Shown piece by piece: positions 1 to 64,000 of a stretch of DNA of 64,000 nucleotides (within the stretch, counting starts at the first letter, position 1; each line of letters starts with the position of its first letter). The notes under the pieces are model-generated. The model had not been told where the DNA came from. It did not search any database and saw only the letters and a list, made by a program, of their open reading frames with translations. Made by a program: the position numbers and the translations under genes. Source of the DNA: Kutzneria viridogrisea. Lineage in GTDB: Bacteria > Actinomycetota > Actinomycetes > Mycobacteriales > Pseudonocardiaceae. The stretch covers positions 682,001 through 746,000 of the forward strand of contig JACJID010000004.1 of the NCBI GenBank assembly GCA_014138725.1. Direction: 5' to 3'.

Positions 1-3000
1 ACCCGCGTGCGCGTGGAAGGATCCGGCCAACCTGCCCTCCCGCACGTCCCAGAACTGCACCACACCACCGAAGCCCCCGCTGGCCAGCAGCAGCCTGCCG
101 CCCACGCGGACCGGGGCCATCGCCCCGACGTACCCGGTCCCGCCGTCGAGCAGGCGGACCGAGCCGTCCGGGTCGCACAGCGCGATCGTGCCGTCCTGGC
201 AGCCCGCGGCGAGCCGCTCCTGCACCACGGTCAGCGCCACCACACCCGCCAGTTCGGACCCGAGCCTGCGGTGCACCTCACCGCTGACCGGGTCCCACAT
301 CAGCACCCGGCCGTCGCTGTCCGCGCTGACCAGCAGCGCACCGGCCAGCCCCTCGAAGGCCACCAGCGAGGCGATCTCGGCGTTGGGCCCGCGCAGCACG
401 GTGGTCGGCCCAGAGCGGTCCACCGGCCAGACCCGGATCGTGCCGTCCGCGCTGCCGCTGGACAGGTGCCGCTCCCCCGCGATCAGCAGCGGGGCGACCG
501 TCCACACCTCGCCGGTGTGCTCGGCCCTGGTGGACAGGTGCTCACCGGTGTCGGCGTCCCACACCCGCACGGTGCCGTCCGCGGAGCCGGTGGCCAGCAG
601 CACCGGGCCGGGGCCGGGCACGGCCGCCAGCGCGCGGATCGTGCTGCGGTGCCCGGTGAGCGTGCGCTCCTCGGCGTAGCTGGACAGCTCGTGCAGGTGC
701 ACCGCCCCGTCCAGCGCGCCGCTGGCCAGCAGGGTGCGGTCGGGCAGTTGCACCGAGGCCAGCGCCCACACCGCGCTGGAGCGCACCGACTGGAGCTCGT
801 CGGTCTGGAAGGTCACCGGGTCGGCCAGCCGGATCGTGCCGTCCACGCCCCCGCTGGCCAGGTGCACCCGGCCACCGACCTCGACCGGGGCCATCGCCCA
901 GACCTCGCCGGTGTGGTGGCCGAACCGGTGCTGCACCCCGTCGTTGCCGGTGTGCGGGTTCCACAGCCGCACGGTGCTGTCCGCGCTGCCGCTGGCCAGC
1001 AGCTCGCCCTCGGGGGTGGGCACGACCGCCAGCGTGCGGATCGTGCTGACGTGGCCGACGAAGGAGTTCACCAGCGCCCCGGAGCGCGGGTTCCACAGGT
1101 GGATCATGCCGTCGGCCCCGCCGCTTGCCAGCAGGGTCTGCCCGGCCACGGTGATCGTGGCCAGCGCCCAGACCGTGCTGCGGTGTGCCTGGATGGTGCG
1201 CAGCACGACACTGGTGTCGGTGTCCCACAACCGGATCGTGCCGTCCGCGCTGCCGCTGGCCAGCAGCTCGCGCTCGCCGAAGGGCACCGCCGCCAGCGCC
1301 CAGACCCGGCCGCCCCGCCGGGTCAGCGTGCGCAGCCGCTGCCCGGACTCGGGGTCCCACAACTGGATCGTGCTGCCCGCGCCCGTGCCCGCCAGGTAGG
1401 TGCGGTCCCCGGAGCGCACGGCGACCAGCGCCCACACCTCGCCCTCCAGGAACCGGGTCTCCTTGAGCAGCACGCCAGTGGCCAGTTCCCAGGTGCGCAC
1501 GATGCCGTCCACGCCACCGCTGGCGATCAGCGTGTGCTCCTCGCCCGGCCGCGCCGCGATGGTCGCCAGCACGCGCACCGGCCCGGTGTGCCCCGCCAGG
1601 GTGCGCACGGTCTGCCCGGTGGGCACGTCGATCAGCCGCACGGCCCCGTCCGCCCCGCCGCGCGCCAGCAGGGCCCGCTCCGCGGAGCGCACCTCGGCCA
1701 GCACCCACACCGGGCCCTGCGCCCCGGGTCCGGCCAGGTGCGTGTCGTCACCGGGGTAGGGCGGAGGGGGCAGCCGCAGCAGTTCCGGCGGTCCCTGGCG
1801 GGCGGGTCGCGCACCGGCCCGACGCAGACAGTCCACAATGGACGACAGCGCGGTGCGGGCGTCGCGGTCCTCGAAGGTGGCCCCGTCGATGCGCTCCACC
1901 ATCTCCTGCAACAACAAGCCCGCGTGCACGGTGCAGGCCAGCACGCGCAGCCCGCTGCCCGGGGAGTCCAACAGGGCCTGCAACCAGGCCTCGCCGGCAT
2001 AGGGCAGCGCCACGGTCCCCGCCGAGATCACCGACACGACGAAACGCCCGTGCTCCAAGGCTTCCGCGGCGAGCCTGCGCAGACCGTCCGGACTGGACAC
2101 CTCGGCCAGCGGGCGGATCACCACGGCGTAGCCGAGCCGGTCCAGCTCCCAGCGCAGCCACTCGGCCCAGGGCAGGTCCCTGGGGTGGTAGCTCAGGCAG
2201 ACCTCGGTGGGCACCGGCACGGTGGCGGGTGCCTCCTCCAGTGGCTCCTCGCCCTCCACCGCGTCCAACGGGGTCAGCTCCACCGAGGGACTGTGCTCCG
2301 CACCGTCCTCGGTGGGCAGCAGTTCGCTCCACCGCCGGGCGGCCTGCGCGTAGGGCGGCCCGAGCGCCTCCAGCACGCTGTGCACGACACTGGCGAAGGG
2401 CCGGCTGCCCGCGCCGATCAGCGGCCCGCCATGGCCGAACGGGTCGGCCAGCATCGCCGCGAAGTCCAGTGGCTGCCCCATTCTGGCGGCCACGTACTCG
2501 GAGACCATGCCGAACACGCGCAGCGCCTCGGTGCGGCGCAGGGTGCCCAGCAGGGTCTCCCGCACCCCGGGGTGGAAGTCGTACTCCACCTCGTCGGGGT
2601 GCTCACCGGTCTGCTCGGGACCGATGCGCTGCAACAGTTGTCCCAGGAAGACCTCGGCCAGGTGCGCGGGCCGCGAGTCGGGCAGCATCGTCTGCTGCAC
2701 CAGGCGCATCACGGGCAGGCTCAGCGGGGCGGCGGACAGGTAGGCGGCCAGCGAGAAAGCCACCGGCGATGCCGAGGAACGGAACGCCTGCACGCGTTCC
2801 AACGGGCTCGATGGCGCGACATCGGGCTGCCGCAGGGGTTCCTCGGCCTGACGGTCCCCGGCGAGCATGACGACCCCGTTGACCCAGCCCCGGTTGTCCC
2901 CGGACACGAGGCCGGCCCACTGGGAGATCCAGCGCGCGTCCAGCTCCATCACCGGCACCGGGGTACCGGACAGCTCCTCGGCACCGAAGCCCTGGTTGCG

Positions 3001-3933
3001 CGCCTGGTACCGCAGCTTCGGGTACGCCAGCCCGGACTGGACCGCCTGCAACCGCACCGGGACCGGCACGATTCCCGTGCGGTGCCACAGCCGCTGTGGC
3101 AGCGGCTGCACGATCGCCACCGGCCCGTGGGCGCTCCAGGTGGTCAGCAGCTCACTCATCGCCCCGGACCGCCAGCCCGCGGCCACGCAGTCGCTGAACA
3201 GCAGCACCAGTCGGCGCCCGCTGGGGTCGAGCAGTTCGCGCGGGCTGCGCGCGGGCGCACCGGACGGGGCGCTCGCCTTGCGCAGCACCGGTTGCGCCGC
3301 ACCGGTGTCCATCTCCCACACCCGCACGTCGCGGAACGCGCCCATGCGCTCCAGCAGCACGCGCAGTTCCCCGGCGGCACGGCGCCAGATCCGCATCGAG
3401 GCGCCGGCGTCCACCACCAGTGCCACGTCCAGCCAGCGCGTCATCTCCGGTGTGCGCTCGGGCAGCCACACCCCCGTGTCGGCGATGCGCGCGGCGGTGG
3501 CGTCCTCGTCCACGACCAGCGACCGCGCGTCGGGCACCCGGCGCTTGAGCGGTCGCAGCGCCCTGGACAGCCCCAGCTTCTCCGGTACGGCCGGGGCGGC
3601 CGGGCTGAGCAGCCGAAGGCCGCTGACCCGGTCACCGGCTTCCCGGCCGGGCAGGTGCACGGCGGCCGATGAGCCGGGGACCTGCGAGGCGCCCGGCGCG
3701 GGACGGCCCGCACCACTGCCGGTGGGCTCGCGCCGACTGGCACCGGTACCCGGTTCGGCCTCGGACTCGGCGGGCTGCTCGGGCCGCGGCTCCTGCTGCC
3801 GCGCCGGAGGCTCGCCGGGGCCGGCGGGCTCGGACCGGTCGAGGTGACCGGCCAGCCACAGCGCGTCGGCCAGTTCCTCACCGCTGAGCTGCACGCGGGC
3901 GGCGGCCAGTGCGGCGACCAGCTCGCCGAGCAT
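1..3933 (-). CDS. vWA-TIR-WD40 repeat protein (SAV_2336-like), partial at left edge
   Basis: 1311 codons are visible and the frame is open to the window edge, so the C-terminus is missing. The start ATG at 3933 overlaps the upstream stop as TGATG. Residues 1-40 resemble the SAV_2336 N-terminus, followed by a Pro/Glu-rich linker. Residues about 160-300 form a vWA-like region (WLDVALVVDAGASM; the MIDAS is degenerate, DxGxS). Residues 575-728 read as a TIR domain: EVCLSYHPRDLPWAEWL, then a GEAW motif holding the expected catalytic Glu of NAD-cleaving TIRs, ending PPPPYPG. From about 735 onward there are at least 10 WD40 blades with repeated ASGxADGxxRLW motifs. It is probably the effector/sensor of a vWA-MoxR-VMAP conflict system. 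Domain calls are by eye; catalytic activity is inferred. Confidence 0.85.
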   Translation of the reverse strand, partial: MLGELVAALAAARVQLSGEELADALWLAGHLDRSEPAGPGEPPARQQEPRPEQPAESEAEPGTGASRREPTGSGAGRPAPGASQVPGSSAAVHLPGREAGDRVSGLRLLSPAAPAVPEKLGLSRALRPLKRRVPDARSLVVDEDATAARIADTGVWLPERTPEMTRWLDVALVVDAGASMRIWRRAAGELRVLLERMGAFRDVRVWEMDTGAAQPVLRKASAPSGAPARSPRELLDPSGRRLVLLFSDCVAAGWRSGAMSELLTTWSAHGPVAIVQPLPQRLWHRTGIVPVPVRLQAVQSGLAYPKLRYQARNQGFGAEELSGTPVPVMELDARWISQWAGLVSGDNRGWVNGVVMLAGDRQAEEPLRQPDVAPSSPLERVQAFRSSASPVAFSLAAYLSAAPLSLPVMRLVQQTMLPDSRPAHLAEVFLGQLLQRIGPEQTGEHPDEVEYDFHPGVRETLLGTLRRTEALRVFGMVSEYVAARMGQPLDFAAMLADPFGHGGPLIGAGSRPFASVVHSVLEALGPPYAQAARRWSELLPTEDGAEHSPSVELTPLDAVEGEEPLEEAPATVPVPTEVCLSYHPRDLPWAEWLRWELDRLGYAVVIRPLAEVSSPDGLRRLAAEALEHGRFVVSVISAGTVALPYAGEAWLQALLDSPGSGLRVLACTVHAGLLLQEMVERIDGATFEDRDARTALSSIVDCLRRAGARPARQGPPELLRLPPPPYPGDDTHLAGPGAQGPVWVLAEVRSAERALLARGGADGAVRLIDVPTGQTVRTLAGHTGPVRVLATIAARPGEEHTLIASGGVDGIVRTWELATGVLLKETRFLEGEVWALVAVRSGDRTYLAGTGAGSTIQLWDPESGQRLRTLTRRGGRVWALAAVPFGERELLASGSADGTIRLWDTDTSVVLRTIQAHRSTVWALATITVAGQTLLASGGADGMIHLWNPRSGALVNSFVGHVSTIRTLAVVPTPEGELLASGSADSTVRLWNPHTGNDGVQHRFGHHTGEVWAMAPVEVGGRVHLASGGVDGTIRLADPVTFQTDELQSVRSSAVWALASVQLPDRTLLASGALDGAVHLHELSSYAEERTLTGHRSTIRALAAVPGPGPVLLATGSADGTVRVWDADTGEHLSTRAEHTGEVWTVAPLLIAGERHLSSGSADGTIRVWPVDRSGPTTVLRGPNAEIASLVAFEGLAGALLVSADSDGRVLMWDPVSGEVHRRLGSELAGVVALTVVQERLAAGCQDGTIALCDPDGSVRLLDGGTGYVGAMAPVRVGGRLLLASGGFGGVVQFWDVREGRLAGSFHAHAG

Positions 3934-4979
3934 CACGAGCCTTGCTGGTTGAGCGGCCGCAGCAGCGCGTCGAGCAGACGGCCGCGGGTCTCCTCCTGCG
4001 GGCGGCCCCCGGAGGTGGCCAGGTAGATGGCGTTGAGCAGCTGGTCGTTGGCCAGGTCCCCGGTGCGCCGGTCGTCCAGGAAGCGGTCGATCACCTCGGC
4101 GCACTCGGCGACGGTGTGCTCGCCAAGGTGTGCGGCCACGATCTCGGTGAGCTGCTCGCGGTTGGGCGTGCGGATGTCGATGCGCAGACAACGGCGCAGG
4201 AAGGCCGGTGGGAAGTCGCGCTCGCCGTTGCTGGTGAGCACCACCACCGGGAAGGCGTTGCAGCGGACTCGGCCGCGGTGCACCGCGACCTGGTCGGTGC
4301 CGTCGGCGATCATCACCTCGACCACCGACTGGTCGTCGGGCAGGCGGGTCAGCTCGGGGATCTCGAACTCGCCCTCCTCGAACACGTTCAGCAGATCGTT
4401 GGGCAGGTCCACATCGGACTTGTCGATCTCGTCGATGAGCAGCACCCTGGGCCTGCGCTGGGGCAGCATCGCGGTGCCCAGCTTGCCCAGCCGCACGTAG
4501 CGCCCGATCGAGGGCGGGCTGGCGTCCCCGCCGCCGACCTGGCGCAGGATCGTGCGCGCCCCGTTCTGCCGCAGGCTGGCGTCCTGCAACCTGCCGATCG
4601 CGTCGTAGCGGTACAGTCCCTGCTCCAGGGTGGACCGGCTGGTGATCGGCCAGCGCAGCACGGGACCCAGGCCCAGTTCGTGCGCGATGCTGTAGGCCAG
4701 CGTGGACTTCCCGGTGCCGGGCTTGCCCGTCACCAGCAGCGGCCTGCGCAGGTACAGCGCCGCGTTGACGATCTCCACCACCTCGGGGTCGGCCCGGTAG
4801 CTGGCGGCCCGCTCCCGCTCGCCCAGCCGGCGACCGCCCGAGCTGTCCGCGCCCAGCACCGGGTCCACCAGCGGGCCGCCGCCGAACTCCCGCCAGCGCG
4901 GTGGGGGCGGCAGCCGCTTGATCCCGTCGTGCGGCTCGCCGGTACCCCGGTAGATGAGCCAGTCCTGGTCCCCAGTCAC
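3933..4979 (-). CDS. MoxR-type AAA+ ATPase of ternary conflict system
   Basis: 348 aa. The GTG start at 4979 overlaps the preceding TGA (GTGA) and the stop overlaps the next ATG, so the three genes are translationally coupled. Walker A is GKPGTGKST (residues about 85-93), Walker B is RVLLIDEIDKSD (about 178-189), sensor 1 is TSNGERDFPPAF, followed by the Arg-rich LRRCLR stretch. This is the MoxR/AAA_5 pattern. In vWA-MoxR-VMAP systems the ATPase is thought to remodel or gate the vWA-bearing partner, which here is the TIR-WD40 protein encoded next. The N-terminal 60 residues are a linker without recognised motif. Assignment to the family is firm; the immune role is inferred from context. Confidence 0.9.
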   Translation of the reverse strand: MTGDQDWLIYRGTGEPHDGIKRLPPPPRWREFGGGPLVDPVLGADSSGGRRLGERERAASYRADPEVVEIVNAALYLRRPLLVTGKPGTGKSTLAYSIAHELGLGPVLRWPITSRSTLEQGLYRYDAIGRLQDASLRQNGARTILRQVGGGDASPPSIGRYVRLGKLGTAMLPQRRPRVLLIDEIDKSDVDLPNDLLNVFEEGEFEIPELTRLPDDQSVVEVMIADGTDQVAVHRGRVRCNAFPVVVLTSNGERDFPPAFLRRCLRIDIRTPNREQLTEIVAAHLGEHTVAECAEVIDRFLDDRRTGDLANDQLLNAIYLATSGGRPQEETRGRLLDALLRPLNQQGS

Positions 4980-6475
4980 GGCGTGGATCCTCCGCTCGCG
5001 GTCGGTGCGGACAGCCCGAGGTCGGGCTCGGGCAGACGGGACGGGTCGTCCCAGAGCAGGCTCAGGTGGTGGCCGCAGTGGTCCGCGCCGCCGAGACCCG
5101 CTTCCTGGCGGGCGCGCAGCGCGTGGTCGGGCAGCCGCAGCAGGGAGCCGCCGGTGAGCAGCTCCACCGCCTGCTCGTGGCCGCCCGCGCCGTGGTCCTC
5201 GCGGCACCACAGCGCCACCGGGGTGCCCGCGAAGATCGCGGCGCCGAGCACCGAGTCGGCGCTCTGGTGCTCCGGTGTCGGGGTCCGGTCCCAGGCCAGG
5301 CAGACCGGCTGTTCCCCGGCCAGTTCGCGGAACAAGCGCGCTGGGTCGGCGCCTTCCTCTTCGCCGACCCAGCGCACGCCTTCCCCCGGTCGCTGCCCGC
5401 TCTGCTCCTGCAACCAGCGCCACTTGGCCCGCCACTGGGCGCGCAGCGAGAGCGAGCGGTTGCGCAGCCGCTCCAGGCTGCGCACCACGACCGGGAAGTC
5501 CACACCGACCTCGCGGCGGAACGGGCTGTCCGAACTGATCAACCAGTTGTCCACCGGGGCCACCAGCAGCCGGTGCGGCAGGATGAACTCCACGGTGAGG
5601 TCCGCCTCGGCGGCGGGCAGCCGCTCCCCGCAGTCCAACAGCAGGCGGTCGATCACGTCCGGGATCTCGGACAGCTCGTAGGTGCGGTCCTCGCGGAACA
5701 GGCTCTCGCAGGCGGTGTGGTCGAACCACAGCCAGACCGAGAGCTGGTACCGGTCGGGGTCCAGGCCGTCCTCCTCGACCTGCACCAGCAGCGCGGGACG
5801 GCCCGGCGGCTTCTCCACCCGCGAGTGGGCGCCCTCACGGGCCACCGCGAGCAGTTGCGGGGGCAGTTCGCAGCGGTGTGCCACGTCGGAGTTCCACTGG
5901 CGCAGGGCGGCCGCGGTGTAGCCGCCACCGTCCACGGCGCAGGCCACGTGCTCGACGAACACGAACAGCGGCGGCAGCTGACCCGGCGGGCACATGGTGT
6001 TGGCCAGCTCGTCGAGCACGGCCAGCAGGTCGGTGGGCGGCACGGTCAGCGGCGGTCCGATCGGGCCGACCGCGGCGCGGTGCAGCGCCAGCACGTCCAC
6101 CTCGACGGTCAGCCCGGTGAGCAGGCGGCGCAATGCGGTGCGCTCGGCGGGCAGCAGCAGTTCCAGCGGCACGTGCAGCGCGATCAGGTCGGCGATCTCG
6201 TCCAGCAGATAGTGGCCGGGGCTCAGCGCGCGCACGGCCTCCAGCAGCTTGCGCAGCCCGCCGGGGTGCTCCTGGCACTGGTCGAGCAGCGCCAGCACGT
6301 AGCGGCGCACCGCGCTGTGGCTGGGCACGTAGAACTCCGGGCTGAGCCGTTCGCGCAGGTCGGACTCCAGCAGCGCGCGGACGTTGTCCTCCCACAACTC
6401 GTCCACACCCAACAGCAGGTCGACCAGTTCGTCGCGCACCGGGATCGGCAGCCTCGGACGGCCGGCTCCGGTCAC
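4976..6475 (-). CDS. VMAP-type protein with N-terminal effector-associated domain
   Basis: 499 aa from a GTG at 6475, preceded by a strong GGGGAGGAGG ribosome binding site. This start is preferred over an in-frame start at 6559. Residues about 10-95 are an all-helical region with the pattern DQCQEHPGGLRKLLEAVRAL, matching effector-associated domain 2. The middle and C-terminal part carries the VMAP-C-like motif PVDNWLISSDSPFRREVGVD followed by FPVVVRSLERLR. In known systems the VMAP protein links MoxR and vWA partners to effectors. Here no peptidase or other effector is fused to it, so the TIR domain of the third gene is the likely effector. It is first gene of a minus-strand operon with the ATPase and the vWA-TIR-WD40 gene. 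Confidence 0.8.
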   Translation of the reverse strand: MTGAGRPRLPIPVRDELVDLLLGVDELWEDNVRALLESDLRERLSPEFYVPSHSAVRRYVLALLDQCQEHPGGLRKLLEAVRALSPGHYLLDEIADLIALHVPLELLLPAERTALRRLLTGLTVEVDVLALHRAAVGPIGPPLTVPPTDLLAVLDELANTMCPPGQLPPLFVFVEHVACAVDGGGYTAAALRQWNSDVAHRCELPPQLLAVAREGAHSRVEKPPGRPALLVQVEEDGLDPDRYQLSVWLWFDHTACESLFREDRTYELSEIPDVIDRLLLDCGERLPAAEADLTVEFILPHRLLVAPVDNWLISSDSPFRREVGVDFPVVVRSLERLRNRSLSLRAQWRAKWRWLQEQSGQRPGEGVRWVGEEEGADPARLFRELAGEQPVCLAWDRTPTPEHQSADSVLGAAIFAGTPVALWCREDHGAGGHEQAVELLTGGSLLRLPDHALRARQEAGLGGADHCGHHLSLLWDDPSRLPEPDLGLSAPTASGGSTP

Positions 6476-6564
6476 GCCCCCTCCTCCCCGCGCGCCCCCG
6501 TTGCGGCCAATGGCCACGCGCGCGTGCATGTCGCAAAAGGCTAACCGCAAGGCTTCCATTCGTG

Positions 6565-6580
6565 TGTGTCATATGACACA
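6565..6580. promoter_or_regulatory. Perfect 16-bp palindrome upstream of the TIR/MoxR/VMAP operon
   Basis: TGTGTCATATGACACA is a perfect inverted repeat about 90 bp upstream of the VMAP start. Its position suits an operator in the operon promoter. The binding protein is unknown. The rest of 6476-6741 shows no gene apart from the hairpin behind mraY. Confidence 0.5.
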
Positions 6581-6687
6581 TACGCCGGGGTCGTGCTGCG
6601 AACTTCGGGTGACAAATCGGGAATTACGTGGACAGCCACGCTACGTTCCCAACCCGGCACAACGCGTTAACAGCGCCGCCCGAGCCG

Positions 6688-6730
6688 GCGCGCGGGTCAC
6701 CTGGTGAAGGGGAAGCGGTGACCCGCGCGC
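6688..6730 (-). terminator. Hairpin downstream of mraY
   Basis: A perfect 13-bp stem (GCGCGCGGGTCAC with its reverse complement) and a 17-nt loop lie just after the mraY stop. There is no clear U-tract, as is common for actinobacterial terminators. Confidence 0.5.
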
Positions 6731-6741
6731 CAACCAGCGGT

Positions 6742-7842
6742 TCACAGGCCGCGTGCGGTCGACCAATCCGCGTAGAACAGACCGAGGCCGAACAGGCAGC
6801 AGGTCGCCGACAACAACCAGAAGCGGATGATGACCGTGGTTTCCGGCCAGCCGCCGAGTTCGAAGTGGTGGTGGAATGGCGCCATTCGGAACAATCGTCG
6901 CCGACTCGTGCGGAACACCACGACCTGCAGGCCCACCGACAGGACCTCGACCACGAACAGGCCGCCGATGATGACCATCAGCAGCTCGGTGCGGCTGACC
7001 ACGGACAACCCGGCGACCAGTCCGCCCAGCGCCAGCGAGCCCGTGTCGCCCATGAAGATCTTGGCCGGGGCCGCGTTCCACCACAGGAAGCCGACGCACC
7101 CCGCCATGGCCGCCGCGGCCACCACCGCCACGTCCAGCGGGTCGCGCACCTCGTAGCAGCCCGGCACCGACTTCAGGCAGGTGTTGTGGAACTGCCAGAA
7201 CGAGATGATCACGTACGTGGCCAGCACCATCGCCGAGGTGCCCCCGGCCAGCCCGTCCAGGCCGTCGGTCAGGTTCACCGCGTTCGACCAGGCGCCGACC
7301 ACGAGGTAGCAGAAGACCACGAAGCCGACCAGGCCGAAGGAGATCGTGCCCAGGTCGCGGATGAACGACAGGTCCAGCGAGGCCGGGGTCAGCCCGCGGT
7401 CGTCGGCGAAGCGCACCGCCAGCACCGCGAAGACCACCGCCGAGAGCAGCTGCCCGACCAGCTTCGCCGTCTTGTTCAGGCCCAGGTTGCGCTGCTTGCG
7501 GATCTTGATGAAGTCGTCCAGGAAGCCGACCAGCCCCAGCGAGGTGGTCAGCAGCAACAGCAGCAGCCCGGAGACCGTCGGCGGCTCGGCCGAGTCCGCC
7601 AGCAGCATCACCAGGTGCGCCGCCAGGTAGCCCGCCCACATCGCCACCAGGATCGCCACGCCGCCCATCGTGGGCGTGCCGCGCTTGGACTTGTGGCTGC
7701 TCGGGCCCTCCTCTCGGATCTCCTGGCCGAAGCCCTGCCGCGAGAAGACCCGGATCAGGTAGGGCGTCAGCAGCACCGACACCACCAGTGCCACGACCGC
7801 GGCCACCGAGGCCAGCCCGGCCGCCACGAAGACGTTGTTCAT
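6742..7842 (-). CDS. mraY: Phospho-N-acetylmuramoyl-pentapeptide-transferase (MraY)
   Basis: 366 aa from the ATG at 7842 (MNNVFVAAG). It makes lipid I by transferring phospho-MurNAc-pentapeptide from UDP to undecaprenyl phosphate at the inner membrane face. About ten hydrophobic segments are present, with the family motifs FLDDFIK (Asp pair), [27 protein letters not shown] and the C-terminal [13 protein letters not shown]. Length and motifs are normal, so it should be active. Unlike the usual arrangement it is not next to mur, fts or ddl genes, so it may be a second copy outside the dcw cluster, but that cannot be decided from this window. Confidence 0.95.
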
Positions 7843-7880
7843 CGCCGGTGATCGTACTGAGCGGACCGGCACGACGGCGC

Positions 7881-7939
7881 GGTGTCGTGAAAGTGCCGTT
7901 TGCGACACTAGATGTCTCGAACGGCACTTTCACGACACC
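7881..7939. repeat. Palindromic repeat, family A, copy 1
   Basis: Arms of 20 bp (GGTGTCGTGAAAGTGCCGTT and its exact reverse complement) flank a 19-bp centre. The core GAAAGTGCCGTT...AACGGCACTTTC recurs, with variants, at 39081, 55188, 55286, 55907, 55973 and 56054. Some frames read as a short KVPFxT...NGTFMT peptide, but this is a by-product of the repeat. Confidence 0.8.
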
Positions 7940-7975
7940 GCCCAGCGCCGGGGCAGGGGCGCGGGCGCTGGGCGA

Positions 7976-8068
7976 TCAGCCCGCGAGGACCAGCGGCCTG
8001 CGGGGGTACGGAATGGGCAGGTCGGGTTCCTGCGGGCACGGACGTGGGTCGTGCTTCGACCTGGTCAC
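7976..8068 (-). CDS. Possible 30-aa small protein
   Basis: The GTG at 8068 is preceded by AGGGGAGG with 5-nt spacing, an excellent ribosome binding site. The 30-aa product starts VTRSKHDPRPCPQEPD and is rich in Pro and Arg, ending PLVLAG. No family was recognised and no modification enzyme lies next to it. It may be a real small gene or a chance ORF. Confidence 0.35.
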   Translation of the reverse strand: MTRSKHDPRPCPQEPDLPIPYPRRPLVLAG

Positions 8069-8288
8069 GGGTGCCTCCCCTGTCGTGGACGACTGACCTC
8101 TCCCCCACTCGTAATGTCGGAATCCCACGGGGCCACCTTGTGCGCGTGTACGCGAAGGGAGCAGCACGATCACCCGTCTCCAGCAACCCACCCGCCTGGC
8201 GGCCTCCCGCGGGTGGGCCGAACGGCGGCACGGCCCGTCGCGGCGGCGGCCAATCAGGTAGTCCGTGACCGGTCACGGACGGGTTCGG

Positions 8289-8936
8289 TCACCCGCGCCG
8301 GCGACCCAGCCAGTGGCAGGCGCCCAGCGCGAGCAGCAGGACCGCCAGCGCGACGGCGCCCTGGCCAAGCAGGAACAGCGTGGCCGGGGGCCGGGCGGGG
8401 TCGAACAGCAGCTTGGCGGTGGGCCCGACGGGCGGCACGTCGTTGCTGACGATCAGCACCAGGCAGGCGCCCAGCACGGCGAGCAGGGACCAACCGGTGG
8501 TGGGGATCAACGGCCGGGAGCAGACCAGGCCCAGCGCCAGCCCGACGCACAGGCTGATCAGGTGTGCGACCAGGGCGAGGACCAGGTCGTCGAGCTGGTA
8601 CGGGTGGTGGAAGTTGATCAGCGGCGGGAGGGCGACGGCGAGCAGCACGAGCACGCCGCCGCTCACGGCGCCGGCGCCGAGCAGGCCACCGAGCATGCGC
8701 GGCCAACCGCCCACGGCGGCGACGGTGATGCGCCGCTGCACGGGGTCCTCGTTGTTGGCCACGATCACGGTGAGCCAGGCGCACAGCGGGAACACCAGCA
8801 GCGTGGACACCCCGTACACCGGCCGGGCGTTGCCGGGGTCCCCGCCGTAGAGCACGCCGATGCACGCCGCGAACAGCACGAACGGCGGCACGAAACGCTG
8901 GGAGCGCAGCAGGTCGGCCAGCAGGTAGCGGATCAC
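8289..8936 (-). CDS. ABC transporter permease
   Basis: 215 aa from a GTG at 8936 that overlaps the stop of the upstream ATPase gene (GTGA). It contains about six hydrophobic segments (for example FVLFAACIGVLYG, LLVFPLCAWLTVIVA, SGGVLVLLAVALPPLI, LVAHLISLCVGLALGLV, LLAVLGACLVLIVSN, LGQGAVALAVLLLALGA). It lacks conserved substrate-specific motifs, so cargo is unknown. With the ATPase encoded immediately upstream it forms a minimal two-gene ABC-2-like exporter. Confidence 0.75.
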   Translation of the reverse strand: MIRYLLADLLRSQRFVPPFVLFAACIGVLYGGDPGNARPVYGVSTLLVFPLCAWLTVIVANNEDPVQRRITVAAVGGWPRMLGGLLGAGAVSGGVLVLLAVALPPLINFHHPYQLDDLVLALVAHLISLCVGLALGLVCSRPLIPTTGWSLLAVLGACLVLIVSNDVPPVGPTAKLLFDPARPPATLFLLGQGAVALAVLLLALGACHWLGRRRG

Positions 8937-9640
8937 GGCGTCACCGGCCGCACCGCGTGCACCCCGGGCAGCCTGCCCACTCGGTCGGCGGCCTCGGGTG
9001 TGCAGCGCACCAGCAGTTCCACCAGGTCCGCACCGTCCTCGGGCCACAGCAGGCCCTCGCGCATCCGCAGCACGTGTGCCCCGGGCAGGGCTGCAGCCAG
9101 CCCGGTGTGGTCGGTCACCAGCGCGGTCGCCCCGTCGGCCACCGCCTCGGTCACCAGCTCGCCCAGCACCGCGCGGGCCGCCACGTCCAACCCGGCCCAG
9201 GGTTCGTCCAGCACGAGCAGTGAGCCTCGGACGAGCAGGGCGGTGGCGATGCCGAGCTTCTGGGCGTTGCCCTTGGACAGCTCCGAAGCGGGCGCGTCCA
9301 GGTCGCCGACGAATCCCAGGCGGCCCAGGACCTGCTCCTGGCCGCCGTGTGGCGCGCCTCTCATCCGCGCGAAGTGGCGCAGGTAGGCCCTTGGCGAGAG
9401 GCGGAGCTGATCGGGGAAGCGCTCGGGCAGGAAGGCCACCGAACGGGGCCGCCCGCGCACGGTCCCCCGGGTGGGCGACACGATGCCCGCGACCACCCTC
9501 AACAGGGTGGACTTGCCGCAGCCGTTCTCGCCGAGCAGCACCGTGAGCCGTCCCGGCGGCAGCTCGAGGTCGATACCGCGCAGCACCTCGGGACCGCGCC
9601 CGTAGCGCTGGACCAGCCCGCTCACCGTGATCAAGGACAC
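8933..9640 (-). CDS. ABC transporter ATP-binding protein
   Basis: About 235 aa. Walker A is GENGCGKST. The signature, normally LSGGQ, is the variant [13 protein letters not shown]. Walker B is [13 protein letters not shown] and the H-loop is TDHTG. The start is uncertain: GTG at 9640 is chosen, TTG at 9634 has better spacing to the GGGGGAGG site, and ATG at 9658 is also in frame without a good site. It is coupled to the permease by a 4-base overlap and transcribed divergently from acn. It energises an exporter of unknown substrate. Confidence 0.85.
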
Positions 9641-9681
9641 CCCTCCCCCGCGACCCATACTGCCAGAGCGCGGGACCCCAC

Positions 9682-9711
9682 TTGAACCCGTATACAGGAC
9701 AAGCGTACTGT
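9682..9711 (+). promoter_or_regulatory. Probable sigma-70-type promoter of acn
   Basis: TTGAAC (9682-9687) and TACTGT (9706-9711) are separated by 18 bp, about 100 bp before the acn start. The -10 overlaps the AcnR-type operator. Confidence 0.4.
9695..9710 (+). promoter_or_regulatory. AcnR-type operator of acn
   Basis: CAGGACAAGCGTACTG fits the AcnR recognition motif described for corynebacteria, CAGNACnnncGTACTG, at every specified position. It covers the -10 hexamer, so binding would repress acn. An AcnR-like TetR gene lies at 29951-30541. The match is seen directly; binding is inferred. Confidence 0.65.
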
Positions 9712-9812
9712 TAAAGCAGCACGGGGCCCCGGCGGCGCACCCCACCAAGGTGCGCGACACTCGGACCCTGACATCCCGAACTGACCAGCGCCGTCGCACG
9801 ATGGAGTTTGAC

Positions 9813-12566
<2,754 letters not shown>

Positions 12567-12585
12567 GTTCCACCAGGCCGCGTGA

Positions 12586-12628
12586 GCGGGGCCGTCCCGG
12601 CAGTGCCGGGGCGGCCCCGCCGTCTTTT
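12586..12628 (+). terminator. Rho-independent terminator of acn
   Basis: A GC-rich hairpin (GCGGGGCCG...CGGCCCCGC, 12586-12620) is followed by CGTCTTTT, 20 bp after the acn stop. Confidence 0.85.
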
Positions 12629-12793
12629 CCAGGGACCTAGGTCACAACAACGGGATGAGTGCGTTGCTCCATTGTGAGCACTGTGAAAACAAGTCCGTGA
12701 AGTCACCGCTTCGGCGCACGCAAGGACTTGACCGGGCTCGATAGGCTGGCAATACGCAACACGAATCTCACAAACATGTCCTAGGAGTCTCTC

Positions 12794-13078
12794 GTGCAGT
12801 CCACGATCTCGGAGTTGATCGTCCACCTGCGGACCGAACACGGCCTGACACAGTACGAGCTGGCTGTTCAGTTGGCCGGTGTGTCAGACAACGACGCGAT
12901 CACCCGCGAGGAGGTGTCGCGCTGGGAGCGGGGAAAGCGAATTCCCGGCCCGTACTGGCGGGGCTGGCTCAGCGAGGTGCTGGGCTACCCGAAGGACAAG
13001 TGGGAGTCGGCCGCCGTGAACGCACGTCGTTCTCGTCACATCGTGCCAAGGCAGCGTTCACACGACAGCGGGGCATGA
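12794..13078 (+). CDS. Small XRE-type helix-turn-helix regulator
   Basis: 94 aa from a GTG preceded by AGGAG at 8-nt spacing. Residues about 3-70 form a lambda-repressor-like fold: ELIVHLRTEHGLTQYELAVQL, then REEVSRWERGKRIP, the typical recognition helix and Arg-Trp-Glu turn. No effector domain follows. It lies 114 bp upstream of a two-gene pair encoding a 72-aa ORF and a multi-TM protein with an unusual cytoplasmic tail, and may control them. DNA binding is well supported; targets are unknown. Confidence 0.8.
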   Translation: MQSTISELIVHLRTEHGLTQYELAVQLAGVSDNDAITREEVSRWERGKRIPGPYWRGWLSEVLGYPKDKWESAAVNARRSRHIVPRQRSHDSGA

Positions 13079-13192
13079 TTCGCGAAACAATTGAGAAACA
13101 TAGCTCGAACGAATTGTCACCCAGCACACAGGTCCGGGCGTAACACAGCGCCCCGCCACTCCGAACAGTCCCGGTGGCTGTGAGGAGTCGAC

Positions 13193-13411
13193 ATGAGACG
13201 TGCCGTTCTCGTCGGTATCGACGAGTACGAGATGGCGGCGCTGCGCCCAGTGACCAGGACGCTGGTGCGGGCCAAGCTGACCCAACTGTTCGCCAACGCA
13301 CGGGACGCCGACCACCTTGGCAAGGTCACCGCGCCGAGCCTGTACCGCGAGGTGCACCTGACCCCGCTCGGCCGCTACTTCTGGTCGCTGGCAAGCAAAA
13401 GGGCGCTGTGA
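13193..13411 (+). CDS. 72-aa protein, N-terminus caspase-like by motif only
   Basis: ATG at 13193 with GAGGAG 6-7 nt upstream. The stop overlaps the GTG of the next gene (GTGA), which argues that it is translated. It starts RRAVLVGIDEYE, the first-strand motif of bacterial caspase-like peptidases, but there is no room for the catalytic His-Cys fold and the rest (AKLTQLFANARDADHLGK and beyond) is not recognised. It may be a remnant or an unrelated small protein. Context suggests a partner of the following membrane protein. Confidence 0.55.
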   Translation: MRRAVLVGIDEYEMAALRPVTRTLVRAKLTQLFANARDADHLGKVTAPSLYREVHLTPLGRYFWSLASKRAL

Positions 13412-15279
13412 GGGCCCGCTGGATCTCGTTCGGCCTCGTGCTCGCGGTGCTGGCCGCCCTCTCCTGGGTCAGCATGGCGGCGGCACCCCCGGTCGACCGG
13501 GACAACGCGATCGCCCCTGCCGCCCTGCTGGCCACCGACCAGGACGTGGCCGGTCTGCTGCCGGTGGCCGACCAGCCCGCACCGCACAGCCCGGACCAGT
13601 TGGGCAGCGACCCCGCGCGCGGCTACCGCTGCGAGGACGCCATGCGCACCTGGAACGACGGCAACCCGGACCACCGCTTCACGGTCCGCGTCGAGCGCTG
13701 CAACCCCTTCGGGCTGGCGGCACTGCACCAGCTCAACGTCAGCAACGAGTTCGCGGCACGGCACTTCAGGGTCGAACAACTGCCCGGCATCCCGTACGGG
13801 GTGGTCGGCAGCGGTCAGGTCAACGGCACCTGGCTGTCCCAGATCCTGTTCCGCAGGGGCGAGTTCACGGTCCAGGTCACCGTGGCCTCCTCGCAGCGAG
13901 CGGGCGCACCGCCCTCGCCCACCCTGCGCAGCCTGGCGCTGCTCCAGTGGCAGCGCACGCCGGGAACCCCTGGCAGGCCGGTGAAACCGGTCGACTCCAC
14001 CGCCCAGCTCACCGAGTTCAGCACCGCCAGCTCGCTGCTGGCCTTCGGGCTGATCCTGTTCGTGCAACTGGTCGGCGTGCTGCGCAACCGCCGCCGAGGG
14101 CTGCGGGCCACCTCGGCCGCCCCGGCTGATCGCGAGGAGCTGGTCTGGCAGGACACCGGGCCGCGCGCGCGAAAACTGGCCCGTGACGCCAGGATCCGCT
14201 TCTGGACAACGATGATCGCGTTCCTGGTGGTGTTCGCGGTGCCGCTGGACCCGGTGGTCAAGGGGCTCGCCTTCGCCTTCCTGGCCTACCGGCTGGTGCT
14301 CGGCCGCCGGTACCAGCCGGGCAGCAGGCGGCTCTGGGGCAGGCACGCCGCCTCGCAGGTGAGCACCGGGCGCAACCGGCGGGCCGCCGCGCTCTGGTAC
14401 TGCGCCGCCGTCGGGCTGCTCGTGCTGGCGATCATGGACGTGTTCTGTGTCGGGGTCGTGCTCCGGCTCATCGGCACCGACGCCATCGGCCCGGACCTGC
14501 GCTGGGACCCCACCGTGGTCGCCGACTCCACGGTGCTGCGCCCGCTGCGGCTCATGTCGGTTCCCGTGCTGGTCGCGGACCTGACCGTGGCCGCCGTGCT
14601 GCTCGCGCTGGCGATGAGCGCCTGCTACCGCCACGCACGACGGCTCGCGGCCCTGGACACCCGCGAGCGGCTGCGCACCGACAGCCGCGCGCCGATCATC
14701 TACCTGCGCAACTTCGCCGACGACGAGGTGACGGTCCGCACCAGCCCGCTGACCCGCAAGTCCGCGCTGGACAAGGTCGGCCTCCAGCAGTTCGAGCCCT
14801 TCGAGGAGGTGCTGGTCCGCTACCTGACCAGCTTCGGGCCGGTCACCGCGGTGAACAACCCCGAGCAGTCCCGGTCGCCGCTGGGCGCGGCACGGGAGTC
14901 GCTGTCACACGAGGACTGGCAGGACACGGTCAAGGAGCGGATCAGGGCCAGCGCCCTGATCGTGGTCAGCGCCGCACCGGCCACGATCACCGAGGGCCTG
15001 TCCTGGGAGTTGGAGACGATCGTCTCCTGCGCGGCGCTGGACCGCACGGTCTTCGTGCTGCCGCCGCACCCCGGCGCCGAACTCCCCGCCCGGTGGGCGA
15101 ACTTCCGCGCGATGGCCGCCCACCTGGACGTGCCGGAGGCGGCCGAGGAACACGTGGACCGGCTCCTGCTGCTGCGCACCGACGGCAGCGGCCGGTGGAC
15201 CGCCTGGCACGCCGACACCCGCGGCGACTGGGCCTACGCCGTGGGGCTCAGCGCCGCCGCCGAGCAGATCATGGCTTGA
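13408..15279 (+). CDS. Multi-TM protein with C-terminal TIR-like-looking domain of unknown function
   Basis: 623 aa from the coupled GTG at 13408. TM1 is at residues about 5-25, followed by an extracytoplasmic domain of about 190 residues with two Cys (YRCEDAM and ERCNPFG). Five or so further TM segments follow between about 215 and 415. A cytoplasmic domain begins APIIYLRNFADDE and continues through FGPVTAVNNPEQ, LGAARE, SHEDWQDTV and SALIVVSAAP to GLSWELETIV. This alternation of short strands and helices with a Trp-Glu near the end resembles a TIR/SLOG-type Rossmannoid fold, but no standard family could be assigned. It could be a membrane sensor or effector. Confidence 0.6.
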   Translation: MRARWISFGLVLAVLAALSWVSMAAAPPVDRDNAIAPAALLATDQDVAGLLPVADQPAPHSPDQLGSDPARGYRCEDAMRTWNDGNPDHRFTVRVERCNPFGLAALHQLNVSNEFAARHFRVEQLPGIPYGVVGSGQVNGTWLSQILFRRGEFTVQVTVASSQRAGAPPSPTLRSLALLQWQRTPGTPGRPVKPVDSTAQLTEFSTASSLLAFGLILFVQLVGVLRNRRRGLRATSAAPADREELVWQDTGPRARKLARDARIRFWTTMIAFLVVFAVPLDPVVKGLAFAFLAYRLVLGRRYQPGSRRLWGRHAASQVSTGRNRRAAALWYCAAVGLLVLAIMDVFCVGVVLRLIGTDAIGPDLRWDPTVVADSTVLRPLRLMSVPVLVADLTVAAVLLALAMSACYRHARRLAALDTRERLRTDSRAPIIYLRNFADDEVTVRTSPLTRKSALDKVGLQQFEPFEEVLVRYLTSFGPVTAVNNPEQSRSPLGAARESLSHEDWQDTVKERIRASALIVVSAAPATITEGLSWELETIVSCAALDRTVFVLPPHPGAELPARWANFRAMAAHLDVPEAAEEHVDRLLLLRTDGSGRWTAWHADTRGDWAYAVGLSAAAEQIMA

Positions 15280-16093
15280 CCGCCTGCAGGGTGTAGCTGG
15301 CGGCCAGCCTCTCTGGCCGGTCGGTCAGCCGCCACTCCCCCGCCTCGTCCACGCTCATCTGCCCGGGCAGGGCCTGCCAGGGCACGCTGTCGTGCTCCAC
15401 CAAGCCCGTCAGCCGCAGGCCCGCCGCCAGCAGCGCGGTGATGATCTCGCCGAGCCCGTGGTTCCAGCTGTGCGTCACGGAGTTCGCCAGCGGCCGCTCG
15501 GTGTCCACATAGGTCTGCGGCTCGTCGAAGACCAGCGGCTCGGCGTGCTCGTAGTACGGGTAGCCCAGGGTCGGCTGCGGCTGGGTCTCGTCGATCGCCC
15601 ACAGCACGGGGTGCCCCTCACGCAGGAACAACCGCCCGCCCGGTCGCAGCAGGTCGGCCACCACCCGCGCCCAGGGGTTGATCTCCGGCAACCAGCACAG
15701 CGCCCCGATGCCGGTGTAGACCAGGTCGAACCCGCCCGCCCCGAGGACCTCGACCGCCTGGTACAGCTCGCCTTCCCGGTAGTCGATCTCCGTGCCGGTG
15801 GCCGCGGCCAGCTCGCGCGCCCTGGCCAGGGCCGCACCGGAGAAGTCCAGGCCGCTCATGTGCGCGCCCAGCCTCGCCAGCGAGAGCGTGTCCGTGCCGA
15901 TGTGGCACTGCAGGTGCACGCCCCGCAGGCCGCGCAGCTCACCGAGCCGGGGCCGGTCGAAGCGGACCACGTCGCTCAGGTGGTGCGGATCGGCCACGAA
16001 ACGGGCGAACCCGTACCCCGCCGAGGCCGCGTGCAGGTCCGCCCGCTCGTCCCAGTTCGCCCTGTTGACAGCCACGTAGTCGCCCACCCGCAC
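15269..16093 (-). CDS. Class I SAM-dependent methyltransferase
   Basis: 274 aa from a GTG at 16093 (VRVGDYVAVNRANWDERADLH). Motif I is GVHLQCHIGTDTLSLARLG, motif II GLDFSGAALARARELA, and the later FDLVYTGIGALCWLPEI and LLRPGGRLFLREGHP match the small-molecule methyltransferases of the UbiE/Methyltransf_11 type. No specific substrate can be named. The 3' end overlaps the membrane protein gene by 11 bp in convergent orientation. Confidence 0.85.
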   Translation of the reverse strand: MRVGDYVAVNRANWDERADLHAASAGYGFARFVADPHHLSDVVRFDRPRLGELRGLRGVHLQCHIGTDTLSLARLGAHMSGLDFSGAALARARELAAATGTEIDYREGELYQAVEVLGAGGFDLVYTGIGALCWLPEINPWARVVADLLRPGGRLFLREGHPVLWAIDETQPQPTLGYPYYEHAEPLVFDEPQTYVDTERPLANSVTHSWNHGLGEIITALLAAGLRLTGLVEHDSVPWQALPGQMSVDEAGEWRLTDRPERLAASYTLQAVKP

Positions 16094-16124
16094 AGCCTCG
16101 CACGCCCCCGCCACCGATTTTCCC

Positions 16125-16219
16125 CCGAGTCCCGCCCACGTGCGCGCGAGTCCCGGTCTGGGGAGCGCGAGTCCCGGCCTGGGGTCCGCGAGTCCCGGTC
16201 TGGGGCCTGCGAGCCCCGC
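16125..16219. repeat. Short direct repeats, family B (cluster 1)
   Basis: About five degenerate copies of an 18-19-bp unit, GCGAGTCCCGGTCTGGGG, are arranged head to tail between the methyltransferase and the PA2928-family gene. The same unit on the opposite strand occurs at 19058-19117. Confidence 0.7.
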
Positions 16220-16334
16220 CCCGGTGGAGGCGCTGTCACGCCACGCGCCAATGGGCGGGGTTCCTGGGATCGGTAGGCGGTTCGGCGGCCCCAGTCTGGT
16301 CGCGCGATGACCGAGACGCAGCGAGGAGCGAGCC

Positions 16335-17396
16335 GTGTACCGAACGCAGAAACCGTCCATCCGCCGCCGCGCCGGGCTGTCGCTGCTACTCCTCCCGCCA
16401 CTGCTGTTCTGCTTCCTGTTCTTCGGCCTGTCCTACCTCGTCGCGCCCGAGCCTGACATCACCGTCCAGACCGGCATCGGATCAGCCACAGTGGACGGAC
16501 GCGATCTCGTGCTGGTGCCCTATGAGCGGCATGGCCCGCGCGGCATGTTCCAGTTGATGACCGAGGACATGTTCCAGGTAAGGCTGGCCGCCACGGATCC
16601 GGCCACCGGCAAGGTGCGCTGGGACACCCAGTTGTCCGACCGACTGGTCTGGGAGGCGACGGTGTTGGCTGCGGGACAGCGCTACGCCTACCTCGCCACC
16701 GACTCCGGACTGGCCATTGTGGACATTCGTGACGGGTCGATCGCCGCCAGGGGCGACGGGGTGGCGGGCCTGGGCGGTTCCTTCGTTGCCAAGCGCTCGG
16801 CCTACGGGTACGACGCGCGGCGCCACCGGGTGGTGGCGATGAACGCCGACGGCACCATCCTGGCCATCCCGCTGGACACCTTGGTGGCGAAGCCGACCGA
16901 GGAGGACGCCACCACCTGGGCGAGCACCCTGGCCCCCGACCGTGCGCGGATCACCTCGCCGGGGGCCACGGCCTCGCAGGCAACCCTGGGCTCCGGCGAA
17001 CGCGTCGAGGTGCGGGCACGGCCAGCAGGTGCGCCCGGGCGCGTGCTGGTCCGCGTCACGGCTGACGGCCGGGCGATCCCGATCGGTGGCGCCGTGTTCC
17101 AGCAGGCGGCCGTCGTGGTCGACGGGCCGCGGGCGGTCGGAGACGGCGCCGGGAGCGTGCTGGTCGCGCACAACCGTTCCGTGAACGACACCGGTGCCGC
17201 GCTCAGCGCCGTCTCACTCGCGACCGGGGCGGTGACCGGCTCGCTCACCGTGGATTCCGCGCCCGCCAAGGCAATCGCACTGCCCGGGGGAGGAACAGTG
17301 TTGGCAACGCGGGAAACCCTGGTCGTGCTCGGCGCTGACGGCCACCTCACGGCCTCGCGCATCGGGGCGACGGACTTCTTCGGCAACCCCACCTGA
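16335..17396 (+). CDS. PA2928-family membrane-anchored protein
   Basis: 353 aa from a GTG with GGAG 6 nt upstream. An N-terminal TM anchor (LLLLPPLLFCFLFFGLSYLV, residues about 16-35) is followed by an extracytoplasmic region with PDITVQTGIGSATVDGRD and YERHGPRGMFQLMTEDMFQ, typical of the PA2928 family, which looks like a beta-propeller (repeated LAATDPATGKVRWDTQL and VDIRDGS blades). No enzyme activity is known for the family. It stands alone between a direct-repeat cluster and a convergent serine hydrolase gene. Confidence 0.75.
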   Translation: MYRTQKPSIRRRAGLSLLLLPPLLFCFLFFGLSYLVAPEPDITVQTGIGSATVDGRDLVLVPYERHGPRGMFQLMTEDMFQVRLAATDPATGKVRWDTQLSDRLVWEATVLAAGQRYAYLATDSGLAIVDIRDGSIAARGDGVAGLGGSFVAKRSAYGYDARRHRVVAMNADGTILAIPLDTLVAKPTEEDATTWASTLAPDRARITSPGATASQATLGSGERVEVRARPAGAPGRVLVRVTADGRAIPIGGAVFQQAAVVVDGPRAVGDGAGSVLVAHNRSVNDTGAALSAVSLATGAVTGSLTVDSAPAKAIALPGGGTVLATRETLVVLGADGHLTASRIGATDFFGNPT

Positions 17397-17479
17397 GGCT
17401 CGGGGTCTTGGCACCGGCGTGTGCACCCCAGGTCCGGGCTGACCGCTGGCACGAGTTCGTGTTGACCTTCGCGGGCTGA

Positions 17480-18547
17480 TCAGCCTGCCAGCGCGGCCCG
17501 TACCCGCTCGACCGTATTGAAATCCCCGGCCCCGAACCGGTTCTTGGTGACGGCGAAGGTCCGGCCCGTCGCGGGGTCGAACTCGGCGTGGCTGCCGTTG
17601 GCGCCCGACCAGCCCAGGGCGCCGCCGATCACCGCGTAGCCGAGCGCGAGCCGCGCCGGGTTGCCGAAGACCTGGTCGGTGCCCTCGATGGCGACGGCAC
17701 TGACCAGGTCCAGGGTCTCCGGCGTGAGTAGCCGCACGCCGTCCACCTCGCCCAGCGGCGCGGCGTACATGCGCGCGATGCCCCGCGCGGTGACGGTGCC
17801 GCCCGCGGGCACGTTGGCGGAGAGGAAGTCGGTGCGGTTGTACAGTTCCGCGCTCGGTTGCAGCGCGGGCGGCGCCGCCTTGAACAGCAGCGGCATGGCC
17901 TCGGTCAGCTGCCGGATCGTCGCCTCGTCCATCGGCGGACCGCCCGGCACCAGCCTGGCCAGGCGGGCCTGCTCGGCCGGTGGCACGGCGAAGTACAGCT
18001 CCTGGGACAGCCCGAGCGGGGCGGCGACCTCCTCCAGCAGCACCTGGTCGATCGGCTTGCCCGTGCCGCGCCGCACCAGCTCGCCCGCCAGGTAGCCGAA
18101 GGTGATGGCGTGGTAGCCCGTCCGGGTGCCGGGCTCCCACCACGGCTCCGCGTCGGCGAGGACCTCGCACATTCGCGCCCAGTCGGCCAGGTCCTCGGGC
18201 GTGGTGTCCGCGGGCAGCCCGGGAACGCCCACCGCGTGGGTGAGCACGTGCCGCACGGTCGCGGCCTGCTTGCCGTGCGCGCCGAACTCCGGCCACAGCT
18301 CGGTGACCGGCGTGTCGTAGCCGAAGACCCCGCGCTGCACCAGGATGTGCAGCACGGTGGCGGTCATGCCCTTGCCCGTCGAGGTGCTGAAGATCGGGGT
18401 GTCCGGGGTCATCGCCCGCCCGGTGGCCGGGTCGGCCAGACCGGCCACCGCGTCGACCACCAGCTCGCCGTGCTCGTAGACGGCCACCTGCACGCCGGTC
18501 TCCACGCCCTCGGCGACCAACTCGTCGATCGTGTCCTGAACGCTCAT
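17480..18547 (-). CDS. Serine hydrolase, beta-lactamase/EstB family
   Basis: 355 aa. The SxxK catalytic motif is present as STGK (in IFSTSTGKGMT, residues about 53-63). The second motif is YHAIT where class C enzymes have YxN, as in EstB-type esterases. A C-terminal GWSGANGSHAEFDP loop matches the family. There is no signal peptide, so it is cytoplasmic, which suggests an esterase rather than a true beta-lactamase. It is followed 37 bp away in the same direction, upstream, by a small hypothetical gene. Confidence 0.85.
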   Translation of the reverse strand: MSVQDTIDELVAEGVETGVQVAVYEHGELVVDAVAGLADPATGRAMTPDTPIFSTSTGKGMTATVLHILVQRGVFGYDTPVTELWPEFGAHGKQAATVRHVLTHAVGVPGLPADTTPEDLADWARMCEVLADAEPWWEPGTRTGYHAITFGYLAGELVRRGTGKPIDQVLLEEVAAPLGLSQELYFAVPPAEQARLARLVPGGPPMDEATIRQLTEAMPLLFKAAPPALQPSAELYNRTDFLSANVPAGGTVTARGIARMYAAPLGEVDGVRLLTPETLDLVSAVAIEGTDQVFGNPARLALGYAVIGGALGWSGANGSHAEFDPATGRTFAVTKNRFGAGDFNTVERVRAALAG

Positions 18548-18584
18548 GTCAGGTCAGACCCGCGCGGCCACCGGAACTCATCGT

Positions 18585-18983
18585 TCAGGCCGTGGCGTTG
18601 GAGGTGCGCAGGAAGCGGACCAGGTCCTCGGTGCCGTAGCCGAGCAGCCGCGCGCGGTAGGAGGCCATCAGCAGGAGCTGGCCGACTATGGTGGCGCCGA
18701 ACCCGTCCCGTCCGTCGGTGGACCACTCCCAGAGCTTCTCGATGCCCAGGTCGGTCATGGTGATGCCGTGCTCGTCGAGCACCTCCTTGCAGACCTCGGC
18801 CACGGCGTCCAGCAGGGTGTCGGCGGTCCGGGTGCAGCGCAGCCCGAACAGGCCGTCGCAGTCGAAGGGCTCGCAACCCGGCGGGGGCGCGGCCTTGATC
18901 GGTTCGAAGCGTGGGTCGGTGAACCTGGGCTCCGGCCGGTCGTAGGTGACCGCCAGCACCATGAACTCGTGTTGTCCCGCCAC
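18585..18983 (-). CDS. Conserved-looking hypothetical protein
   Basis: 132 aa from a GTG at 18983 with GGGAG at 6-nt spacing; an ATG at 18962 is also possible. It is soluble, mixed alpha/beta, with three Cys (GCEPFDCDGLFGLRC) in the first half. The C-terminal half is helical (LVRFLRTSNATA). No family was recognised. It lies upstream of the serine hydrolase on the same strand and may be cotranscribed. Confidence 0.6.
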   Translation of the reverse strand: MAGQHEFMVLAVTYDRPEPRFTDPRFEPIKAAPPPGCEPFDCDGLFGLRCTRTADTLLDAVAEVCKEVLDEHGITMTDLGIEKLWEWSTDGRDGFGATIVGQLLLMASYRARLLGYGTEDLVRFLRTSNATA

Positions 18984-19057
18984 GGCCTGCTCCCTGCTGT
19001 CTGCCAGCGAGCATGGCACAAGCGGCGCGGAGGCGCGGGACGGTGGCGCCTCCGCGC

Positions 19058-19117
19058 CAGAGCGGGACTCGCGGCCCCCTGGGCGGGACTCACGGGCCCC
19101 AGAGCGGGACTCGCGGG
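19058..19117. repeat. Short direct repeats, family B (cluster 2)
   Basis: Three degenerate copies of CCAGAGCGGGACTCGCGG stand head to tail. They are the reverse complement of the unit at 16125-16219. Confidence 0.7.
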
Positions 19118-19121
19118 TGGG

Positions 19122-19592
19122 TTAGCGGGGTTCGAGCAGGAAGACGCGGATCGTGCGGTGGCTGGCCCGGTCGGCGTAGGCGTCGTAGGCGGGCCAGTAC
19201 TCGGCCACCTGCTGCCAGACCCGCTCACGCTCGGCTCCTGCCAGCAGCCGCCCGCGCACCGGCACCGCCCGGCCGCCGACCGAGGCCTCCGCCTCCGGCT
19301 TGGCCAGCAGGTTCGCCGACCACGCCGGGTGCTTCTCCCCGCCCCAGTTGGAGCCGATCACCACGTAGCCCCCGCCGTGCTCCACGTAGAGCAGCGGGAC
19401 CTGGCGCGGCTGGCCGCTGCTGCGACCGGTGGTGGTCAGCAGCAGGGTGCGCAGACCCACGGCGTTGCCCACGCCGAACCGGCCACCGCTCAGCCGCAGC
19501 AGCGCGCGGTCCAGCGGCACCACGACCTTGCCGAACACGGCGAAGCCCTTGGTCTTGCCCACACCCGAGAACAGTCCTCGCAAGCCAGCCAT
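19122..19592 (-). CDS. Deazaflavin (F420)-dependent nitroreductase family protein (Ddn-like)
   Basis: 156 aa. The pattern LRTLLLTTTGRSSGQPRQVPLLYVEHGGGYVVIGSNWGG (residues about 47-86) is the F420-binding split-barrel signature of the Ddn/FDOR-A family, and HPAWSANLLAKPEAE and YWPAYDAYADRASHRTIRVF follow in the normal order. These enzymes use reduced F420 or bind quinone-like substrates at the membrane; the actual substrate is unknown. It lies 9 bp downstream of egtD on the same strand, so it may be the last gene of the ergothioneine transcript. Confidence 0.9.
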   Translation of the reverse strand: MAGLRGLFSGVGKTKGFAVFGKVVVPLDRALLRLSGGRFGVGNAVGLRTLLLTTTGRSSGQPRQVPLLYVEHGGGYVVIGSNWGGEKHPAWSANLLAKPEAEASVGGRAVPVRGRLLAGAERERVWQQVAEYWPAYDAYADRASHRTIRVFLLEPR

Positions 19593-19601
19593 GCCCGCAG
19601 C

Positions 19602-20573
19602 CTACCGAGCGGTAGCCAGGGACACGGCGAAGCGCCCCTCGGTGTCGGTCCACCAGTGCGCGAGCTCGAAACCGGCCTCGGCCAGCTCCTGCTCCACCCG
19701 CTCGCGGCGGAACTTCGCGGAGACCTCGGTGCGCAGCTCCTCACCGGCGGCGAACCGCACCTCCACCCCGGCACCGGGCAGCCCGACCGTCATGGCGCGG
19801 GTGGCCCGCAGCCGCATCTCGATCCACTCCTGCTCGGCGTCCCACACCGCCACGTGCTCGAACGCCTCGGGCTCGAAGTCGGCGTCCAGCTCGCGGTTGA
19901 CCACCCGCAGCACGTTGCGGTTGAACTCCGCGGTCACGCCCTGCGCGTCGTCGTAGGCCTCGACCAGCACCTGCCGGTCCTTGACCAGGTCGGTGCCCAG
20001 CAGCAGCCACTCCCCCGGCCCCAGCAGCTCACGCACCGCGCCGAAGAACTTGCCGCGCTCGCCGGGCAGCAGGTTGCCGATCGTGCCGCCGAGGAAGGCC
20101 ACCAGCCGGGGCTCGTCCCCGGGCAGCAGCGAGAGGTGCTCGGTGAAGTCCCCGGCCACCCCGTGCACCAGCAGCCCGGGGTACTGCTCGACGATGGACC
20201 GCGCGGCGGCGCTCAGCGCGCTGACCGACACGTCCATGGGCACGAACTTCTTCAGCGTGCCGCCCGCGAGCAGCGCGTCCAGCAGCGCGCGGGTCTTCTC
20301 CGAGGAGCCCGAGCCCAGTTCCACCAGGGTCGCCGCCCCGGTGACCGCGGCGATCTCCGGGGCCCTGGCCAGCAGCACCTCGCGCTCGGCCCGCGTCGGG
20401 TAGTACTCGGGCAGCTCCGTGATGCGCTCGAACAGCTCGCTGCCGGTGGCGTCGTAGAACCACTTGGGCGGCAGGGTCTTGCGGGGCCCCGACAGCCCGG
20501 CCCTGACGTCGGCGCGCAGGGCACGCGCCATGTGGTCGGCGCTGAGGTGGTTGTCCAGCACGGGATTGGTCAT
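19602..20573 (-). CDS. egtD: L-histidine N(alpha)-methyltransferase EgtD
   Basis: 323 aa. It makes hercynine by trimethylating histidine, the first committed step of ergothioneine synthesis. Motifs include LPPKWFYDATGSELFERITELPEYY (residues about 34-58), the SAM loop LVELGSGSSEKTR, FVPMDVS and FLGGTIGN, in the normal family order. Its ATG overlaps the egtC stop (TGATG). Confidence 0.96.
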   Translation of the reverse strand: MTNPVLDNHLSADHMARALRADVRAGLSGPRKTLPPKWFYDATGSELFERITELPEYYPTRAEREVLLARAPEIAAVTGAATLVELGSGSSEKTRALLDALLAGGTLKKFVPMDVSVSALSAAARSIVEQYPGLLVHGVAGDFTEHLSLLPGDEPRLVAFLGGTIGNLLPGERGKFFGAVRELLGPGEWLLLGTDLVKDRQVLVEAYDDAQGVTAEFNRNVLRVVNRELDADFEPEAFEHVAVWDAEQEWIEMRLRATRAMTVGLPGAGVEVRFAAGEELRTEVSAKFRRERVEQELAEAGFELAHWWTDTEGRFAVSLATAR

Positions 20574-21340
20574 CAGTCCTGCCGTCCTGTGTCCGGTGCG
20601 TCCAGTGGCCTTATGTCCACAGTGGACGTCGTGGCGATCACGATGCTGCGGTCGGGAACGGCGACCCAGGTGGGGTCGTCATCGGTGGGTTCGGAGGCGA
20701 CGGTGACCGCCCCCGCCGAAGGCCGCACCGACAGCGCGTGCGACCAGGTCGTGGCGACGAGCAGTTCCTCGTTGCCCAGCAACAGGTTCAGCCGTGATCC
20801 GGGGGCGGCTGCGGCCACCTCCAGCAGCACGGCGGCAATGGCGTCCACCGGGCCCTGCCCGGCGCGCAGCCGGTGGCGCACCAGCGCCCAGAGCAGGGCC
20901 GCGTCGGTGGGCGCGTCCAGGGTGAGCAGGTCGGCCACCGGCAGCCGCTGCGCGAGCAGCTCCACCGAGGTCGGCCAGCCGCGGACCACCCCGTTGTGGC
21001 TGAACAGCCAGCGGCCCTCGGTGAACGGGGCGCAGGCCGTCTCCACCACCGGCATGCCGACGGTGGCCGAGCGCACGGCGGCGACCACGGCGGTGGCCGA
21101 CACCGCCCCCGCCAGGCTGGCGAAGGCCGTGTCGGACCACATCGTGGCCGCGGACCGGTAGCGGACCGGCTCACCACTGTCCCCGGTGAACCAGCCCGCC
21201 CCGAACCCGTCGGCGTTGATCGTCCCGCCGCGGCGCATGTCCCGAGGAGCCCACGACTGGCGCAGCAGCGAGTGCGGCGGGTCGAGCAGCAGCTCGGACA
21301 AGGGCACGGCGGGGCCCAGGTAACCCAGGTGGCGGCACAC
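20573..21340 (-). CDS. egtC: Ergothioneine biosynthesis glutamine amidotransferase EgtC
   Basis: 255 aa starting GTG-TGC, which places the Ntn nucleophile Cys at position 2 (MCRHLGYLG). Also visible are DGFGAGWF, SATVGMPVVETACAPF and the FSHNGVVRGW motif of class II amidotransferases. EgtC removes the gamma-glutamyl group from the gamma-glutamyl-hercynylcysteine sulfoxide. It sits between egtB and egtD with 5 bp and 1 bp spacing or overlap. Confidence 0.95.
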   Translation of the reverse strand: MCRHLGYLGPAVPLSELLLDPPHSLLRQSWAPRDMRRGGTINADGFGAGWFTGDSGEPVRYRSAATMWSDTAFASLAGAVSATAVVAAVRSATVGMPVVETACAPFTEGRWLFSHNGVVRGWPTSVELLAQRLPVADLLTLDAPTDAALLWALVRHRLRAGQGPVDAIAAVLLEVAAAAPGSRLNLLLGNEELLVATTWSHALSVRPSAGAVTVASEPTDDDPTWVAVPDRSIVIATTSTVDIRPLDAPDTGRQD

Positions 21341-21345
21341 CGGGA

Positions 21346-22680
21346 CTAGTGCCCCAGCCCCGGGTCGGCGTCACGGGCACACCGGAACCCGGCGAAGATC
21401 TGCCGCCGGATCGGGTGGTCCCAGTTGCGGAAGGTGCCGCGCACCGCCGCCTCGTCGGTGCCGAAGGAGCCACCGCGCAGCATCTTGTAGTCCCCGCCGA
21501 AGAACACCTCCGAGTACTCCCGGTACGGGAACGCCCGGAAACCCGGGTACGGCCGGAAGTCGGAGCTGGTCCACTCCCAGACGTCCCCGATCAGCTGGCG
21601 CACCCCCAGCGGGGAGGCGCCCAGCGGGTACGCGCCGACCGGGGCCGGGCGCAGGTGGCGCTGGCCGAGGTTGGCGTGCTCCGGGGTCGGGTCCTCGTCA
21701 CCCCACGGGAAGCGCCGGGACCGGCCGGTGGCCGGGTCGAAGCGGGCCGCCTTCTCCCACTCCGCCTCGGTGGGCAGCCGCTTGCCCGCCCAGGCCGCGA
21801 ACGCCGCCGCCTCGTGGTAGCAGACGTGCACCACCGGCTCGTCCACCGGGACCGGCTCCACCACCCCGAACCGGGTGCGCAGCCAGCCGCCGTCGCTGTC
21901 GCGGTGCCAGAAGCGCGGCGCGACCAGGCCCGCGCCCTGCCGGTGGGACCAGCCGATCTCGCTCCACAGCTCCGGGCGCTCGTAGCCGCCGTCGGCGATG
22001 AACGCCAGGTACGCCCCGTTGCTGACCGGGGTCGTGTCGATGTGGAACGCCTCGACCAGCACCTGGTGGGAGGGCCGCTCGTTGTCCAGCGCCCAGGGCT
22101 CGGCGTCGGTGCCCATGGTGAACGGGCCGCCGGGCACCAGCACCTCGGCGGGCAGCCGGTCACCGGGCGCGGCCGGTGGCGGTGGTGCGTGCAGCACCGG
22201 CGAGCCCACCCGCAGCTGGTGGGTGGCCAGCATCGTCTCGTCGTGCTGCTGCTCGTGCTGGGCGATCATGCCGAAGGCGAACCCGTTGTCCAGCAACGGC
22301 CTGCCCTCCAGCGGGGTGCGCTCCAGCACGTCGAGCACCTTGTCGCGGACCTCGCGCACGTAGCCGCGGGCCTGCGCCGGGTCGAGCAGCGGCAGCGCGG
22401 GGCGGTCGGCCCTGGCGTGTTGGAAGGCGTCGTAGAGCTCGTCGATGTCGCAGCGCACCGGCTCCCGGCCGCCGACGTCGCGCACCAGCCAGAGCTCCTC
22501 CTGGTTGCCGATGTGGGCCAGGTCCCACACCAGCGGGGACATCAGCTTGGAGTGCTGGCGCACCAGGTCCTCGTCGTCCACCGAGTCGGTCAGCAGCACG
22601 CTGCGGGCCCGGGAGCGTTCCAGCGCCTGCGCGATGTGCTCGCGCAGCTTCTCCTCGGTGGTCAGGTCGAACGTCGTCAC
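21346..22680 (-). CDS. egtB: Iron(II)-dependent sulfoxide synthase EgtB
   Basis: 444 aa. An N-terminal DinB-like domain carries the iron ligands in LVWDLAHIGNQEEL and MIAQHEQQHDETML (HxxxH). A C-terminal FGE-sulfatase domain begins PGGPFTMGTDAEPWALDNERP and contains KRLPTEAEWEKAAR and IGDVWEWTSSDF. It joins hercynine to gamma-glutamylcysteine with oxygen. The GTG start at 22680 overlaps the egtA stop (GTGA). Confidence 0.96.
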   Translation of the reverse strand: MTTFDLTTEEKLREHIAQALERSRARSVLLTDSVDDEDLVRQHSKLMSPLVWDLAHIGNQEELWLVRDVGGREPVRCDIDELYDAFQHARADRPALPLLDPAQARGYVREVRDKVLDVLERTPLEGRPLLDNGFAFGMIAQHEQQHDETMLATHQLRVGSPVLHAPPPPAAPGDRLPAEVLVPGGPFTMGTDAEPWALDNERPSHQVLVEAFHIDTTPVSNGAYLAFIADGGYERPELWSEIGWSHRQGAGLVAPRFWHRDSDGGWLRTRFGVVEPVPVDEPVVHVCYHEAAAFAAWAGKRLPTEAEWEKAARFDPATGRSRRFPWGDEDPTPEHANLGQRHLRPAPVGAYPLGASPLGVRQLIGDVWEWTSSDFRPYPGFRAFPYREYSEVFFGGDYKMLRGGSFGTDEAAVRGTFRNWDHPIRRQIFAGFRCARDADPGLGH

Positions 22681-23924
22681 CGCAGGTCACCTCCGTGCGG
22701 GGCAGGGACGGCAGCCAGTCGCCGGTCCAGGCTGCGGGTCACCTCGTCGTGCAAGTCAGTGGGCAGGCCGAGCCGGGGCAACGACCGCAGCCCCAGGTCC
22801 AGCACCGCACGGGCGGCCCCGGCGACCCTCGGGTCGGCCGTGCCGACCCGGGCCGCGTGCAACCAGCGCCCGACGGCGGGCTGGGCGGCGGCCAGCGCCT
22901 CGTCCACCACCCGCTCGTCCTCGAACAGGGCGATGAGCAGCGCCACCGGGGCCATCCAGTCCTGGGGCGGCTGCGAGTCCAGGTAGCGGACCTCGAAGTA
23001 GCCCCGTGGCCGGATCGGGGTGAACATCGTGCTCAGGTGGTAGTCCATGTCCTCGGTGGTCGGCACGCCCGGCAGCGCGCCGCCGATCCACTCCGCGAAG
23101 GTCACCCTCGGCGGGGCGGTCCAGTCCGGGCCGCCGTGGCGCCAGCAGATCAGCGGGGTGTCCAGCACCCTGGCGGCCCACTCGGCCGCCGGATCCCCGC
23201 TGACCGCCCCGCGCCGGGTGCGCGCGGGCTCGGTGCCCAGGACCGCACGCGTGCGCGCGGACACCCACGGGGTGGACCGCCCGCCCAGTCGCGCGGAGTT
23301 GGCGAACACCGCCAGCAGCACCGGCCCCAGTGCGTGCAGCGCCGCCCACCGGGTGGCCACCCGGTCGCGCTCGCCCATGTCCAGGCAGACCTGGAGCCCG
23401 GCGGTGCTGCACATCATGGTGATGCCGTCGCTGCCGAACCGGTCGAACCTGGCCTGCATCGCCGCGTAGCGCGGGGTGTTCAGCACCCTGCGCGGCGGGC
23501 GGTGCGCGTCGGTGCCGCCCGGGCCCAGTTCCAGGCCGGCGGCGGTGAGCAGTTCGGTGAGGTGGGAGATGTCGGAGGAGGTGGAGACGAGCAGGTCGGT
23601 CGCGTTGGACCGCGGTGGACTGGAGATCTCCACCTGGCCACCTGGCTCAACGGTGACAGGGGAACCACCGCGAAGCGGCAGGTTCGGGCTGTCTTGTCGG
23701 AGCGTGGCCGGGGCGTGTGGCCCCAATGCAGTTGTCAGGATCTCGGCCGTGATGGGCCGACATCGGTCGTCACTGTGGTGCACCGTCCACTCGATCTCGG
23801 TGCCGACAGCTCTCGGTGGCCCGTGCTTGAAGCACACCGAGGCCACGTACGCCTCGGCGCTGGCACGGTCCCGGAGTAAGTCGGGAGCCGGATCGGTGGC
23901 GGTCGCCTTACTCAGTGTGGTCAC
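22677..23924 (-). CDS. egtA: Glutamate-cysteine ligase EgtA
   Basis: 415 aa from a GTG at 23924, about nine nt after AAGGGG; a GTG at 23933 is also in frame. It makes gamma-glutamylcysteine for EgtB. GCS2-family motifs include VGTEIEWTVHH, the VEPGGQVEISSPP loop, MMCSTAGLQVCLDMG and HLSTMFTPIRPRGYFEVRYLD. It is the first gene of the egtABCD operon. The fifth gene, egtE (C-S lyase), is not in this window. Confidence 0.93.
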   Translation of the reverse strand: MTTLSKATATDPAPDLLRDRASAEAYVASVCFKHGPPRAVGTEIEWTVHHSDDRCRPITAEILTTALGPHAPATLRQDSPNLPLRGGSPVTVEPGGQVEISSPPRSNATDLLVSTSSDISHLTELLTAAGLELGPGGTDAHRPPRRVLNTPRYAAMQARFDRFGSDGITMMCSTAGLQVCLDMGERDRVATRWAALHALGPVLLAVFANSARLGGRSTPWVSARTRAVLGTEPARTRRGAVSGDPAAEWAARVLDTPLICWRHGGPDWTAPPRVTFAEWIGGALPGVPTTEDMDYHLSTMFTPIRPRGYFEVRYLDSQPPQDWMAPVALLIALFEDERVVDEALAAAQPAVGRWLHAARVGTADPRVAGAARAVLDLGLRSLPRLGLPTDLHDEVTRSLDRRLAAVPAPHGGDLR

Positions 23925-24014
23925 TTTCGCCACCCCTTGTAGTCGAATCGCCGTGCGATCGACGCTACACGCGGGGTCTGACAAGTGCACCGCGAAGAAC
24001 GGGTGACGAACCGC

Positions 24015-24596
24015 TTACGAACGCTTCCCTGACGACTCGACGCCGTACCGGAGCAGGACAACGCCGTTGCCGAAGACCCGCGTGCCGAGCAGCCGGAGGT
24101 CCGTCCTGTCCGCACCCGGTCGGAACAGCGGCCTGCCACGGCCGAGCAGGACGGGGTGCACGTAGACCCGGTACTCGTCGACCAGGCCGTGCGCGCGGAA
24201 GGACGCACCGAGTTCCGCCCCGCCGACCACCATGTCACCGCCCGGCAGCGCCTTGAGCTCCTGGACCTGCGCAACGTCGAGCTCGCGCAGGATCGTGGTG
24301 TTCCAGTCGGCGTGCCGCAGGGTCCGCGAGTACACGTACTTGGGCATGGTCCGCCAGATGCGCGCGAACTCCGCCTCCGGGGCGCTTGCCGCCGGGTCCT
24401 CGTCGGCGGTCGGCCAGTAGGCGGCCATCAGCTCGTGGGTGACCCGCCCGTCCAGGAAGGCGCTCATCGCGGCGAGTTCCTCGTTGAAGTGGCCGTGCAG
24501 CTCCTCGTCGACCAGGTGCCAGTCCAGTTCGCGGTCCGGCCCCTCGAAGAAGCCGTCCAGCGAGACCGAACTCATCACGATGACGCGCCGCACCAC
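24015..24596 (-). CDS. Dihydrofolate reductase family protein (RibD C-terminal-like)
   Basis: 193 aa from a GTG at 24596. It begins RRVIVMSSVSLDGFFEGPD and carries the family motifs MPKYVYSRTL, ALPGGDMVVGGAELGASFRAHGLVDEY and HPVLLGRGRPLF. These proteins bind NADPH in a DHFR-like fold; the natural substrate is generally unknown. It lies 12 bp downstream of the STAND ATPase gene on the same strand. A second family member is at 40827-41378. Confidence 0.88.
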   Translation of the reverse strand: MVRRVIVMSSVSLDGFFEGPDRELDWHLVDEELHGHFNEELAAMSAFLDGRVTHELMAAYWPTADEDPAASAPEAEFARIWRTMPKYVYSRTLRHADWNTTILRELDVAQVQELKALPGGDMVVGGAELGASFRAHGLVDEYRVYVHPVLLGRGRPLFRPGADRTDLRLLGTRVFGNGVVLLRYGVESSGKRS

Positions 24597-24608
24597 CGCA
24601 GGCTAGCC

Positions 24609-26633
24609 CTAACCGACCCCGAGCACCCGTTCGAAGGCCGCGATCGCCTCCTCCGAGGTGCCGACGAACTGCGCCTTCATCGAACGGCCACCGATGTTGA
24701 CGATCAGCTCGCCGGTCCCGTCCTGGCCGGGGGACAGCAGGTAGGCGCTGTCGGTGCCGGGGATCTGCGCCTGCTGGATGCCCGGGATGTCCGAACCGGT
24801 GTCGACCGCCGGGATGACGCCCACCAGCAACTGCCACTGCCCCTTCAGGTAGACGCACACCACCGAGCCCGGCATCTTCTTCTCCAGCAACGGTTCTCTG
24901 CCGTCGAAGCTGCCGAAGAACGGGTCGGTGGGGCAGTCCGCCGGGAGCACGCCCTTGCGCTGACCGGCGGTTGTGCTGGCGGTCTGCGGGGTTGTCGTCG
25001 ACCGCGTCGGCAGCGCCCCGGACTGGCTGGCGGGCCTGAGGCTGGTGACGGCGAAGTACCCGCCGAGCAGCACACCCGCCACGACCAGGCCCGCGACGGC
25101 GAGCTTGGCGCCGAGCCCGAACCCCGCCTTGGCCGCCGTCGTGACGGGCGCGGCGGGGGTACCCGTGACGGGCGCCGGGCTCGCGGCGCTGGCCGTGCCG
25201 CTGACCTGGATCGTGCCGAGGTGGCCGAGCAGTGAGGCGGTCTGCTGGGCCAGCGCGGCCTGCGCGGTGTTGCCCAGCTCGGTCCAGAGCGCGACCGCCG
25301 TCGCGATGGCCGCCGCCGCGACGGCCCGCTTGCCGGTGACCAGCGCGTGCACCCCGCCCTCGTGGGTCAGGTAGGCCAGGGTCGCGCGATCACCGGCCAG
25401 TTCCGCGGCGGCCCGGCCCCGGTCGAGGATCTGCTCCCAGGCGCCCAGCCGCGCGGAGCAGGCCGCGACCGGGGCGAGGGCCCTGGCCAGCAGCGCGCCG
25501 AGATCGGGGCGGCCCAGCCGGACCGAGGCGTCGATGCATCCGGTGACCAGCGTGGCGTTCGCGGCGATCAGTGCGGGCGGCAGCTGGCGGCAGCACTCGC
25601 GCAGCCGCCCGGCGATCCACTCCAGCTGGCCGATGCCGCCGACCAGGTCCGCGCGCACACCGGGCGCGAGCCCCCAGCCCCGCTCGGACACGAGGACCAC
25701 GCCGTGCGCGGTCACCTCGCCGAGCGTGGCGTTGAGCGGACCCGGGTCGCTGACGAGCCAGGGCACCAGCGCCTCCGACACAGGCGCGTCGGCCAGTGCC
25801 AGCACCGACACGAGTTCGCGGGCCGGTGCGGTCAACCCAGCGAGCACTCGCGGCAGGAGCTCCGCCAACTCGGCGGCCCGGGGCAGCACGAGTGCGCCGT
25901 CCGGACCTGGTCGGGCGCTCGCGGCGGCGCGGAGCAGCAGCAACGGCGAGCCGTCCGCGGCACGCCACAACTGAGCGAGGTCAAGCAGTTCGTGCTCGGC
26001 GAGCGAACGGTTCAGCACGGTGCCCAGCAGGGTGCAGGCCGGTTCCCAAGCCAGGCCGGACAGTTCCTGCGCGTACCCGTCCGTCCACAGTGCACGCCGC
26101 ACCGAGGTGAAGGCCACTGCCGCGTCAGGGACCCCGTCGAGCAGTTCCTCGCGCTGCTCGGCCGTCAACTCCAGGTCATCGACCAGCACCAGAACGTCCA
26201 CACCGGACATGAGCCGCCGTATCTCCACAGTGGACGGCCGATAGCCCGCCGTGTCGTAGCACGCCTCGAACACGTCCTGGAGCAGGTCCGGCACACCCCG
26301 GTGGGCCGCCGACAGGAACACCACGGACCGGCCTAATCCAGCGATGTCCCCTGCGGCGTAACGGAAAAGCGTGCTCTTGCCCACGCCGGGCGGGCCGTGC
26401 AACTGCACCAGCCGAGCCGCCTGCAACGCCCCGCGCAGCGCGTCCAGGTCCTGTTCCCGGCCGATCGGCCGCGCGGGATGGCGTGGCAGCAGGCTGATCG
26501 CCGGGCGGCGCACCGGCTGTGGGCGCTGTGCGGGCAGTGTCAGGCTGACCACCGACTGCTCCGCCCACACCGTGATGTTGTGGTCCCCCACCACGAGTTG
26601 GCCGACCACGTCCCCGCCGACGTGCACGTCCAC
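24609..26633 (-). CDS. Membrane-anchored STAND/NLR-like NTPase with N-terminal RHIM/amyloid-like motif
   Basis: 674 aa from a GTG at 26633. Residues 4-22 hold VHVGGDVVGQLVVGDHN, resembling the VxVGxxN core of RHIM and bacterial amyloid signalling motifs. A STAND-type NTPase follows: RPIGREQDLDAL, Walker A GPPGVGKST (80-88), Walker B DVLVLVDDLEL (about 145) and a winged-helix/helical arm. No WD40 or TPR array follows. Instead there is one TM (about 510-532), a Thr/Ser/Gln linker and a 115-residue extracytoplasmic domain with two Cys (PADCPTD, VVCVYLKG). The preceding gene encodes a small protein with a near-identical N-terminal motif, so the two are likely partners. The function is inferred. 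Confidence 0.75.
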   Translation of the reverse strand: MDVHVGGDVVGQLVVGDHNITVWAEQSVVSLTLPAQRPQPVRRPAISLLPRHPARPIGREQDLDALRGALQAARLVQLHGPPGVGKSTLFRYAAGDIAGLGRSVVFLSAAHRGVPDLLQDVFEACYDTAGYRPSTVEIRRLMSGVDVLVLVDDLELTAEQREELLDGVPDAAVAFTSVRRALWTDGYAQELSGLAWEPACTLLGTVLNRSLAEHELLDLAQLWRAADGSPLLLLRAAASARPGPDGALVLPRAAELAELLPRVLAGLTAPARELVSVLALADAPVSEALVPWLVSDPGPLNATLGEVTAHGVVLVSERGWGLAPGVRADLVGGIGQLEWIAGRLRECCRQLPPALIAANATLVTGCIDASVRLGRPDLGALLARALAPVAACSARLGAWEQILDRGRAAAELAGDRATLAYLTHEGGVHALVTGKRAVAAAAIATAVALWTELGNTAQAALAQQTASLLGHLGTIQVSGTASAASPAPVTGTPAAPVTTAAKAGFGLGAKLAVAGLVVAGVLLGGYFAVTSLRPASQSGALPTRSTTTPQTASTTAGQRKGVLPADCPTDPFFGSFDGREPLLEKKMPGSVVCVYLKGQWQLLVGVIPAVDTGSDIPGIQQAQIPGTDSAYLLSPGQDGTGELIVNIGGRSMKAQFVGTSEEAIAAFERVLGVG

Positions 26634-26638
26634 CGGGA

Positions 26639-27016
26639 TCAGCCGAGCCTGCGGGTGAACTCGGCGGCCAACTGCTCCCCGCCCGCCGCGACCAGCTTGG
26701 CCACCACCGGCCCCAGCACGACCTTGTTCAGCGCGCCGAGGAACTGCGGGAGCCTGCGCCGGAACCAGCCCTGCACGTGTTCCACGGTGGGCAGGTCCAC
26801 CTCGCCCCCGGTGAGGGCCTCGTCGAGTTCGTCGATCTTCTGCGCGGCCGCGGGGACCAGTGCCCGCAGCTCGGCAAGTTCGGTACGCAGCCGGGCGAGG
26901 TCCTGCTCGGTCACCGGCTCCGAGGAGCGGACCTGGACGTTGTTGTCACCAACGCTGACCTGACCGCTCACGTCCCCGCCGATGTGCACGTGGTACCCGC
27001 CGTGCCCGTGGGTCAT
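26639..27016 (-). CDS. Small helical protein sharing the STAND N-terminal amyloid-like motif
   Basis: 125 aa from the ATG at 27016 with AGGAG at 5-nt spacing. Residues 10-26 read VHIGGDVSGQVSVGDNN, matching the motif of the adjacent STAND protein at 12 of 17 positions with mostly conservative changes. A long helix (about 33-75, LARLRTELAELRALVPAAAQKIDELDE) is followed by a C-terminal amphipathic or membrane-prone helical pair (FLGALNKVVLGPVVAKLVAAG). This layout fits an effector or signalling partner recruited through the shared motif. The stop is 5 bp before the STAND start, so the pair is cotranscribed. No named family was recognised. Confidence 0.7.
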   Translation of the reverse strand: MTHGHGGYHVHIGGDVSGQVSVGDNNVQVRSSEPVTEQDLARLRTELAELRALVPAAAQKIDELDEALTGGEVDLPTVEHVQGWFRRRLPQFLGALNKVVLGPVVAKLVAAGGEQLAAEFTRRLG

Positions 27017-27120
27017 CTTCGCTCCTGTGGCAGCACAGCCGGAGATTTGTCCCCCACAGGTTCGGGGCCGCATTTGTCCCCGTTAGCCGGGTGCGTCGAG
27101 GTCCACCCGTCCGGACCAGT

Positions 27121-27152
27121 GCGGGGCGGCCGATCGGGCCCGGCCGCCCCGC
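27121..27152 (-). terminator. Hairpin downstream of the secreted sugar dehydrogenase gene
   Basis: An 11-bp perfect stem (GCGGGGCGGCC with its complement) and 10-nt loop lie 8 bp beyond the stop at 27160. It could serve either the secreted dehydrogenase gene or simply separate the two units. Confidence 0.65.
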
Positions 27153-27159
27153 GTTCCGG

Positions 27160-29730
27160 TCAGCCCGCCGAGGCGTTGGACTTGGCGGTCAGCCTGGTGC
27201 TGGTGGTGGACGCGCCCTTGATGGCGCTCTCGATCTGCGCCATGGTCGAGCTCGCGCTCAGACCGGGCACCGTGGCGGTGTTCAGCGCGTACAGGGTGAA
27301 GCTGTACGGGTGCGAGGAACCGCCGGGACACGGGCCGAAGAACTTCTGCGCGTCGGCCCCGCTGCCCATGGCCTTCTGCTTGGCCCCGCCGCCACCGGGC
27401 ACGGAGTAGCCCGCGCCGAGCCCCTCGGGCAGCGAGCCGGTGGCCGCCGGGATGTCCCAGATCGCCCAGTGCAGCTTGTTGCCGTTGTTCGCGGTGTCGG
27501 CGAACACGATGGCGTAGCCCTTGGCACCGGCCGAGGCGCCCCAGGTCAGCGGCGGCGAGGTGTCCTGCCCGGCCTTGCCGTCACCGGCGCAGGTGTACTT
27601 GGCGGGCACGGTGGCCCCCTCGCCGAACGCGGGGCTGCTCAGCTTGAACGCACCGGGCGTGTTGCCGCCGGGGAACTTCAGCCGCACGATCACGTTGTCC
27701 AGGGTGCTCGGGCTGCCGCCGTTCTTGTCGTCGTTGGTGGAGGACAGCCACAGGCCGCCGTCCGGGGTCCTCACCACCGTGCGCAGGCGGCCCCACTTGC
27801 CCGCGAACACCGACTTGGGCGTGTCCGTGCCGGTACCCGAGGAGTTGATCTTCGCCACGTACAGCCGCTCACCGGTCACCGCGGCCACGTAGATCCAGTC
27901 GTTGACGATCTCGATGGCGCTGGGCCCGCCCTGTGAGGTGGACCAGGTCTGCTTGGGCGCCACGTAGCCAGCGCAGTTGCCCTGCGTGCCCTCGCAGCTG
28001 GGCCAGCCGAAGTTGCCGCCCTTCTGGATCAGGTTCAGCTCGTCCTGGCTGTTCTCGCCGAACTCGGTCTCCCACAGCTGGCCCCGGGAATCCCAGGCCA
28101 GTCCCTGCGGGTTGCGGTGGCCCATGCTCCACACGTACCGGGCGTTGCCCCCGCTGGAGTAGAACGGGTTGTCGGTGGGCGCGGAGCCGTCCGGGTTGAG
28201 CCGCAGCACCTTGCCGTTGAGCGAGTTCTTGTTCTGCGCGTTGGCGCTGTTCTTGGCGTCACCTGCGGTGGCGTAGAGCTTGCCGTCCGGCCCGAAGCGC
28301 AGCCGCCCGCCGTTGTGGTACCGGTTCTTGGCGATGCCGGTGAGCACCGGCGTGCTGGTGGTGGACAGCTTGCCGTTGTCGTAGGTCATCTTCACGATGC
28401 GGTTGTCATCGGCGGCGGTGTGGTCGACGTAGATGGTGTGGTCGGTGGCGAAGTGCGGGGAGACCGCCAGCCCCATCACACCGCCCTCGCCGTTGGTGGT
28501 CACCGCCCCGGGCACCTTGCCCAGCACGGTCTTCTGCCCGTCCGCAGTGACCCGCACGATCTCGAACCGGTCCCGCTCGGCCACCAGCGCCGAGCCGTCC
28601 GGCAGGAAGTCGATGCCCCAGGGCAGGTCCAGCTTGGTGATGTCCCTGTCGTACTCGGGAATGCCGCCCGCGCCGGTGCCGCCGCCGGTGGTCTTCACCG
28701 TGACCGCGTTGCTGGCGGCGGAGTTGTTGCCGTTGGGGTCGCGGGCCTTGACCGTGAAGGTGTAGTCGGTGCTGGGCGCCAGGTCGGTCACGGTGGTGTC
28801 GGTGGAGCTGGTCGACGCCACCTTGCCGCTGCCCTGGTACACGTCGTAGCCCGCGATCACGCCGCCGTCGTCGGTGGAGGCGTTCCACGCCAACGACACG
28901 CTGTTGGCCGTGACCCCGGTGCTGCGCAGGTCGCCCGGGGCGCTGGGCGGGGTCTTGTCGTTGCTGGGCGGGGTGGTGAACTGCACGACGTTGCTCTGCT
29001 GCGAGGCGTTGCCCGCGGCGTCGAAGGCGCCCACCGAGATGTCGTAGGCGGTGTTGGGCGTCAGCGTGGTGACGGTGGTGGTCAGCGTGGCGCCGTCCAC
29101 GGTCTTGAGCACGTTGCCGCCGCGGTTGACCTCGTAGCGCACGACCCCGGTGTCGTCGGTGGCCGCCTGCCAGGTGAAGGTCGCGGAGTTGGGGCCGATG
29201 TCACTGACGACGAGGTTGCGCGGGGCGGTCGGCGGGGTGCTGTCCCCGGAGCCGGTGGTGACGGTGAGCTTGTCCAGGTTCGGCCCGCCCTCGGCCCCGG
29301 TGGCCGCGGCACGCACCTTGTTGGCGCCCGCCTTGAGGTTGACGGTGGTGGCGGCGACCTGCCAGTTCGTCCAGTCACCCGTTCCGGGAAAGGCCAGGTT
29401 GCTGGTGGCGGTGGTGCCGTTCACGGTGACGTCCACCGGGCGGTTGGCCCCGGTGCCGTTGGCGAAGCGGAAGTCCAGCCGGGCGCTGCCGGCCTGCGCG
29501 GAGTTCACGGTGAACTCGACGTAGCTACCGGCCACGTTGTCGTAGTTGACGAACCCGGTCCCGGAGTAGCCGGCGTGGTTGGACTCCACCACTCCCTTCG
29601 AGATCGTCGCGTTCTCTGCCTCGTACTCGGCACTGGCCGCGTGTGCGGCGGGCGCCACGGCGAAGGCCGTCGCCGCGCTGATCGCGCAGGCCAGGGCCAC
29701 TCGCCATCGGGGTGGTACGGGGGATGCCAC
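27160..29730 (-). CDS. Secreted multidomain sugar dehydrogenase (CBM-FN3-FN3-GSDH-PEBP)
   Basis: 856 aa from a GTG at 29730 with GGGAGG 4 nt upstream. A signal peptide ends near APAAHAAS. A CBM35/CBM6-like module (YEAENATISKGVVES, about 35-165) is followed by two fibronectin III domains (about 170-260 and 265-350). A PQQ-dependent soluble glucose/sorbosone dehydrogenase propeller (LPWGIDFLPDGSALVAERD, RYHNGGRLRFGPDGKLY, GHRNPQGLAWD, about 365-670) comes next. The C-terminal PEBP/YbhB-like domain has FAD-TANNGNKLHWAIWDIPA and HPYSFTLYALNT. It probably oxidises polysaccharide-bound sugars outside the cell. Each domain is familiar; the PEBP tail on this order is unusual. Confidence 0.9.
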   Translation of the reverse strand: MASPVPPRWRVALACAISAATAFAVAPAAHAASAEYEAENATISKGVVESNHAGYSGTGFVNYDNVAGSYVEFTVNSAQAGSARLDFRFANGTGANRPVDVTVNGTTATSNLAFPGTGDWTNWQVAATTVNLKAGANKVRAAATGAEGGPNLDKLTVTTGSGDSTPPTAPRNLVVSDIGPNSATFTWQAATDDTGVVRYEVNRGGNVLKTVDGATLTTTVTTLTPNTAYDISVGAFDAAGNASQQSNVVQFTTPPSNDKTPPSAPGDLRSTGVTANSVSLAWNASTDDGGVIAGYDVYQGSGKVASTSSTDTTVTDLAPSTDYTFTVKARDPNGNNSAASNAVTVKTTGGGTGAGGIPEYDRDITKLDLPWGIDFLPDGSALVAERDRFEIVRVTADGQKTVLGKVPGAVTTNGEGGVMGLAVSPHFATDHTIYVDHTAADDNRIVKMTYDNGKLSTTSTPVLTGIAKNRYHNGGRLRFGPDGKLYATAGDAKNSANAQNKNSLNGKVLRLNPDGSAPTDNPFYSSGGNARYVWSMGHRNPQGLAWDSRGQLWETEFGENSQDELNLIQKGGNFGWPSCEGTQGNCAGYVAPKQTWSTSQGGPSAIEIVNDWIYVAAVTGERLYVAKINSSGTGTDTPKSVFAGKWGRLRTVVRTPDGGLWLSSTNDDKNGGSPSTLDNVIVRLKFPGGNTPGAFKLSSPAFGEGATVPAKYTCAGDGKAGQDTSPPLTWGASAGAKGYAIVFADTANNGNKLHWAIWDIPAATGSLPEGLGAGYSVPGGGGAKQKAMGSGADAQKFFGPCPGGSSHPYSFTLYALNTATVPGLSASSTMAQIESAIKGASTTSTRLTAKSNASAG

Positions 29731-29896
29731 GATGCCTCCCAGCTGGGTCGCAGGGTGCGGCGGCGGAGGGATTAGGGAACTTTCCTAACCGTACGAGGAA
29801 TCAGAGCATTGCCCTGGTTGCGCCGTCAAGCCCGGAAAGGCCTTGCTTTCAGTCATCACTGAAGTCACAGTATATGATGTCCACCACGTGAGGTAT

Positions 29897-29918
29897 GCAA
29901 TCCGTACGTACGGATTGC
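29897..29918. promoter_or_regulatory. Perfect 22-bp palindrome upstream of the TetR gene
   Basis: GCAATCCGTAC is followed directly by its exact reverse complement, ending 32 bp before the regulator start. It is probably an autoregulatory operator. A second inverted repeat, TTCAGTCATCACTGAA, lies at 29848-29863. Confidence 0.6.
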
Positions 29919-29950
29919 CAGTCCACGCCCTGAGCTGCGAGGATTGTCTG

Positions 29951-30541
29951 ATGCCCCGCGTCAGCCAGGACCACCTCGACGCCCGCCGCAGACAGATCCT
30001 CGACGGCGCGCGTTCGTGCTTCGCACGCCACGGCTACGAGGGTGCCACGGTGCGGCGACTGGAAGAAGCCACGGGCCTGTCCCGGGGCGCGATCTTCCAC
30101 CACTTCCGCGACAAGGAGTCGCTGTTCCTCGCGCTGGCCGAGGACGACGCGGTGCGCATGGCCGAGGTGGTCGCCGAGCAGGGCCTGGTGCAGGTCATGC
30201 GCGACCTGCTCGGCGGACGGGGCGAGGGCGAGGAGCACCCCGCCGACTGGCTGGGCACCCGGCTGGAGGTCTCCCGGCGGCTGCGCACCGACCCGGACTT
30301 CCGGGCCCGCTGGGCCGAGCGCTCCCAGCAGCTGACCGAGGCCACCAAGGAGCGGCTGCGCCGCCAGCGGGAGGCTGGCAAGCTGCGCGACGACGTCGAG
30401 GTGGAGGTCCTGGCCGACTTCCTGGAACTGGTCCTGGAGGGCCTGGTGTCCCACCTGGCCATGGGCCTGCCCGCCGACGACCTGGAGCCGGTGCTGGACC
30501 TGGTCGAGGAGACCGTGCGCCGCCACCGCAGGACGAGCTGA
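29951..30541 (+). CDS. acnR: TetR-family regulator, AcnR-like
   Basis: 196 aa from the ATG at 29951 with GAGG 8 nt upstream. The N-terminal HTH reads ARRRQILDGARSCFARHGYEGATVRRLEEATGLSRGAIFHHFRDKESLF (residues about 12-60), and the DWLGTRLEVSRRLRTDPDFRARWAERS segment is characteristic of actinobacterial AcnR, the iron-sensitive repressor of acn. It is separated from acn by about 17 kb, unlike the usual neighbour arrangement. A near-exact AcnR motif in the acn promoter supports the link, although the palindrome in front of this gene has a different sequence. Confidence 0.7.
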   Translation: MPRVSQDHLDARRRQILDGARSCFARHGYEGATVRRLEEATGLSRGAIFHHFRDKESLFLALAEDDAVRMAEVVAEQGLVQVMRDLLGGRGEGEEHPADWLGTRLEVSRRLRTDPDFRARWAERSQQLTEATKERLRRQREAGKLRDDVEVEVLADFLELVLEGLVSHLAMGLPADDLEPVLDLVEETVRRHRRTS

Positions 30542-30543
30542 TC

Positions 30544-30567
30544 GGTCACGGCGGTCAGGCCGTGACC
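30544..30567 (+). terminator. Hairpin downstream of acnR-like gene
   Basis: GGTCACGGC and its reverse complement enclose a 6-nt loop just after the stop codon; no U-tract follows. Confidence 0.5.
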
Positions 30568-30617
30568 CCGAAGGCGCCCAGCAAGGACCTGTTGCCCTCG
30601 TCCGGGTTCCTGATCTC

Positions 30618-30789
30618 GCACTGGCCGGGCTCCTGGCCGAGGAGGCCGGGCTGGCGGCCAGCGACCCCGAACTCAGGATCGCGGCCGCGCAGCTCGTGCT
30701 GGACCACCTGCGGTCCCGCCCCAAGTCCAGGCAGCTCGCTGCGCATGGTCGACGAGGGAATCGGCGACTACGCGCGCCGCCAGCTGTGA
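30618..30789 (+). pseudogene. Remnant of a second TetR C-terminal domain
   Basis: One frame reads ALAGLLAEEAGLAASDPELR and onward to LVLDHLRSRPKSRQLAAHG, typical of TetR_C domains. Near 30730 the pattern moves to another frame, LRMVDEGIGDYARRQL, then stops. There is no HTH and no start, so this looks like a decayed tail of a deleted regulator gene. Confidence 0.55.
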
Positions 30790-31161
30790 TCAGCACATCG
30801 TCGTGAAGGAATCATGCCACGTCACGTACTGCTGGCTGCTCCAGCCACTCACACCGGTGCTGTTGTCCGTGAGGTACACCCACAGGTCGCCACCACCCGG
30901 GCGGCTGTAGCAGTGCACCGTGACTGAGTGGTGCTGGTAGCCAAGCCCCAGCGAGGCGCACGAGGTCGAATCCCCACTGCGAATGTTCACGCCATCATCC
31001 TGGAACCAGGCGTTGAGGCGCGCGTCGTTGGCGGGCTGCCAGCCACAGTTCGCGGGCGTGGCCGTACCGTGCGGCTGGGCAGCGGTGGCCAAGGCCTGAC
31101 CACCCAGAACAGTCAGTACCGCGGTCATGATGACAAGAACTGAGAAACGCTTGGCGCGCAT
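30790..31161 (-). CDS. Small secreted protein with bacterial SH3-like fold
   Basis: 123 aa from the ATG at 31161 with GGGGGAG 6 nt upstream. A signal peptide (residues 1-27, FSVLVIMTAVLTVLGGQALATA) precedes a domain reading GVNIRSGDSTSCASLGLGYQHHSVTVHC and VYLTDNSTGVSGWSSQQYVTW, the usual SH3_3-like pattern, with several Cys that may form disulfides. SH3-like modules bind cell wall peptides or are found in small competition proteins; no catalytic domain is present here. Confidence 0.75.
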   Translation of the reverse strand: MRAKRFSVLVIMTAVLTVLGGQALATAAQPHGTATPANCGWQPANDARLNAWFQDDGVNIRSGDSTSCASLGLGYQHHSVTVHCYSRPGGGDLWVYLTDNSTGVSGWSSQQYVTWHDSFTTMC

Positions 31162-31293
31162 CAGGATCTCCCCCACTGAAGTCGAACCTCTCGTTCGTGA
31201 CCTCGTGAGGAGCAAGCGCCGCAGATGGCGCGGTGGTACCACAAAAAGGTTTCTCGCACGGTGCTGTGCCCCCCTGGAGGGCACAGTCCACAC

Positions 31294-31746
31294 CTAACGC
31301 GGTTCCATGCGCAGCACGGCGGTGGTGTCGGCGTGCTGGGCGATGACCTCCACCGGGGAGCCGGAGGGGAACGGCCAGTGCGCCGACTCGCGGCCGAGCT
31401 TGGCCAGGTAGGTGGCGATGACCCGGGCGCCCTCCTGGGCACCGGCCAGTTCCGTGCGGTACTCGCCCTCCCCCTCCACGGTGCAGCCGCCCGCGGCGAG
31501 CAGGTTGCGCACCCAGTCGCGGGTCCGCACCGGGGCGCACAGGTAGCGGGCCCCGTCCAACTGGGTGATCGCCAGCGGGAAGGGCCGGGGCTCGCCGGTC
31601 ACCCGGCCGGGCACGCTGAGCACCCGCAGCACGTAGGTGCCCTCGGTGTAGGGGGCCAGGTCCTCACCGCGGATCTTCGCCATCATCATGGTGTTGATCT
31701 CCTGCGGTGACATCCTCGCCAGCACACTCGGATCCGGCCTGGTCAT
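31294..31746 (-). CDS. Deazaflavin-dependent nitroreductase family protein
   Basis: 150 aa from the ATG at 31746 with GGGGAG. It begins PDPSVLARMSPQEINTMMMAKIRG and contains YVLRVLSVPGRVTGEPRPFPLAIT and RYLCAPVRTRDWVRNLLAAGGCTV, which is the FDOR/pyridoxamine 5'-phosphate-oxidase-like split barrel of the nitroreductase/quinone reductase type. The cofactor is probably F420, the substrate unknown. It is single-gene, divergent from the glycosyltransferase cluster. Confidence 0.8.
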   Translation of the reverse strand: MTRPDPSVLARMSPQEINTMMMAKIRGEDLAPYTEGTYVLRVLSVPGRVTGEPRPFPLAITQLDGARYLCAPVRTRDWVRNLLAAGGCTVEGEGEYRTELAGAQEGARVIATYLAKLGRESAHWPFPSGSPVEVIAQHADTTAVLRMEPR

Positions 31747-31858
31747 GACGCTCCCCTCTACCAGAGTCGCCACCTGCCCGCATCGCTAACGGGAACAAAG
31801 TGCAGACCCTGGGCGTGACTTGGTGAGACCCTGTTCGACAGACACTAGCGTGGACCGG

Positions 31859-34417
31859 GTGACGGTGCTGTGGGGAATCTCCTTCGACGCGACGCCGATC
31901 TCCGGCCTGGTCGTGGAGTTCATCAAGACCGCCAAGGTGTTCCACGAGCGCGGCCACCAGGTGCACCTGGACCTCGGCTACGAGGTCAAGGCCGACAAGG
32001 GCGCCTTCTTCCGCCCCTACCGCGACGAGGCCGACCTGCTGCCGGACTGGGTGCACCTGGACCGGATCGAGGGCGTGGACCGGATCCCCGGCTACACGCC
32101 CGAGTTCGTCACCGAGGTACTCACCCAGGTGGTCCAACGCGGGGACGAACGGCTGCTCCCCGCCGTGCAAGCGCTTTCCAGCCGGTTGGCCGCTTGCATC
32201 CTGCGCACCTGGCAGCGGCTCGGCGTGACCGCGGTGCTGGTGGAGAACGGCACGCTGCCGGAGAACATCACCTACACCAGGGCGCTCTACCAGGCGATCG
32301 AGCAGTACGGGCGGCGGGCCGGGCTGGGCAGGTTCGTGCTGTGGCGCGACCACGACCTGATGTGGCAGAGCGAGCCGGGTACCGGCAAGTACGGCGAGTT
32401 CCCGTACCCGCACACCGTCGCACCGATCAACTCCCCGCACATCCAGTACGTGGCGCTGCACGAACAGGCCCGTCGGCGGACCGAGCAGTGGGCCGGGCCG
32501 CTGGACAACATCGTGGTGGCGCCCAACACCTTCAGCCACTGCGCGGACGCCCGGCCCGGGTTCCGGCGGCACTACGGCATTCCCGAGCACGTGCCGCTGA
32601 TCGCGCGCTGCACGAGGGTGATCCAGCAGAAGCGGATCGACCGGGACCTGCACCTGGTGGCCGCACTGGCCGACCGCTGCGAGGCGCACCTGTTCGTCGC
32701 GGGCGACACGGCCGAGTCCCCCGTGGAGCGCGACCGGCTCACCGCGCTGGCCCAGGAACTGGGTGTGGCCGACCGGGTGGTGTTCGGCGGCTGGCTCGCC
32801 CCGCACGAGGTGCGGGCGCAGGGCTACTCGGTGCGCGACCTGCTGGCCACGGCCGACCTCATGTCCTTCCTTACCTCCTACGACTACGAGAGCTACGGCA
32901 ACCCGATCGGCGAGGCCATCGCGGCGCGGGTGCCGTACCTGGCCACGCGCTACGAGCTGTACGAGACGGTGTACGGGCACAGGGGTTTCCAGGCGGTGCT
33001 GATGGACCTGGCGCACGGGGACCTGCCCACACCATCCTTTGTGGACGAAGTGGCCGAACTGCTGCTGGACGAAGGGAAGCGGGCGAGCATGGCGGAGTTC
33101 AACCACCGGCTGGGGACCGAGCACTTCGGCCGGGGCAGGGCCGAGGAACTGGCCAGGGCGGTGCTGCCCGCGCGCACCCGCATGAGCGTGGTGCTGCCGG
33201 TCTACAACGAGGCGGAGAACCTGCCCACCGTGCTGCGCTCGCTCTACGAGCAGCACGGGGAGAACGGGCCGCTGGACCACGGGCTGTACGAGGTGGTGTT
33301 GGTGGACAACAACTCCACCGACGACACGGTGGCCATCGCGCGCGATTTCGCCGAGCGCAACCCGGATCTGGCCATCCACGTGGTGTCCGAGCCGGAGCAG
33401 GGCGTGGCCTGCGCGCGCAAGGCGGGCATGGACTTCGCCGCGGCCCGCGCGCCGGTCGACCCGGGCCGCCGGTTCTACCTGGTGTCGGCCGACGCGGACT
33501 GCCAGGTGGACCGCAAGTGGCTGTGGGAACTGTTCAGCACGATGGAGGCGAACAAGGCCGCCATCGGGGTGTGCGACTACTACTACGAGGCCGCGCACTT
33601 CACCAAGCGCCCCAGGCTGTGGGAGATGATCCAGCGCACGTTGCGCTGCCGGGCGGTGACCTTCGCCCTGTTCGGCGGTTTCCCCGACGGCAAGGGCTTC
33701 GCCGTGGACCGGGAGGCCTACCAGAAGGTCGGCGGGGTGGAGATCTTCTACCAGTTGCAGGGCGGGCGGTTCGTCAACCACCTGTCCGACGACTGGGACT
33801 TCGGCATCCGGGTGCGCGGCAGCGGGGAGGACATCGTGTACTCACCGCGCTCCCGGGTGGAGATCAACCCCAGGCGGGTGGACCACGCCATCGAGGAGGT
33901 GATCACCGGCCGGGCCTACGGCAGCGACGGCATCATCGTGATGCGCGACATCCGGCCGCGGGCCGCCGCGGGGCGGGACGTGGACCTGACCCCGGAACAG
34001 GCCCAGCAGGCCTGGGAGTTCTCCATCAAGGACTTCACGCCCAAGAACACGATCCTGCCGGTGCTGCTGACCCCCTCGCTGCTCGACGACGCGGCGGTGA
34101 TCGAGTTCTTCACACCCTCGCTGGCGCAGCGGCTGGGCGCGCGCATCGCGGAGATCAAGGAGGAGATGCGGGTCGTGGACTTCACCCCGATCCACTCCTA
34201 CAAGACCCCGTCCTACCGGCTGTACTTCGAGTTCGCCGAGGAGATCTTCGCCCGGCTGCGGGCCACCGTTGGCGAGGACATCGGCTACCCGCCCCCGCTG
34301 CCGCCCGCCTTCGACGAGGTGCCAGCGGAGCGGTTCACCGAGTTCGTCCGCTACTACTGCGAGGACCGCGAGTCCGGCGAGGCGCACAACTACTTCGGCA
34401 ACGGGGGAGTGTTCTGA
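31859..34417 (+). CDS. Bifunctional glycosyltransferase (GT4-like + GT2)
   Basis: About 852 aa; the GTG at 31859 is chosen, 31850 and 31865 are alternatives and no strong ribosome site decides. The N-terminal half (1-440) has a GT-B fold: VVEFIKTAKVFHERGHQVHL, CTRVIQQKRIDRDLHLVAAL, and the donor site SYDYESYGNPIGEAIAARVPYL. The second half (443-850) is GT-A: MSVVLPVYNEAENLPTVLRSL, VLVDNNSTDDTVAIARDFA and a DADCQ metal motif. Such double enzymes build two linkages in succession, often in glycolipids or natural products. It is followed by a radical SAM enzyme with a 1-base TGATG overlap. Confidence 0.85.
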   Translation: MTVLWGISFDATPISGLVVEFIKTAKVFHERGHQVHLDLGYEVKADKGAFFRPYRDEADLLPDWVHLDRIEGVDRIPGYTPEFVTEVLTQVVQRGDERLLPAVQALSSRLAACILRTWQRLGVTAVLVENGTLPENITYTRALYQAIEQYGRRAGLGRFVLWRDHDLMWQSEPGTGKYGEFPYPHTVAPINSPHIQYVALHEQARRRTEQWAGPLDNIVVAPNTFSHCADARPGFRRHYGIPEHVPLIARCTRVIQQKRIDRDLHLVAALADRCEAHLFVAGDTAESPVERDRLTALAQELGVADRVVFGGWLAPHEVRAQGYSVRDLLATADLMSFLTSYDYESYGNPIGEAIAARVPYLATRYELYETVYGHRGFQAVLMDLAHGDLPTPSFVDEVAELLLDEGKRASMAEFNHRLGTEHFGRGRAEELARAVLPARTRMSVVLPVYNEAENLPTVLRSLYEQHGENGPLDHGLYEVVLVDNNSTDDTVAIARDFAERNPDLAIHVVSEPEQGVACARKAGMDFAAARAPVDPGRRFYLVSADADCQVDRKWLWELFSTMEANKAAIGVCDYYYEAAHFTKRPRLWEMIQRTLRCRAVTFALFGGFPDGKGFAVDREAYQKVGGVEIFYQLQGGRFVNHLSDDWDFGIRVRGSGEDIVYSPRSRVEINPRRVDHAIEEVITGRAYGSDGIIVMRDIRPRAAAGRDVDLTPEQAQQAWEFSIKDFTPKNTILPVLLTPSLLDDAAVIEFFTPSLAQRLGARIAEIKEEMRVVDFTPIHSYKTPSYRLYFEFAEEIFARLRATVGEDIGYPPPLPPAFDEVPAERFTEFVRYYCEDRESGEAHNYFGNGGVF

Positions 34418-35817
34418 TGCTCGAACTCGATCCGGCCCACCCGGAACCGGCAGTGCTGGCCGCACTGTCCAATCCGGACAACAAGCACCTGCTGGACTAC
34501 GTCACCGAGGACCCGTTCGGCGCACACGTGTTCCCCGGCAACATCCCGGGCTACTCCGGTGAGCAGTTCCTGTCCGATCTGGACGAGCAACTCGCCGACA
34601 CCGCCCCGATCCACCTGTGGTCCTACATCCCGACCTGCGCCTACCGCTGCCGGTTCTGCCAGTACCCGGTGGTGCTCACCCGCGAGGACAAGGCGGGTTC
34701 GTGGGTGGACTGGAACATCCGCGAGGCCAAGCTGTGGCTGGAGCGGGTGCCGAACCTGCGCACCGCGCCGATCGGGGAGTTCAACGTGTTCGGCGGCACG
34801 CCCTCGCTGCTGCCACCGGACGCGATCCGCCAGCTGATCGAGTTCTACCGGGAGAACTTCGCCTTCGGCCCGGACACGGCGATCCGCTTCGAGGGCGACC
34901 CGAGCACGTTCACCCCCGAGAAGCTGGAACTGTTGGCGTCACTGGGCTGCACGAAGCTGTCCTGCGGGGTGCAGTCCTTCGAGGACCCGGTGCTGGAGCA
35001 GTGCGGGCGCCAGCACACGGCGCAGATGTGCACCGCGTTCGTGCGCAACGCGCAGGCCACCGGGTTCGAGTGGATCAGCATCGACCTGATGTACGGGCTG
35101 CTGGACCAGACGGTGGACAGCGTGCGCCGCGACCTGGACGTGGTGCTGGAGCACGAGTTGACGGCGGTGGTGTGCACCAAGCTGCACCTGAAGTCCTACG
35201 CGGAGACGCGGACCGGTGTGGCCGGGGAGAAGCCCGCGGCCTGGCAGGTACCCGCGTACCGGGACCGCATGGTGCGCGACGGGCACCGCTGGCCGACCCT
35301 GGGCGAGCAGTACCAGATGCGCGAGGTGCTCACGGAGGGCCTGCGCGGCAACGGGTACACCGAGCACCCCACGATGTACTTCGCCCGCGAGGGGCACGGG
35401 CCTGAGGTGTGGAAGTCCATCATGGTGGACCAGCACCGGCAGGAGGCGGAGGTCGCCATCGGACTGGGCGGCAGTTCCAGTTGCCGCCGCTCCGAGGCGA
35501 TCACCGACGTGAACTGGAAGCTGTACGTCGAGGCCGTCGAAGCGGGCCGCGTGCCGCTGGGCTCGGCGACCAGGTTCTCCGCGCAGGCCCAGGAGTCGCG
35601 GGCCGTGAAGATGGCGCTGTCCACCTTGCAGCCGCTGCGCGATGACCTGCACCGGGCGCGCTTTGCCGGACGGTCCCTGTTCGACCCGCACTGGCTGGCG
35701 AAGTTCGAGTCCCTGCAACAACGGGAACTCCTCGTTGTCAACAGGGAAGGCGGAACGGTCACGCTGACCCCGAACGGCGAGGTGCTGGTGGAGGCGATCA
35801 TCAACACCGAGTTGTAG
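34417..35817 (+). CDS. Radical SAM enzyme, HemN/HemW-like
   Basis: 466 aa, coupled to the glycosyltransferase. The cluster motif is CAYRCRFC (CxxxCxxC, residues about 73-80), followed by FNVFGGTPSLLPPDAIRQLIE, ST-FTPEKLELLASLGCTKLSCGVQ and DLMYGLLDQTVDSV, which are typical of coproporphyrinogen oxidase-like radical SAM proteins. The C-terminal part carries a HemN_C-like tail (LTPNGEVLVEAIINTEL). Since its partners are a glycosyltransferase and a methyltransferase, a role in heme synthesis is unlikely; a methylation, rearrangement or other radical tailoring step is possible. Confidence 0.9.
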   Translation: MLELDPAHPEPAVLAALSNPDNKHLLDYVTEDPFGAHVFPGNIPGYSGEQFLSDLDEQLADTAPIHLWSYIPTCAYRCRFCQYPVVLTREDKAGSWVDWNIREAKLWLERVPNLRTAPIGEFNVFGGTPSLLPPDAIRQLIEFYRENFAFGPDTAIRFEGDPSTFTPEKLELLASLGCTKLSCGVQSFEDPVLEQCGRQHTAQMCTAFVRNAQATGFEWISIDLMYGLLDQTVDSVRRDLDVVLEHELTAVVCTKLHLKSYAETRTGVAGEKPAAWQVPAYRDRMVRDGHRWPTLGEQYQMREVLTEGLRGNGYTEHPTMYFAREGHGPEVWKSIMVDQHRQEAEVAIGLGGSSSCRRSEAITDVNWKLYVEAVEAGRVPLGSATRFSAQAQESRAVKMALSTLQPLRDDLHRARFAGRSLFDPHWLAKFESLQQRELLVVNREGGTVTLTPNGEVLVEAIINTEL

Positions 35818-35835
35818 CCGCTATCATCCGCCACC

Positions 35836-36903
35836 ATGACCGAGCAGGACTTACGCACCAAGGAGATCGCGGCCAAACGGCCCAGCTACCTCGCCGATCT
35901 GGCGCAGGGCACGGACCGGTTCTTCGAGCCGCGGGCGGACATGTGCCCGTGGTGCGGGTCCACGCTGCTGCGGGTCCGGCTGCGCACGACGGATCTGATC
36001 CAGCACAAGCCGGGCCGGTTCGTGCTGGAGCAGTGCCGGGACTGCCGCCACGTCTTCCAGAACCCCCGGCTGACCCCGGCGGGGCTGGAGTTCTACTACC
36101 GGGACTGCTACGACGGGCTCGGCGAGCAGGGCATGAGTTCCACCTTCGAGGGCCGTGCCGGGTCGTACCGCAAGCGGGCGGACATGGTGGCGGCGCTGAC
36201 CGAGCCCAAACGCTGGCTGGACGTGGGCACCGGGCACGGGCACTTCTGCCGTGACGCCGCACAAGCGCTGCCGGGCACCGAGTTCGACGGGCTGGACCTC
36301 AGCGAGGGCGTGCACCTGGCTCGCGAGCAGGGCTGGATCGACACCGCGCACCAGGGCGAATTCGTGGCGCTGGCGCCGGAACTGGCCGGGCGCTACGACG
36401 TGATCAGCATGTACCACTACCTGGAGCACACCACCGACCCGAAGGCGGAGCTGGCCGCGGCGGCCGAGGCGTTGCCCGGGGGCGGCTACCTGGCGATCGA
36501 GCTGCCCGACCCGGAGTGCCGCTGGAACCGGGTGCTGGGCCGCTGGTGGCTGCCCTGGCTGCAACCGCAGCACCTGAACCTGATGCCGATCGGCAATCTG
36601 CGCGCCGCGCTGTCCGAGGCGGGTTTCACCGTCGTGGCCGAGCAGCGGGCGCAGGCGCACGAGGCGATCGACGCGCGGGTCGCCGGTGTGCTGCTGGTCA
36701 ACGCGCTGACCATCGAGGGCGAGGACATGCCCTGGCGCGCGCGGAAGCCGAGCCAGGCCAAGGCCGTGCTGCGCAAACTGGCGTTCCTCGCGGCGCTGCC
36801 GATGCTGGTGCTGGGTGTGCTCGCCGACAAGCTCGGCAACGCGCTGGGGCCGCGCCCCGGTTGGTCCAACGCGTACCGGGTGGTGGCGCGCAAGTCACTC
36901 TGA
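35836..36903 (+). CDS. Zinc-ribbon SAM methyltransferase with C-terminal TM segment; has TTA codon
   Basis: 355 aa. An N-terminal zinc ribbon is formed by MCPWCGST and QCRDCRHVF (residues 36-76). The methyltransferase core has RWLDVGTGHGHFCRDAA, DGLDLSEG and ISMYHYLEHTTDPKAEL. Residues about 310-335 form a TM helix (LRKLAFLAALPMLVLGVLADKL). The sixth codon (35851-35853) is TTA, the rare leucine codon typical of bldA-dependent genes. It begins 18 bp after the radical SAM gene. The methylated substrate is unknown, but the membrane tail suggests a lipid-linked product. Confidence 0.88.
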   Translation: MTEQDLRTKEIAAKRPSYLADLAQGTDRFFEPRADMCPWCGSTLLRVRLRTTDLIQHKPGRFVLEQCRDCRHVFQNPRLTPAGLEFYYRDCYDGLGEQGMSSTFEGRAGSYRKRADMVAALTEPKRWLDVGTGHGHFCRDAAQALPGTEFDGLDLSEGVHLAREQGWIDTAHQGEFVALAPELAGRYDVISMYHYLEHTTDPKAELAAAAEALPGGGYLAIELPDPECRWNRVLGRWWLPWLQPQHLNLMPIGNLRAALSEAGFTVVAEQRAQAHEAIDARVAGVLLVNALTIEGEDMPWRARKPSQAKAVLRKLAFLAALPMLVLGVLADKLGNALGPRPGWSNAYRVVARKSL

Positions 36904-36933
36904 ACGGCACTTGTGAAGTTCCCTCCCCTTTGT

Positions 36934-36967
36934 TTAGGTTAGCCTTACTTAGGTCAGGCTAACCAAA
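36934..36967 (+). promoter_or_regulatory. Two overlapping IdeR/DmdR iron boxes
   Basis: TTAGGTTAGCCTTACTTAG (36934-36952) and TTAGGTCAGGCTAACCAAA (36949-36967) match the IdeR/DmdR consensus, TTAGGTTAGGCTAACCTAA, with few differences. They lie just before hmuT remains and would confer iron repression. Confidence 0.8.
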
Positions 36968-36976
36968 GGGGCCGCT

Positions 36977-37239
36977 GTGCACCGGATCGCCGCACTCGGG
37001 GTGTCGGCGCTGGTGCTCGTGGCAGGCTGCTCGGTGGGCGCTTCGGGGTCGCCCACCGAGCCAGCCGCGACCGCGGACCGCCCACCGCTGAGCCAGGTGC
37101 GGGCCGAGGCCGATCCCCGTGCGCACGAGGGGCCGTCCACCGCGCTGCTGGCCGAGGACATCACCCCGGCGGCCCACCCCTCCCCCGCACTGCCCGTGAC
37201 GCGCTGGCCCGCGCGCCGTACGCGCCGGGCACCTCGTGA
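36977..37239 (+). pseudogene. hmuT: hmuT remnant (heme-binding lipoprotein)
   Basis: GTG start with AGGGG site. The N-terminus has a lipobox (LVLVAGC) and the SQVRAEADPRAHEGPSTALL segment seen near the start of heme ABC lipoproteins. After LPVT the homology is lost; the last codons read ALARAPYAPGTS in another frame, resembling an HmuT C-terminus, and stop at 37237-37239. Only about 88 codons remain of roughly 340, so an internal deletion has joined the two ends. Confidence 0.65.
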
Positions 37240-37523
37240 ACGCCCGCGTGCCGGTCCTGTTCGGCGGGCTGGCGGTGGCGGTGGTCGGCGTGGGCCTGCT
37301 GTCAGCTTCCCTTGGCCAGTACGGGATCCCGGTGAACGAGGTGTTCGGCACGCTGTGGAACGTGCGCTTCCCACGGGTCGCACTGTCCTTTGTAGTCGGT
37401 GCTGTACTTGGGGTCGCCGGGGCGGTGATGCAGGGGATCTTCGGCAACCCGTTGGCGGAGCCCGGGGTCGTGGGCGTGTCCCCGGCGGCCGCGGTCGGCG
37501 CCGCCGCCTGCGTCCTCGGCTGA
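37236..37523 (+). pseudogene. hmuU: hmuU remnant (heme ABC permease)
   Basis: GTG start overlapping the hmuT-like stop (GTGA). It encodes about 95 aa: TM1 (VLFGGLAVAVVGVGLLSA), then RFPRVALSFVVGAVLGVAGAVMQGIFGNPLAEPGVVGVS, a well-conserved FecCD-family stretch, then a stop after AACVLG. Roughly 70 per cent of the permease and any ATPase gene are missing. The remnant is preserved in sequence, indicating recent loss. Confidence 0.7.
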
Positions 37524-37575
37524 CGGGCCACGACGTCCCGGTCAGCTGGGCCGACTGAGACCACACTGGTAACAC

Positions 37576-37610
37576 CCGGTAGGGGTCAGTCCGCCGACGG
37601 CCCCTACCGG
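37576..37610. terminator. Hairpin upstream of TetR gene
   Basis: CCGGTAGGGG and its reverse complement enclose a 15-nt loop 26 bp before the TetR start. It could be a terminator of the hmu remnant or an operator for the regulator. Confidence 0.4.
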
Positions 37611-37635
37611 TCGCCGGGCGCTATCATGGGGCCCG

Positions 37636-38217
37636 GTGCCCACCTCACGCGAACTGATGATCCAGAGCGCCGCGGTGCTGTTCCGCGAGCGCGGTGTCGC
37701 CGCGACCGCCCTGTCCGAGGTGATCGAGCACAGCGGGGCGCCGCGCGGCTCGATCTACCACCACTTCCCCGGCGGCAAGGCGCAACTGGTCGAGGAGACC
37801 ACCCGGTACGCCGGTGAGGTGGTCAGCGCCGCGATGACGGACTTCGCCCGGCAGCACGATCCGCTGGCTGCGGTGGCGGCGTTCGTCGCGCTGTGGCAGG
37901 AGATCCTGGAGTCCAACGACTGCCGGGCCGGGTGCCCGGTGCTGGCCGCCGCGCTGGACGGGGACGGGGAGCAGGCCGCCGCGAAGGTCTTCGCGCAGTG
38001 GGAATCCCTGTGCGCGGGCATGTTCCGCACGCACGGGGTACCCGCCCGCAGGGCCAGGTCCCTCGCCACCACGGTGGTCGCCGCCATCGAGGGCGCCGTG
38101 GTGCTCAGCCGCGCCCAGCGCAGCACCCTGCCCCTGCAGCGCGTGGGCCGCGAACTGGGCGTGCTGCTGCGCGGGGCGAGCGGCGGGCGCGTGCGGTCTA
38201 GCCCTTCTTCTGGTTGA
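37636..38217 (+). CDS. TetR-family regulator (LmrA/YxaF type)
   Basis: 193 aa from a GTG. The HTH is ELMIQSAAVLFRERGVAATALSEVIEHSGAPRGSIYHHFPGGKAQLVEE (residues 5-53), exactly the LmrA/YxaF pattern with the GGKAQL motif. The ligand domain contains CRAGCPVLAAALDGDG. These proteins usually repress a neighbouring transporter or oxidoreductase; none is directly adjacent here. Its 3' end overlaps the VOC gene by 20 bp, in convergent orientation. Confidence 0.88.
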   Translation: MPTSRELMIQSAAVLFRERGVAATALSEVIEHSGAPRGSIYHHFPGGKAQLVEETTRYAGEVVSAAMTDFARQHDPLAAVAAFVALWQEILESNDCRAGCPVLAAALDGDGEQAAAKVFAQWESLCAGMFRTHGVPARRARSLATTVVAAIEGAVVLSRAQRSTLPLQRVGRELGVLLRGASGGRVRSSPSSG

Positions 38218-38611
38218 ACCGCAACAGGTTGCCCGAGGGGTCGCGGAACGCGCAGTCGCGCACCCCGTAGGGCTGGTCGATCGGCTCCTGCAACACCTCG
38301 GCCCCGGCCGCGCGCAGCCGCTCGAAGGTCGCGTCGCAGTCGGCGGTGGCGAACACGACCCCGCGCATCATGCCCTTGGCCATCAGCTCGGCGATGGCCT
38401 GCCGGTCGGCGGGCGAGGCGTTCGGGTTGGCGCACGGCGGTTCCAGCACGATGTCCACGTCGGGCTGCTCCGGCGAGCCCACCGTCAGCCAGCGCATGTT
38501 CTCGAACTTGACGTCGTTGCGCACTTCCAGGCCGAGCACCTCGTGGTAGAAGGCGTAGGCCTCCTCGTGGTTGTCCACCTGGATGAAGCAGTGCGAGAGC
38601 GTGATGTCCAT
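38198..38611 (-). CDS. VOC-family (glyoxalase/bleomycin resistance-like) protein
   Basis: 137 aa from the ATG at 38611 (a GTG at 38620 is also possible). The paired beta-alpha-beta modules are DITLSHCFIQVDNHEEAYAFYHEVLGLEV and RGVVFATADCDATFERLRAAGAEV, ending DPSGNLLRFNQKKG. Metal-binding His and Glu positions are partly present. The substrate is unknown. The AraC-type regulator next to it on the same strand is 10 bp away, so the two form one unit. Confidence 0.85.
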   Translation of the reverse strand: MDITLSHCFIQVDNHEEAYAFYHEVLGLEVRNDVKFENMRWLTVGSPEQPDVDIVLEPPCANPNASPADRQAIAELMAKGMMRGVVFATADCDATFERLRAAGAEVLQEPIDQPYGVRDCAFRDPSGNLLRFNQKKG

Positions 38612-38621
38612 GCCGCTCACA

Positions 38622-39041
38622 CTATGACCGGGCGGCCGATCCCGCTTCTCCGTTCCTGACCGGCCTGGTCATGATCTTGGCGAAGCAGGCCGGGATGGCC
38701 GCGCCCGGCTCGTGGTCGCGGGCCCGGTAGGCGCTCGGGCTCTCCCCGACCAGCTCGGTGAACCGCGAACTGAACGAGCCCAGCGAGGTGCAGCCCACCG
38801 CGAAGCAGACCTCGGTCACCGACAGGTCCCCGCGCCGCAGCAGCGCCTTGGCCCGCTCGATCCGGCGCGTCATCAGGTAGCTGTACGGGGTCTCCCCGAA
38901 GGCCGCCCGGAAGCTCCGCGCGAAGTGGCCCGTGGACATCAGCGCCGTCCGGGCCAGCGCGGGCACGTCCAGCGGCTGCGCGTAGTCCCGGTCCATCTGG
39001 TCACGCGCTTTGCGCAGCCGCACGAGGTCGGACAGGTCCAC
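38622..39041 (-). CDS. AraC-family transcriptional regulator (HTH only)
   Basis: 139 aa from a GTG at 39041 (VDLSDLVRLRKARDQMDRDYAQPL). The two helix-turn-helix halves are DVPALARTALMSTGHFARSFRAAFGETPYSYLM and LSVTEVCFAVGCTSLGSFSSRFTELVGESPSAYR. It lacks an N-terminal effector domain, like MarA/SoxS types. It sits 10 bp upstream of the VOC gene and probably controls it. Confidence 0.87.
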   Translation of the reverse strand: MDLSDLVRLRKARDQMDRDYAQPLDVPALARTALMSTGHFARSFRAAFGETPYSYLMTRRIERAKALLRRGDLSVTEVCFAVGCTSLGSFSSRFTELVGESPSAYRARDHEPGAAIPACFAKIMTRPVRNGEAGSAARS

Positions 39042-39080
39042 CTGGCCAGTGTCCCACACGGCGCGCCCCGTACGGCCGCC

Positions 39081-39129
39081 GCGAAGGTGGCTTTCACTGC
39101 GTTGAGCGCAGCGAAAGCCACCTTCACGC
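39081..39129. repeat. Palindromic repeat, family A, copy 2 (variant arms)
   Basis: GCGAAGGTGGCTTTC...GAAAGCCACCTTCACGC has the same outline as the copies at 55 kb, with the complementary change GTGGCTTTC/GAAAGCCAC in both arms and centre ACTGCGTTGAGCGCAGC. Confidence 0.75.
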
Positions 39130-39283
39130 CACGTCTCGGCGGCGCGGCCAGGTGTGCACCCCGTGCACATTCCTCGGCGAACGTCGGCCCGGAATTTGTC
39201 TGATTCACGGCTTGTCGGCAGATCCGAAGGAGCGGGACGATCCAGACACGGGGAATTTAACGGACAGTGACGGGGAGGGCCAA

Positions 39284-40795
39284 GTGAGTGTCCACCAGCG
39301 CGAGAGCAGCACCTGGCGATTGATGCTGCGAACAGACCTGCCCGCGTCGTTCGTGGTGTTCCTGGTGGCGCTCCCGCTGTCGCTGGGCATCGCGGCGGCC
39401 TCGAACGCCCCGCTGATCGCCGGGCTGATCGCGGCGGTCGTCGGCGGCATCGTGGGCGGCGCACTGGGCGGAGCGCCGTTGCAGGTGAGCGGTCCCGCCG
39501 CGGGCCTGACGGTGATCGTGGCCGGGCTGGTGGGCCAGTTCGGCTGGCCGGCCACCGCGGCCATCACCGCGGCGGCCGGAGTGGTGCAGTTGCTGCTGGG
39601 GGCGAGCAAGGTCGGCAGGCTCGCGCTGTCCCTGTCGCCCGCGGTGGTGCACGGCATGCTCGCCGGAATCGGCGTGGTCATCGCGGTGGGGCAGCTGAAC
39701 GTGGTGCTGGGCGGACGGAGCCTGAGCTCCGCGCTGGCGAACCTCGCCGCGCTGCCGGCGCAGTTGTTCGCCGGGCACTGGGCCTCGCTGCTGGTCGGCG
39801 CCGTGACCCTGGCGGTCCTGCTGCTGTGGCCCAAGCTGCCCAAGGTCCCCGCGGTGCTCGCCTCGCTGGTGGCGGTCGCGGTGGGCACGGCGGTGGCCGC
39901 CGTGTTCCGGCTGGACCTCGCCAGGGTCGACCTGCCCGCCGACCTGGTCCGGGAACTGGCACTGCCCCAGTTGCCCACGGGTTCGGTGCTCGCGGTGCTC
40001 GGTGCGGTGCTGACCGTCGCGCTGGTGGCCAGCGTCGAGTCGCTGCTGTCCGCGGTGGCGGTGGACAAGCTGCACGACGGCCCGCGGGCGGACTTCGACC
40101 GCGAGCTGATCGCCCAGGGTGCGGCGAACCTGCTGTCCGGCGCGTGCGGGGGCCTGCCGGTGACCGGGGTGATCGTGCGCAGCTCGACCAACGTCAGCGC
40201 GGGCGCCCGGAGCAGGGCCTCCACGGTGCTGCACGGGGTGTGGATCCTGCTCGCGGTGCTGACCATCGGCGGTGTGCTGGAGATGATCCCGCTGGCCGCG
40301 CTCGCCGCCGTGCTGGTGGTCATCGGGGTGCGGCTGGTCAGCGTCGGGCACGTGCGCCGACTGTGGCGGCACCGCGAGGTCCTCGTCTACACGGCCACGC
40401 TCGGCGGCGTGATCGTGGTGGGCCTGGTGGAAGGGGTGCTGATCGGTCTGGCCGCCGCCGTGCTCAGCGCGCTCTACCGGTTGGTGCACAGCAGGGTGCG
40501 GGTGGTCGAGCGGGACGGGGAGTGGCTGGTCGGCGTGCAGGGCTCGCTGATCTTCCTCAGCGTGGGCCGCCTGGTGCGCGAACTGCGGGCGATCCCGGCG
40601 GGCAGCCCGGTCGTGCTGGACCTGCACGTGGACTTCATGGACCACGCGGTGTTCGAGGCGATCAACGACTGGAAGACCGGCCACGAGCGCACCGGTGGAC
40701 GGGTGCGGGTGGACGAGACGCCGGACAGCTGGTTCCACCAGTCGATCAGGTCCCGGCCGAGGCTGCGCAGGACCCTGCACGCCCCTCGGGGTTAG
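39284..40795 (+). CDS. SulP-family anion transporter (bicarbonate/sulfate type)
   Basis: 503 aa from a GTG with GGGGAGGG 4 nt upstream. The signature LVALPLSLGIAAASNAPLIAGLIAAVVGGIVGG and the pore loop GGAPLQVSGPAAGLTVIV, then FDRELIAQGAANLLSGACGGLPVTGVIVRSSTNV, are those of SulP carriers of the BicA-like branch. About 11 TM segments are followed by a STAS-like tail (about 400-480). No carbonic anhydrase is fused, although this is common in the family. It probably imports bicarbonate or another anion with sodium or protons. Confidence 0.92.
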   Translation: MSVHQRESSTWRLMLRTDLPASFVVFLVALPLSLGIAAASNAPLIAGLIAAVVGGIVGGALGGAPLQVSGPAAGLTVIVAGLVGQFGWPATAAITAAAGVVQLLLGASKVGRLALSLSPAVVHGMLAGIGVVIAVGQLNVVLGGRSLSSALANLAALPAQLFAGHWASLLVGAVTLAVLLLWPKLPKVPAVLASLVAVAVGTAVAAVFRLDLARVDLPADLVRELALPQLPTGSVLAVLGAVLTVALVASVESLLSAVAVDKLHDGPRADFDRELIAQGAANLLSGACGGLPVTGVIVRSSTNVSAGARSRASTVLHGVWILLAVLTIGGVLEMIPLAALAAVLVVIGVRLVSVGHVRRLWRHREVLVYTATLGGVIVVGLVEGVLIGLAAAVLSALYRLVHSRVRVVERDGEWLVGVQGSLIFLSVGRLVRELRAIPAGSPVVLDLHVDFMDHAVFEAINDWKTGHERTGGRVRVDETPDSWFHQSIRSRPRLRRTLHAPRG

Positions 40796-40826
40796 TTTAG
40801 GGTGCAGGCGAGGAAAGGGCGTGGTC

Positions 40827-41378
40827 ATGGGCACCATCGCGGTTCACGAGTTCATCACCCTGGACGGGGTGTTCGAGGACCCGAAGTGGACCTTCGAGTA
40901 CGGCTTCGACCCGAGGATGGGCGAAACCCTCGCGGCGATCACTGGAGCGTCCCGGGCGATCCTGCTGGGGCGCACGACCTTCGAGATGTTCGCACCGGCC
41001 TGGTCCACCCGCACGGTGGCGGACGACCCGGGCGCACCGTTCTTCAACGACACGCCGAAGTACGTCGTCGGCTCGCAGGAGCCCGCGGTGCGGTGGGCCA
41101 ACTCGACACGCCTGGGCCCCTACGACCCCGGCACGATCGGCAAGCTCAGGGACGAGACCGAGGGCACCATCTACATCTCGGGCAGCGGCACGCTCGTGCG
41201 CGCGCTGCTCCGCGACGGCCTGGTCGACGACCTGCACCTGTTCGTCTACCCGGTCGCGCTCGGCAGCGGCAAGCGGTTCTGGGCCGAGGGCGTCGACCCG
41301 ACCAAGCTCGTGCTCAAGGAGCAGCAGGCCTACGACAACGGGGTCCTCCACCTGGGCTACGGCCCGGCCAGGCCCTAG
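40827..41378 (+). CDS. Dihydrofolate reductase family protein
   Basis: 183 aa from the ATG at 40827; GTG at 40821 is an alternative after AGGAAAGGG. It begins MGTIAVHEFITLDGVFEDPKWT and has AILLGRTTFEMFAPAWS, TPKYVVGSQ, GTIYISGSGTLVRALLRDGLVDDLHLFVYPVALGSGKRFWAEG, the RibD C-terminal pattern. A paralogue is at 24015-24596. The convergent response regulator gene overlaps its end by 4 bp. The substrate is unknown. Confidence 0.88.
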   Translation: MGTIAVHEFITLDGVFEDPKWTFEYGFDPRMGETLAAITGASRAILLGRTTFEMFAPAWSTRTVADDPGAPFFNDTPKYVVGSQEPAVRWANSTRLGPYDPGTIGKLRDETEGTIYISGSGTLVRALLRDGLVDDLHLFVYPVALGSGKRFWAEGVDPTKLVLKEQQAYDNGVLHLGYGPARP

Positions 41379-42007
41379 CCCTCGATCAGCCCGCTGCGCA
41401 CGGCGTGCAGGGCCGCCTGGGTGCGGTCCTGCACGCCGAGCTTGGCGAGAATGGCGCTGACGTGGGTCTTCACCGTCTTCTCCGCGAGCAGCAGCGCCTT
41501 GGCGATCTCGCGGTTGGAGCGGCCGTGTGCCAGCTCGGCGAGCACCTCGCGCTCGCGGGGCGTGAGGTGCACGCCCTGGGGCGCGGGATCCCCCGCGGCG
41601 AGCAGGCTGGCCACGTCGGGGTTGAGCAGGACGTGCCCGGCGTGCACGGCGCGGATCGCGGCGGCCAGCGCGGGCGGGTCCACGTCCTTGTAGACGAACC
41701 CGGCGGCACCGGCCCGGACCGCGGGCAGCACGGCGGCGGGGTCGGCGAAACTGGTGATCACCAGCACCCTCGTGGTGCTGCCCGCGGCACGAAGTCCCCG
41801 CAGGGCCTCGACTCCTCCCCCGCCGGGCATCTTCAGGTCGAGCAGCACCACGTCGGGGGCCAGCTCGGCGGCCAGGTCCACACAGGACTGCCCGTCCGGG
41901 GCCTCGCCGACCACGGTGATGTCCTCCTGCACGTCGAGGAACGTGCGAAGTCCTTGGCGCACAACGGGATGGTCGTCCACGACCAGCACCCGGATCGGCT
42001 CAGCCAC
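41375..42007 (-). CDS. NarL/FixJ-family response regulator
   Basis: 210 aa. The receiver domain starts RVLVVDDHPVVRQGLRTF with the phospho-acceptor Asp in PDVVLLDLKMPGGGG (about residue 55), Lys in YKD, and the LuxR HTH reads LTPREREVLAELAHGRSNREIAKALLLAEKTVKTHVS. The GTG at 42007 overlaps the end of the upstream sensor kinase gene by 8 bp, so the two form a two-component pair. Confidence 0.93.
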   Translation of the reverse strand: MAEPIRVLVVDDHPVVRQGLRTFLDVQEDITVVGEAPDGQSCVDLAAELAPDVVLLDLKMPGGGGVEALRGLRAAGSTTRVLVITSFADPAAVLPAVRAGAAGFVYKDVDPPALAAAIRAVHAGHVLLNPDVASLLAAGDPAPQGVHLTPREREVLAELAHGRSNREIAKALLLAEKTVKTHVSAILAKLGVQDRTQAALHAVRSGLIEG

Positions 42008-43133
42008 CGGTGGGCACCTCCAGCCTGACCAGCGTGCCGCCTCCGGGCTCGGAGCGCACGGTGAGCCGACCTCCCACCGACCGGGCCCGTTCCCGCATGG
42101 AGCTCAGGCCGAGCTTGCGCGCGGCGGAGGCGGAGTGGTCCGGGTCGAACCCGGTGCCGTCGTCGGACACCTGGAGCACGGCGGTGCCCGAGGCCGCCGA
42201 CAGGCTGATCTCGATGCGACGCGGGCTGGCGTGCCGCAGCGCGTTGTGCAGCGCCTCCTGGGCCACGCGGTAGGCGGCCTCCTGGCGGCTCGCGCTGAGC
42301 ACCGGCACCTGCTCGGCGCGGAACACCACCTCGGCCTCGTGCACGCGGTCGAGCAACTCGGCCTGCTTGCGCAGCGCCAGGTCCAGGCCGTCGCCGTCCA
42401 GGTCGGCGGGGCGCAGGCCGACCACCACGGCACGCAGTTCGGCGGCGGCCTCGCTGGCCAGTCGGCGCACGGTGCCCAGTTCGGCTGCGGCACGGGCCGG
42501 GTCGCGCTCGATCAGGGCCGCGGCGGCGTCGGCGGTCAGCCGCAGGGAGAACAGCTTCTGCGTGACCGCGTCGTGCAGCTCGCGGGCGATCCGGTTGCGT
42601 TCGGCCACAATGGACAGCTCCCGGCTGCGCTCGTACAGGCGGGCGTTGACGATGGCGATGGCCGCGTGTCCGGCGAGCAGCCGCAGCAGCTCCTCGTCGG
42701 AGGAGGTGAAGCCGCCGGGGGTGTTCTTGTTGGCCAGGAACAGCTCGCCCAGGATCTCCTCACCGTCGGTGATCGGCATGCCGAGGAAGTCGGTGAGCAC
42801 CGGGTGCGCCTTGGGCCACCAGCCGAACTGCGGGTGCTCGCGGATGTCGTGCAGTCGCACGGGGTTGGGGTCGCGCAACATCACGCCGAGCAGCCCGTGC
42901 TGGCGCGGCACCGGGCCGATGTCGCGCCACTGCTGCTCGCTGATGCCGTCGGCGAGGAACTCGGCGAAGGACCCGGCCTCGTCGGGCACGCCGAGCGCGG
43001 CGTAGCGGGCGTCGAGCAGCTTGCGGGCCGAGGTGAGGATCGTCTGCAACACCTCGCGCACCGACAGCCGCGAGGTGACCGCCAGCACCGCGGCACTGAC
43101 CTCGCGCAGTTCCTCACGATCGCAACCCGACAC
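42000..43133 (-). CDS. GAF-domain histidine kinase (DevS/NarX type)
   Basis: 377 aa from a GTG at 43133. Residues about 5-165 hold a GAF domain (LLDARYAALGVPDEAG...DFLGMPITDGEEILGELFLANK), close to the GAF-A of DosS/DevS kinases. The HisKA_3 dimerisation motif is ERNRIARELHDAVTQKLFSLRL (phospho-His in RELHD) and the ATPase domain has EALHNALRHA and DDGTGFDP. It has no TM. The closeness to DevS suggests a redox or gas-related signal, but heme ligation is not established. It precedes its regulator. Confidence 0.92.
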   Translation of the reverse strand: MSGCDREELREVSAAVLAVTSRLSVREVLQTILTSARKLLDARYAALGVPDEAGSFAEFLADGISEQQWRDIGPVPRQHGLLGVMLRDPNPVRLHDIREHPQFGWWPKAHPVLTDFLGMPITDGEEILGELFLANKNTPGGFTSSDEELLRLLAGHAAIAIVNARLYERSRELSIVAERNRIARELHDAVTQKLFSLRLTADAAAALIERDPARAAAELGTVRRLASEAAAELRAVVVGLRPADLDGDGLDLALRKQAELLDRVHEAEVVFRAEQVPVLSASRQEAAYRVAQEALHNALRHASPRRIEISLSAASGTAVLQVSDDGTGFDPDHSASAARKLGLSSMRERARSVGGRLTVRSEPGGGTLVRLEVPTGG

Positions 43134-43183
43134 GCCAGCACCGTACCCCGTCGCGGGTGCGGGCGGATCGGGCCGAGGTCCTA

Positions 43184-43195
43184 GGTCCAAGGACC
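43184..43195. promoter_or_regulatory. Palindrome GGTCCAAGGACC in the kinase/SDR intergenic region
   Basis: A 5+5 bp inverted repeat with AA centre between divergent genes, with a further GGTCC copy just upstream (43178). It has the outline of a NarL/DevR-type site. Confidence 0.35.
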
Positions 43196-43286
43196 GAGAC
43201 CCCGCGGACCGGCGGCCCGATGGCCCGCGTGGCGCGCGCTCCTAGCGTCGAGGGCACAGGAGATCGACGAGGACGGAGGTGGCGGC

Positions 43287-43952
43287 ATGGCCGTCGCGAT
43301 CATCACGGGGGCCTCGCGGGGTCTGGGCCTGGCGCTGGCACGCGGGCTGTCCGAGGCGGGGTGGGAGCTGGTCGTCGACGCCAGGGGGGCCGACGAACTG
43401 CGCACCGCCCGCGAACAGCTGCCGGGACCGGTCACGGCGCTGCCCGGGGACGTCACCGACCCGGCGCACCGCGCGGAACTGGTGGCCGCGGCCGACCGGC
43501 TGGGCGGGGTGGACCTGCTGGTGAACAACGCCGGGGTGCTGGGGCCCAGCCCGCAGCCCGCGCTGGCCCGCTACCCGCTCGAGGTGCTGCGCCAGGTGTA
43601 CGAGGTCAACGTGCTGGCGCCGCTTGCGCTGACCCAGCTCGCGCTGACCTCCTTGCGGCGCAACGGGGGCGCGGTCGCGAACATCACCTCGGACGCGGCG
43701 GTGCGGCCGTACGAGGGCTGGGGCGGCTACGGCTCGGCCAAGGCGGCGGTGGAGCAGCTGAGCCGGATCCTGGCCGCGGAGGAGCCGGGGCTGCGGGTCT
43801 GGGCGGTGGATCCCGGTGACCTGCGCACGCGCATGCACCAGGAGGCGTTCCCCGGTGAGGACATCAGCGACCGGCCGCTGCCGGAGACGGTGCTGCCCGC
43901 GTTCCTGCGGCTACTGGCGGACAGGCCGGAGTCGGGCCGGGTGAAGCTGTGA
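43287..43952 (+). CDS. Short-chain dehydrogenase/reductase
   Basis: 221 aa from the ATG at 43287 with GGAGG. Nucleotide motif is TGASRGLGLALA (about 7-18), NNAG is present (NNAGVLGP), and the catalytic YxxxK is YGSAK (in WGGYGSAKAAVE), with Ser in NITSDAAV. It belongs to the classical SDRs; the substrate is unknown. It is the first gene of a coupled trio with a VOC-like protein and a QueA-like protein (overlaps GTGA and ATGA). Confidence 0.9.
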   Translation: MAVAIITGASRGLGLALARGLSEAGWELVVDARGADELRTAREQLPGPVTALPGDVTDPAHRAELVAAADRLGGVDLLVNNAGVLGPSPQPALARYPLEVLRQVYEVNVLAPLALTQLALTSLRRNGGAVANITSDAAVRPYEGWGGYGSAKAAVEQLSRILAAEEPGLRVWAVDPGDLRTRMHQEAFPGEDISDRPLPETVLPAFLRLLADRPESGRVKL

Positions 43953-44296
43953 GGGCCAGCGCGCTGTGGCTGCCGTGGCAGGTCGAGGACCTGGACGCGG
44001 CGACGGAGTACTACACCGACCACATAGGACTGTCCGAAGTAGACCGCTTTGAGGACGGGGTCGTGCTGCGCGCGGCCGAGGTGACCTACCTGGAGCTGAC
44101 CACACCGGGACCCGCACGCCCCGCGCCGATGGCCTTCGAGCTGGCCAGTCCGCACGCGGTGGACGAGGAGTTCCGCCTGTGGCAGCCCGATCCCGCCGAC
44201 CTGCTGCGCCCGCCGGGGCACTACCCGCGCGGCCACTACGGCTTCGAGCTGCGCGGCCCCGGCGGTGCGACGATCATGATCTGGAGCGAGCGATGA
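43949..44296 (+). CDS. VOC-like protein
   Basis: 115 aa from a GTG overlapping the SDR stop (GTGA). The sequence ALWLPWQVEDLDAATEYYTDHIGLSEVDRFEDG is the first beta-alpha-beta-beta module of the glyoxalase fold, and the C-terminus PRGHYGFELRGPGGATIMIWS completes it. Its stop overlaps the ATG of the QueA-like gene. The function within the trio is unknown. Confidence 0.75.
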   Translation: MRASALWLPWQVEDLDAATEYYTDHIGLSEVDRFEDGVVLRAAEVTYLELTTPGPARPAPMAFELASPHAVDEEFRLWQPDPADLLRPPGHYPRGHYGFELRGPGGATIMIWSER

Positions 44297-45297
44297 CGAG
44301 CACTGTGGAGTTCACCCTGCCCGCCGAACTGGAGGCGCACGAGCCGCCGGAGGCCAGGGGGCTGGACCGGGACGGGGTGCGGCTGCTCGTCAGCCGTTGC
44401 GGCTCCGGGGAGCAGAGCCACCACCGGTTCACCGAGCTGCCGGACCTGCTGGCGCCCGGGGACGTGCTGGTGGTGAACAACTCCGGCACGATGCCCGCGG
44501 CGGTGCCGGTGGCCGGGACCGAGGCCGCCGTGCACTTCTCCACCGAACAGTCCGACGGCACCTGGCTGGTGGAGGTGCGCCGGTCCACCGGGCGGACCGG
44601 GCAGCGGCTGCCGCTGGTCGGCGGGGGCTCGGTGCGGCTGCTGGAACCGTACTCACAGGGGCGGTTGTGGGTGTCCGATGTGGACACCGCGGGACTGCCG
44701 ACGGTCAGCGCGTACCTGATGCGGCACGGGCAGCCGATCCGCTACGACTACGTGCCGCGCCCCTGGGCCCTGCCCTACTACCAGACGGTGTTCGCCACGC
44801 ACCCCGGCAGCGCGGAGATGCCCAGCGCGGCAAGGCCGTTCACCGACCACCTGGTGACCCGGCTGGTGTCCGCCGGCGTGCTGGTGGTGCCGATCACCCT
44901 GCACACCGGCGTGGCCTCGGCCGAGGCGCACGAGCGGCCCTACCCGGAGCGGTACCAGGTCGGGGCGAGCACGGCGCGGGTCGTCAACGCGGCCAAGGAA
45001 TCGGGCAACTGGGTGATCGGCGTGGGCACCACGGCGGTGCGGGCGCTGGAGAGCGCGGTGGGGTCCTGCGGGCTGGTGCACCCGGCCCGGGGCTGGACGG
45101 ACCTGGTGATCACGCCGGAACGCGGGGTGCGGGTGGTGGACGGCCTGCTCACCGGGTTCCACGAGCCCAGGGCCTCGCACCTGGACCTGCTGGCGGCGGT
45201 CGCGGGCCGGGAGTCGCTGGCGGCCGGTTACGCCGAGGCGGTGCGCGAGCGCTACCTGTGGCACGAGTTCGGGGACGTCAACCTGCTGCTGCCCTGA
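44293..45297 (+). CDS. QueA-like S-adenosylmethionine:tRNA ribosyltransferase-isomerase
   Basis: 334 aa from an ATG overlapping the previous stop. Family motifs: EFTLPAELEAHEPPEARGLDRDGVRLLV, DLLAPGDVLVVNNSGTMPAAV, PYYQTVFATHPGSAEMPSAARPFT and HTGVASAEAHERPYPERYQV, and GLLTGFHEPRASHLDLLAAV. QueA makes epoxyqueuosine on tRNA from SAM. No queuosine partner genes (queC-F, tgt) are near, and many actinobacteria lack the pathway, so it may act on another substrate. Confidence 0.85.
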   Translation: MTSTVEFTLPAELEAHEPPEARGLDRDGVRLLVSRCGSGEQSHHRFTELPDLLAPGDVLVVNNSGTMPAAVPVAGTEAAVHFSTEQSDGTWLVEVRRSTGRTGQRLPLVGGGSVRLLEPYSQGRLWVSDVDTAGLPTVSAYLMRHGQPIRYDYVPRPWALPYYQTVFATHPGSAEMPSAARPFTDHLVTRLVSAGVLVVPITLHTGVASAEAHERPYPERYQVGASTARVVNAAKESGNWVIGVGTTAVRALESAVGSCGLVHPARGWTDLVITPERGVRVVDGLLTGFHEPRASHLDLLAAVAGRESLAAGYAEAVRERYLWHEFGDVNLLLP

Positions 45298-45338
45298 CCC
45301 GTCGTGCCGGGCCGGTGATCGGGCCGCAGACTGGGGAC

Positions 45339-46262
45339 ATGGCGAAGTTCGTGGCCACCAGTGCCCTGCCCCAGCCGGTGGCCGAGGTGTTCGACTGGCA
45401 CACCCGGCCGGGCGCGATGCGGCGGCTGACCCCGCCCTGGGAGCCGGTGCGGATCCGGCAGGAGGCCGCCGACCTCACCGAGGGCTCGCGGGCGGTGCTG
45501 GAACTGGACGTGCCCGGCCCGCTGGCGCCGCGCTGGGTGGCCAGGCACACGGGCTACCGGCCGCCGTACGAGTTCGTGGACGTGCAGGAGCACGGGCCGT
45601 TCCGCAGGTGGGAGCACCACCACAGGTTCGAGCCCGGACCGGGCGGCGGCACCACGATGATCGACGAGGTGGAGTACGACCTGCCGCTGCTCGGCCTGGT
45701 CAAGCCGCTGGTGGAGGCCCGCCTGCACCGGATGTTCCGCTACCGGCACGAGCAGGTGCGCGCCGACCTGGCCGCGCACGACAGGCTGGGGCCGTACTCC
45801 CCGCTGCGGGTGGCCGTCACCGGGCCCGAGGAACCGATCGGCCTGGCGCTCAAGGCGTTGCTGAGCACCGCGGGCCACCAGGTCGTCACGGACCGGGCCG
45901 ATGCGGTGATCGACCTGGACGCGTGCACCGTGACCCGCGGCGAGCGGACCGTGCGCCTGCGGTACCCGCGCGGCGAACCCGTCCGGCGCAGGCTCGCCGT
46001 GTTCGCCGCGGGCACCGACCCGGTCGAGTGGGTCACGCTGGAGGACCTGATCGGGCTCTACCACTTCGCGCTGATCCGCTCGGAGGTCAGCGGCGAGGTG
46101 CGGGCCACCGCGCCGCAGACCGTGCCGCTGCGCGAGTTCACCCGGCTCGCGGGCGCCCCGCGCGCGACCCCGCCCTGCGGTGGACCCGCGCCCCGCGGCG
46201 ACTACGTGTTCCGGTACAACGCGCTGGTTCCGGCCCTGCACCAGCTCACCGGCCACCAGTAG
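45339..46262 (+). CDS. SRPBCC-domain protein with degenerate epimerase-like C-terminus
   Basis: 307 aa from the ATG at 45339. Residues 1-150 are a SRPBCC/polyketide-cyclase-like domain (PQPVAEVFDWHTRPGAMRRLTPPWEPV, TTMIDEVEYDLPLLGLVKPL). The next part begins like the Rossmann strand of TIGR01777 epimerases (VAVTGPEEPIGLALKALLSTAGHQV), but most of the nucleotide-binding and catalytic core is missing, leaving a beta-rich remainder and a short LRLFRYNALVPALHQL-like helix. It probably evolved from a fused SRPBCC-epimerase by internal loss. Confidence 0.75.
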   Translation: MAKFVATSALPQPVAEVFDWHTRPGAMRRLTPPWEPVRIRQEAADLTEGSRAVLELDVPGPLAPRWVARHTGYRPPYEFVDVQEHGPFRRWEHHHRFEPGPGGGTTMIDEVEYDLPLLGLVKPLVEARLHRMFRYRHEQVRADLAAHDRLGPYSPLRVAVTGPEEPIGLALKALLSTAGHQVVTDRADAVIDLDACTVTRGERTVRLRYPRGEPVRRRLAVFAAGTDPVEWVTLEDLIGLYHFALIRSEVSGEVRATAPQTVPLREFTRLAGAPRATPPCGGPAPRGDYVFRYNALVPALHQLTGHQ

Positions 46263-46271
46263 GCTGGCCGG

Positions 46272-46574
46272 GTGCAGATCACCAGCGAGGGCACGGGCGC
46301 GGTGCGGATCGCCGTGCGGGGCGAGGTCGACCTGGGCACGGCTCCCGAACTGGAACGGGCCGTGCAGGCGGTGCTGGACCGGCCCGGGGTGGGCTCGGTG
46401 GTGGTGGACCTGTCCGGGGTGGACTTCATGGACTCCACGGGCCTGCGCGTGCTGATCTCCGGCCTGCAGGCCGCCCAGCGGCGCGACATCGCCTACACCG
46501 TGGCCAATCCCAGCCCGCACCTGCTCAAGGTCATCCGGGTGACCGGCATCGAGGAACTGCTCGGGCTGGCCTAG
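46272..46574 (+). CDS. Anti-sigma factor antagonist (STAS domain)
   Basis: 100 aa from a GTG. It is a single STAS domain with the conserved phospho-acceptor motif DFMDSTGLRVL (Ser at about position 56) and LVDLSG-type strand. Such proteins release a sigma factor by binding its anti-sigma factor when unphosphorylated. No RsbW-like kinase or sigma gene is next to it, though a PP2C-type phosphatase with receiver domain is encoded at 48804, a possible functional partner. Confidence 0.9.
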   Translation: MQITSEGTGAVRIAVRGEVDLGTAPELERAVQAVLDRPGVGSVVVDLSGVDFMDSTGLRVLISGLQAAQRRDIAYTVANPSPHLLKVIRVTGIEELLGLA

Positions 46575-46717
46575 CGCACCTGCTCGGGGATGTGGTCGAG
46601 CGCGTCGAGCACCTGGGCCGCGAGTTCGGCCATGGTCCCGCCCTTGGCTGGACGCGCCTTGGCCTCGGTGAGAGCTGTCTGCACGGTGGTGCGGCGCTGT
46701 TCGTAGTTCTGACTCAT
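46571..46717 (-). CDS. 48-aa small hypothetical protein
   Basis: The ATG at 46717 is preceded by CCGAGGAC with 7-nt spacing. The product reads MSQNYEQRRTTVQTALTEAK and continues to an amphipathic helix MAELAAQVLDALDHIPEQVR, all-alpha and charged, with no Cys or TM. The TAG stop overlaps the STAS gene end (convergent). Codon use is consistent with a real GC-rich gene. No family was recognised; an anti-sigma or toxin-antitoxin role is possible but unsupported. Confidence 0.55.
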   Translation of the reverse strand: MSQNYEQRRTTVQTALTEAKARPAKGGTMAELAAQVLDALDHIPEQVR

Positions 46718-46925
46718 CGCACGTCCTCGGCTGGACCGGGCGGCACGAAACTCCCGGTACGTCGAACCCTACGCCGAATCCATCACCGCAGGACGGTCCG
46801 CGGCGGACGAAGGTGGCGTAACGTTGCCGGTACCGAGCGCGCTCCCCGTGGGGGCTGCCGGGCCACCGCCGCTCTCGGCGATCGGCCACACCGGTCGCCA
46901 GGCGACCGGGGACGAGAGCTGCGCC

Positions 46926-47405
46926 ATGACGTCTTTCCCGCCCGTGCAGGCCGTGCCCGACCAGGACGCGACCCACCCGCTGCGCCTGCGGCTGCGGTCG
47001 GCGGACTCGCACACAGGGCCGCTGGACGGCGCGTGGTGGCCGCGCAGCAGGGAGCTGACCGTGGAGCTGCCCGCACTGGGTGCGGCGCTGGCGGAGCGGC
47101 TGGGCCAGTTGCGGCGGGTGTCCTACTCGCTGGCGGGCTGGGACAGCACCACGCGGAGCGCGCTGGTCTCCGGCCACATCGTGCGACTGGAGGGGTTCCC
47201 CACCCAGGACAGCGCGGTCGTGCACCTGCTGGGCGCGGACCGGCGGCGGGTGAGCCTGCTCGTGGTGCCCGTGCACGCGGGCAAGACGGCGGGCCGGCTC
47301 GCGCTGGACAGAGCCTGCGCGCCGGACAACACCGACAGCCCGCAGCGGATACTGGCCGCCGCGGGCATCCTGTCGGGTGGGCCGGTGCTGCGCGGCAAGG
47401 ACTGA
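46926..47405 (+). CDS. DUF5994-family protein
   Basis: 159 aa. The conserved HPLRLRLRSADSHTGPLDGAWWPRSRELTVELPAL segment (residues 16-50), then RVSYSLAGWDSTTRSALVSGHIVRLEGFPTQDSAVVHLLG and LLVVPVHAGKTAGRLALDRA identify this family, common in actinobacteria and of unknown function. The start ATG at 46926 lies after GAGAG; the upstream in-frame GTGs are less likely. It is convergent with the next gene and stands alone. Confidence 0.8.
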   Translation: MTSFPPVQAVPDQDATHPLRLRLRSADSHTGPLDGAWWPRSRELTVELPALGAALAERLGQLRRVSYSLAGWDSTTRSALVSGHIVRLEGFPTQDSAVVHLLGADRRRVSLLVVPVHAGKTAGRLALDRACAPDNTDSPQRILAAAGILSGGPVLRGKD

Positions 47406-47406
47406 G

Positions 47407-47922
47407 CTACAGCAGCGGTTCCCCGGCGAACACGCCCAGGTCCTCGCGGTAGAACTCCAGGCCGATCCCGTTGGGGTCGCGCACGTACAGGCTGTCCTCC
47501 ACCCCACGGTCCGGCCCGAGGTAGTCCACGCCCTCGGCGTCCAGCTTCGCCTTGATCTCGGCAAAGTGCTCGGCCGACACCGACAGCGCCAGGTGCTGCA
47601 CCCCGCCGATCGTCTCGGTGAAGTCCGGGTGGTCGTGCCCGGGGAAGTCGAAGAACCCCAACAGGTTGCGGTTGCCGAGGTCGAAGAAGAAGTGGCTCGA
47701 CCCGGCGTAGTCGCGGTTCTCCACCAGCTCCACCAGCGGGAAGCCGAGGAACTCCTGGTAGAAGCGCACGGTCTGCTCCACGTCCCGGCAGATCAGCGCG
47801 AGGTGGTGCACACCGGCGGTGGGCGTGGCCGGGCGCTGCCCGGGGGCACGCAGGTACTTGTCCTTGATCTGCTCGCGACGGGCCCGCACGGCCTCCAGCG
47901 CGGCACCTTCAGGCTGCGGCAT
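47407..47922 (-). CDS. VOC-family dioxygenase/glyoxalase-like protein
   Basis: 171 aa. GVHHLALICRDVEQTVRFYQEFLGFPLVELVENRDYAGSSHFFFDLGN and GVQHLALSVSAEHFAEIKAKLDAEGVDYLGPDRG, then DPNGIGLEFYRED, form two VOC modules with metal ligands His (first module), His (second) and Glu (C-terminal). This is the pattern of extradiol dioxygenase-like VOC proteins. It lies 13 bp downstream of the pirin gene on the same strand and is likely cotranscribed with it. The substrate is unknown. Confidence 0.88.
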   Translation of the reverse strand: MPQPEGAALEAVRARREQIKDKYLRAPGQRPATPTAGVHHLALICRDVEQTVRFYQEFLGFPLVELVENRDYAGSSHFFFDLGNRNLLGFFDFPGHDHPDFTETIGGVQHLALSVSAEHFAEIKAKLDAEGVDYLGPDRGVEDSLYVRDPNGIGLEFYREDLGVFAGEPLL

Positions 47923-47934
47923 GTCCTTGTCCTC

Positions 47935-48723
47935 TCAGACGTCGAGTCGAGCGTGCATCTCCCAGACCAGGACCTCGGCGGGCTCGGTCGCGGTGACCCG
48001 CTGCCCCTGCGCCCCGGTGATCCTGGCCGCGTCCCCGGTGCCGAGCGCACCGGCCCCCTCCAGCTCCACCGAGCCCTGCGCCACGTACAGGTGCACGTAG
48101 GGCGCGGTCGGCAGGCTCACCACCTCGCCCGCCGCCATCCTGGCCGCGTGCAGTGCCGCGTCGGACTGCTTGATGCGGATCGCGGCGTGGTCGGCGTGCC
48201 GGGCCATGCCCGATGCCACCGGCACCAGCCCGCCGCGCAGCAGTTCGTCCCCGATCTCCAGCTGCTCGTAGCCGGGGTCGATCCCGGCCTCGTCCGGCAC
48301 CACCCACATCTGCACGAAGTGCACGGGCTCGCTGTGCTCGGGCTGCCCGGTGAGCCGCCAGGAGTCGTTCTTCTCCGAGTGCAGGATGCCGGTGCCGGCG
48401 CTCATCCGCTGCGCGAGCCCGGGGTAGATCACCCCGCTGTGCCCCTCGGAGTCCTGGTGCACCAGGTTGCCGCGCAGCACCCAGGTGACGATCTCCATGT
48501 CCTGGTGCGGGTGGGTGTCGAACCCGGTGCCCGGCTTGACCACGTCGTCGTTGGACACCAGCAGCAGTCCGAAGTGGGTGTTGCGCGGGTCGTAGTGGTG
48601 GCCGAAGGAGAAGGAGTGCCTGGAATCCAGCCAGGACGCCCTGCTGCGGTACCGGTCACCCGCTCGGTGGATCCGCACTCCCGGCGTGAGCAACGCCGGA
48701 GGACTGGTCACTGCGAAGGCCAT
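47935..48723 (-). CDS. Pirin-family protein
   Basis: 262 aa from the ATG at 48723 with GGAG 7 nt upstream. The cupin core motif has the metal ligands in FDTHPHQDMEIVTWVLRGNLVHQDSEGH (two His, His, Glu), preceded by SFSFGHHYDPRNTHFGLLLVSNDDVV, and continues with QRMSAGTGILHSEKND. Pirins of this type are quercetin-dioxygenase-like or redox-regulated proteins. It is followed by a VOC gene. Confidence 0.93.
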   Translation of the reverse strand: MAFAVTSPPALLTPGVRIHRAGDRYRSRASWLDSRHSFSFGHHYDPRNTHFGLLLVSNDDVVKPGTGFDTHPHQDMEIVTWVLRGNLVHQDSEGHSGVIYPGLAQRMSAGTGILHSEKNDSWRLTGQPEHSEPVHFVQMWVVPDEAGIDPGYEQLEIGDELLRGGLVPVASGMARHADHAAIRIKQSDAALHAARMAAGEVVSLPTAPYVHLYVAQGSVELEGAGALGTGDAARITGAQGQRVTATEPAEVLVWEMHARLDV

Positions 48724-48803
48724 CGTCTCGCTCCTGTCGGCTCGGGGTGCTGAATCCAGCATAGTTGAGCGCTCAACAAAATGCCACTCGGTACGCTCCT
48801 CCG

Positions 48804-49940
48804 GTGGATCCGCTGCGCGTGTTGCTCGTCGAGGACGACGAGGGCGACGCCGTTCTGGTCGGTGCCCTGCTCGACGAGGTGAACGCCCCGGTGCGGCTCA
48901 CCCACGTGCGGACGGTGTCCCAGGCGGTACAGGCCCTGTCGCAGGCCGACTGCGTGCTGCTCGACCTCGGCCTGCCCGACGCGAGCGGCCTGGACGGGCT
49001 GCGCAGGGTGCTCGACCACGCCGGGCAGGCGGCCGTGCTGGTGCTCACCGGGCACAGCGACGAGGACCGGGGCACCGAGGCCGTCGCCGTGGGCGCGCAG
49101 GACTACCTGGTCAAGGGGCAGGTGGACGGATCGCTGCTGCTGCGCGGGATCCGCTACGCGGTGGAGCGCCGCAGGGCCGAGGACGCCCACCGGCAGCTGC
49201 GCGAGGAGCGGCTGCTGTCCCAGGAAAGCGCCCGCCTGGAGCGCGGGCTGCTGCCGACCCCGCTGCTGGCCGACTGCTCGCCAGCACTGGCCGCGCGGTA
49301 CAGACCGGGGCGCCAGCGCATGCAGCTGGGTGGGGACTTCTACGACGCGGTGGCCACCGCCGACGGCTCGCTGCACGTGGTGATCGGGGACGTGTGCGGG
49401 CACGGCCCGGACGAGGCGGCGCTGGGCGTGTGCCTGCGCATCGCCTGGCGTGCGCTGATCCTGTCCGGGCAGGCCGAGGAGCAGGTGCTGGACACCCTCC
49501 AGCAGCTGCTGATCCACGAGCGGCACCGCGAGGGCATCTTCACCACCTTGTGCATGGCCAGCATCGCCGCCGACCAGAGCGCGGCCCAGGTGTACCTGGC
49601 CGGGCACCCCTCCCCCATCCTGATCGAGGACGGCGGTCCGCGCCCCGTGCCGCGCGAGCGCGCCGGGCTGCCCCTGGGTGTGCTGCCCGACGCCAAGTGG
49701 ACCGCGCTCACCCTGCCGCTGCGGCCCGGCTGGGCGATGCTGCTCTACACCGACGGCCTGATCGAGGGGCGCATCGGCGCGGGCGCCGAACGGCTGGGCA
49801 CCGAGCGGCTGGTCGACCTGATCGCCGCGCACCGCGCCCAGGACTCGCTACTGGACCACCTGGTGTCCACGGTGGTCGGGCTCAACGAAGGCGATCTGGA
49901 GGACGACTTGGCCCTGCTCCTGCTGACGGAGCGCCGATGA
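48804..49940 (+). CDS. Receiver-PP2C (SpoIIE/RsbU-like) phosphatase
   Basis: 378 aa from the GTG at 48804. A receiver domain (LRVLLVEDDEGDAVLVGALL, phospho-Asp in DCVLLDLGLPDASG, K in VKGQ) is followed by a coiled-coil (AEDAHRQLREERLLSQESARLERGLLP) and a PP2C-type phosphatase domain (LGGDFYDAV, VIGDVCGHGPDEAALG, YTDGLIEGR) which removes phosphate from STAS antagonists. It overlaps the kinase gene by 4 bases. Confidence 0.93.
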   Translation: MDPLRVLLVEDDEGDAVLVGALLDEVNAPVRLTHVRTVSQAVQALSQADCVLLDLGLPDASGLDGLRRVLDHAGQAAVLVLTGHSDEDRGTEAVAVGAQDYLVKGQVDGSLLLRGIRYAVERRRAEDAHRQLREERLLSQESARLERGLLPTPLLADCSPALAARYRPGRQRMQLGGDFYDAVATADGSLHVVIGDVCGHGPDEAALGVCLRIAWRALILSGQAEEQVLDTLQQLLIHERHREGIFTTLCMASIAADQSAAQVYLAGHPSPILIEDGGPRPVPRERAGLPLGVLPDAKWTALTLPLRPGWAMLLYTDGLIEGRIGAGAERLGTERLVDLIAAHRAQDSLLDHLVSTVVGLNEGDLEDDLALLLLTERR

Positions 49941-51427
49941 CCCGCGGCTGGTCCCTGCGCCGCTGGTACCTCGTCGTGGTCGGCGTGATGGTGGCCGCCG
50001 TGCTGGGCGCGGTGGTGGTCGGGGCCCTGGCGCTCAACCGGCTCGGCGAGGCCCGCGCGCTGGTGGTCGACCAGCTCGACCCGGCCTCCCGGCAGGCGCT
50101 GGTGCTGTCCAACGCGCTGGTCAACGAGGAGACCGGGATCCGCGGCTACGTGCTCGCGCGCGACCAGGACTTCCTCCAGCCCTACCTGGACGGCAAGCGG
50201 CAGGAGGCCGCCGCGGCCGACAGCCTGCGCACGCTGTTCGTTGGCGAGCTGGCCGGTTCGGCGACCGGGCTGGCGGAGATCGAGGACAGCGCCCAGGCCT
50301 GGCGTTCCCAGTACGCGCAGCCCGTGGTGGAGGGCACCGGTTCCGGCGCGCCCGAACTGGGCAAGGCGCTGTTCGACCAGGTGCGCGCGAAACTTGCCAT
50401 GCAGGAGGCCGACCTCGCCGGGGCGCGCACCTCGGCGCGGGCGGAACTCGCCACGGCCGGGGACCAGATCGTGACGGTCGGGCTGGTGCTGGCCGGGGTG
50501 CTGATCGCGCTGGTGGTGCTGCTGGCCGTGCTCTCGCACCTGGGCGTGATCCGGCCGGTGTCCCGGCTGGTCACCGAGGTGCGCCAGGTGGCCGACGGCC
50601 GGTTCAAGCACCAGGTCCTGGGCTCGGGGCCGCGCGAGATCGTGCGGCTGGCCTCGGACGTGGACGCGATGCGCCTGCGCATCCTGGACGAGTTGGACGC
50701 CTACCAGCAGCTGCACCAGGAACTGACCCGGTCCAACTCCGAGCTGGAGCAGTTCGCCTACGTGGCCTCGCACGACCTCCAGGAGCCGCTGCGCAAGGTG
50801 GCCAGCTTCTGCCAACTGCTGGAGCGGCGCTACAAGGGGCAGCTGGACGAGCGCGCCGACCAGTACATCGGCTTCGCCGTGGACGGGGCCAAGCGCATGC
50901 AGGGCCTGATCAACGACCTGCTCGCGTTCTCCCGGGTCGGCCGGGTCACCAGGGAACAGGTCGTCATCGAGGCCGAGGCCGTGCTGGCCGCCGCCAAGGC
51001 CAACCTGGAGACCGCCATCGAGGAGTCCGGGGCCGAGATCACCGCGGGCCCGCTGCCGCGGGTGCGCGGTGAGGTCTCGCTGCTGACCGCGGTGTTCCAG
51101 AACCTGATCGGCAACGCCATCAAGTTCCGCGGCCAGGACCCGCCCCGCGTCAGCCTCACCGCCGAGCGCACCGGGGAGTTCTGGACCTTCACCTGTGCGG
51201 ACTCGGGAATGGGCATCGAGGCGGAGTACGCTGAGCGGATCTTTGTGATCTTCCAGCGGTTGCACCCCAAGGACGCCTACCCGGGGACCGGGATCGGACT
51301 GGCCATGTGCCGCAAGATCGTCGAATACCACGGCGGCCGGATCTGGCTGGACGCCACCGAGGGGCCGGGCAGCACGTTCCGGTTCACCCTGCCCGCGATC
51401 GAGGAGAACAGTGAACCAGAGGCTTGA
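49937..51427 (+). CDS. CHASE3-HAMP sensor histidine kinase
   Basis: 496 aa. TM1 ([21 protein letters not shown], about 11-31), a CHASE3 periplasmic domain (about 35-175, [26 protein letters not shown]), TM2 (about 180-205), HAMP ([15 protein letters not shown]), coiled coil, HisKA with phospho-His in [19 protein letters not shown], and HATPase ([50 protein letters not shown]). This is the bacteriophytochrome-like class often encoded beside RsbU and Rcp1-like proteins. It is coupled both upstream and downstream. Confidence 0.94.
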
Positions 51428-51848
51428 CGTGATCGACGTGCTGCTCGTCGAGGACGACCCGGGCGACGCGCTGATGACCCGCGAGGCGTTCGAGCACCAC
51501 AAGATCCGCAACACCCTGCACGTGGTCGCCGACGGGGTGCAGGCGTTGCAGTTCCTGCGCCGCGAGGAGCCCTACGCCGACGCTCCACGCCCCGGCATGG
51601 TGCTGCTGGACCTGAACCTGCCGCGCAAGGACGGCCGCGAGGTGCTCGCCGAGATCAAGTCCGACGAGACCCTGCGCAGCATCCCCGTGGTCGTGCTGAC
51701 CACCTCCGAGGCGGAGGAGGACATCCTGCGCAGCTACAACCTGCACGCCAACGCCTACGTCACCAAGCCGGTGGACTTCGACCGGTTCATCGAGGTGATC
51801 CGGCAGATCGACGACTTCTTCGTGACAGTGGTCAAGCTGCCGCACTGA
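51411..51848 (+). CDS. Single-domain response regulator (Rcp1/CheY-like)
   Basis: 145 aa from a GTG that lies 17 bp before the kinase stop. [18 protein letters not shown], phospho-Asp in [17 protein letters not shown], Thr in [39 protein letters not shown] (switch Lys in TKP) are all intact. There is no output domain. It is the phosphorelay partner of the CHASE3 kinase. Confidence 0.95.
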
Positions 51849-51935
51849 GGCACGATCGGGCTAATCGACCGGCGTACCGGTCCTGGTCTCAGTAGGTTTG
51901 GCCAGGACACCGGCACTGCCTGTTGAGGAACCTTC

Positions 51936-52895
51936 ATGCCCAGTGCGGATCGGCGCTTCCACCTCGCCCCCACCTCCGACCTCGAGGCGCTGGAGGCCGC
52001 CGCCTCGGCCTCCTGCGGGACACAGCGCGTGGTGCCCGGCGAGCCGAGCCGGACACTGTGCGAGTTGCGGGCCGTCACCGTGGGCGGCCTCCAGGTGGTC
52101 AACGTGGTGGCGCCCCCGCTGCTGGTCCAGCGCACCCGCCGGTTCATCGACCAGGACGACCGCGACACGTACAAGGTGGTGCTGATGGTCGGCGGGGAGG
52201 TGACCCTGGACCAGCAGCGCCGCTGGGGCGCGGTGGCTCCCGGGCAGTTCGTGCTCTACGACACCTCGACCCCGTACGAGATCAACTTCCGGACCGCGCT
52301 GCGCCAGGTCATCGTGGCCATCCCCAAGTCCCGGCTGTGCCTGCCCGCCGAGGCGCTGCGCGACCGGCTGGCCGTGCCGATCACGGCCACCAGCGGGCTG
52401 CGGCGGCTGGTCGGCGGCTTCCTCAACGGGCTGGCCGAGGAACTGGACGACGCCGAGCAGGACGGCGGCCAGCACCTGGCCGACGCGCTGATCGGCATGC
52501 TGGGCATGACGGTGGCCAGCGCCCAGGTGGACAGTCCCAGCGGCAGCACGATGCTGGAGCGGGTGCTGGCCTACCTGGAGATGAACCTGGGCGACCCGGA
52601 ACTGTCGGTGGAGTCGGTGGCCCGCGCGCACCACGTGTCCGTGCGCCACCTGCACCGGCTGTTCGCCGAGCGCGAGGACACCCCCAGCGCCTACATCCGG
52701 CAGCGGCGGCTGGAGCGGATGCGCTCCGACCTGGCCAACCCCCAGCTCAACGAGCACACCGTGCTGGCCATCGCGGCCCGGTGGGGCCTGACCGACCCGG
52801 CGCACGTGAGCCGGCTCTTCCGTGCCGCGTACGGGATTCCGCCGAAGGTCTACCGCAAGCTGGTGCAGTCCCAGCAGGTGCGCACCATCGCCTGA
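51936..52895 (+). CDS. AraC-family regulator with AraC_binding_2 domain
   Basis: 319 aa from the ATG at 51936 with GAGG 7 nt upstream. The N-terminal domain (TLDQQRRWGAVAPGQFVLYDTSTPYEINFRTALRQVIVAIPKSRL) is the AraC-type binding domain seen in FeaR-like regulators, and the HTH is LSVESVARAHHVSVRHLHRLFAEREDTPSAYIRQRRLERMRSDL. The ligand is unknown. It is convergent with the MBL gene, with stops touching. Confidence 0.92.
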   Translation: MPSADRRFHLAPTSDLEALEAAASASCGTQRVVPGEPSRTLCELRAVTVGGLQVVNVVAPPLLVQRTRRFIDQDDRDTYKVVLMVGGEVTLDQQRRWGAVAPGQFVLYDTSTPYEINFRTALRQVIVAIPKSRLCLPAEALRDRLAVPITATSGLRRLVGGFLNGLAEELDDAEQDGGQHLADALIGMLGMTVASAQVDSPSGSTMLERVLAYLEMNLGDPELSVESVARAHHVSVRHLHRLFAEREDTPSAYIRQRRLERMRSDLANPQLNEHTVLAIAARWGLTDPAHVSRLFRAAYGIPPKVYRKLVQSQQVRTIA

Positions 52896-53504
52896 TCAGC
52901 CCAGCGCCGCGGCCTCGGCGGCGATCGTGGTGGACGGCCCGTGGCCGGTGTGCACCACGGTCTCCCCGGGCAGGGTGAGCAGCCTGGTGCGGATCGAGGC
53001 CAGGATCGTGTCGTGGTCGCTGAAGGAGCGGCCGGTGGCCCCGGGCCCGCCCTGGAACAGCGTGTCCCCGGTGAACACCACGCCCAGCGCGGGCACGTGG
53101 AAGCAGCACGCCCCCGGCGCGTGGCCCGGGGTGTGCAGCACGTGCACGGCAAGCCCCGCGATCTCCAGCACCTGACCGTCGCGCAGCTCCCCGTCCGGCT
53201 CGCGCTCGGGGTGGGTCAGCCGCCACACGGGCAGGTCGTCCGGGTGCAGCAGCACGGGCGCGTCGGTGGCGGCGGCCAGCTCCGGGGCCACCCGCACGTG
53301 GTCGTCGTGGGCGTGCGTGGCCAGCACGGCGACGACCCGCCTGCCGCCGATCAGCTTGGTGATCGCGTCGACGTCGTGCGGTGCGTCGATGACAGCGCAC
53401 TCCGCGTCGTCACCGAGCAGCCACACGTTGTTGTCCACGTCGAAGGTCTGGCCGTCCAGCGAGAAGGTGCCGGAGGTGGTGGTGTGCTCGATGCGTACGG
53501 TCAC
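52896..53504 (-). CDS. Metallo-beta-lactamase fold hydrolase
   Basis: 202 aa from a GTG at 53504. The zinc motif is ATHAHDDHVRV (HxHxDH), with VLHTPGHAPGACCFHVP, FTGDTLFQGGPGATG and HTGHGPSTT as further ligands, as in glyoxalase II-like enzymes. No leader peptide is present. The substrate is not known; hydroxyacyl-thioester hydrolysis is the most likely class. Confidence 0.9.
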   Translation of the reverse strand: MTVRIEHTTTSGTFSLDGQTFDVDNNVWLLGDDAECAVIDAPHDVDAITKLIGGRRVVAVLATHAHDDHVRVAPELAAATDAPVLLHPDDLPVWRLTHPEREPDGELRDGQVLEIAGLAVHVLHTPGHAPGACCFHVPALGVVFTGDTLFQGGPGATGRSFSDHDTILASIRTRLLTLPGETVVHTGHGPSTTIAAEAAALG

Positions 53505-53555
53505 CGATCCACCGTACCCGGACGGCGGTCCCGCACGCCGTGCGCGGCGTCTGTC

Positions 53556-54626
53556 ATGGACGCCATGAACACCGTGAAACTCCTGCTGCTGCGCGACACC
53601 AAGCACGGCGGCGAGGCCGACCAACCGCACCGCGTGGCCAAGGCGCTGGCCGAGTTCATCTCGGCGGCGAAGACCAGCGTGGCACTGGCCATCTACGACT
53701 TCCGGCTCGGCGAGGCGCTGGCCAAACCCGTGGTGGACGCGCTGGTGCACGCCGCGAGCACCGGGGTGTCCGTGCGAATCGCCTACGACGCCAGCAAACC
53801 CGAGGACGGCACGCTCGCCTTCGCCGCGCTGGGTGCCGACCCCGCCCCGGTGGGCACGGCGGCCTGGCTGCGCGAGCAGCTCGGCGACAGCGAGGTGGTG
53901 CTCAAGCCGATCACCACCCCGTCCGGCAAGCTCATGCACGACAAGTACGTCGTGGTGGACGGCAAGTCCGTGTGGACCGGGTCGACGAACTTCACCGACG
54001 ACGCGTGGACCCGCCAGGAGAACAACGTCTTACAGGTCAACGACTCCCAGGTTGCCGCCGCGTTCCTCACCGACTTCGAGCAGCTGTGGCTGGCCGGGGA
54101 CATCCGCGGCACCGGGCACGGCGACCGCGGCGCGCACAAGGGCATCGCCTGGTCCTTCGCACCGGGCGAGGGCAAGGCCATCGACGCGGACCTGGTCTCG
54201 TTGATCGGCAGCGCGCGGCAGCGGCTGCTGATCGCCTCCATGGTGATCACCTCGCACACCGTGCTCGCGGCACTGGTGGCCGCCATCGACCGGGGCGTGC
54301 ACCTGACCGGGATCTACGACAGCGGCCAGATGGGGCCGATCTCGCGGGCCTGGGCCAAGAGCGAGCACAGCGCGGACACCCTGCGCGACTGGAAGACCGT
54401 GTCCGGGCAGCTGGCCGACAAGCGGTCCGAGCCCTACTCCCCCACCGGCGTGCACAACTTCATGCACCTCAAGGTGCTGGTCAGCGACGACACCGTGGCC
54501 ACCGGCAGCTACAACTTCAGCGCCAACGCCGAGGGCAACGCGGAGAACCAGCTGCGCATCACCTCGCCCGCGATCGCCGACCAGTACGCCCAGTTCGTCC
54601 AGGAGCTGGTGGCCACGTACAAATAG
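53556..54626 (+). CDS. Phospholipase D-like protein; has TTA codon
   Basis: 356 aa from the ATG at 53556; ATG at 53565 is equally plausible. Two HKD motifs are present: MHDKYVVVDGKSVWTGSTNF (residues about 128-147) and MHLKVLVSDDTVATGSYNF (about 303-321), so it is a complete PLD-type phosphodiesterase, with no signal peptide. The Leu codon at 54030-54032 is TTA, rare in these genomes. The following gene is a broken CadD-like transporter 4 bp downstream. It may act on lipids or nucleic acid; there is no nuclease-specific evidence. Confidence 0.88.
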   Translation: MDAMNTVKLLLLRDTKHGGEADQPHRVAKALAEFISAAKTSVALAIYDFRLGEALAKPVVDALVHAASTGVSVRIAYDASKPEDGTLAFAALGADPAPVGTAAWLREQLGDSEVVLKPITTPSGKLMHDKYVVVDGKSVWTGSTNFTDDAWTRQENNVLQVNDSQVAAAFLTDFEQLWLAGDIRGTGHGDRGAHKGIAWSFAPGEGKAIDADLVSLIGSARQRLLIASMVITSHTVLAALVAAIDRGVHLTGIYDSGQMGPISRAWAKSEHSADTLRDWKTVSGQLADKRSEPYSPTGVHNFMHLKVLVSDDTVATGSYNFSANAEGNAENQLRITSPAIADQYAQFVQELVATYK

Positions 54627-54629
54627 CGG

Positions 54630-55167
54630 ATGGATCAGCTCGTCCGCGCGGCCGGGGTGTTCGTCGGCACCAACCTCGACGACCTCGTGCTGCTCACCGC
54701 GCTGTGGCTGGGCCTACGCGGACGGGTCATCTGGCTCGGCCAGTACCTGGGCTTCACGGCGCTGGTGGCGGTCAGCCTGGTCGCCGCCGCCGGGCTGGTG
54801 GTCGTGCCGGAGGACTACCTCGGCCTGCTCGGGCTCGTCCCACTCGGACTGGGCCTGTACGGCCTGGTGCGGGCCTGGCGGGACACCGAGCGGACCCCGG
54901 TCGCCGCCTCCGGGGTGCTGTCGGTGGCCGGGCTGACCATCGCCAACGGGGCCGACAATCGGGGTCTACACCCCGTTGTTCCGCGCCAGCCCGCCCGCGC
55001 AGACCGCCGTCACGATCGCGGTGTTCCTGGTGCTGGTCGCCGTGTGGGTGTACGGCGCCCGCCTGCTCGGCAGGCACCCCACCGTGGTCAGGCTGCTGGA
55101 ACGGGTCGCGCACTGGCTGGTGCCCGCGGTGTTCGTCGTGATCGGTCTGGTGATCCTGCTCGGGTAG
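54630..55167 (+). pseudogene. cadD: cadD-like cadmium/fluoride-type transporter, frameshifted
   Basis: ATG at 54630. The first 110 codons (FVGTNLDDLVLLTALWLGLRG, LGLYGLVRAW, LTIANGADN) are typical of the CadD family (5-TM). At about 54955 the expected DNIGVYTPLF is broken: GACAAT CGGGGTC lacks two bases, and the family sequence continues in another frame (GVYTPLFRAS ... LVPAVFVVIGLVILLG, stop 55165-55167). One frameshift only, so it could be a recent mutation or a sequencing error. Confidence 0.75.
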
Positions 55168-55187
55168 CGCCGGTGTCGCGGCCATGT

Positions 55188-55237
55188 CATGAAAGTGCCG
55201 TTCGAGACGTTGAATGTCCGCAACGGCACCTTCATGG
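55188..55237. repeat. Palindromic repeat, family A, copy 3
   Basis: CATGAAAGTGCCGTT...AACGGCACCTTCATGG with centre CGAGACGTTGAATGTCCGC; arms complementary with one G:T-type difference. Confidence 0.8.
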
Positions 55238-55285
55238 CGTGTGGCCGCGGGCCCGGCACGGCGCCGCGCCCCGTGCCCCGTGTCC

Positions 55286-55331
55286 CGAAGGTGCCGTTCA
55301 CGGCATTGGGTGTCCGCAATGGCACCTTCGC
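55286..55331. repeat. Palindromic repeat, family A, copy 4
   Basis: CGAAGGTGCCGTT...AATGGCACCTTCG with centre CACGGCATTGGGTGTCCGC. Confidence 0.8.
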
Positions 55332-55347
55332 GACGCCGCTGGTGGGC

Positions 55348-55884
55348 TCACGCCGCTGGTGAGCTCGGCAGCCGCACCACCGCCACCATCGGGTCCGCCG
55401 ACACCGCCACGACCCGCGTCCCCGGCTCCTCGCTCAGCAGCGCCACGTCGAAGGGCCCCAGCCGCTCGCCGCCCACCGACACCTCGCCGTCCAGCACCAC
55501 CACTGCCACCGTGCCGCCGCCCAGTTCGGCCGGGACGCCCACCGACACCGCCGCCCCGTCCCGGCTCATCACGTTCAGGTTCACCACCGGCCCCGCCAGC
55601 AGCCTGCACCCCGTCCGGCTCCCGCCCGCGAACCGGAACGGCTCGTGCGGCCGCACCACGTGCCGCTGCCCGTCGACCGTCAACTCCATGCCGGCCCCGC
55701 GCACCACCGTGATGATCCGCTCGTGGCCCTCGAACACCGAGAACGGCCCGTCCCGTTCGACCTCGGCCAGGCTCAGCCGCCAGTCGAAGTCCGTGCCCGC
55801 ACCCCGCACCGCGATCTCGCGCGTCCTGCCGCCCCCGTTGCGCCACGGCACGCTCCGGTGCTCACCCGCCCGCATCACGATCAC
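55348..55884 (-). CDS. HutD/Ves family protein
   Basis: 178 aa from a GTG at 55884 with AGGA about 10 nt upstream; ATG at 55875 is also possible. It begins MRAGEHRSVPWRNGGGRTREIAV, typical of the HutD family (cupin-like double barrel), with DFDWRLSLAEVERDGPFSVFEGHERIITVVRG. HutD is linked to histidine catabolism in pseudomonads and is thought to limit urocanate accumulation; no hut genes are near here, so it may be a stand-alone family member. Confidence 0.88.
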   Translation of the reverse strand: MIVMRAGEHRSVPWRNGGGRTREIAVRGAGTDFDWRLSLAEVERDGPFSVFEGHERIITVVRGAGMELTVDGQRHVVRPHEPFRFAGGSRTGCRLLAGPVVNLNVMSRDGAAVSVGVPAELGGGTVAVVVLDGEVSVGGERLGPFDVALLSEEPGTRVVAVSADPMVAVVRLPSSPAA

Positions 55885-55906
55885 CCGCCCGATCCTGCCA
55901 CGACCG

Positions 55907-55951
55907 GAAGGTGGCTTTCACTGCACTCAACGCAGCGAACGGCACTTTCGC
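55907..55951. repeat. Palindromic repeat, family A, copy 5 (hybrid arms)
   Basis: Left arm GAAGGTGGCTTTC, as in the 39-kb copy, but the right arm is GAACGGCACTTTC, as in the others. Its arms therefore pair imperfectly, which suggests recombination or exchange between subfamilies. Confidence 0.65.
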
Positions 55952-55972
55952 AGCGCGTCTCGGCGGTGCCAG

Positions 55973-56016
55973 GAAGGTGCCGTTCACGACGTTCAACGTC
56001 CGCAACGGCACCTTCG
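55973..56016. repeat. Palindromic repeat, family A, copy 6
   Basis: GAAGGTGCCGTTC...CAACGGCACCTTCG with centre ACGACGTTCAACGTCCG. Confidence 0.8.
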
Positions 56017-56053
56017 TGGCGCGGCTGCGGGCCCGGCGACCGCTCCCGTGACG

Positions 56054-56104
56054 TCATGAAGGTGCCCTTTGGGACACCCAGCGTCCCAAAGGGCACCTTC
56101 ATGA
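56054..56104. repeat. Palindromic repeat, family A, copy 7 (near-perfect)
   Basis: TCATGAAGGTGCCCTTTGGG is exactly complementary to the opposite arm, CCCAAAGGGCACCTTCATGA, with centre ACACCCAGCGT. The paired change GCCGTT to GCCCTTTGGG shows selection on pairing rather than on sequence. Confidence 0.85.
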
Positions 56105-56176
56105 CCGTCGTGGTCTGATCGGGCGAAGTTCGGCGCGGGGTCGGCGGGCGGCGCGGCAACCCGATATGACGTAGCG

Positions 56177-56839
56177 GTGGCGCAACACCGGGGGTTCCGC
56201 GCGATGGTGACGGTCCAGGACTGGGACCGCCTGCTGGCGGCCGGGCAGGTGCGCCGGTTCGGCCAGGGTGAGGAACTGCTGCGGCAGGGCGCGGTGGGCG
56301 ATCACGTGCTGGTGCTGACGGTGGGCCGGGTGAAGGTGTTGCGGGCGCACGAGAACGGGTCGCAGTTGCTGGTGGCGTTGCGGGCGGCGGGCGACCTGGT
56401 GGGCGAGATGGCCTCGCGGGGCAGGGGGGTGCGCTCGGCGACGGTGGTGGCGCTGGAGCCGTGCACGGCGCACGTGGTGCCCGCGGCGGAGTTCACCCCG
56501 CTGCTGACCAGGCACAACCTGTACAGCCCGTTCACCGACTACCTGACGAGCAAGTTGTACGAGTCGGTGCCCTACGGCGTACACCTGGTGCACTTCCGGC
56601 CCGCGCAGCAGCTGGCGAGGCTGCTCAGCGAGGTGGTGGCGCTGGCGGGCAGCGAGGTGGCGGACCCACTGCGCATCCCGTTCTCCCAGGAGGCACTGGC
56701 CTCGGCGCTGGGCATGGCGCGCAGCACGGTGAGCGAGGCGATCGCGGCGTTGCGCAGGGACGGGGTGCTGACGCCGGGGCCCGCGCTGTCGGTGGCGGAC
56801 CCGGACCGGCTCGCGGAGCACACCAGTCACACAATGTGA
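56177..56839 (+). CDS. Crp/Fnr-family transcription regulator
   Basis: 220 aa from a GTG at 56177 (ATG at 56204 possible). The cyclic-nucleotide-binding jelly roll includes VRRFGQGEELLRQGAVGDHVLVLTVGRVKVLR and RAAGDLVGEMASRGRGVRSATVVAL, with GE in place of the cAMP contact loop (FGEMA...R..RSA). The winged HTH is IPFSQEALASALGMARSTVSEAIAALRRDGVL. A TGTGA-N6-TCACT site overlaps its stop and precedes the next gene, and the next gene encodes a cyclase-like protein. Confidence 0.9.
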   Translation: MAQHRGFRAMVTVQDWDRLLAAGQVRRFGQGEELLRQGAVGDHVLVLTVGRVKVLRAHENGSQLLVALRAAGDLVGEMASRGRGVRSATVVALEPCTAHVVPAAEFTPLLTRHNLYSPFTDYLTSKLYESVPYGVHLVHFRPAQQLARLLSEVVALAGSEVADPLRIPFSQEALASALGMARSTVSEAIAALRRDGVLTPGPALSVADPDRLAEHTSHTM

Positions 56840-56850
56840 CCCAGATCACT
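56835..56850 (+). promoter_or_regulatory. CRP-type binding site
   Basis: TGTGACCCAGATCACT fits TGTGA-N6-TCACA with one mismatch, 57 bp before the cyclase-like gene. Confidence 0.6.
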
Positions 56851-56906
56851 CTCAGGTTGTCCGGCGGCGGACAGTGCGGGTCCCCCGCGCACGCGAGGCT
56901 CGGGCC

Positions 56907-57395
56907 ATGACCAGGAAGCACACGACCGAGCGGGCGATGATCCTCACCGCCCCGGAGCACCCGGTGCTGCTGCACGACGCGTTGCAGCGCATCGGGTGCG
57001 GGGAGCTGTGGTCGACCGGGCCAGGCGTGGACCTGCGCCCGGAGCTGCTGCCCGCGCTGCTGAGCCCACTGCTGCACGGCTTGCAGCAGGAACTGGCCTA
57101 CAAGCACCGGCTCGGCCGGGGACCCGCCGTCCGGCTGAGGGTGGGCGTGCACGTGGGACCGCCCGCTAGCCGTGCGGCGGTGCACCGGCTGCTGGAGGCC
57201 GAACCGGTGCGCGAACTGCTGGACCGGTCCAACCCCGAGGTGACCTTCGTGGTCGCGGCGATCACGCCCAGCGCCCGCGCCCTGCTGGGCGAGCGGGCGC
57301 CCGAACTGGTGACCGCCGAGACCGGCAAGGGCCTGGTGCACCTGCACGTGCCGCAGCCCTCCGGGCGCCTGCTGGCGCTCAGAGCGGGGAGGTGA
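56907..57395 (+). CDS. Degenerate nucleotide-cyclase-like protein
   Basis: 162 aa from the ATG at 56907 with GAGG 8 nt upstream (ATG at 56937 possible). The stretch VRLRVGVHVGPPASRAAVHRLLEAEPVRELLDRSNPEVTFVVAAIT resembles the dimer interface region of class III nucleotide cyclases (LRVGVHAGPV). It is short and lacks the metal-binding Asp pair, so catalysis is unlikely; such genes often follow Crp/Fnr genes in actinobacteria. It could act as a regulatory partner. Confidence 0.6.
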   Translation: MTRKHTTERAMILTAPEHPVLLHDALQRIGCGELWSTGPGVDLRPELLPALLSPLLHGLQQELAYKHRLGRGPAVRLRVGVHVGPPASRAAVHRLLEAEPVRELLDRSNPEVTFVVAAITPSARALLGERAPELVTAETGKGLVHLHVPQPSGRLLALRAGR

Positions 57396-58548
57396 GGGGC
57401 ATGCCCACGTAGTTCTCGGCGAGGCTGGTCGCCGCGGCCGTGCTGCTGGCGGTGTAGCGCAGCTGGGCCAGTTGCAGCTGCCGCTCGAACGGGGTGGCGC
57501 CGGGCTGGCGGTGCAGCATCGAGGTCATCGTCCAGGAGAAGTGCTCGGCACGCCACACCCGGCGCAACGCGGTGTCCGAATAGGACTCGACCAGCGCACT
57601 GTTGTTGTGCAGCAACAGCTCCGACAGCGCGGAGGCGAGCAGCCACACATCGGCGACCGCGAGGTTCATGCCCTTGGCACCGGTCGGCGGCACGATGTGG
57701 GCGGCATCTCCGGCCAGGAACAGTCTGCCGTGGCGCAGCGGGGAGGCCACGAAGCTGCGCATGGCGGTGATGCCCTTCTCCAGCACCGGCCCCTCGGCGA
57801 GCGCGGGCAGCCGGGTGTGCAGCTCGGACCAGATCCGCTCGTCGGGCCACTGCTCGATGCGCTCCTCGGGGTCCACCTGGAGGTAGAGCCGGGTGATCTC
57901 GGGCGATCGCATGCTGTACAGCGCGAAGCCGCGCTCGTGGTTGGCGTACACCAGTTCGTCGCGCACGGGCGCCGCCTTGGCGAGGATTCCCAACCAGGCG
58001 AAGGGATAGGTGTGGTCGTACACGGTGAGTTCGTTCTGGGGCAGGGACTTGCGGCTCACCCCGTGGAAGCCGTCGCAGCCCGCGACCACCTCGCAGACCA
58101 GCTCCTGGGGACGGCCCTCGGCGTCGGTGAAGGTGATCCGGGGCCGGTCGGAGCCGGTCTCGTGCACGGCGATGTCGCGCACCTCGAACAGCAGCTGCCC
58201 GTGGGCGCGCCTGCGGGCGTCGATGAGGTCCTTGACCACTTCCTGCTGGCCGTACACGGTGATCGTCCTGCCGACCAGCCGCTCGAAGTCCACGTAGTGG
58301 TCCTCGCCGTCGAAGTGCAGGGAGATCCCCTTGTGCACCAAGCCTTCGCGGTCCATGCGCGCGCCGAGACCGACCTCGCGCAGCAGGTCCGCGGTGGTGC
58401 TCTCCAGCACGCCCGCGCGCACCCTGCGCCGCACGTACTGCTCCTCGCGCTCCTCCAGCACCACCGAGTCGATGCCGCGCAGGTGCAGCAGGTGCGACAG
58501 CAGCAGGCCAGCCGGCCCCGCCCCGATGATCCCGACCTGTGTGCGCAC
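57379..58548 (-). CDS. pobA: 4-hydroxybenzoate 3-monooxygenase (PobA)
   Basis: 389 aa from the GTG at 58548 with GGAGG at 6-nt spacing. FAD motif GIIGAGPAGLLLSHLLHLRGID, the RAGVLESTTADLLREVGLG and substrate region, DGFHGVSRKSLPQ, and FLAGDAAHIVPPTGAKGMNLAVADVWLL are all as in PobA. It converts 4-hydroxybenzoate to protocatechuate with NAD(P)H and oxygen. The divergent IclR regulator gene beginning 102 bp away is its probable controller. Confidence 0.95.
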   Translation of the reverse strand: MRTQVGIIGAGPAGLLLSHLLHLRGIDSVVLEEREEQYVRRRVRAGVLESTTADLLREVGLGARMDREGLVHKGISLHFDGEDHYVDFERLVGRTITVYGQQEVVKDLIDARRRAHGQLLFEVRDIAVHETGSDRPRITFTDAEGRPQELVCEVVAGCDGFHGVSRKSLPQNELTVYDHTYPFAWLGILAKAAPVRDELVYANHERGFALYSMRSPEITRLYLQVDPEERIEQWPDERIWSELHTRLPALAEGPVLEKGITAMRSFVASPLRHGRLFLAGDAAHIVPPTGAKGMNLAVADVWLLASALSELLLHNNSALVESYSDTALRRVWRAEHFSWTMTSMLHRQPGATPFERQLQLAQLRYTASSTAAATSLAENYVGMPLTSPL

Positions 58549-58618
58549 CGACCGCCTCCGCTCGCTCGCTGGTTGCCGGTGCCCAGGATGACGTCCATAC
58601 TCGGCGACGGGAGCCGGT

Positions 58619-58635
58619 CTTCCGTTGAACGGAAG
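58619..58635. promoter_or_regulatory. IclR-type operator between pobA and its regulator
   Basis: CTTCCGTT-G-AACGGAAG is a perfect 8-bp inverted repeat with a 1-nt centre, in the divergent promoter region 14 bp before the regulator start. Confidence 0.65.
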
Positions 58636-58649
58636 AGGAGGTGGGCACG

Positions 58650-59465
58650 GTGCCACGCAGGACCGCGCCGATCGTCAGCGTTGGCGCGCGGCTCCAGGCG
58701 ATCCTGGAGGCGTTCACCGAGACCAGCCCGCTGCTGACCCTGTCGGAGCTCAGCAGGCGCACGGGCCTGCCGCTGACCACCACGCACCGGCTGGTGGGCG
58801 AGCTGCTCACCGGCGGGCTGCTGGAGCGCGACGAGCTGGGCCGCTACCGGGTCGGCCTGCGGATGTGGGAGATCGGTTCGCTGGCCCCGCGCGGGCTGGG
58901 GCTGCGGGCCAGCGCGCTGCCCTTCCTCGGCGACCTGTTCGACGCGACCCGCAACCACGTACAGCTGGCGGTGCGCGAGGGGACCGAGGTGGTCTACCTG
59001 GAGCGGATTTCCGCGCGGGACGCGGTGCACGTGGTGTCGCGGGTCGGCGGGCGACTGCCGTTGCACGCCACGGCCGTCGGGCTGGTGCTGCTGGCGCACG
59101 CCGAGCACGAGGTGCGCGAACAGGCGCTGGCGGCTCCGCTGCGCCGGTTCACCGAGCGCACGCTGGGCACGGCGGCGCAGCTGCGCAGGGCGCTGGCCGA
59201 CGTGCGCAGGGACGGGTACGCGGTGTGCAACGGGGCGGTGGAGCTGGTGTCCCTGTCGGTGGCGGCCCCGGTACGGGACCAGGAGGACAACGTGGTGGCG
59301 GCGCTGTCGGTGGTGGTGCCGGCCAAGGGGGCCAACCCGAGGGCGCTGATCCCGGTGGTGCGGGCCGCGGCGCGCGGCATCTCGCGGGCGCTGGGCGCAC
59401 CGAGCGGGCTGCGGCTGCCGGTGGCGGCACGGCACGAGACGCACGTGCTGCCCGAGCACGGCTGA
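58650..59465 (+). CDS. IclR-family regulator of pobA (PobR-like)
   Basis: 271 aa from the GTG at 58650, placed 8 nt after AGGAGG, in preference to GTG at 58641. The HTH is LTLSELSRRTGLPLTTTHRLVGELLTGGLLERDELGRYRVGLRM; the effector domain has HVVSRVGGRLPLHATAVGLVLLA and DVRRDGYAVCNGAVELVSLSVAAPV. IclR proteins of this type respond to aromatic acids, here probably 4-hydroxybenzoate, and activate or repress pobA. Confidence 0.9.
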   Translation: MPRRTAPIVSVGARLQAILEAFTETSPLLTLSELSRRTGLPLTTTHRLVGELLTGGLLERDELGRYRVGLRMWEIGSLAPRGLGLRASALPFLGDLFDATRNHVQLAVREGTEVVYLERISARDAVHVVSRVGGRLPLHATAVGLVLLAHAEHEVREQALAAPLRRFTERTLGTAAQLRRALADVRRDGYAVCNGAVELVSLSVAAPVRDQEDNVVAALSVVVPAKGANPRALIPVVRAAARGISRALGAPSGLRLPVAARHETHVLPEHG

Positions 59466-59540
59466 GCCGGGATTTGCCGGACTCCAGTGGTTCTGCCACC
59501 ATCCAGCCACATCCAGTCGGCTTTCGGGAGTCCCGCTCGC

Positions 59541-60791
59541 ATGTCCAGTGCCTACCTGCTGCCGATCAAGACAGCGGTGTTCGTGTTCCCACTGCTCGCC
59601 CTGTTCCTGCTCGTGCCGGTGGCGATCGTGCTGTACCGGCGGCACGGGATCATGTCGAGCTGGCGGACCCTGTCGTTCTACAGCTTCTTGTTCTACGCGC
59701 TGACCGCGTTCTGCATGACCATCGTGCCGCTGCCCGGCCCCTCGGTGGACGTCTGCGCGAAGTACCCGGAGCTGGCGCATCCGCAGCTGACGCTGGGCAA
59801 CACCTTCAACGACATCTGGAAGGAGGCCAAGGGCGAGGTCAGCCTGAACGCGCTGGTGCTGCACAACCCGGCGGTGATCGAGACCGGGCTGAACCTGTTG
59901 CTGCTGCTGCCGTTGGGCGTGTACCTGCGCTACCACTTCCGCCGTGGCTTCCTGGCCAGCTCGCTGATCGGCTTCGGCACCGCCGCGTTCTTCGAGCTGA
60001 CCCAGTTGACCGGGGTGTGGGGCCTGTACGAGTGCCCGTACCGACTGTTCGATGTGGACGACCTGGCCGTGAACACCGCGGGCGCCATGCTGGGCTGGGC
60101 GGTGGCCGGTCCGCTGACCCGCTGGCTGCCCACCCTGGACACCCTCGACGACGCGGCGCTGGCCCGCCGTCCGGTGCCGGTGGGCAGGCGGTTGCTCGCC
60201 CTGCTGCTGGACTTCACCGGGCTGCCGTTCCTGATGGGCTTCCTGTCGTTGGTCTGCGCGGTACTGCTGGGCAAGAACTGGTTCCTGTTCGGACCCGTGC
60301 TGGCCGTCGCGGTGTGGTTCGTGCTGCTGCCCTGGTGGACCGGTGCCACCCCGGGCAAGTGGGTCCTGCTGCTGCGCCTGGTCGGACCGGACGGCGGTCG
60401 GCCCGCCCCCTGGCGGCTGGCGGTGCGCGTGCTGGTGCTGTCGGTGCCGTTCCTGCCGATCCCGATCGGGCTGGGCGTGGTGCTCGCCGCGGCCATCTCG
60501 ATCTCCTACGCGGCGGCGGGCGGCCTGCTGGACCGGATCGCGGACAATCCGGGTGTGCTGCTCGAACTGGTCGGCGAGCACCTGCCCAGTGTGCTCGCGG
60601 TACTCGCCCTGCTGGGGGTGACCTTCGGCCTGTTCGTGGCCTTCGCGGTGGCCCTGCTGTGGCACCCGCGACGACTCGGCCTGCACGAACTGATCTCCGG
60701 CGTGCACAACGTGGCTCTGCCCCACAAGCGTGCGCGCCGACCGGAGGCCACCCCCGAACCGGCCACCGAACCGGTCGCGGTGGCCGACTGA
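59541..60791 (+). CDS. VanZ-RDD fused membrane protein
   Basis: 416 aa from the ATG at 59541. The N-terminal half carries a VanZ-like domain with the motif LNLLLLLPLGVYLRYHF, SSLIGFGTAAFFELTQLTGVWGLYECPYRLFDVDDLAVNTAGAMLGW, and the C-terminal half an RDD domain (RRLLALLLDFTGLPFLMGF, TGATPGKWVLLLRLVGPDG, GLHELISGVHNV). About nine TM segments are present in all. Related VanZ proteins give low-level glycopeptide tolerance; the role here is not known. Confidence 0.88.
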   Translation: MSSAYLLPIKTAVFVFPLLALFLLVPVAIVLYRRHGIMSSWRTLSFYSFLFYALTAFCMTIVPLPGPSVDVCAKYPELAHPQLTLGNTFNDIWKEAKGEVSLNALVLHNPAVIETGLNLLLLLPLGVYLRYHFRRGFLASSLIGFGTAAFFELTQLTGVWGLYECPYRLFDVDDLAVNTAGAMLGWAVAGPLTRWLPTLDTLDDAALARRPVPVGRRLLALLLDFTGLPFLMGFLSLVCAVLLGKNWFLFGPVLAVAVWFVLLPWWTGATPGKWVLLLRLVGPDGGRPAPWRLAVRVLVLSVPFLPIPIGLGVVLAAAISISYAAAGGLLDRIADNPGVLLELVGEHLPSVLAVLALLGVTFGLFVAFAVALLWHPRRLGLHELISGVHNVALPHKRARRPEATPEPATEPVAVAD

Positions 60792-60798
60792 GTCCCAC

Positions 60799-61794
60799 TC
60801 AGGGCAGGGACCGGGTGGCGAAGAAGTCCCACATGATCGAGGAGATGTTCGGGCCCATCGGGTCGGCGTAGCGGCCCTTGCCGCCGCCGGGCCACTTGTG
60901 GGCCAGCCCCGCCACCAGGTACTTCTCGATCAGCGGGGCGCCGCCGCCGCGCGCGGTGAAACTGGTGTGCGTGTACGGGTGCTCCCCCGGGTTGGCCACG
61001 TGCTCGGTCGCGTCGGGCACGTCGTCCACGTCACCGTTGAGCTGACCGTCCACGGCCAGGTCGTCGAGGGCAGCCCACTGGGAGACCAGGCGGTCGGCCA
61101 TGACCGGCGGCACCGTCGTGTCGGCGTCACCCTGCTCGACCAGCATCGGCACCTGGCGGGCGCGCGGCCCCATCTCGGCGTAGGCCAGCTTCGCGGTGTC
61201 CACCGGGGTCACCCTGTCCGGGTCCTTCGGATCGACCTTGTCGAAGGCGTACTCCCCGCCGGCCAGCGAGGCCGCCGATGCGTACACGTCGGGGTAGGTC
61301 ACCGCCATGATCACCGCCATCCCGGCCCCCGAGGAGGCGCCGACAACGTGCACCCGCTTGGGGTCGGCGTGGTAGTCGCACACCACGTCCTGGGTGGCCC
61401 CGGCCACCAGTGAGGGCTCCCCGCTGCCCCGGTGCTCGTGTTCCGGCTTGGTCGCGTTCCAGCAGCCCGCCAGATTGCGCAGCGGGTCCTGGGTCGGGTA
61501 GACGACGATGAACCCCTTGGCGTCGGCCACCTCGTTGAACCGGCTGGTGTCCCGCATCGAGTTGGACAGGTAGCCGCTCATCAGGCAGCCGTGCAGGGCC
61601 ACCACCACCGGCAGCTGCCGCCCCGGCTGGTAGGCCGGCGGCAGGTGCACCTCGTACTTCACGTGCCCTGAGGCGTTGACGAACTCGCCGTGCTCGTCAC
61701 GGCCCTGGGCCGCGGTGGCCGTGCCGGCCAGCAGCGGCAGCGCGACCCCCACGGCAGCGGCCACGGCCAGCGCACGCTTGGTCTTGTTCCCCAT
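60799..61794 (-). CDS. Secreted PHB-depolymerase-like esterase
   Basis: 331 aa from ATG 61794 (GTG 61797 possible) after GAGGGG. A Sec signal peptide (residues about 1-30, ALAVAAAVGVALPLLAGTATAAQ) precedes an LPQC/esterase-PHB domain: YEVHLPPAYQPGRQLPVVVALHGCLMSG (oxyanion hole), nucleophile GASSGAGM (GxSxG), and the acid/base (GDADTTVPP; VAGLAHKWPGG). It hydrolyses polyhydroxyalkanoate or other esters extracellularly. It has no substrate-binding domain. Confidence 0.92.
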   Translation of the reverse strand: MGNKTKRALAVAAAVGVALPLLAGTATAAQGRDEHGEFVNASGHVKYEVHLPPAYQPGRQLPVVVALHGCLMSGYLSNSMRDTSRFNEVADAKGFIVVYPTQDPLRNLAGCWNATKPEHEHRGSGEPSLVAGATQDVVCDYHADPKRVHVVGASSGAGMAVIMAVTYPDVYASAASLAGGEYAFDKVDPKDPDRVTPVDTAKLAYAEMGPRARQVPMLVEQGDADTTVPPVMADRLVSQWAALDDLAVDGQLNGDVDDVPDATEHVANPGEHPYTHTSFTARGGGAPLIEKYLVAGLAHKWPGGGKGRYADPMGPNISSIMWDFFATRSLP

Positions 61795-61893
61795 CACAGG
61801 TCCCCTCGCCGGAGTGAACTCCCCTCACACATCCTGGGCAATCAACCTCGTTGCTGACTATCGGCACGGGTCCAAGGCTGGTAGACGGTTCTT

Positions 61894-63123
61894 GTGACCG
61901 ATCACAAGGCACACCTGACGATCAACGGGACCGTGCTGTACCGCTGGCTGCTCACCGAGCGGCGCAGGCTCGCCCAGCGGCTGGTGCGCCAGTTCGGCAG
62001 GGAGATCCCGGCCTACCAACGACTCCCCGATTCCGAGCTGATCAACATCTCCCGCGCGACCGAGACGAACCTCCAGGTGTTCGCGCAGTCCCTGCGGGAC
62101 CGGACCAGCCCGGACCTCGCCGACCTGGCGGGGCCGATCACCACCTCGGCCGCCCAGCGCGCGGGTGAGGGCTTCCCGCTGGACGCCGTGATGGCCGCGT
62201 ACAGCACGGGCATGCTGGAGACCTGGCGCGCGATGGTCACCGACGCGCGGCCCGAGGACTTCGCGGATGTGCTGGCCTGCACCGAACTCGTGCTGGGCTA
62301 CATCCAGCGGGCCTGCACCGCGGTGGCGGCGGCCTACCTGGAGGAGCGCCGCCGCATGGACAGCGACGAGCAGCACCGCCGGTACACCCTGTTCTCCGCG
62401 CTGGTGCGGGGTGAGCCGCCCGAGGGACCGGCCGCCCGCGCCGGGATCCAACTACCCGAGCGCTACCTGGTGCTGAGCCTGACCTTCGAGCAGCACACCG
62501 ACGAGCGGGTCGCCGGGGTGGGCGCCGCGATGGCCGCGCAGCGCAAGGTGTACCGGGCCACCGAGGTGCTGCGCCGGTCGGCGGGCGACGGGGTGCTGTC
62601 CCTGCTCGACCCCACCGGCGGCACGGTGCTGCTGCCGGTGACCGGCACGGACTGGTCGGCGCTGGTGGCCGAGGTGGGCGCGGCCACCGGGGTACCGGTC
62701 CGCGCCGCCGGGGTCCTGGCCGAACCGGCCCAGGTCGCCCCGGCCACCCAGCAGACCGCCGAGATGCTGGAACTCGTTGTGGCGCTGGGCAGACCGCCCG
62801 GCCTGTACCAGCTCGCCGACGTGCTGCTGGAGTACCAGCTGACCAGACCGAGCGCGGCCCGTGACGAGCTGGGCAGGCTGCTGGCCCCGCTGGAGCAGCA
62901 CCCGGACCTGCTGTCCACAGTGGAGACCTACCTGCGACTGGGCCTGGACCGGCGGCGCACCGCGGCAACCCTGCACCTGCACCCGAACACGATCGACTAC
63001 CGGGTGCGCCGCGCCGTGGCGCTGACCGGGCTCGACCCGGCCGATCCCCAGCAGCTGCAACAGATCGGCGCCGCGCTGGTGATCCGCAGGCTCGGTCAGC
63101 GGGCGCGGGCCGCGCGCAGGTAG
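61894..63123 (+). CDS. PucR/CdaR-family regulator
   Basis: 409 aa from a GTG. The N-terminal part is helical with no PucR domain; residues about 225-350 hold a GGDEF-like fold, and the C-terminal PucR HTH is LLSTVETYLRLGLDRRRTAATLHLHPNTIDYRVRRAVALTGLDPADP. Such regulators control diverse catabolic or secondary metabolite genes; the target is unknown. The gene ends 28 bp inside the convergent ABC ATPase gene. Confidence 0.88.
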   Translation: MTDHKAHLTINGTVLYRWLLTERRRLAQRLVRQFGREIPAYQRLPDSELINISRATETNLQVFAQSLRDRTSPDLADLAGPITTSAAQRAGEGFPLDAVMAAYSTGMLETWRAMVTDARPEDFADVLACTELVLGYIQRACTAVAAAYLEERRRMDSDEQHRRYTLFSALVRGEPPEGPAARAGIQLPERYLVLSLTFEQHTDERVAGVGAAMAAQRKVYRATEVLRRSAGDGVLSLLDPTGGTVLLPVTGTDWSALVAEVGAATGVPVRAAGVLAEPAQVAPATQQTAEMLELVVALGRPPGLYQLADVLLEYQLTRPSAARDELGRLLAPLEQHPDLLSTVETYLRLGLDRRRTAATLHLHPNTIDYRVRRAVALTGLDPADPQQLQQIGAALVIRRLGQRARAARR

Positions 63124-63935
63124 CCCAGCACCAGCGCCTCCAGGGTCGGCTGCTCCCCCGCCCAGCCCTCGGGCACCGATTCCCCGCGCACCAACAGGGT
63201 TGCCTGTCGCTCGGTGCTGCTGGCCTGCACGACCCCGTCCACCGAGGCTGCCCGCGAGGCAGGACCCACCAGCACGCGGTGTTCGGCGAGCAGGTCCTCG
63301 ATCGGCCCGGTGAGCCGGACCGCCCCGCCGATCAGCAGCACCAGGTGGTCGCAGACGTCGTGCAGGTCGCTGAGCAGGTGCGAGGACATCACCAGGGTCA
63401 TGCCCCGGTCGGCGACCTCGCCCATCAGCAGCCGCAGCGTCTCGTCGCGGGCCAGCGGGTCCAGGGCCGAGAGCGGCTCGTCCAGCAGCAGCAGGTCCGG
63501 CTCGCGGCCCAGCGCGAGCGCGATGCCCACCTGGGTGCGCGCCCCCTCGGACAACGTGTGCACGCGGGCGTCCAGTGGGACCTCGGCCTGGTCCAGCACC
63601 TGCACGGCACGCCGCTGGGCCCAGCGCTGGTTGAACGCGCGCCCCAGCCGCAGGGTCTCGGCCACGGTGAGCCTGCCGTACAGCGGCCGGTTCTGCGCGA
63701 GGTAGCCGACCTGCGGGTGGGTGCGCCCGGTGGGCCGCTCGCCGAACACGCGCAGCTCGCCGCTGCTCGGCTTGAGCAGCCCGGCCGCCAGCGCGAGCAG
63801 GGTGGACTTGCCCGCGCCGTTCGGTCCGACCAGGGCCGTCACCGCCCCCTCCGGCACGGCGAACTCGCAGCCGTCCAGGGCCCGCTTGCCCCGGTAGGAC
63901 TTGACCAGTCGGTGTGCGCTCAGCGCACTGTCCAT
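63096..63935 (-). CDS. ABC transporter ATP-binding protein
   Basis: 279 aa from the ATG at 63935 (TGATG overlap with the upstream gene). Walker A GPNGAGKST, the Q-loop in GYLAQNRPLYGRLTVAETL, Walker B DLLLLDEPLSALD, H-loop SSHLLSDLHDVCD. The signature, normally LSGGQ, is the variant LSEGARTQVGIALALG. This is a drug/lipid exporter type (CcmA-like). The membrane component is not in the window, so it lies upstream, to the right. Confidence 0.93.
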   Translation of the reverse strand: MDSALSAHRLVKSYRGKRALDGCEFAVPEGAVTALVGPNGAGKSTLLALAAGLLKPSSGELRVFGERPTGRTHPQVGYLAQNRPLYGRLTVAETLRLGRAFNQRWAQRRAVQVLDQAEVPLDARVHTLSEGARTQVGIALALGREPDLLLLDEPLSALDPLARDETLRLLMGEVADRGMTLVMSSHLLSDLHDVCDHLVLLIGGAVRLTGPIEDLLAEHRVLVGPASRAASVDGVVQASSTERQATLLVRGESVPEGWAGEQPTLEALVLGYLRAARAR

Positions 63936-64000
63936 CAGAACTGCCCTTCGCCGGTGGGATAGCGCTCCTCGCGCACGTCCCCGTACAGCGCGTCCACGTC
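63935..64000 (-). CDS. C-terminal fragment of an unidentified gene
   Basis: The last 21 codons (DVDALYGDVREERYPTGEGQF, stop at 63935-63937) of a gene that begins beyond the right edge. It overlaps the ABC ATPase start. Such positions often hold a GntR-type regulator or a permease, but this short piece is not diagnostic. Confidence 0.5.
   Translation of the reverse strand, partial: DVDALYGDVREERYPTGEGQF

Follow-up and report, generated by a model that had tools for sequence, protein, structure and literature searches.

Two adjacent genes of Kutzneria viridogrisea, lying within the 64,000-nucleotide stretch of contig JACJID010000004.1 that was analysed here (the window), encode a STAND ATPase and a small helical protein whose N-termini carry matching motifs. 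Related bacteria have the same kind of matched motif with exchangeable partner proteins, and the two proteins are therefore probably a receptor and an effector that signal by motif stacking. The reading we favor, with a probability just over one half (about 0.53), is that a membrane STAND receptor would nucleate a cross-beta assembly and thereby gather the helical effector. A literature search found no account of this pair; most subscription journals, including Dyrka et al. (2020), lay outside its scope, and an account may be in print there.

Organization of the gene pair

The features of the two genes are listed in Table 1. The stop codon of the small partner and the start of the STAND gene are separated by 11 nt (5 nt with the alternative GTG). 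The perfect inverted repeat in front of the pair is, as read from the sequence, likely the terminator of the preceding gene. A RibD_C-domain gene (24015–24596) is present on the same strand, 12 nt behind the STAND gene.

Table 1. Features of the STAND ATPase and its small partner (positions within the window).
Feature	Position	Strand	Remarks
Small partner, 125 aa	26639–27016	−	Start ATG 27016, stop end 26639; from sequence
Parts of the small partner			N-terminal motif (residues 10–26), variable linker, C-terminal six-helix domain (residues 37–124)
Motif VHIGGDVSGQVSVGDNN of the small partner	26939..26989	−	From sequence
Shine-Dalgarno AGGAG of the small partner	27022–27026	−	From sequence
STAND ATPase, 672 aa	24609–26627	−	Start GTG 26627, alternative GTG 26633
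Motif (V/M)HVGGDVVGQLVVGDHN of the STAND	26577..26627	−	Low-confidence strands 8–13 and 16–21 in the AlphaFold model
P-loop GPPGVGKS of the STAND	26373..26396	−	G78, G81, G83, and K84 identical across 10 sequences, counting that of the window
Predicted transmembrane helix of the STAND, residues 509–529	25041..25103	−	Mean Kyte-Doolittle 1.99
Predicted extracytoplasmic beta-rich domain of the STAND, residues about 580–672	24612..24890	−	AlphaFold model
Perfect 11-bp inverted repeat	27121..27152		Between the pair and the preceding gene; from sequence

Matching N-terminal motifs and their specificity

The first 45 residues of the small partner and of the STAND aligned with a BLOSUM62 score of 76, which was reached by none of 20,000 shuffles (shuffle mean 21.8, maximum 51). 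When the first 60 residues of the 58 heuristically called window genes were compared, the small partner and the STAND ranked first among 1653 gene pairs with a score of 78. The motifs quoted in the original prediction, as well as their match between adjacent genes, were thus confirmed. The runner-up N-terminal likenesses in the window were those of 48765/51411 (score 62) and 54966/55881 (score 59). Across nine small-partner sequences, that of the window included, residues G18, G23, and N26 of the motif were invariant. A regular expression modelled on motifs already seen matched 35 times in 574,256 six-frame residues from 26 records: 28 of the matches were located at STANDs or their partners, one at a further small ORF (L081), and six were unrelated. 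It gauges specificity only, because several true motifs (e.g., both of L033) were missed. The motif is short, and glycine/valine patterns arise easily, so that a chance likeness or a generic leader without joint function might be considered; the shuffle and window-wide tests, along with the cross-locus test given below, speak against such an origin and already make it highly improbable.

Fold and predicted topology of the STAND ATPase

The AlphaFold model of the larger protein (mean pLDDT 68.6) had as its top PDB matches the STAND-TPR structure 6mfv (E = 2.8e-12), Apaf-1, CED-4, plant NLRs, and Avs3 (8dgc, E = 1.2e-7), with TM-scores that were low (0.2–0.4) when normalised to the query. Pfam returned only P-loop matches below gathering scores. 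For the putative anti-phage function named in the original prediction, PADLOC gave two weak P-loop matches for the STAND (E = 0.0036 and 0.009) and none for the small partner. On the basis of the modelled fold and the invariant P-loop, the protein encoded at 24609–26627 is a STAND NTPase, which agrees with its original identification.

Behind the ATPase, the protein continues with a helical region (residues 332–470), which may hold repeats, followed by a 21-residue hydrophobic stretch, a linker of low model confidence, and a small beta-rich domain. The hydrophobic stretch is modelled as a helix at residues 503–528 with pLDDT below 50, and the pLDDT of the outside-domain block is mostly 52–71 after residue 610. 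Strong relatives of this domain among 297 genomes of the family were confined to two other such STANDs (five of the 297 genomes matched at E ≤ 0.01, the own genome included).

Hydrophobicity, cysteine density, and K/R content were evaluated for the STANDs of 18 of the 25 loci described below, the helices being called by Kyte-Doolittle hydrophobicity; in L012, the helix taken by the script lies upstream of the stretch that is likely in the membrane. Beyond residue 350, the most hydrophobic 21-mer had a mean of at least 1.6 in 16 of the 18 STANDs (1.38 in L079 and 1.5 in L082). The part that follows the predicted membrane helix had the higher cysteine density in 17 of 18, the difference in the window protein being slight (1.18 per 100 before and 1.40 per 100 behind the helix). 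The charge rule gave a mixed picture, as K/R residues before the helix outnumbered those after it in 10 STANDs, were equal in four (including that of the window), and were fewer in four. Because the ATPase must be inside the cell, the STAND is likely a single-pass protein with its N-terminus inside and its tail predicted to lie outside. Neither the predicted membrane helix and outside domain nor the exchange of partners among loci had formed part of the original prediction.

The small helical partner

In the AlphaFold model of the small partner, residues 37–124 form six helices with high confidence (pLDDT 82–96 for the block of residues 41–125), and residues 1–31 are unstructured (pLDDT below 50). 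Modelling of both N-termini, which had been suggested as a check, showed only weak strands on the STAND side. The six-helix C-terminal domain upholds the view of a helical protein in the effector position, and the second half of the protein contains invariant W, F, P, and G residues. The original prediction had further suggested that a C-terminal hairpin of this protein could insert into membranes. The best 19-mer of the C-terminal helices has a borderline mean hydrophobicity of 1.62, which makes such insertion possible. In 10 partner sequences, the corresponding means ranged from 1.25 to 2.22 and were at least 1.5 in seven; the BASS3 protein of locus L088 gave 1.56. Judged from these sequence measures, membrane action of the helical domain is plausible. 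The small partners of L036 and L106 weakly resemble DUF5955 (E = 0.015 and 0.0013, respectively).

Recurrence of the pair

A search of the own genome with profile A1 (E ≤ 0.001) returned only the two window copies. A weaker match (L005, from a set with E-values of 0.1 to 2.8) was spurious, as it overlaps an oppositely coded gene, which we take to be glycosyltransferase-like. The small partner was found in two of seven genomes of the genus and in six of 297 genomes of the family (E ≤ 0.001); among the latter, one locus (L016) is without a STAND and another is interrupted. Profile A1 matched nine of 394 genomes of the class, several of these matches being other partner types or weak. A hit of the class search, L037, was rejected since it lies inside a lipoprotein-like gene without a STAND. 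Named genomes yielded five loci, two of which repeat earlier ones, and a search with the single protein as query found nothing. Among 150 genomes from another family, 14 had a STAND match, and the motif core was present in 11 of these; in a third family, one genome of 35 matched.

The surroundings of 25 distinct STAND loci were read. In 20 of them, both the STAND and a neighbour carry an intact motif (window, L012, L014, L015, L028, L030, L031, L033, L034, L038, L073, L076–L082, L106, and L107); sorted by eye, these 20 loci form 15 clusters of closely related members. Not counted as pairs were L083 and L084, which lack the core motif; L085, whose motif is odd and has no counterpart on a partner; L075, which has a motif but no partner that could be seen; and L013/L029 of Saccharothrix sp. 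ALI-22-I, where frame changes interrupt both genes. A search of 197 genomes matched 16, namely, G000, G397, and 14 others of one genus. From that genus, 15 further loci (L041–L055, one being a second copy in G397) were left out owing to a different N-terminus without the motif; the related STAND is widespread there, with a conserved LVxGDxLLTVNPVDGSE-type stretch replacing the motif. Directly upstream of the pair of a congener, a caspase-WD40 protein is encoded (L012, 4553–6655), at whose N-terminus no motif was seen.

Exchange of partners among loci

The helical partner of the window type was present in 13 of the 20 loci, the window included. Elsewhere, the position is taken by a TIR protein with a C-terminal motif (L038; PF13676, E = 4.2e-14), a Ser/Thr protein kinase with an N-terminal motif that adjoins the motif STAND (L082, 7410–8333, plus strand; PF00069, E = 2.9e-33), another protein with a C-terminal motif (L107), or other small proteins (L073, L080, and L106). 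In L081, an unassigned ORF with a C-terminal motif lies beside an ORF taken to be cyclase-like (no Pfam match), and a Crp-like gene is placed between the motif ORF and the STAND. A Crp-like regulator (PF00027, PF13545) stands beside the STAND in both L080 and L081. Gene order also varies, both orders as well as divergent (L028, L081) and convergent (L038) arrangements being found. The motif thus persists while the type of partner, the order of the genes, and the position of the motif at the N- or C-terminus change. In L016, L035, and L036, no STAND was present in the stretch read, and a protein of 554–586 aa with a C-terminal motif and two to four membrane-like windows precedes a small protein with an N-terminal motif.

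This variability bears on a second explanation, in which the motifs make up a constant dock of finite size, built from beta-strands or as a beta-solenoid, and the small protein is a stable subunit of the STAND, perhaps an inhibitor, with no prion-like templating. The layout V-x-V-G-G-D ... V-x-V-G-D-x-N would, in our own reading, also suit a beta-solenoid rung, the STAND model has two short low-confidence strands at the motif, and the close gene spacing suits a fixed complex. However, a modular signal link accounts better for the occurrence of the motif at either end of unrelated domains and for partner genes that lie on the other strand (L028, L038, and L081), and we regard a constant dock as a serious but rather unlikely alternative to motif-templated assembly.

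In L080, a 100-aa protein carries an N-terminal motif matching that of the STAND and, by eye, a C-terminus like that of a larger neighbour (7651–7953 and 3106–3918); from its sequence, it is a possible two-motif adaptor. The plasmid pair of L106 (6926–7291 and 8034–8498) has strongly co-varying motifs and is accompanied by a further short protein with two similar motif copies. As the L080 protein indicates that adaptors may exist, and as a PDB fold search with the helical domain of the window partner gave no match, this partner too could be an adaptor that passes the signal to a further, unlinked protein instead of acting as the effector. In place of such a second end, the window protein carries a helical domain that is conserved, and the regular expressions saw no third motif gene beside this type of partner, though variants escape them; an adaptor role is accordingly improbable here, and the helical protein is treated below as the effector.

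Co-variation of the motifs within loci

Several loci carry paired variants of the motif, i.e., VGRDMRGPLITGD with VGRNMTGHIVTGD in L079, GGHADGPVVAG with GGNASGPVVAG in L080, and VGGDAIGQFSTGDHNVL with VGGNAVGQLNTGDNNVL in L106, and VGGDNNG occurs on both proteins of L107. Partners were permuted across clusters with one locus taken per cluster. With 15 clusters and 50,000 permutations, the match within loci exceeded that of permuted pairings with p = 2e-5, which equals the permutation floor (z = 6.1); the first 13 clusters had given p = 5e-5 (z = 4.5). Since some partners had been found via the motif itself, the test restricted to the eight clusters whose partner was recognised by its helical domain is of importance, and it gave a median p of 0.003 (range 0.0005 to 0.009; z = 3.0). 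The own partner was ranked first by the STAND in only four of 18 loci (L030, L079, L080, and L082); it was 11th of 18 in L031, ninth of 18 in L034 and L038, 15th of 18 in L073, and seventh of 15 in L033. The motifs therefore match better within a locus than across loci, though not in every locus.

Mobility of the pair

In five congeners with the same flanking genes, the interval contained neither the pair nor the RibD_C gene, another gene being present in four of them and nothing in one; in a sixth, the flank gave no match. The RibD_C gene may have come together with the pair. The congener with a related pair (L012) carries it elsewhere, and another related pair resides on a mobilizable Streptomyces plasmid, with Tn3-family genes next to it. 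Such a patchy, mobile presence fits a role in defence or conflict without proving it.

Proposed mechanism

In the favored reading, the STAND would be a membrane protein whose ATPase lies inside the cell and whose C-terminal domain is exposed to the outside. An envelope signal would induce nucleotide exchange and oligomerisation of the STAND in an Apaf-1-like manner, and the N-terminal motifs, brought together in the oligomer, would form a seed of cross-beta or beta-solenoid type. The small partner, in the cytosol, would join this seed through its own matching motif, which is unfolded when the monomer is modelled, and the helical domains concentrated in this way would become active, most likely against the membrane. 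The computations establish the match of the motifs, their recurrence and co-variation within loci, the STAND fold, and the exchange of partners; the membrane topology is a prediction, and oligomerisation, templating, the signal, and killing are inferences.

More tentatively, and with doubt prevailing, these loci could represent an actinomycete family of envelope-spanning STANDs that respond to signals from outside by building cross-beta assemblies in the cytosol via a RHIM-/BASS3-like motif, with plug-in outputs comprising a helical killer, a TIR enzyme, a Ser/Thr kinase (as the bacterial equivalent of the RIPK necrosome), and adaptors with two motifs that hand the signal to a second motif type. 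The role of microbial amyloid-type NLR cascades is named a blind spot in the part of a review available to us (PMC7889193). An outside sensor, if true, would offer an accessible ligand-binding domain for testing, and the specificity of cross-seeding could be studied directly with the matched natural motif pairs of the 15 clusters. A kinase in the partner position would parallel animal necroptosis.

Comparison with known systems

The pair consists of adjacent genes with a common motif, placed at the N-terminus on the NLR side, as in a BASS pair, and this motif may form amyloid. A search of 35 genomes with the BASS3 peptide of Frankia gave matches in two. In L088, a small protein with a C-terminal motif, which from its motif and layout we take to be a Bell protein, lies beside an ORF with an N-terminal motif near the contig end; L089 encodes a large ATPase-like protein with an N-terminal motif and, by eye, WD40-like repeats at its end. 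Alignment of the small partner with the L088 protein by hhalign covered only the motif (E = 0.008, probability just 4.9%), as did BLASTP apart from a three-residue match. Homology to the Bell domain was rejected on this one Bell-type sequence, the motif of the small partner being N-terminal and no likeness being seen outside it; the L107 partner, with its C-terminal motif, likewise had no BLASTP similarity to the L088 protein. The BASS3 peptide, for which FTIR is reported in the available part of PMC8086366 to show a cross-beta structure, resembled the small-partner motif with a shuffle p of 4e-4 and that of the STAND weakly (p = 0.044). As far as BASS3 pairs are described in the accessible portions of PMC7889193, PMC8086366, and PMC12261475, they share with the window pair an NLR-type ATPase that carries its motif at the N-terminus and is encoded beside a motif-sharing gene, the V-x-V-G-D-x-N core, and a small helical partner. 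Unlike these, the partner in the window has its motif at the N-terminus and no detectable Bell domain, the motif has about two more residues before the core and no core Q, and the STAND is predicted to have a membrane helix and an outside domain. The L089 NLR, by comparison, ends in WD40-like repeats, as judged by eye. From its sequence, the motif probably works like the BASS3 type, from which it may descend, and it is a candidate member of that family.

The original prediction had called the motif RHIM-like. The resemblance to BASS3, a RHIM-related bacterial family, was retained, but the RHIM core tetrad (V/I)-Q-(V/I/L/C)-G, as given in the part of PMC9444067 available, was not found: the window motifs read V-S-V-G and L-V-V-G and are without the core Q. 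Pfam RHIM matched neither window protein at E ≤ 1 (HMMER filters drop most matches above 0.1) and gave a sub-threshold match to the BASS3 protein of L088 (E = 0.043). A short V-rich core ending in G is shared with the mammalian RHIM proteins RIPK1 and RIPK3 and with the fungal PP motif, and in the relative L082 a Ser/Thr kinase bears such a motif, a layout that recalls the RIPK kinases.

The anti-phage STANDs Avs and bNACHT have the STAND fold in common with the window protein (Avs3, 8dgc), which differs from them by its lack of an N-terminal enzyme and by its predicted membrane anchor and outside domain. STANDs with effector-associated domains, as described in the accessible part of PMC8195603, similarly carry a homotypic module on both the STAND and separate effectors, the module there being an alpha-helical domain in contrast to the strand motif of about 20 residues here. 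Outside sensors have already been proposed for some STANDs, since DGR-diversified STANDs, according to the portion of PMC10907252 available, include some that are predicted to reach the periplasm.
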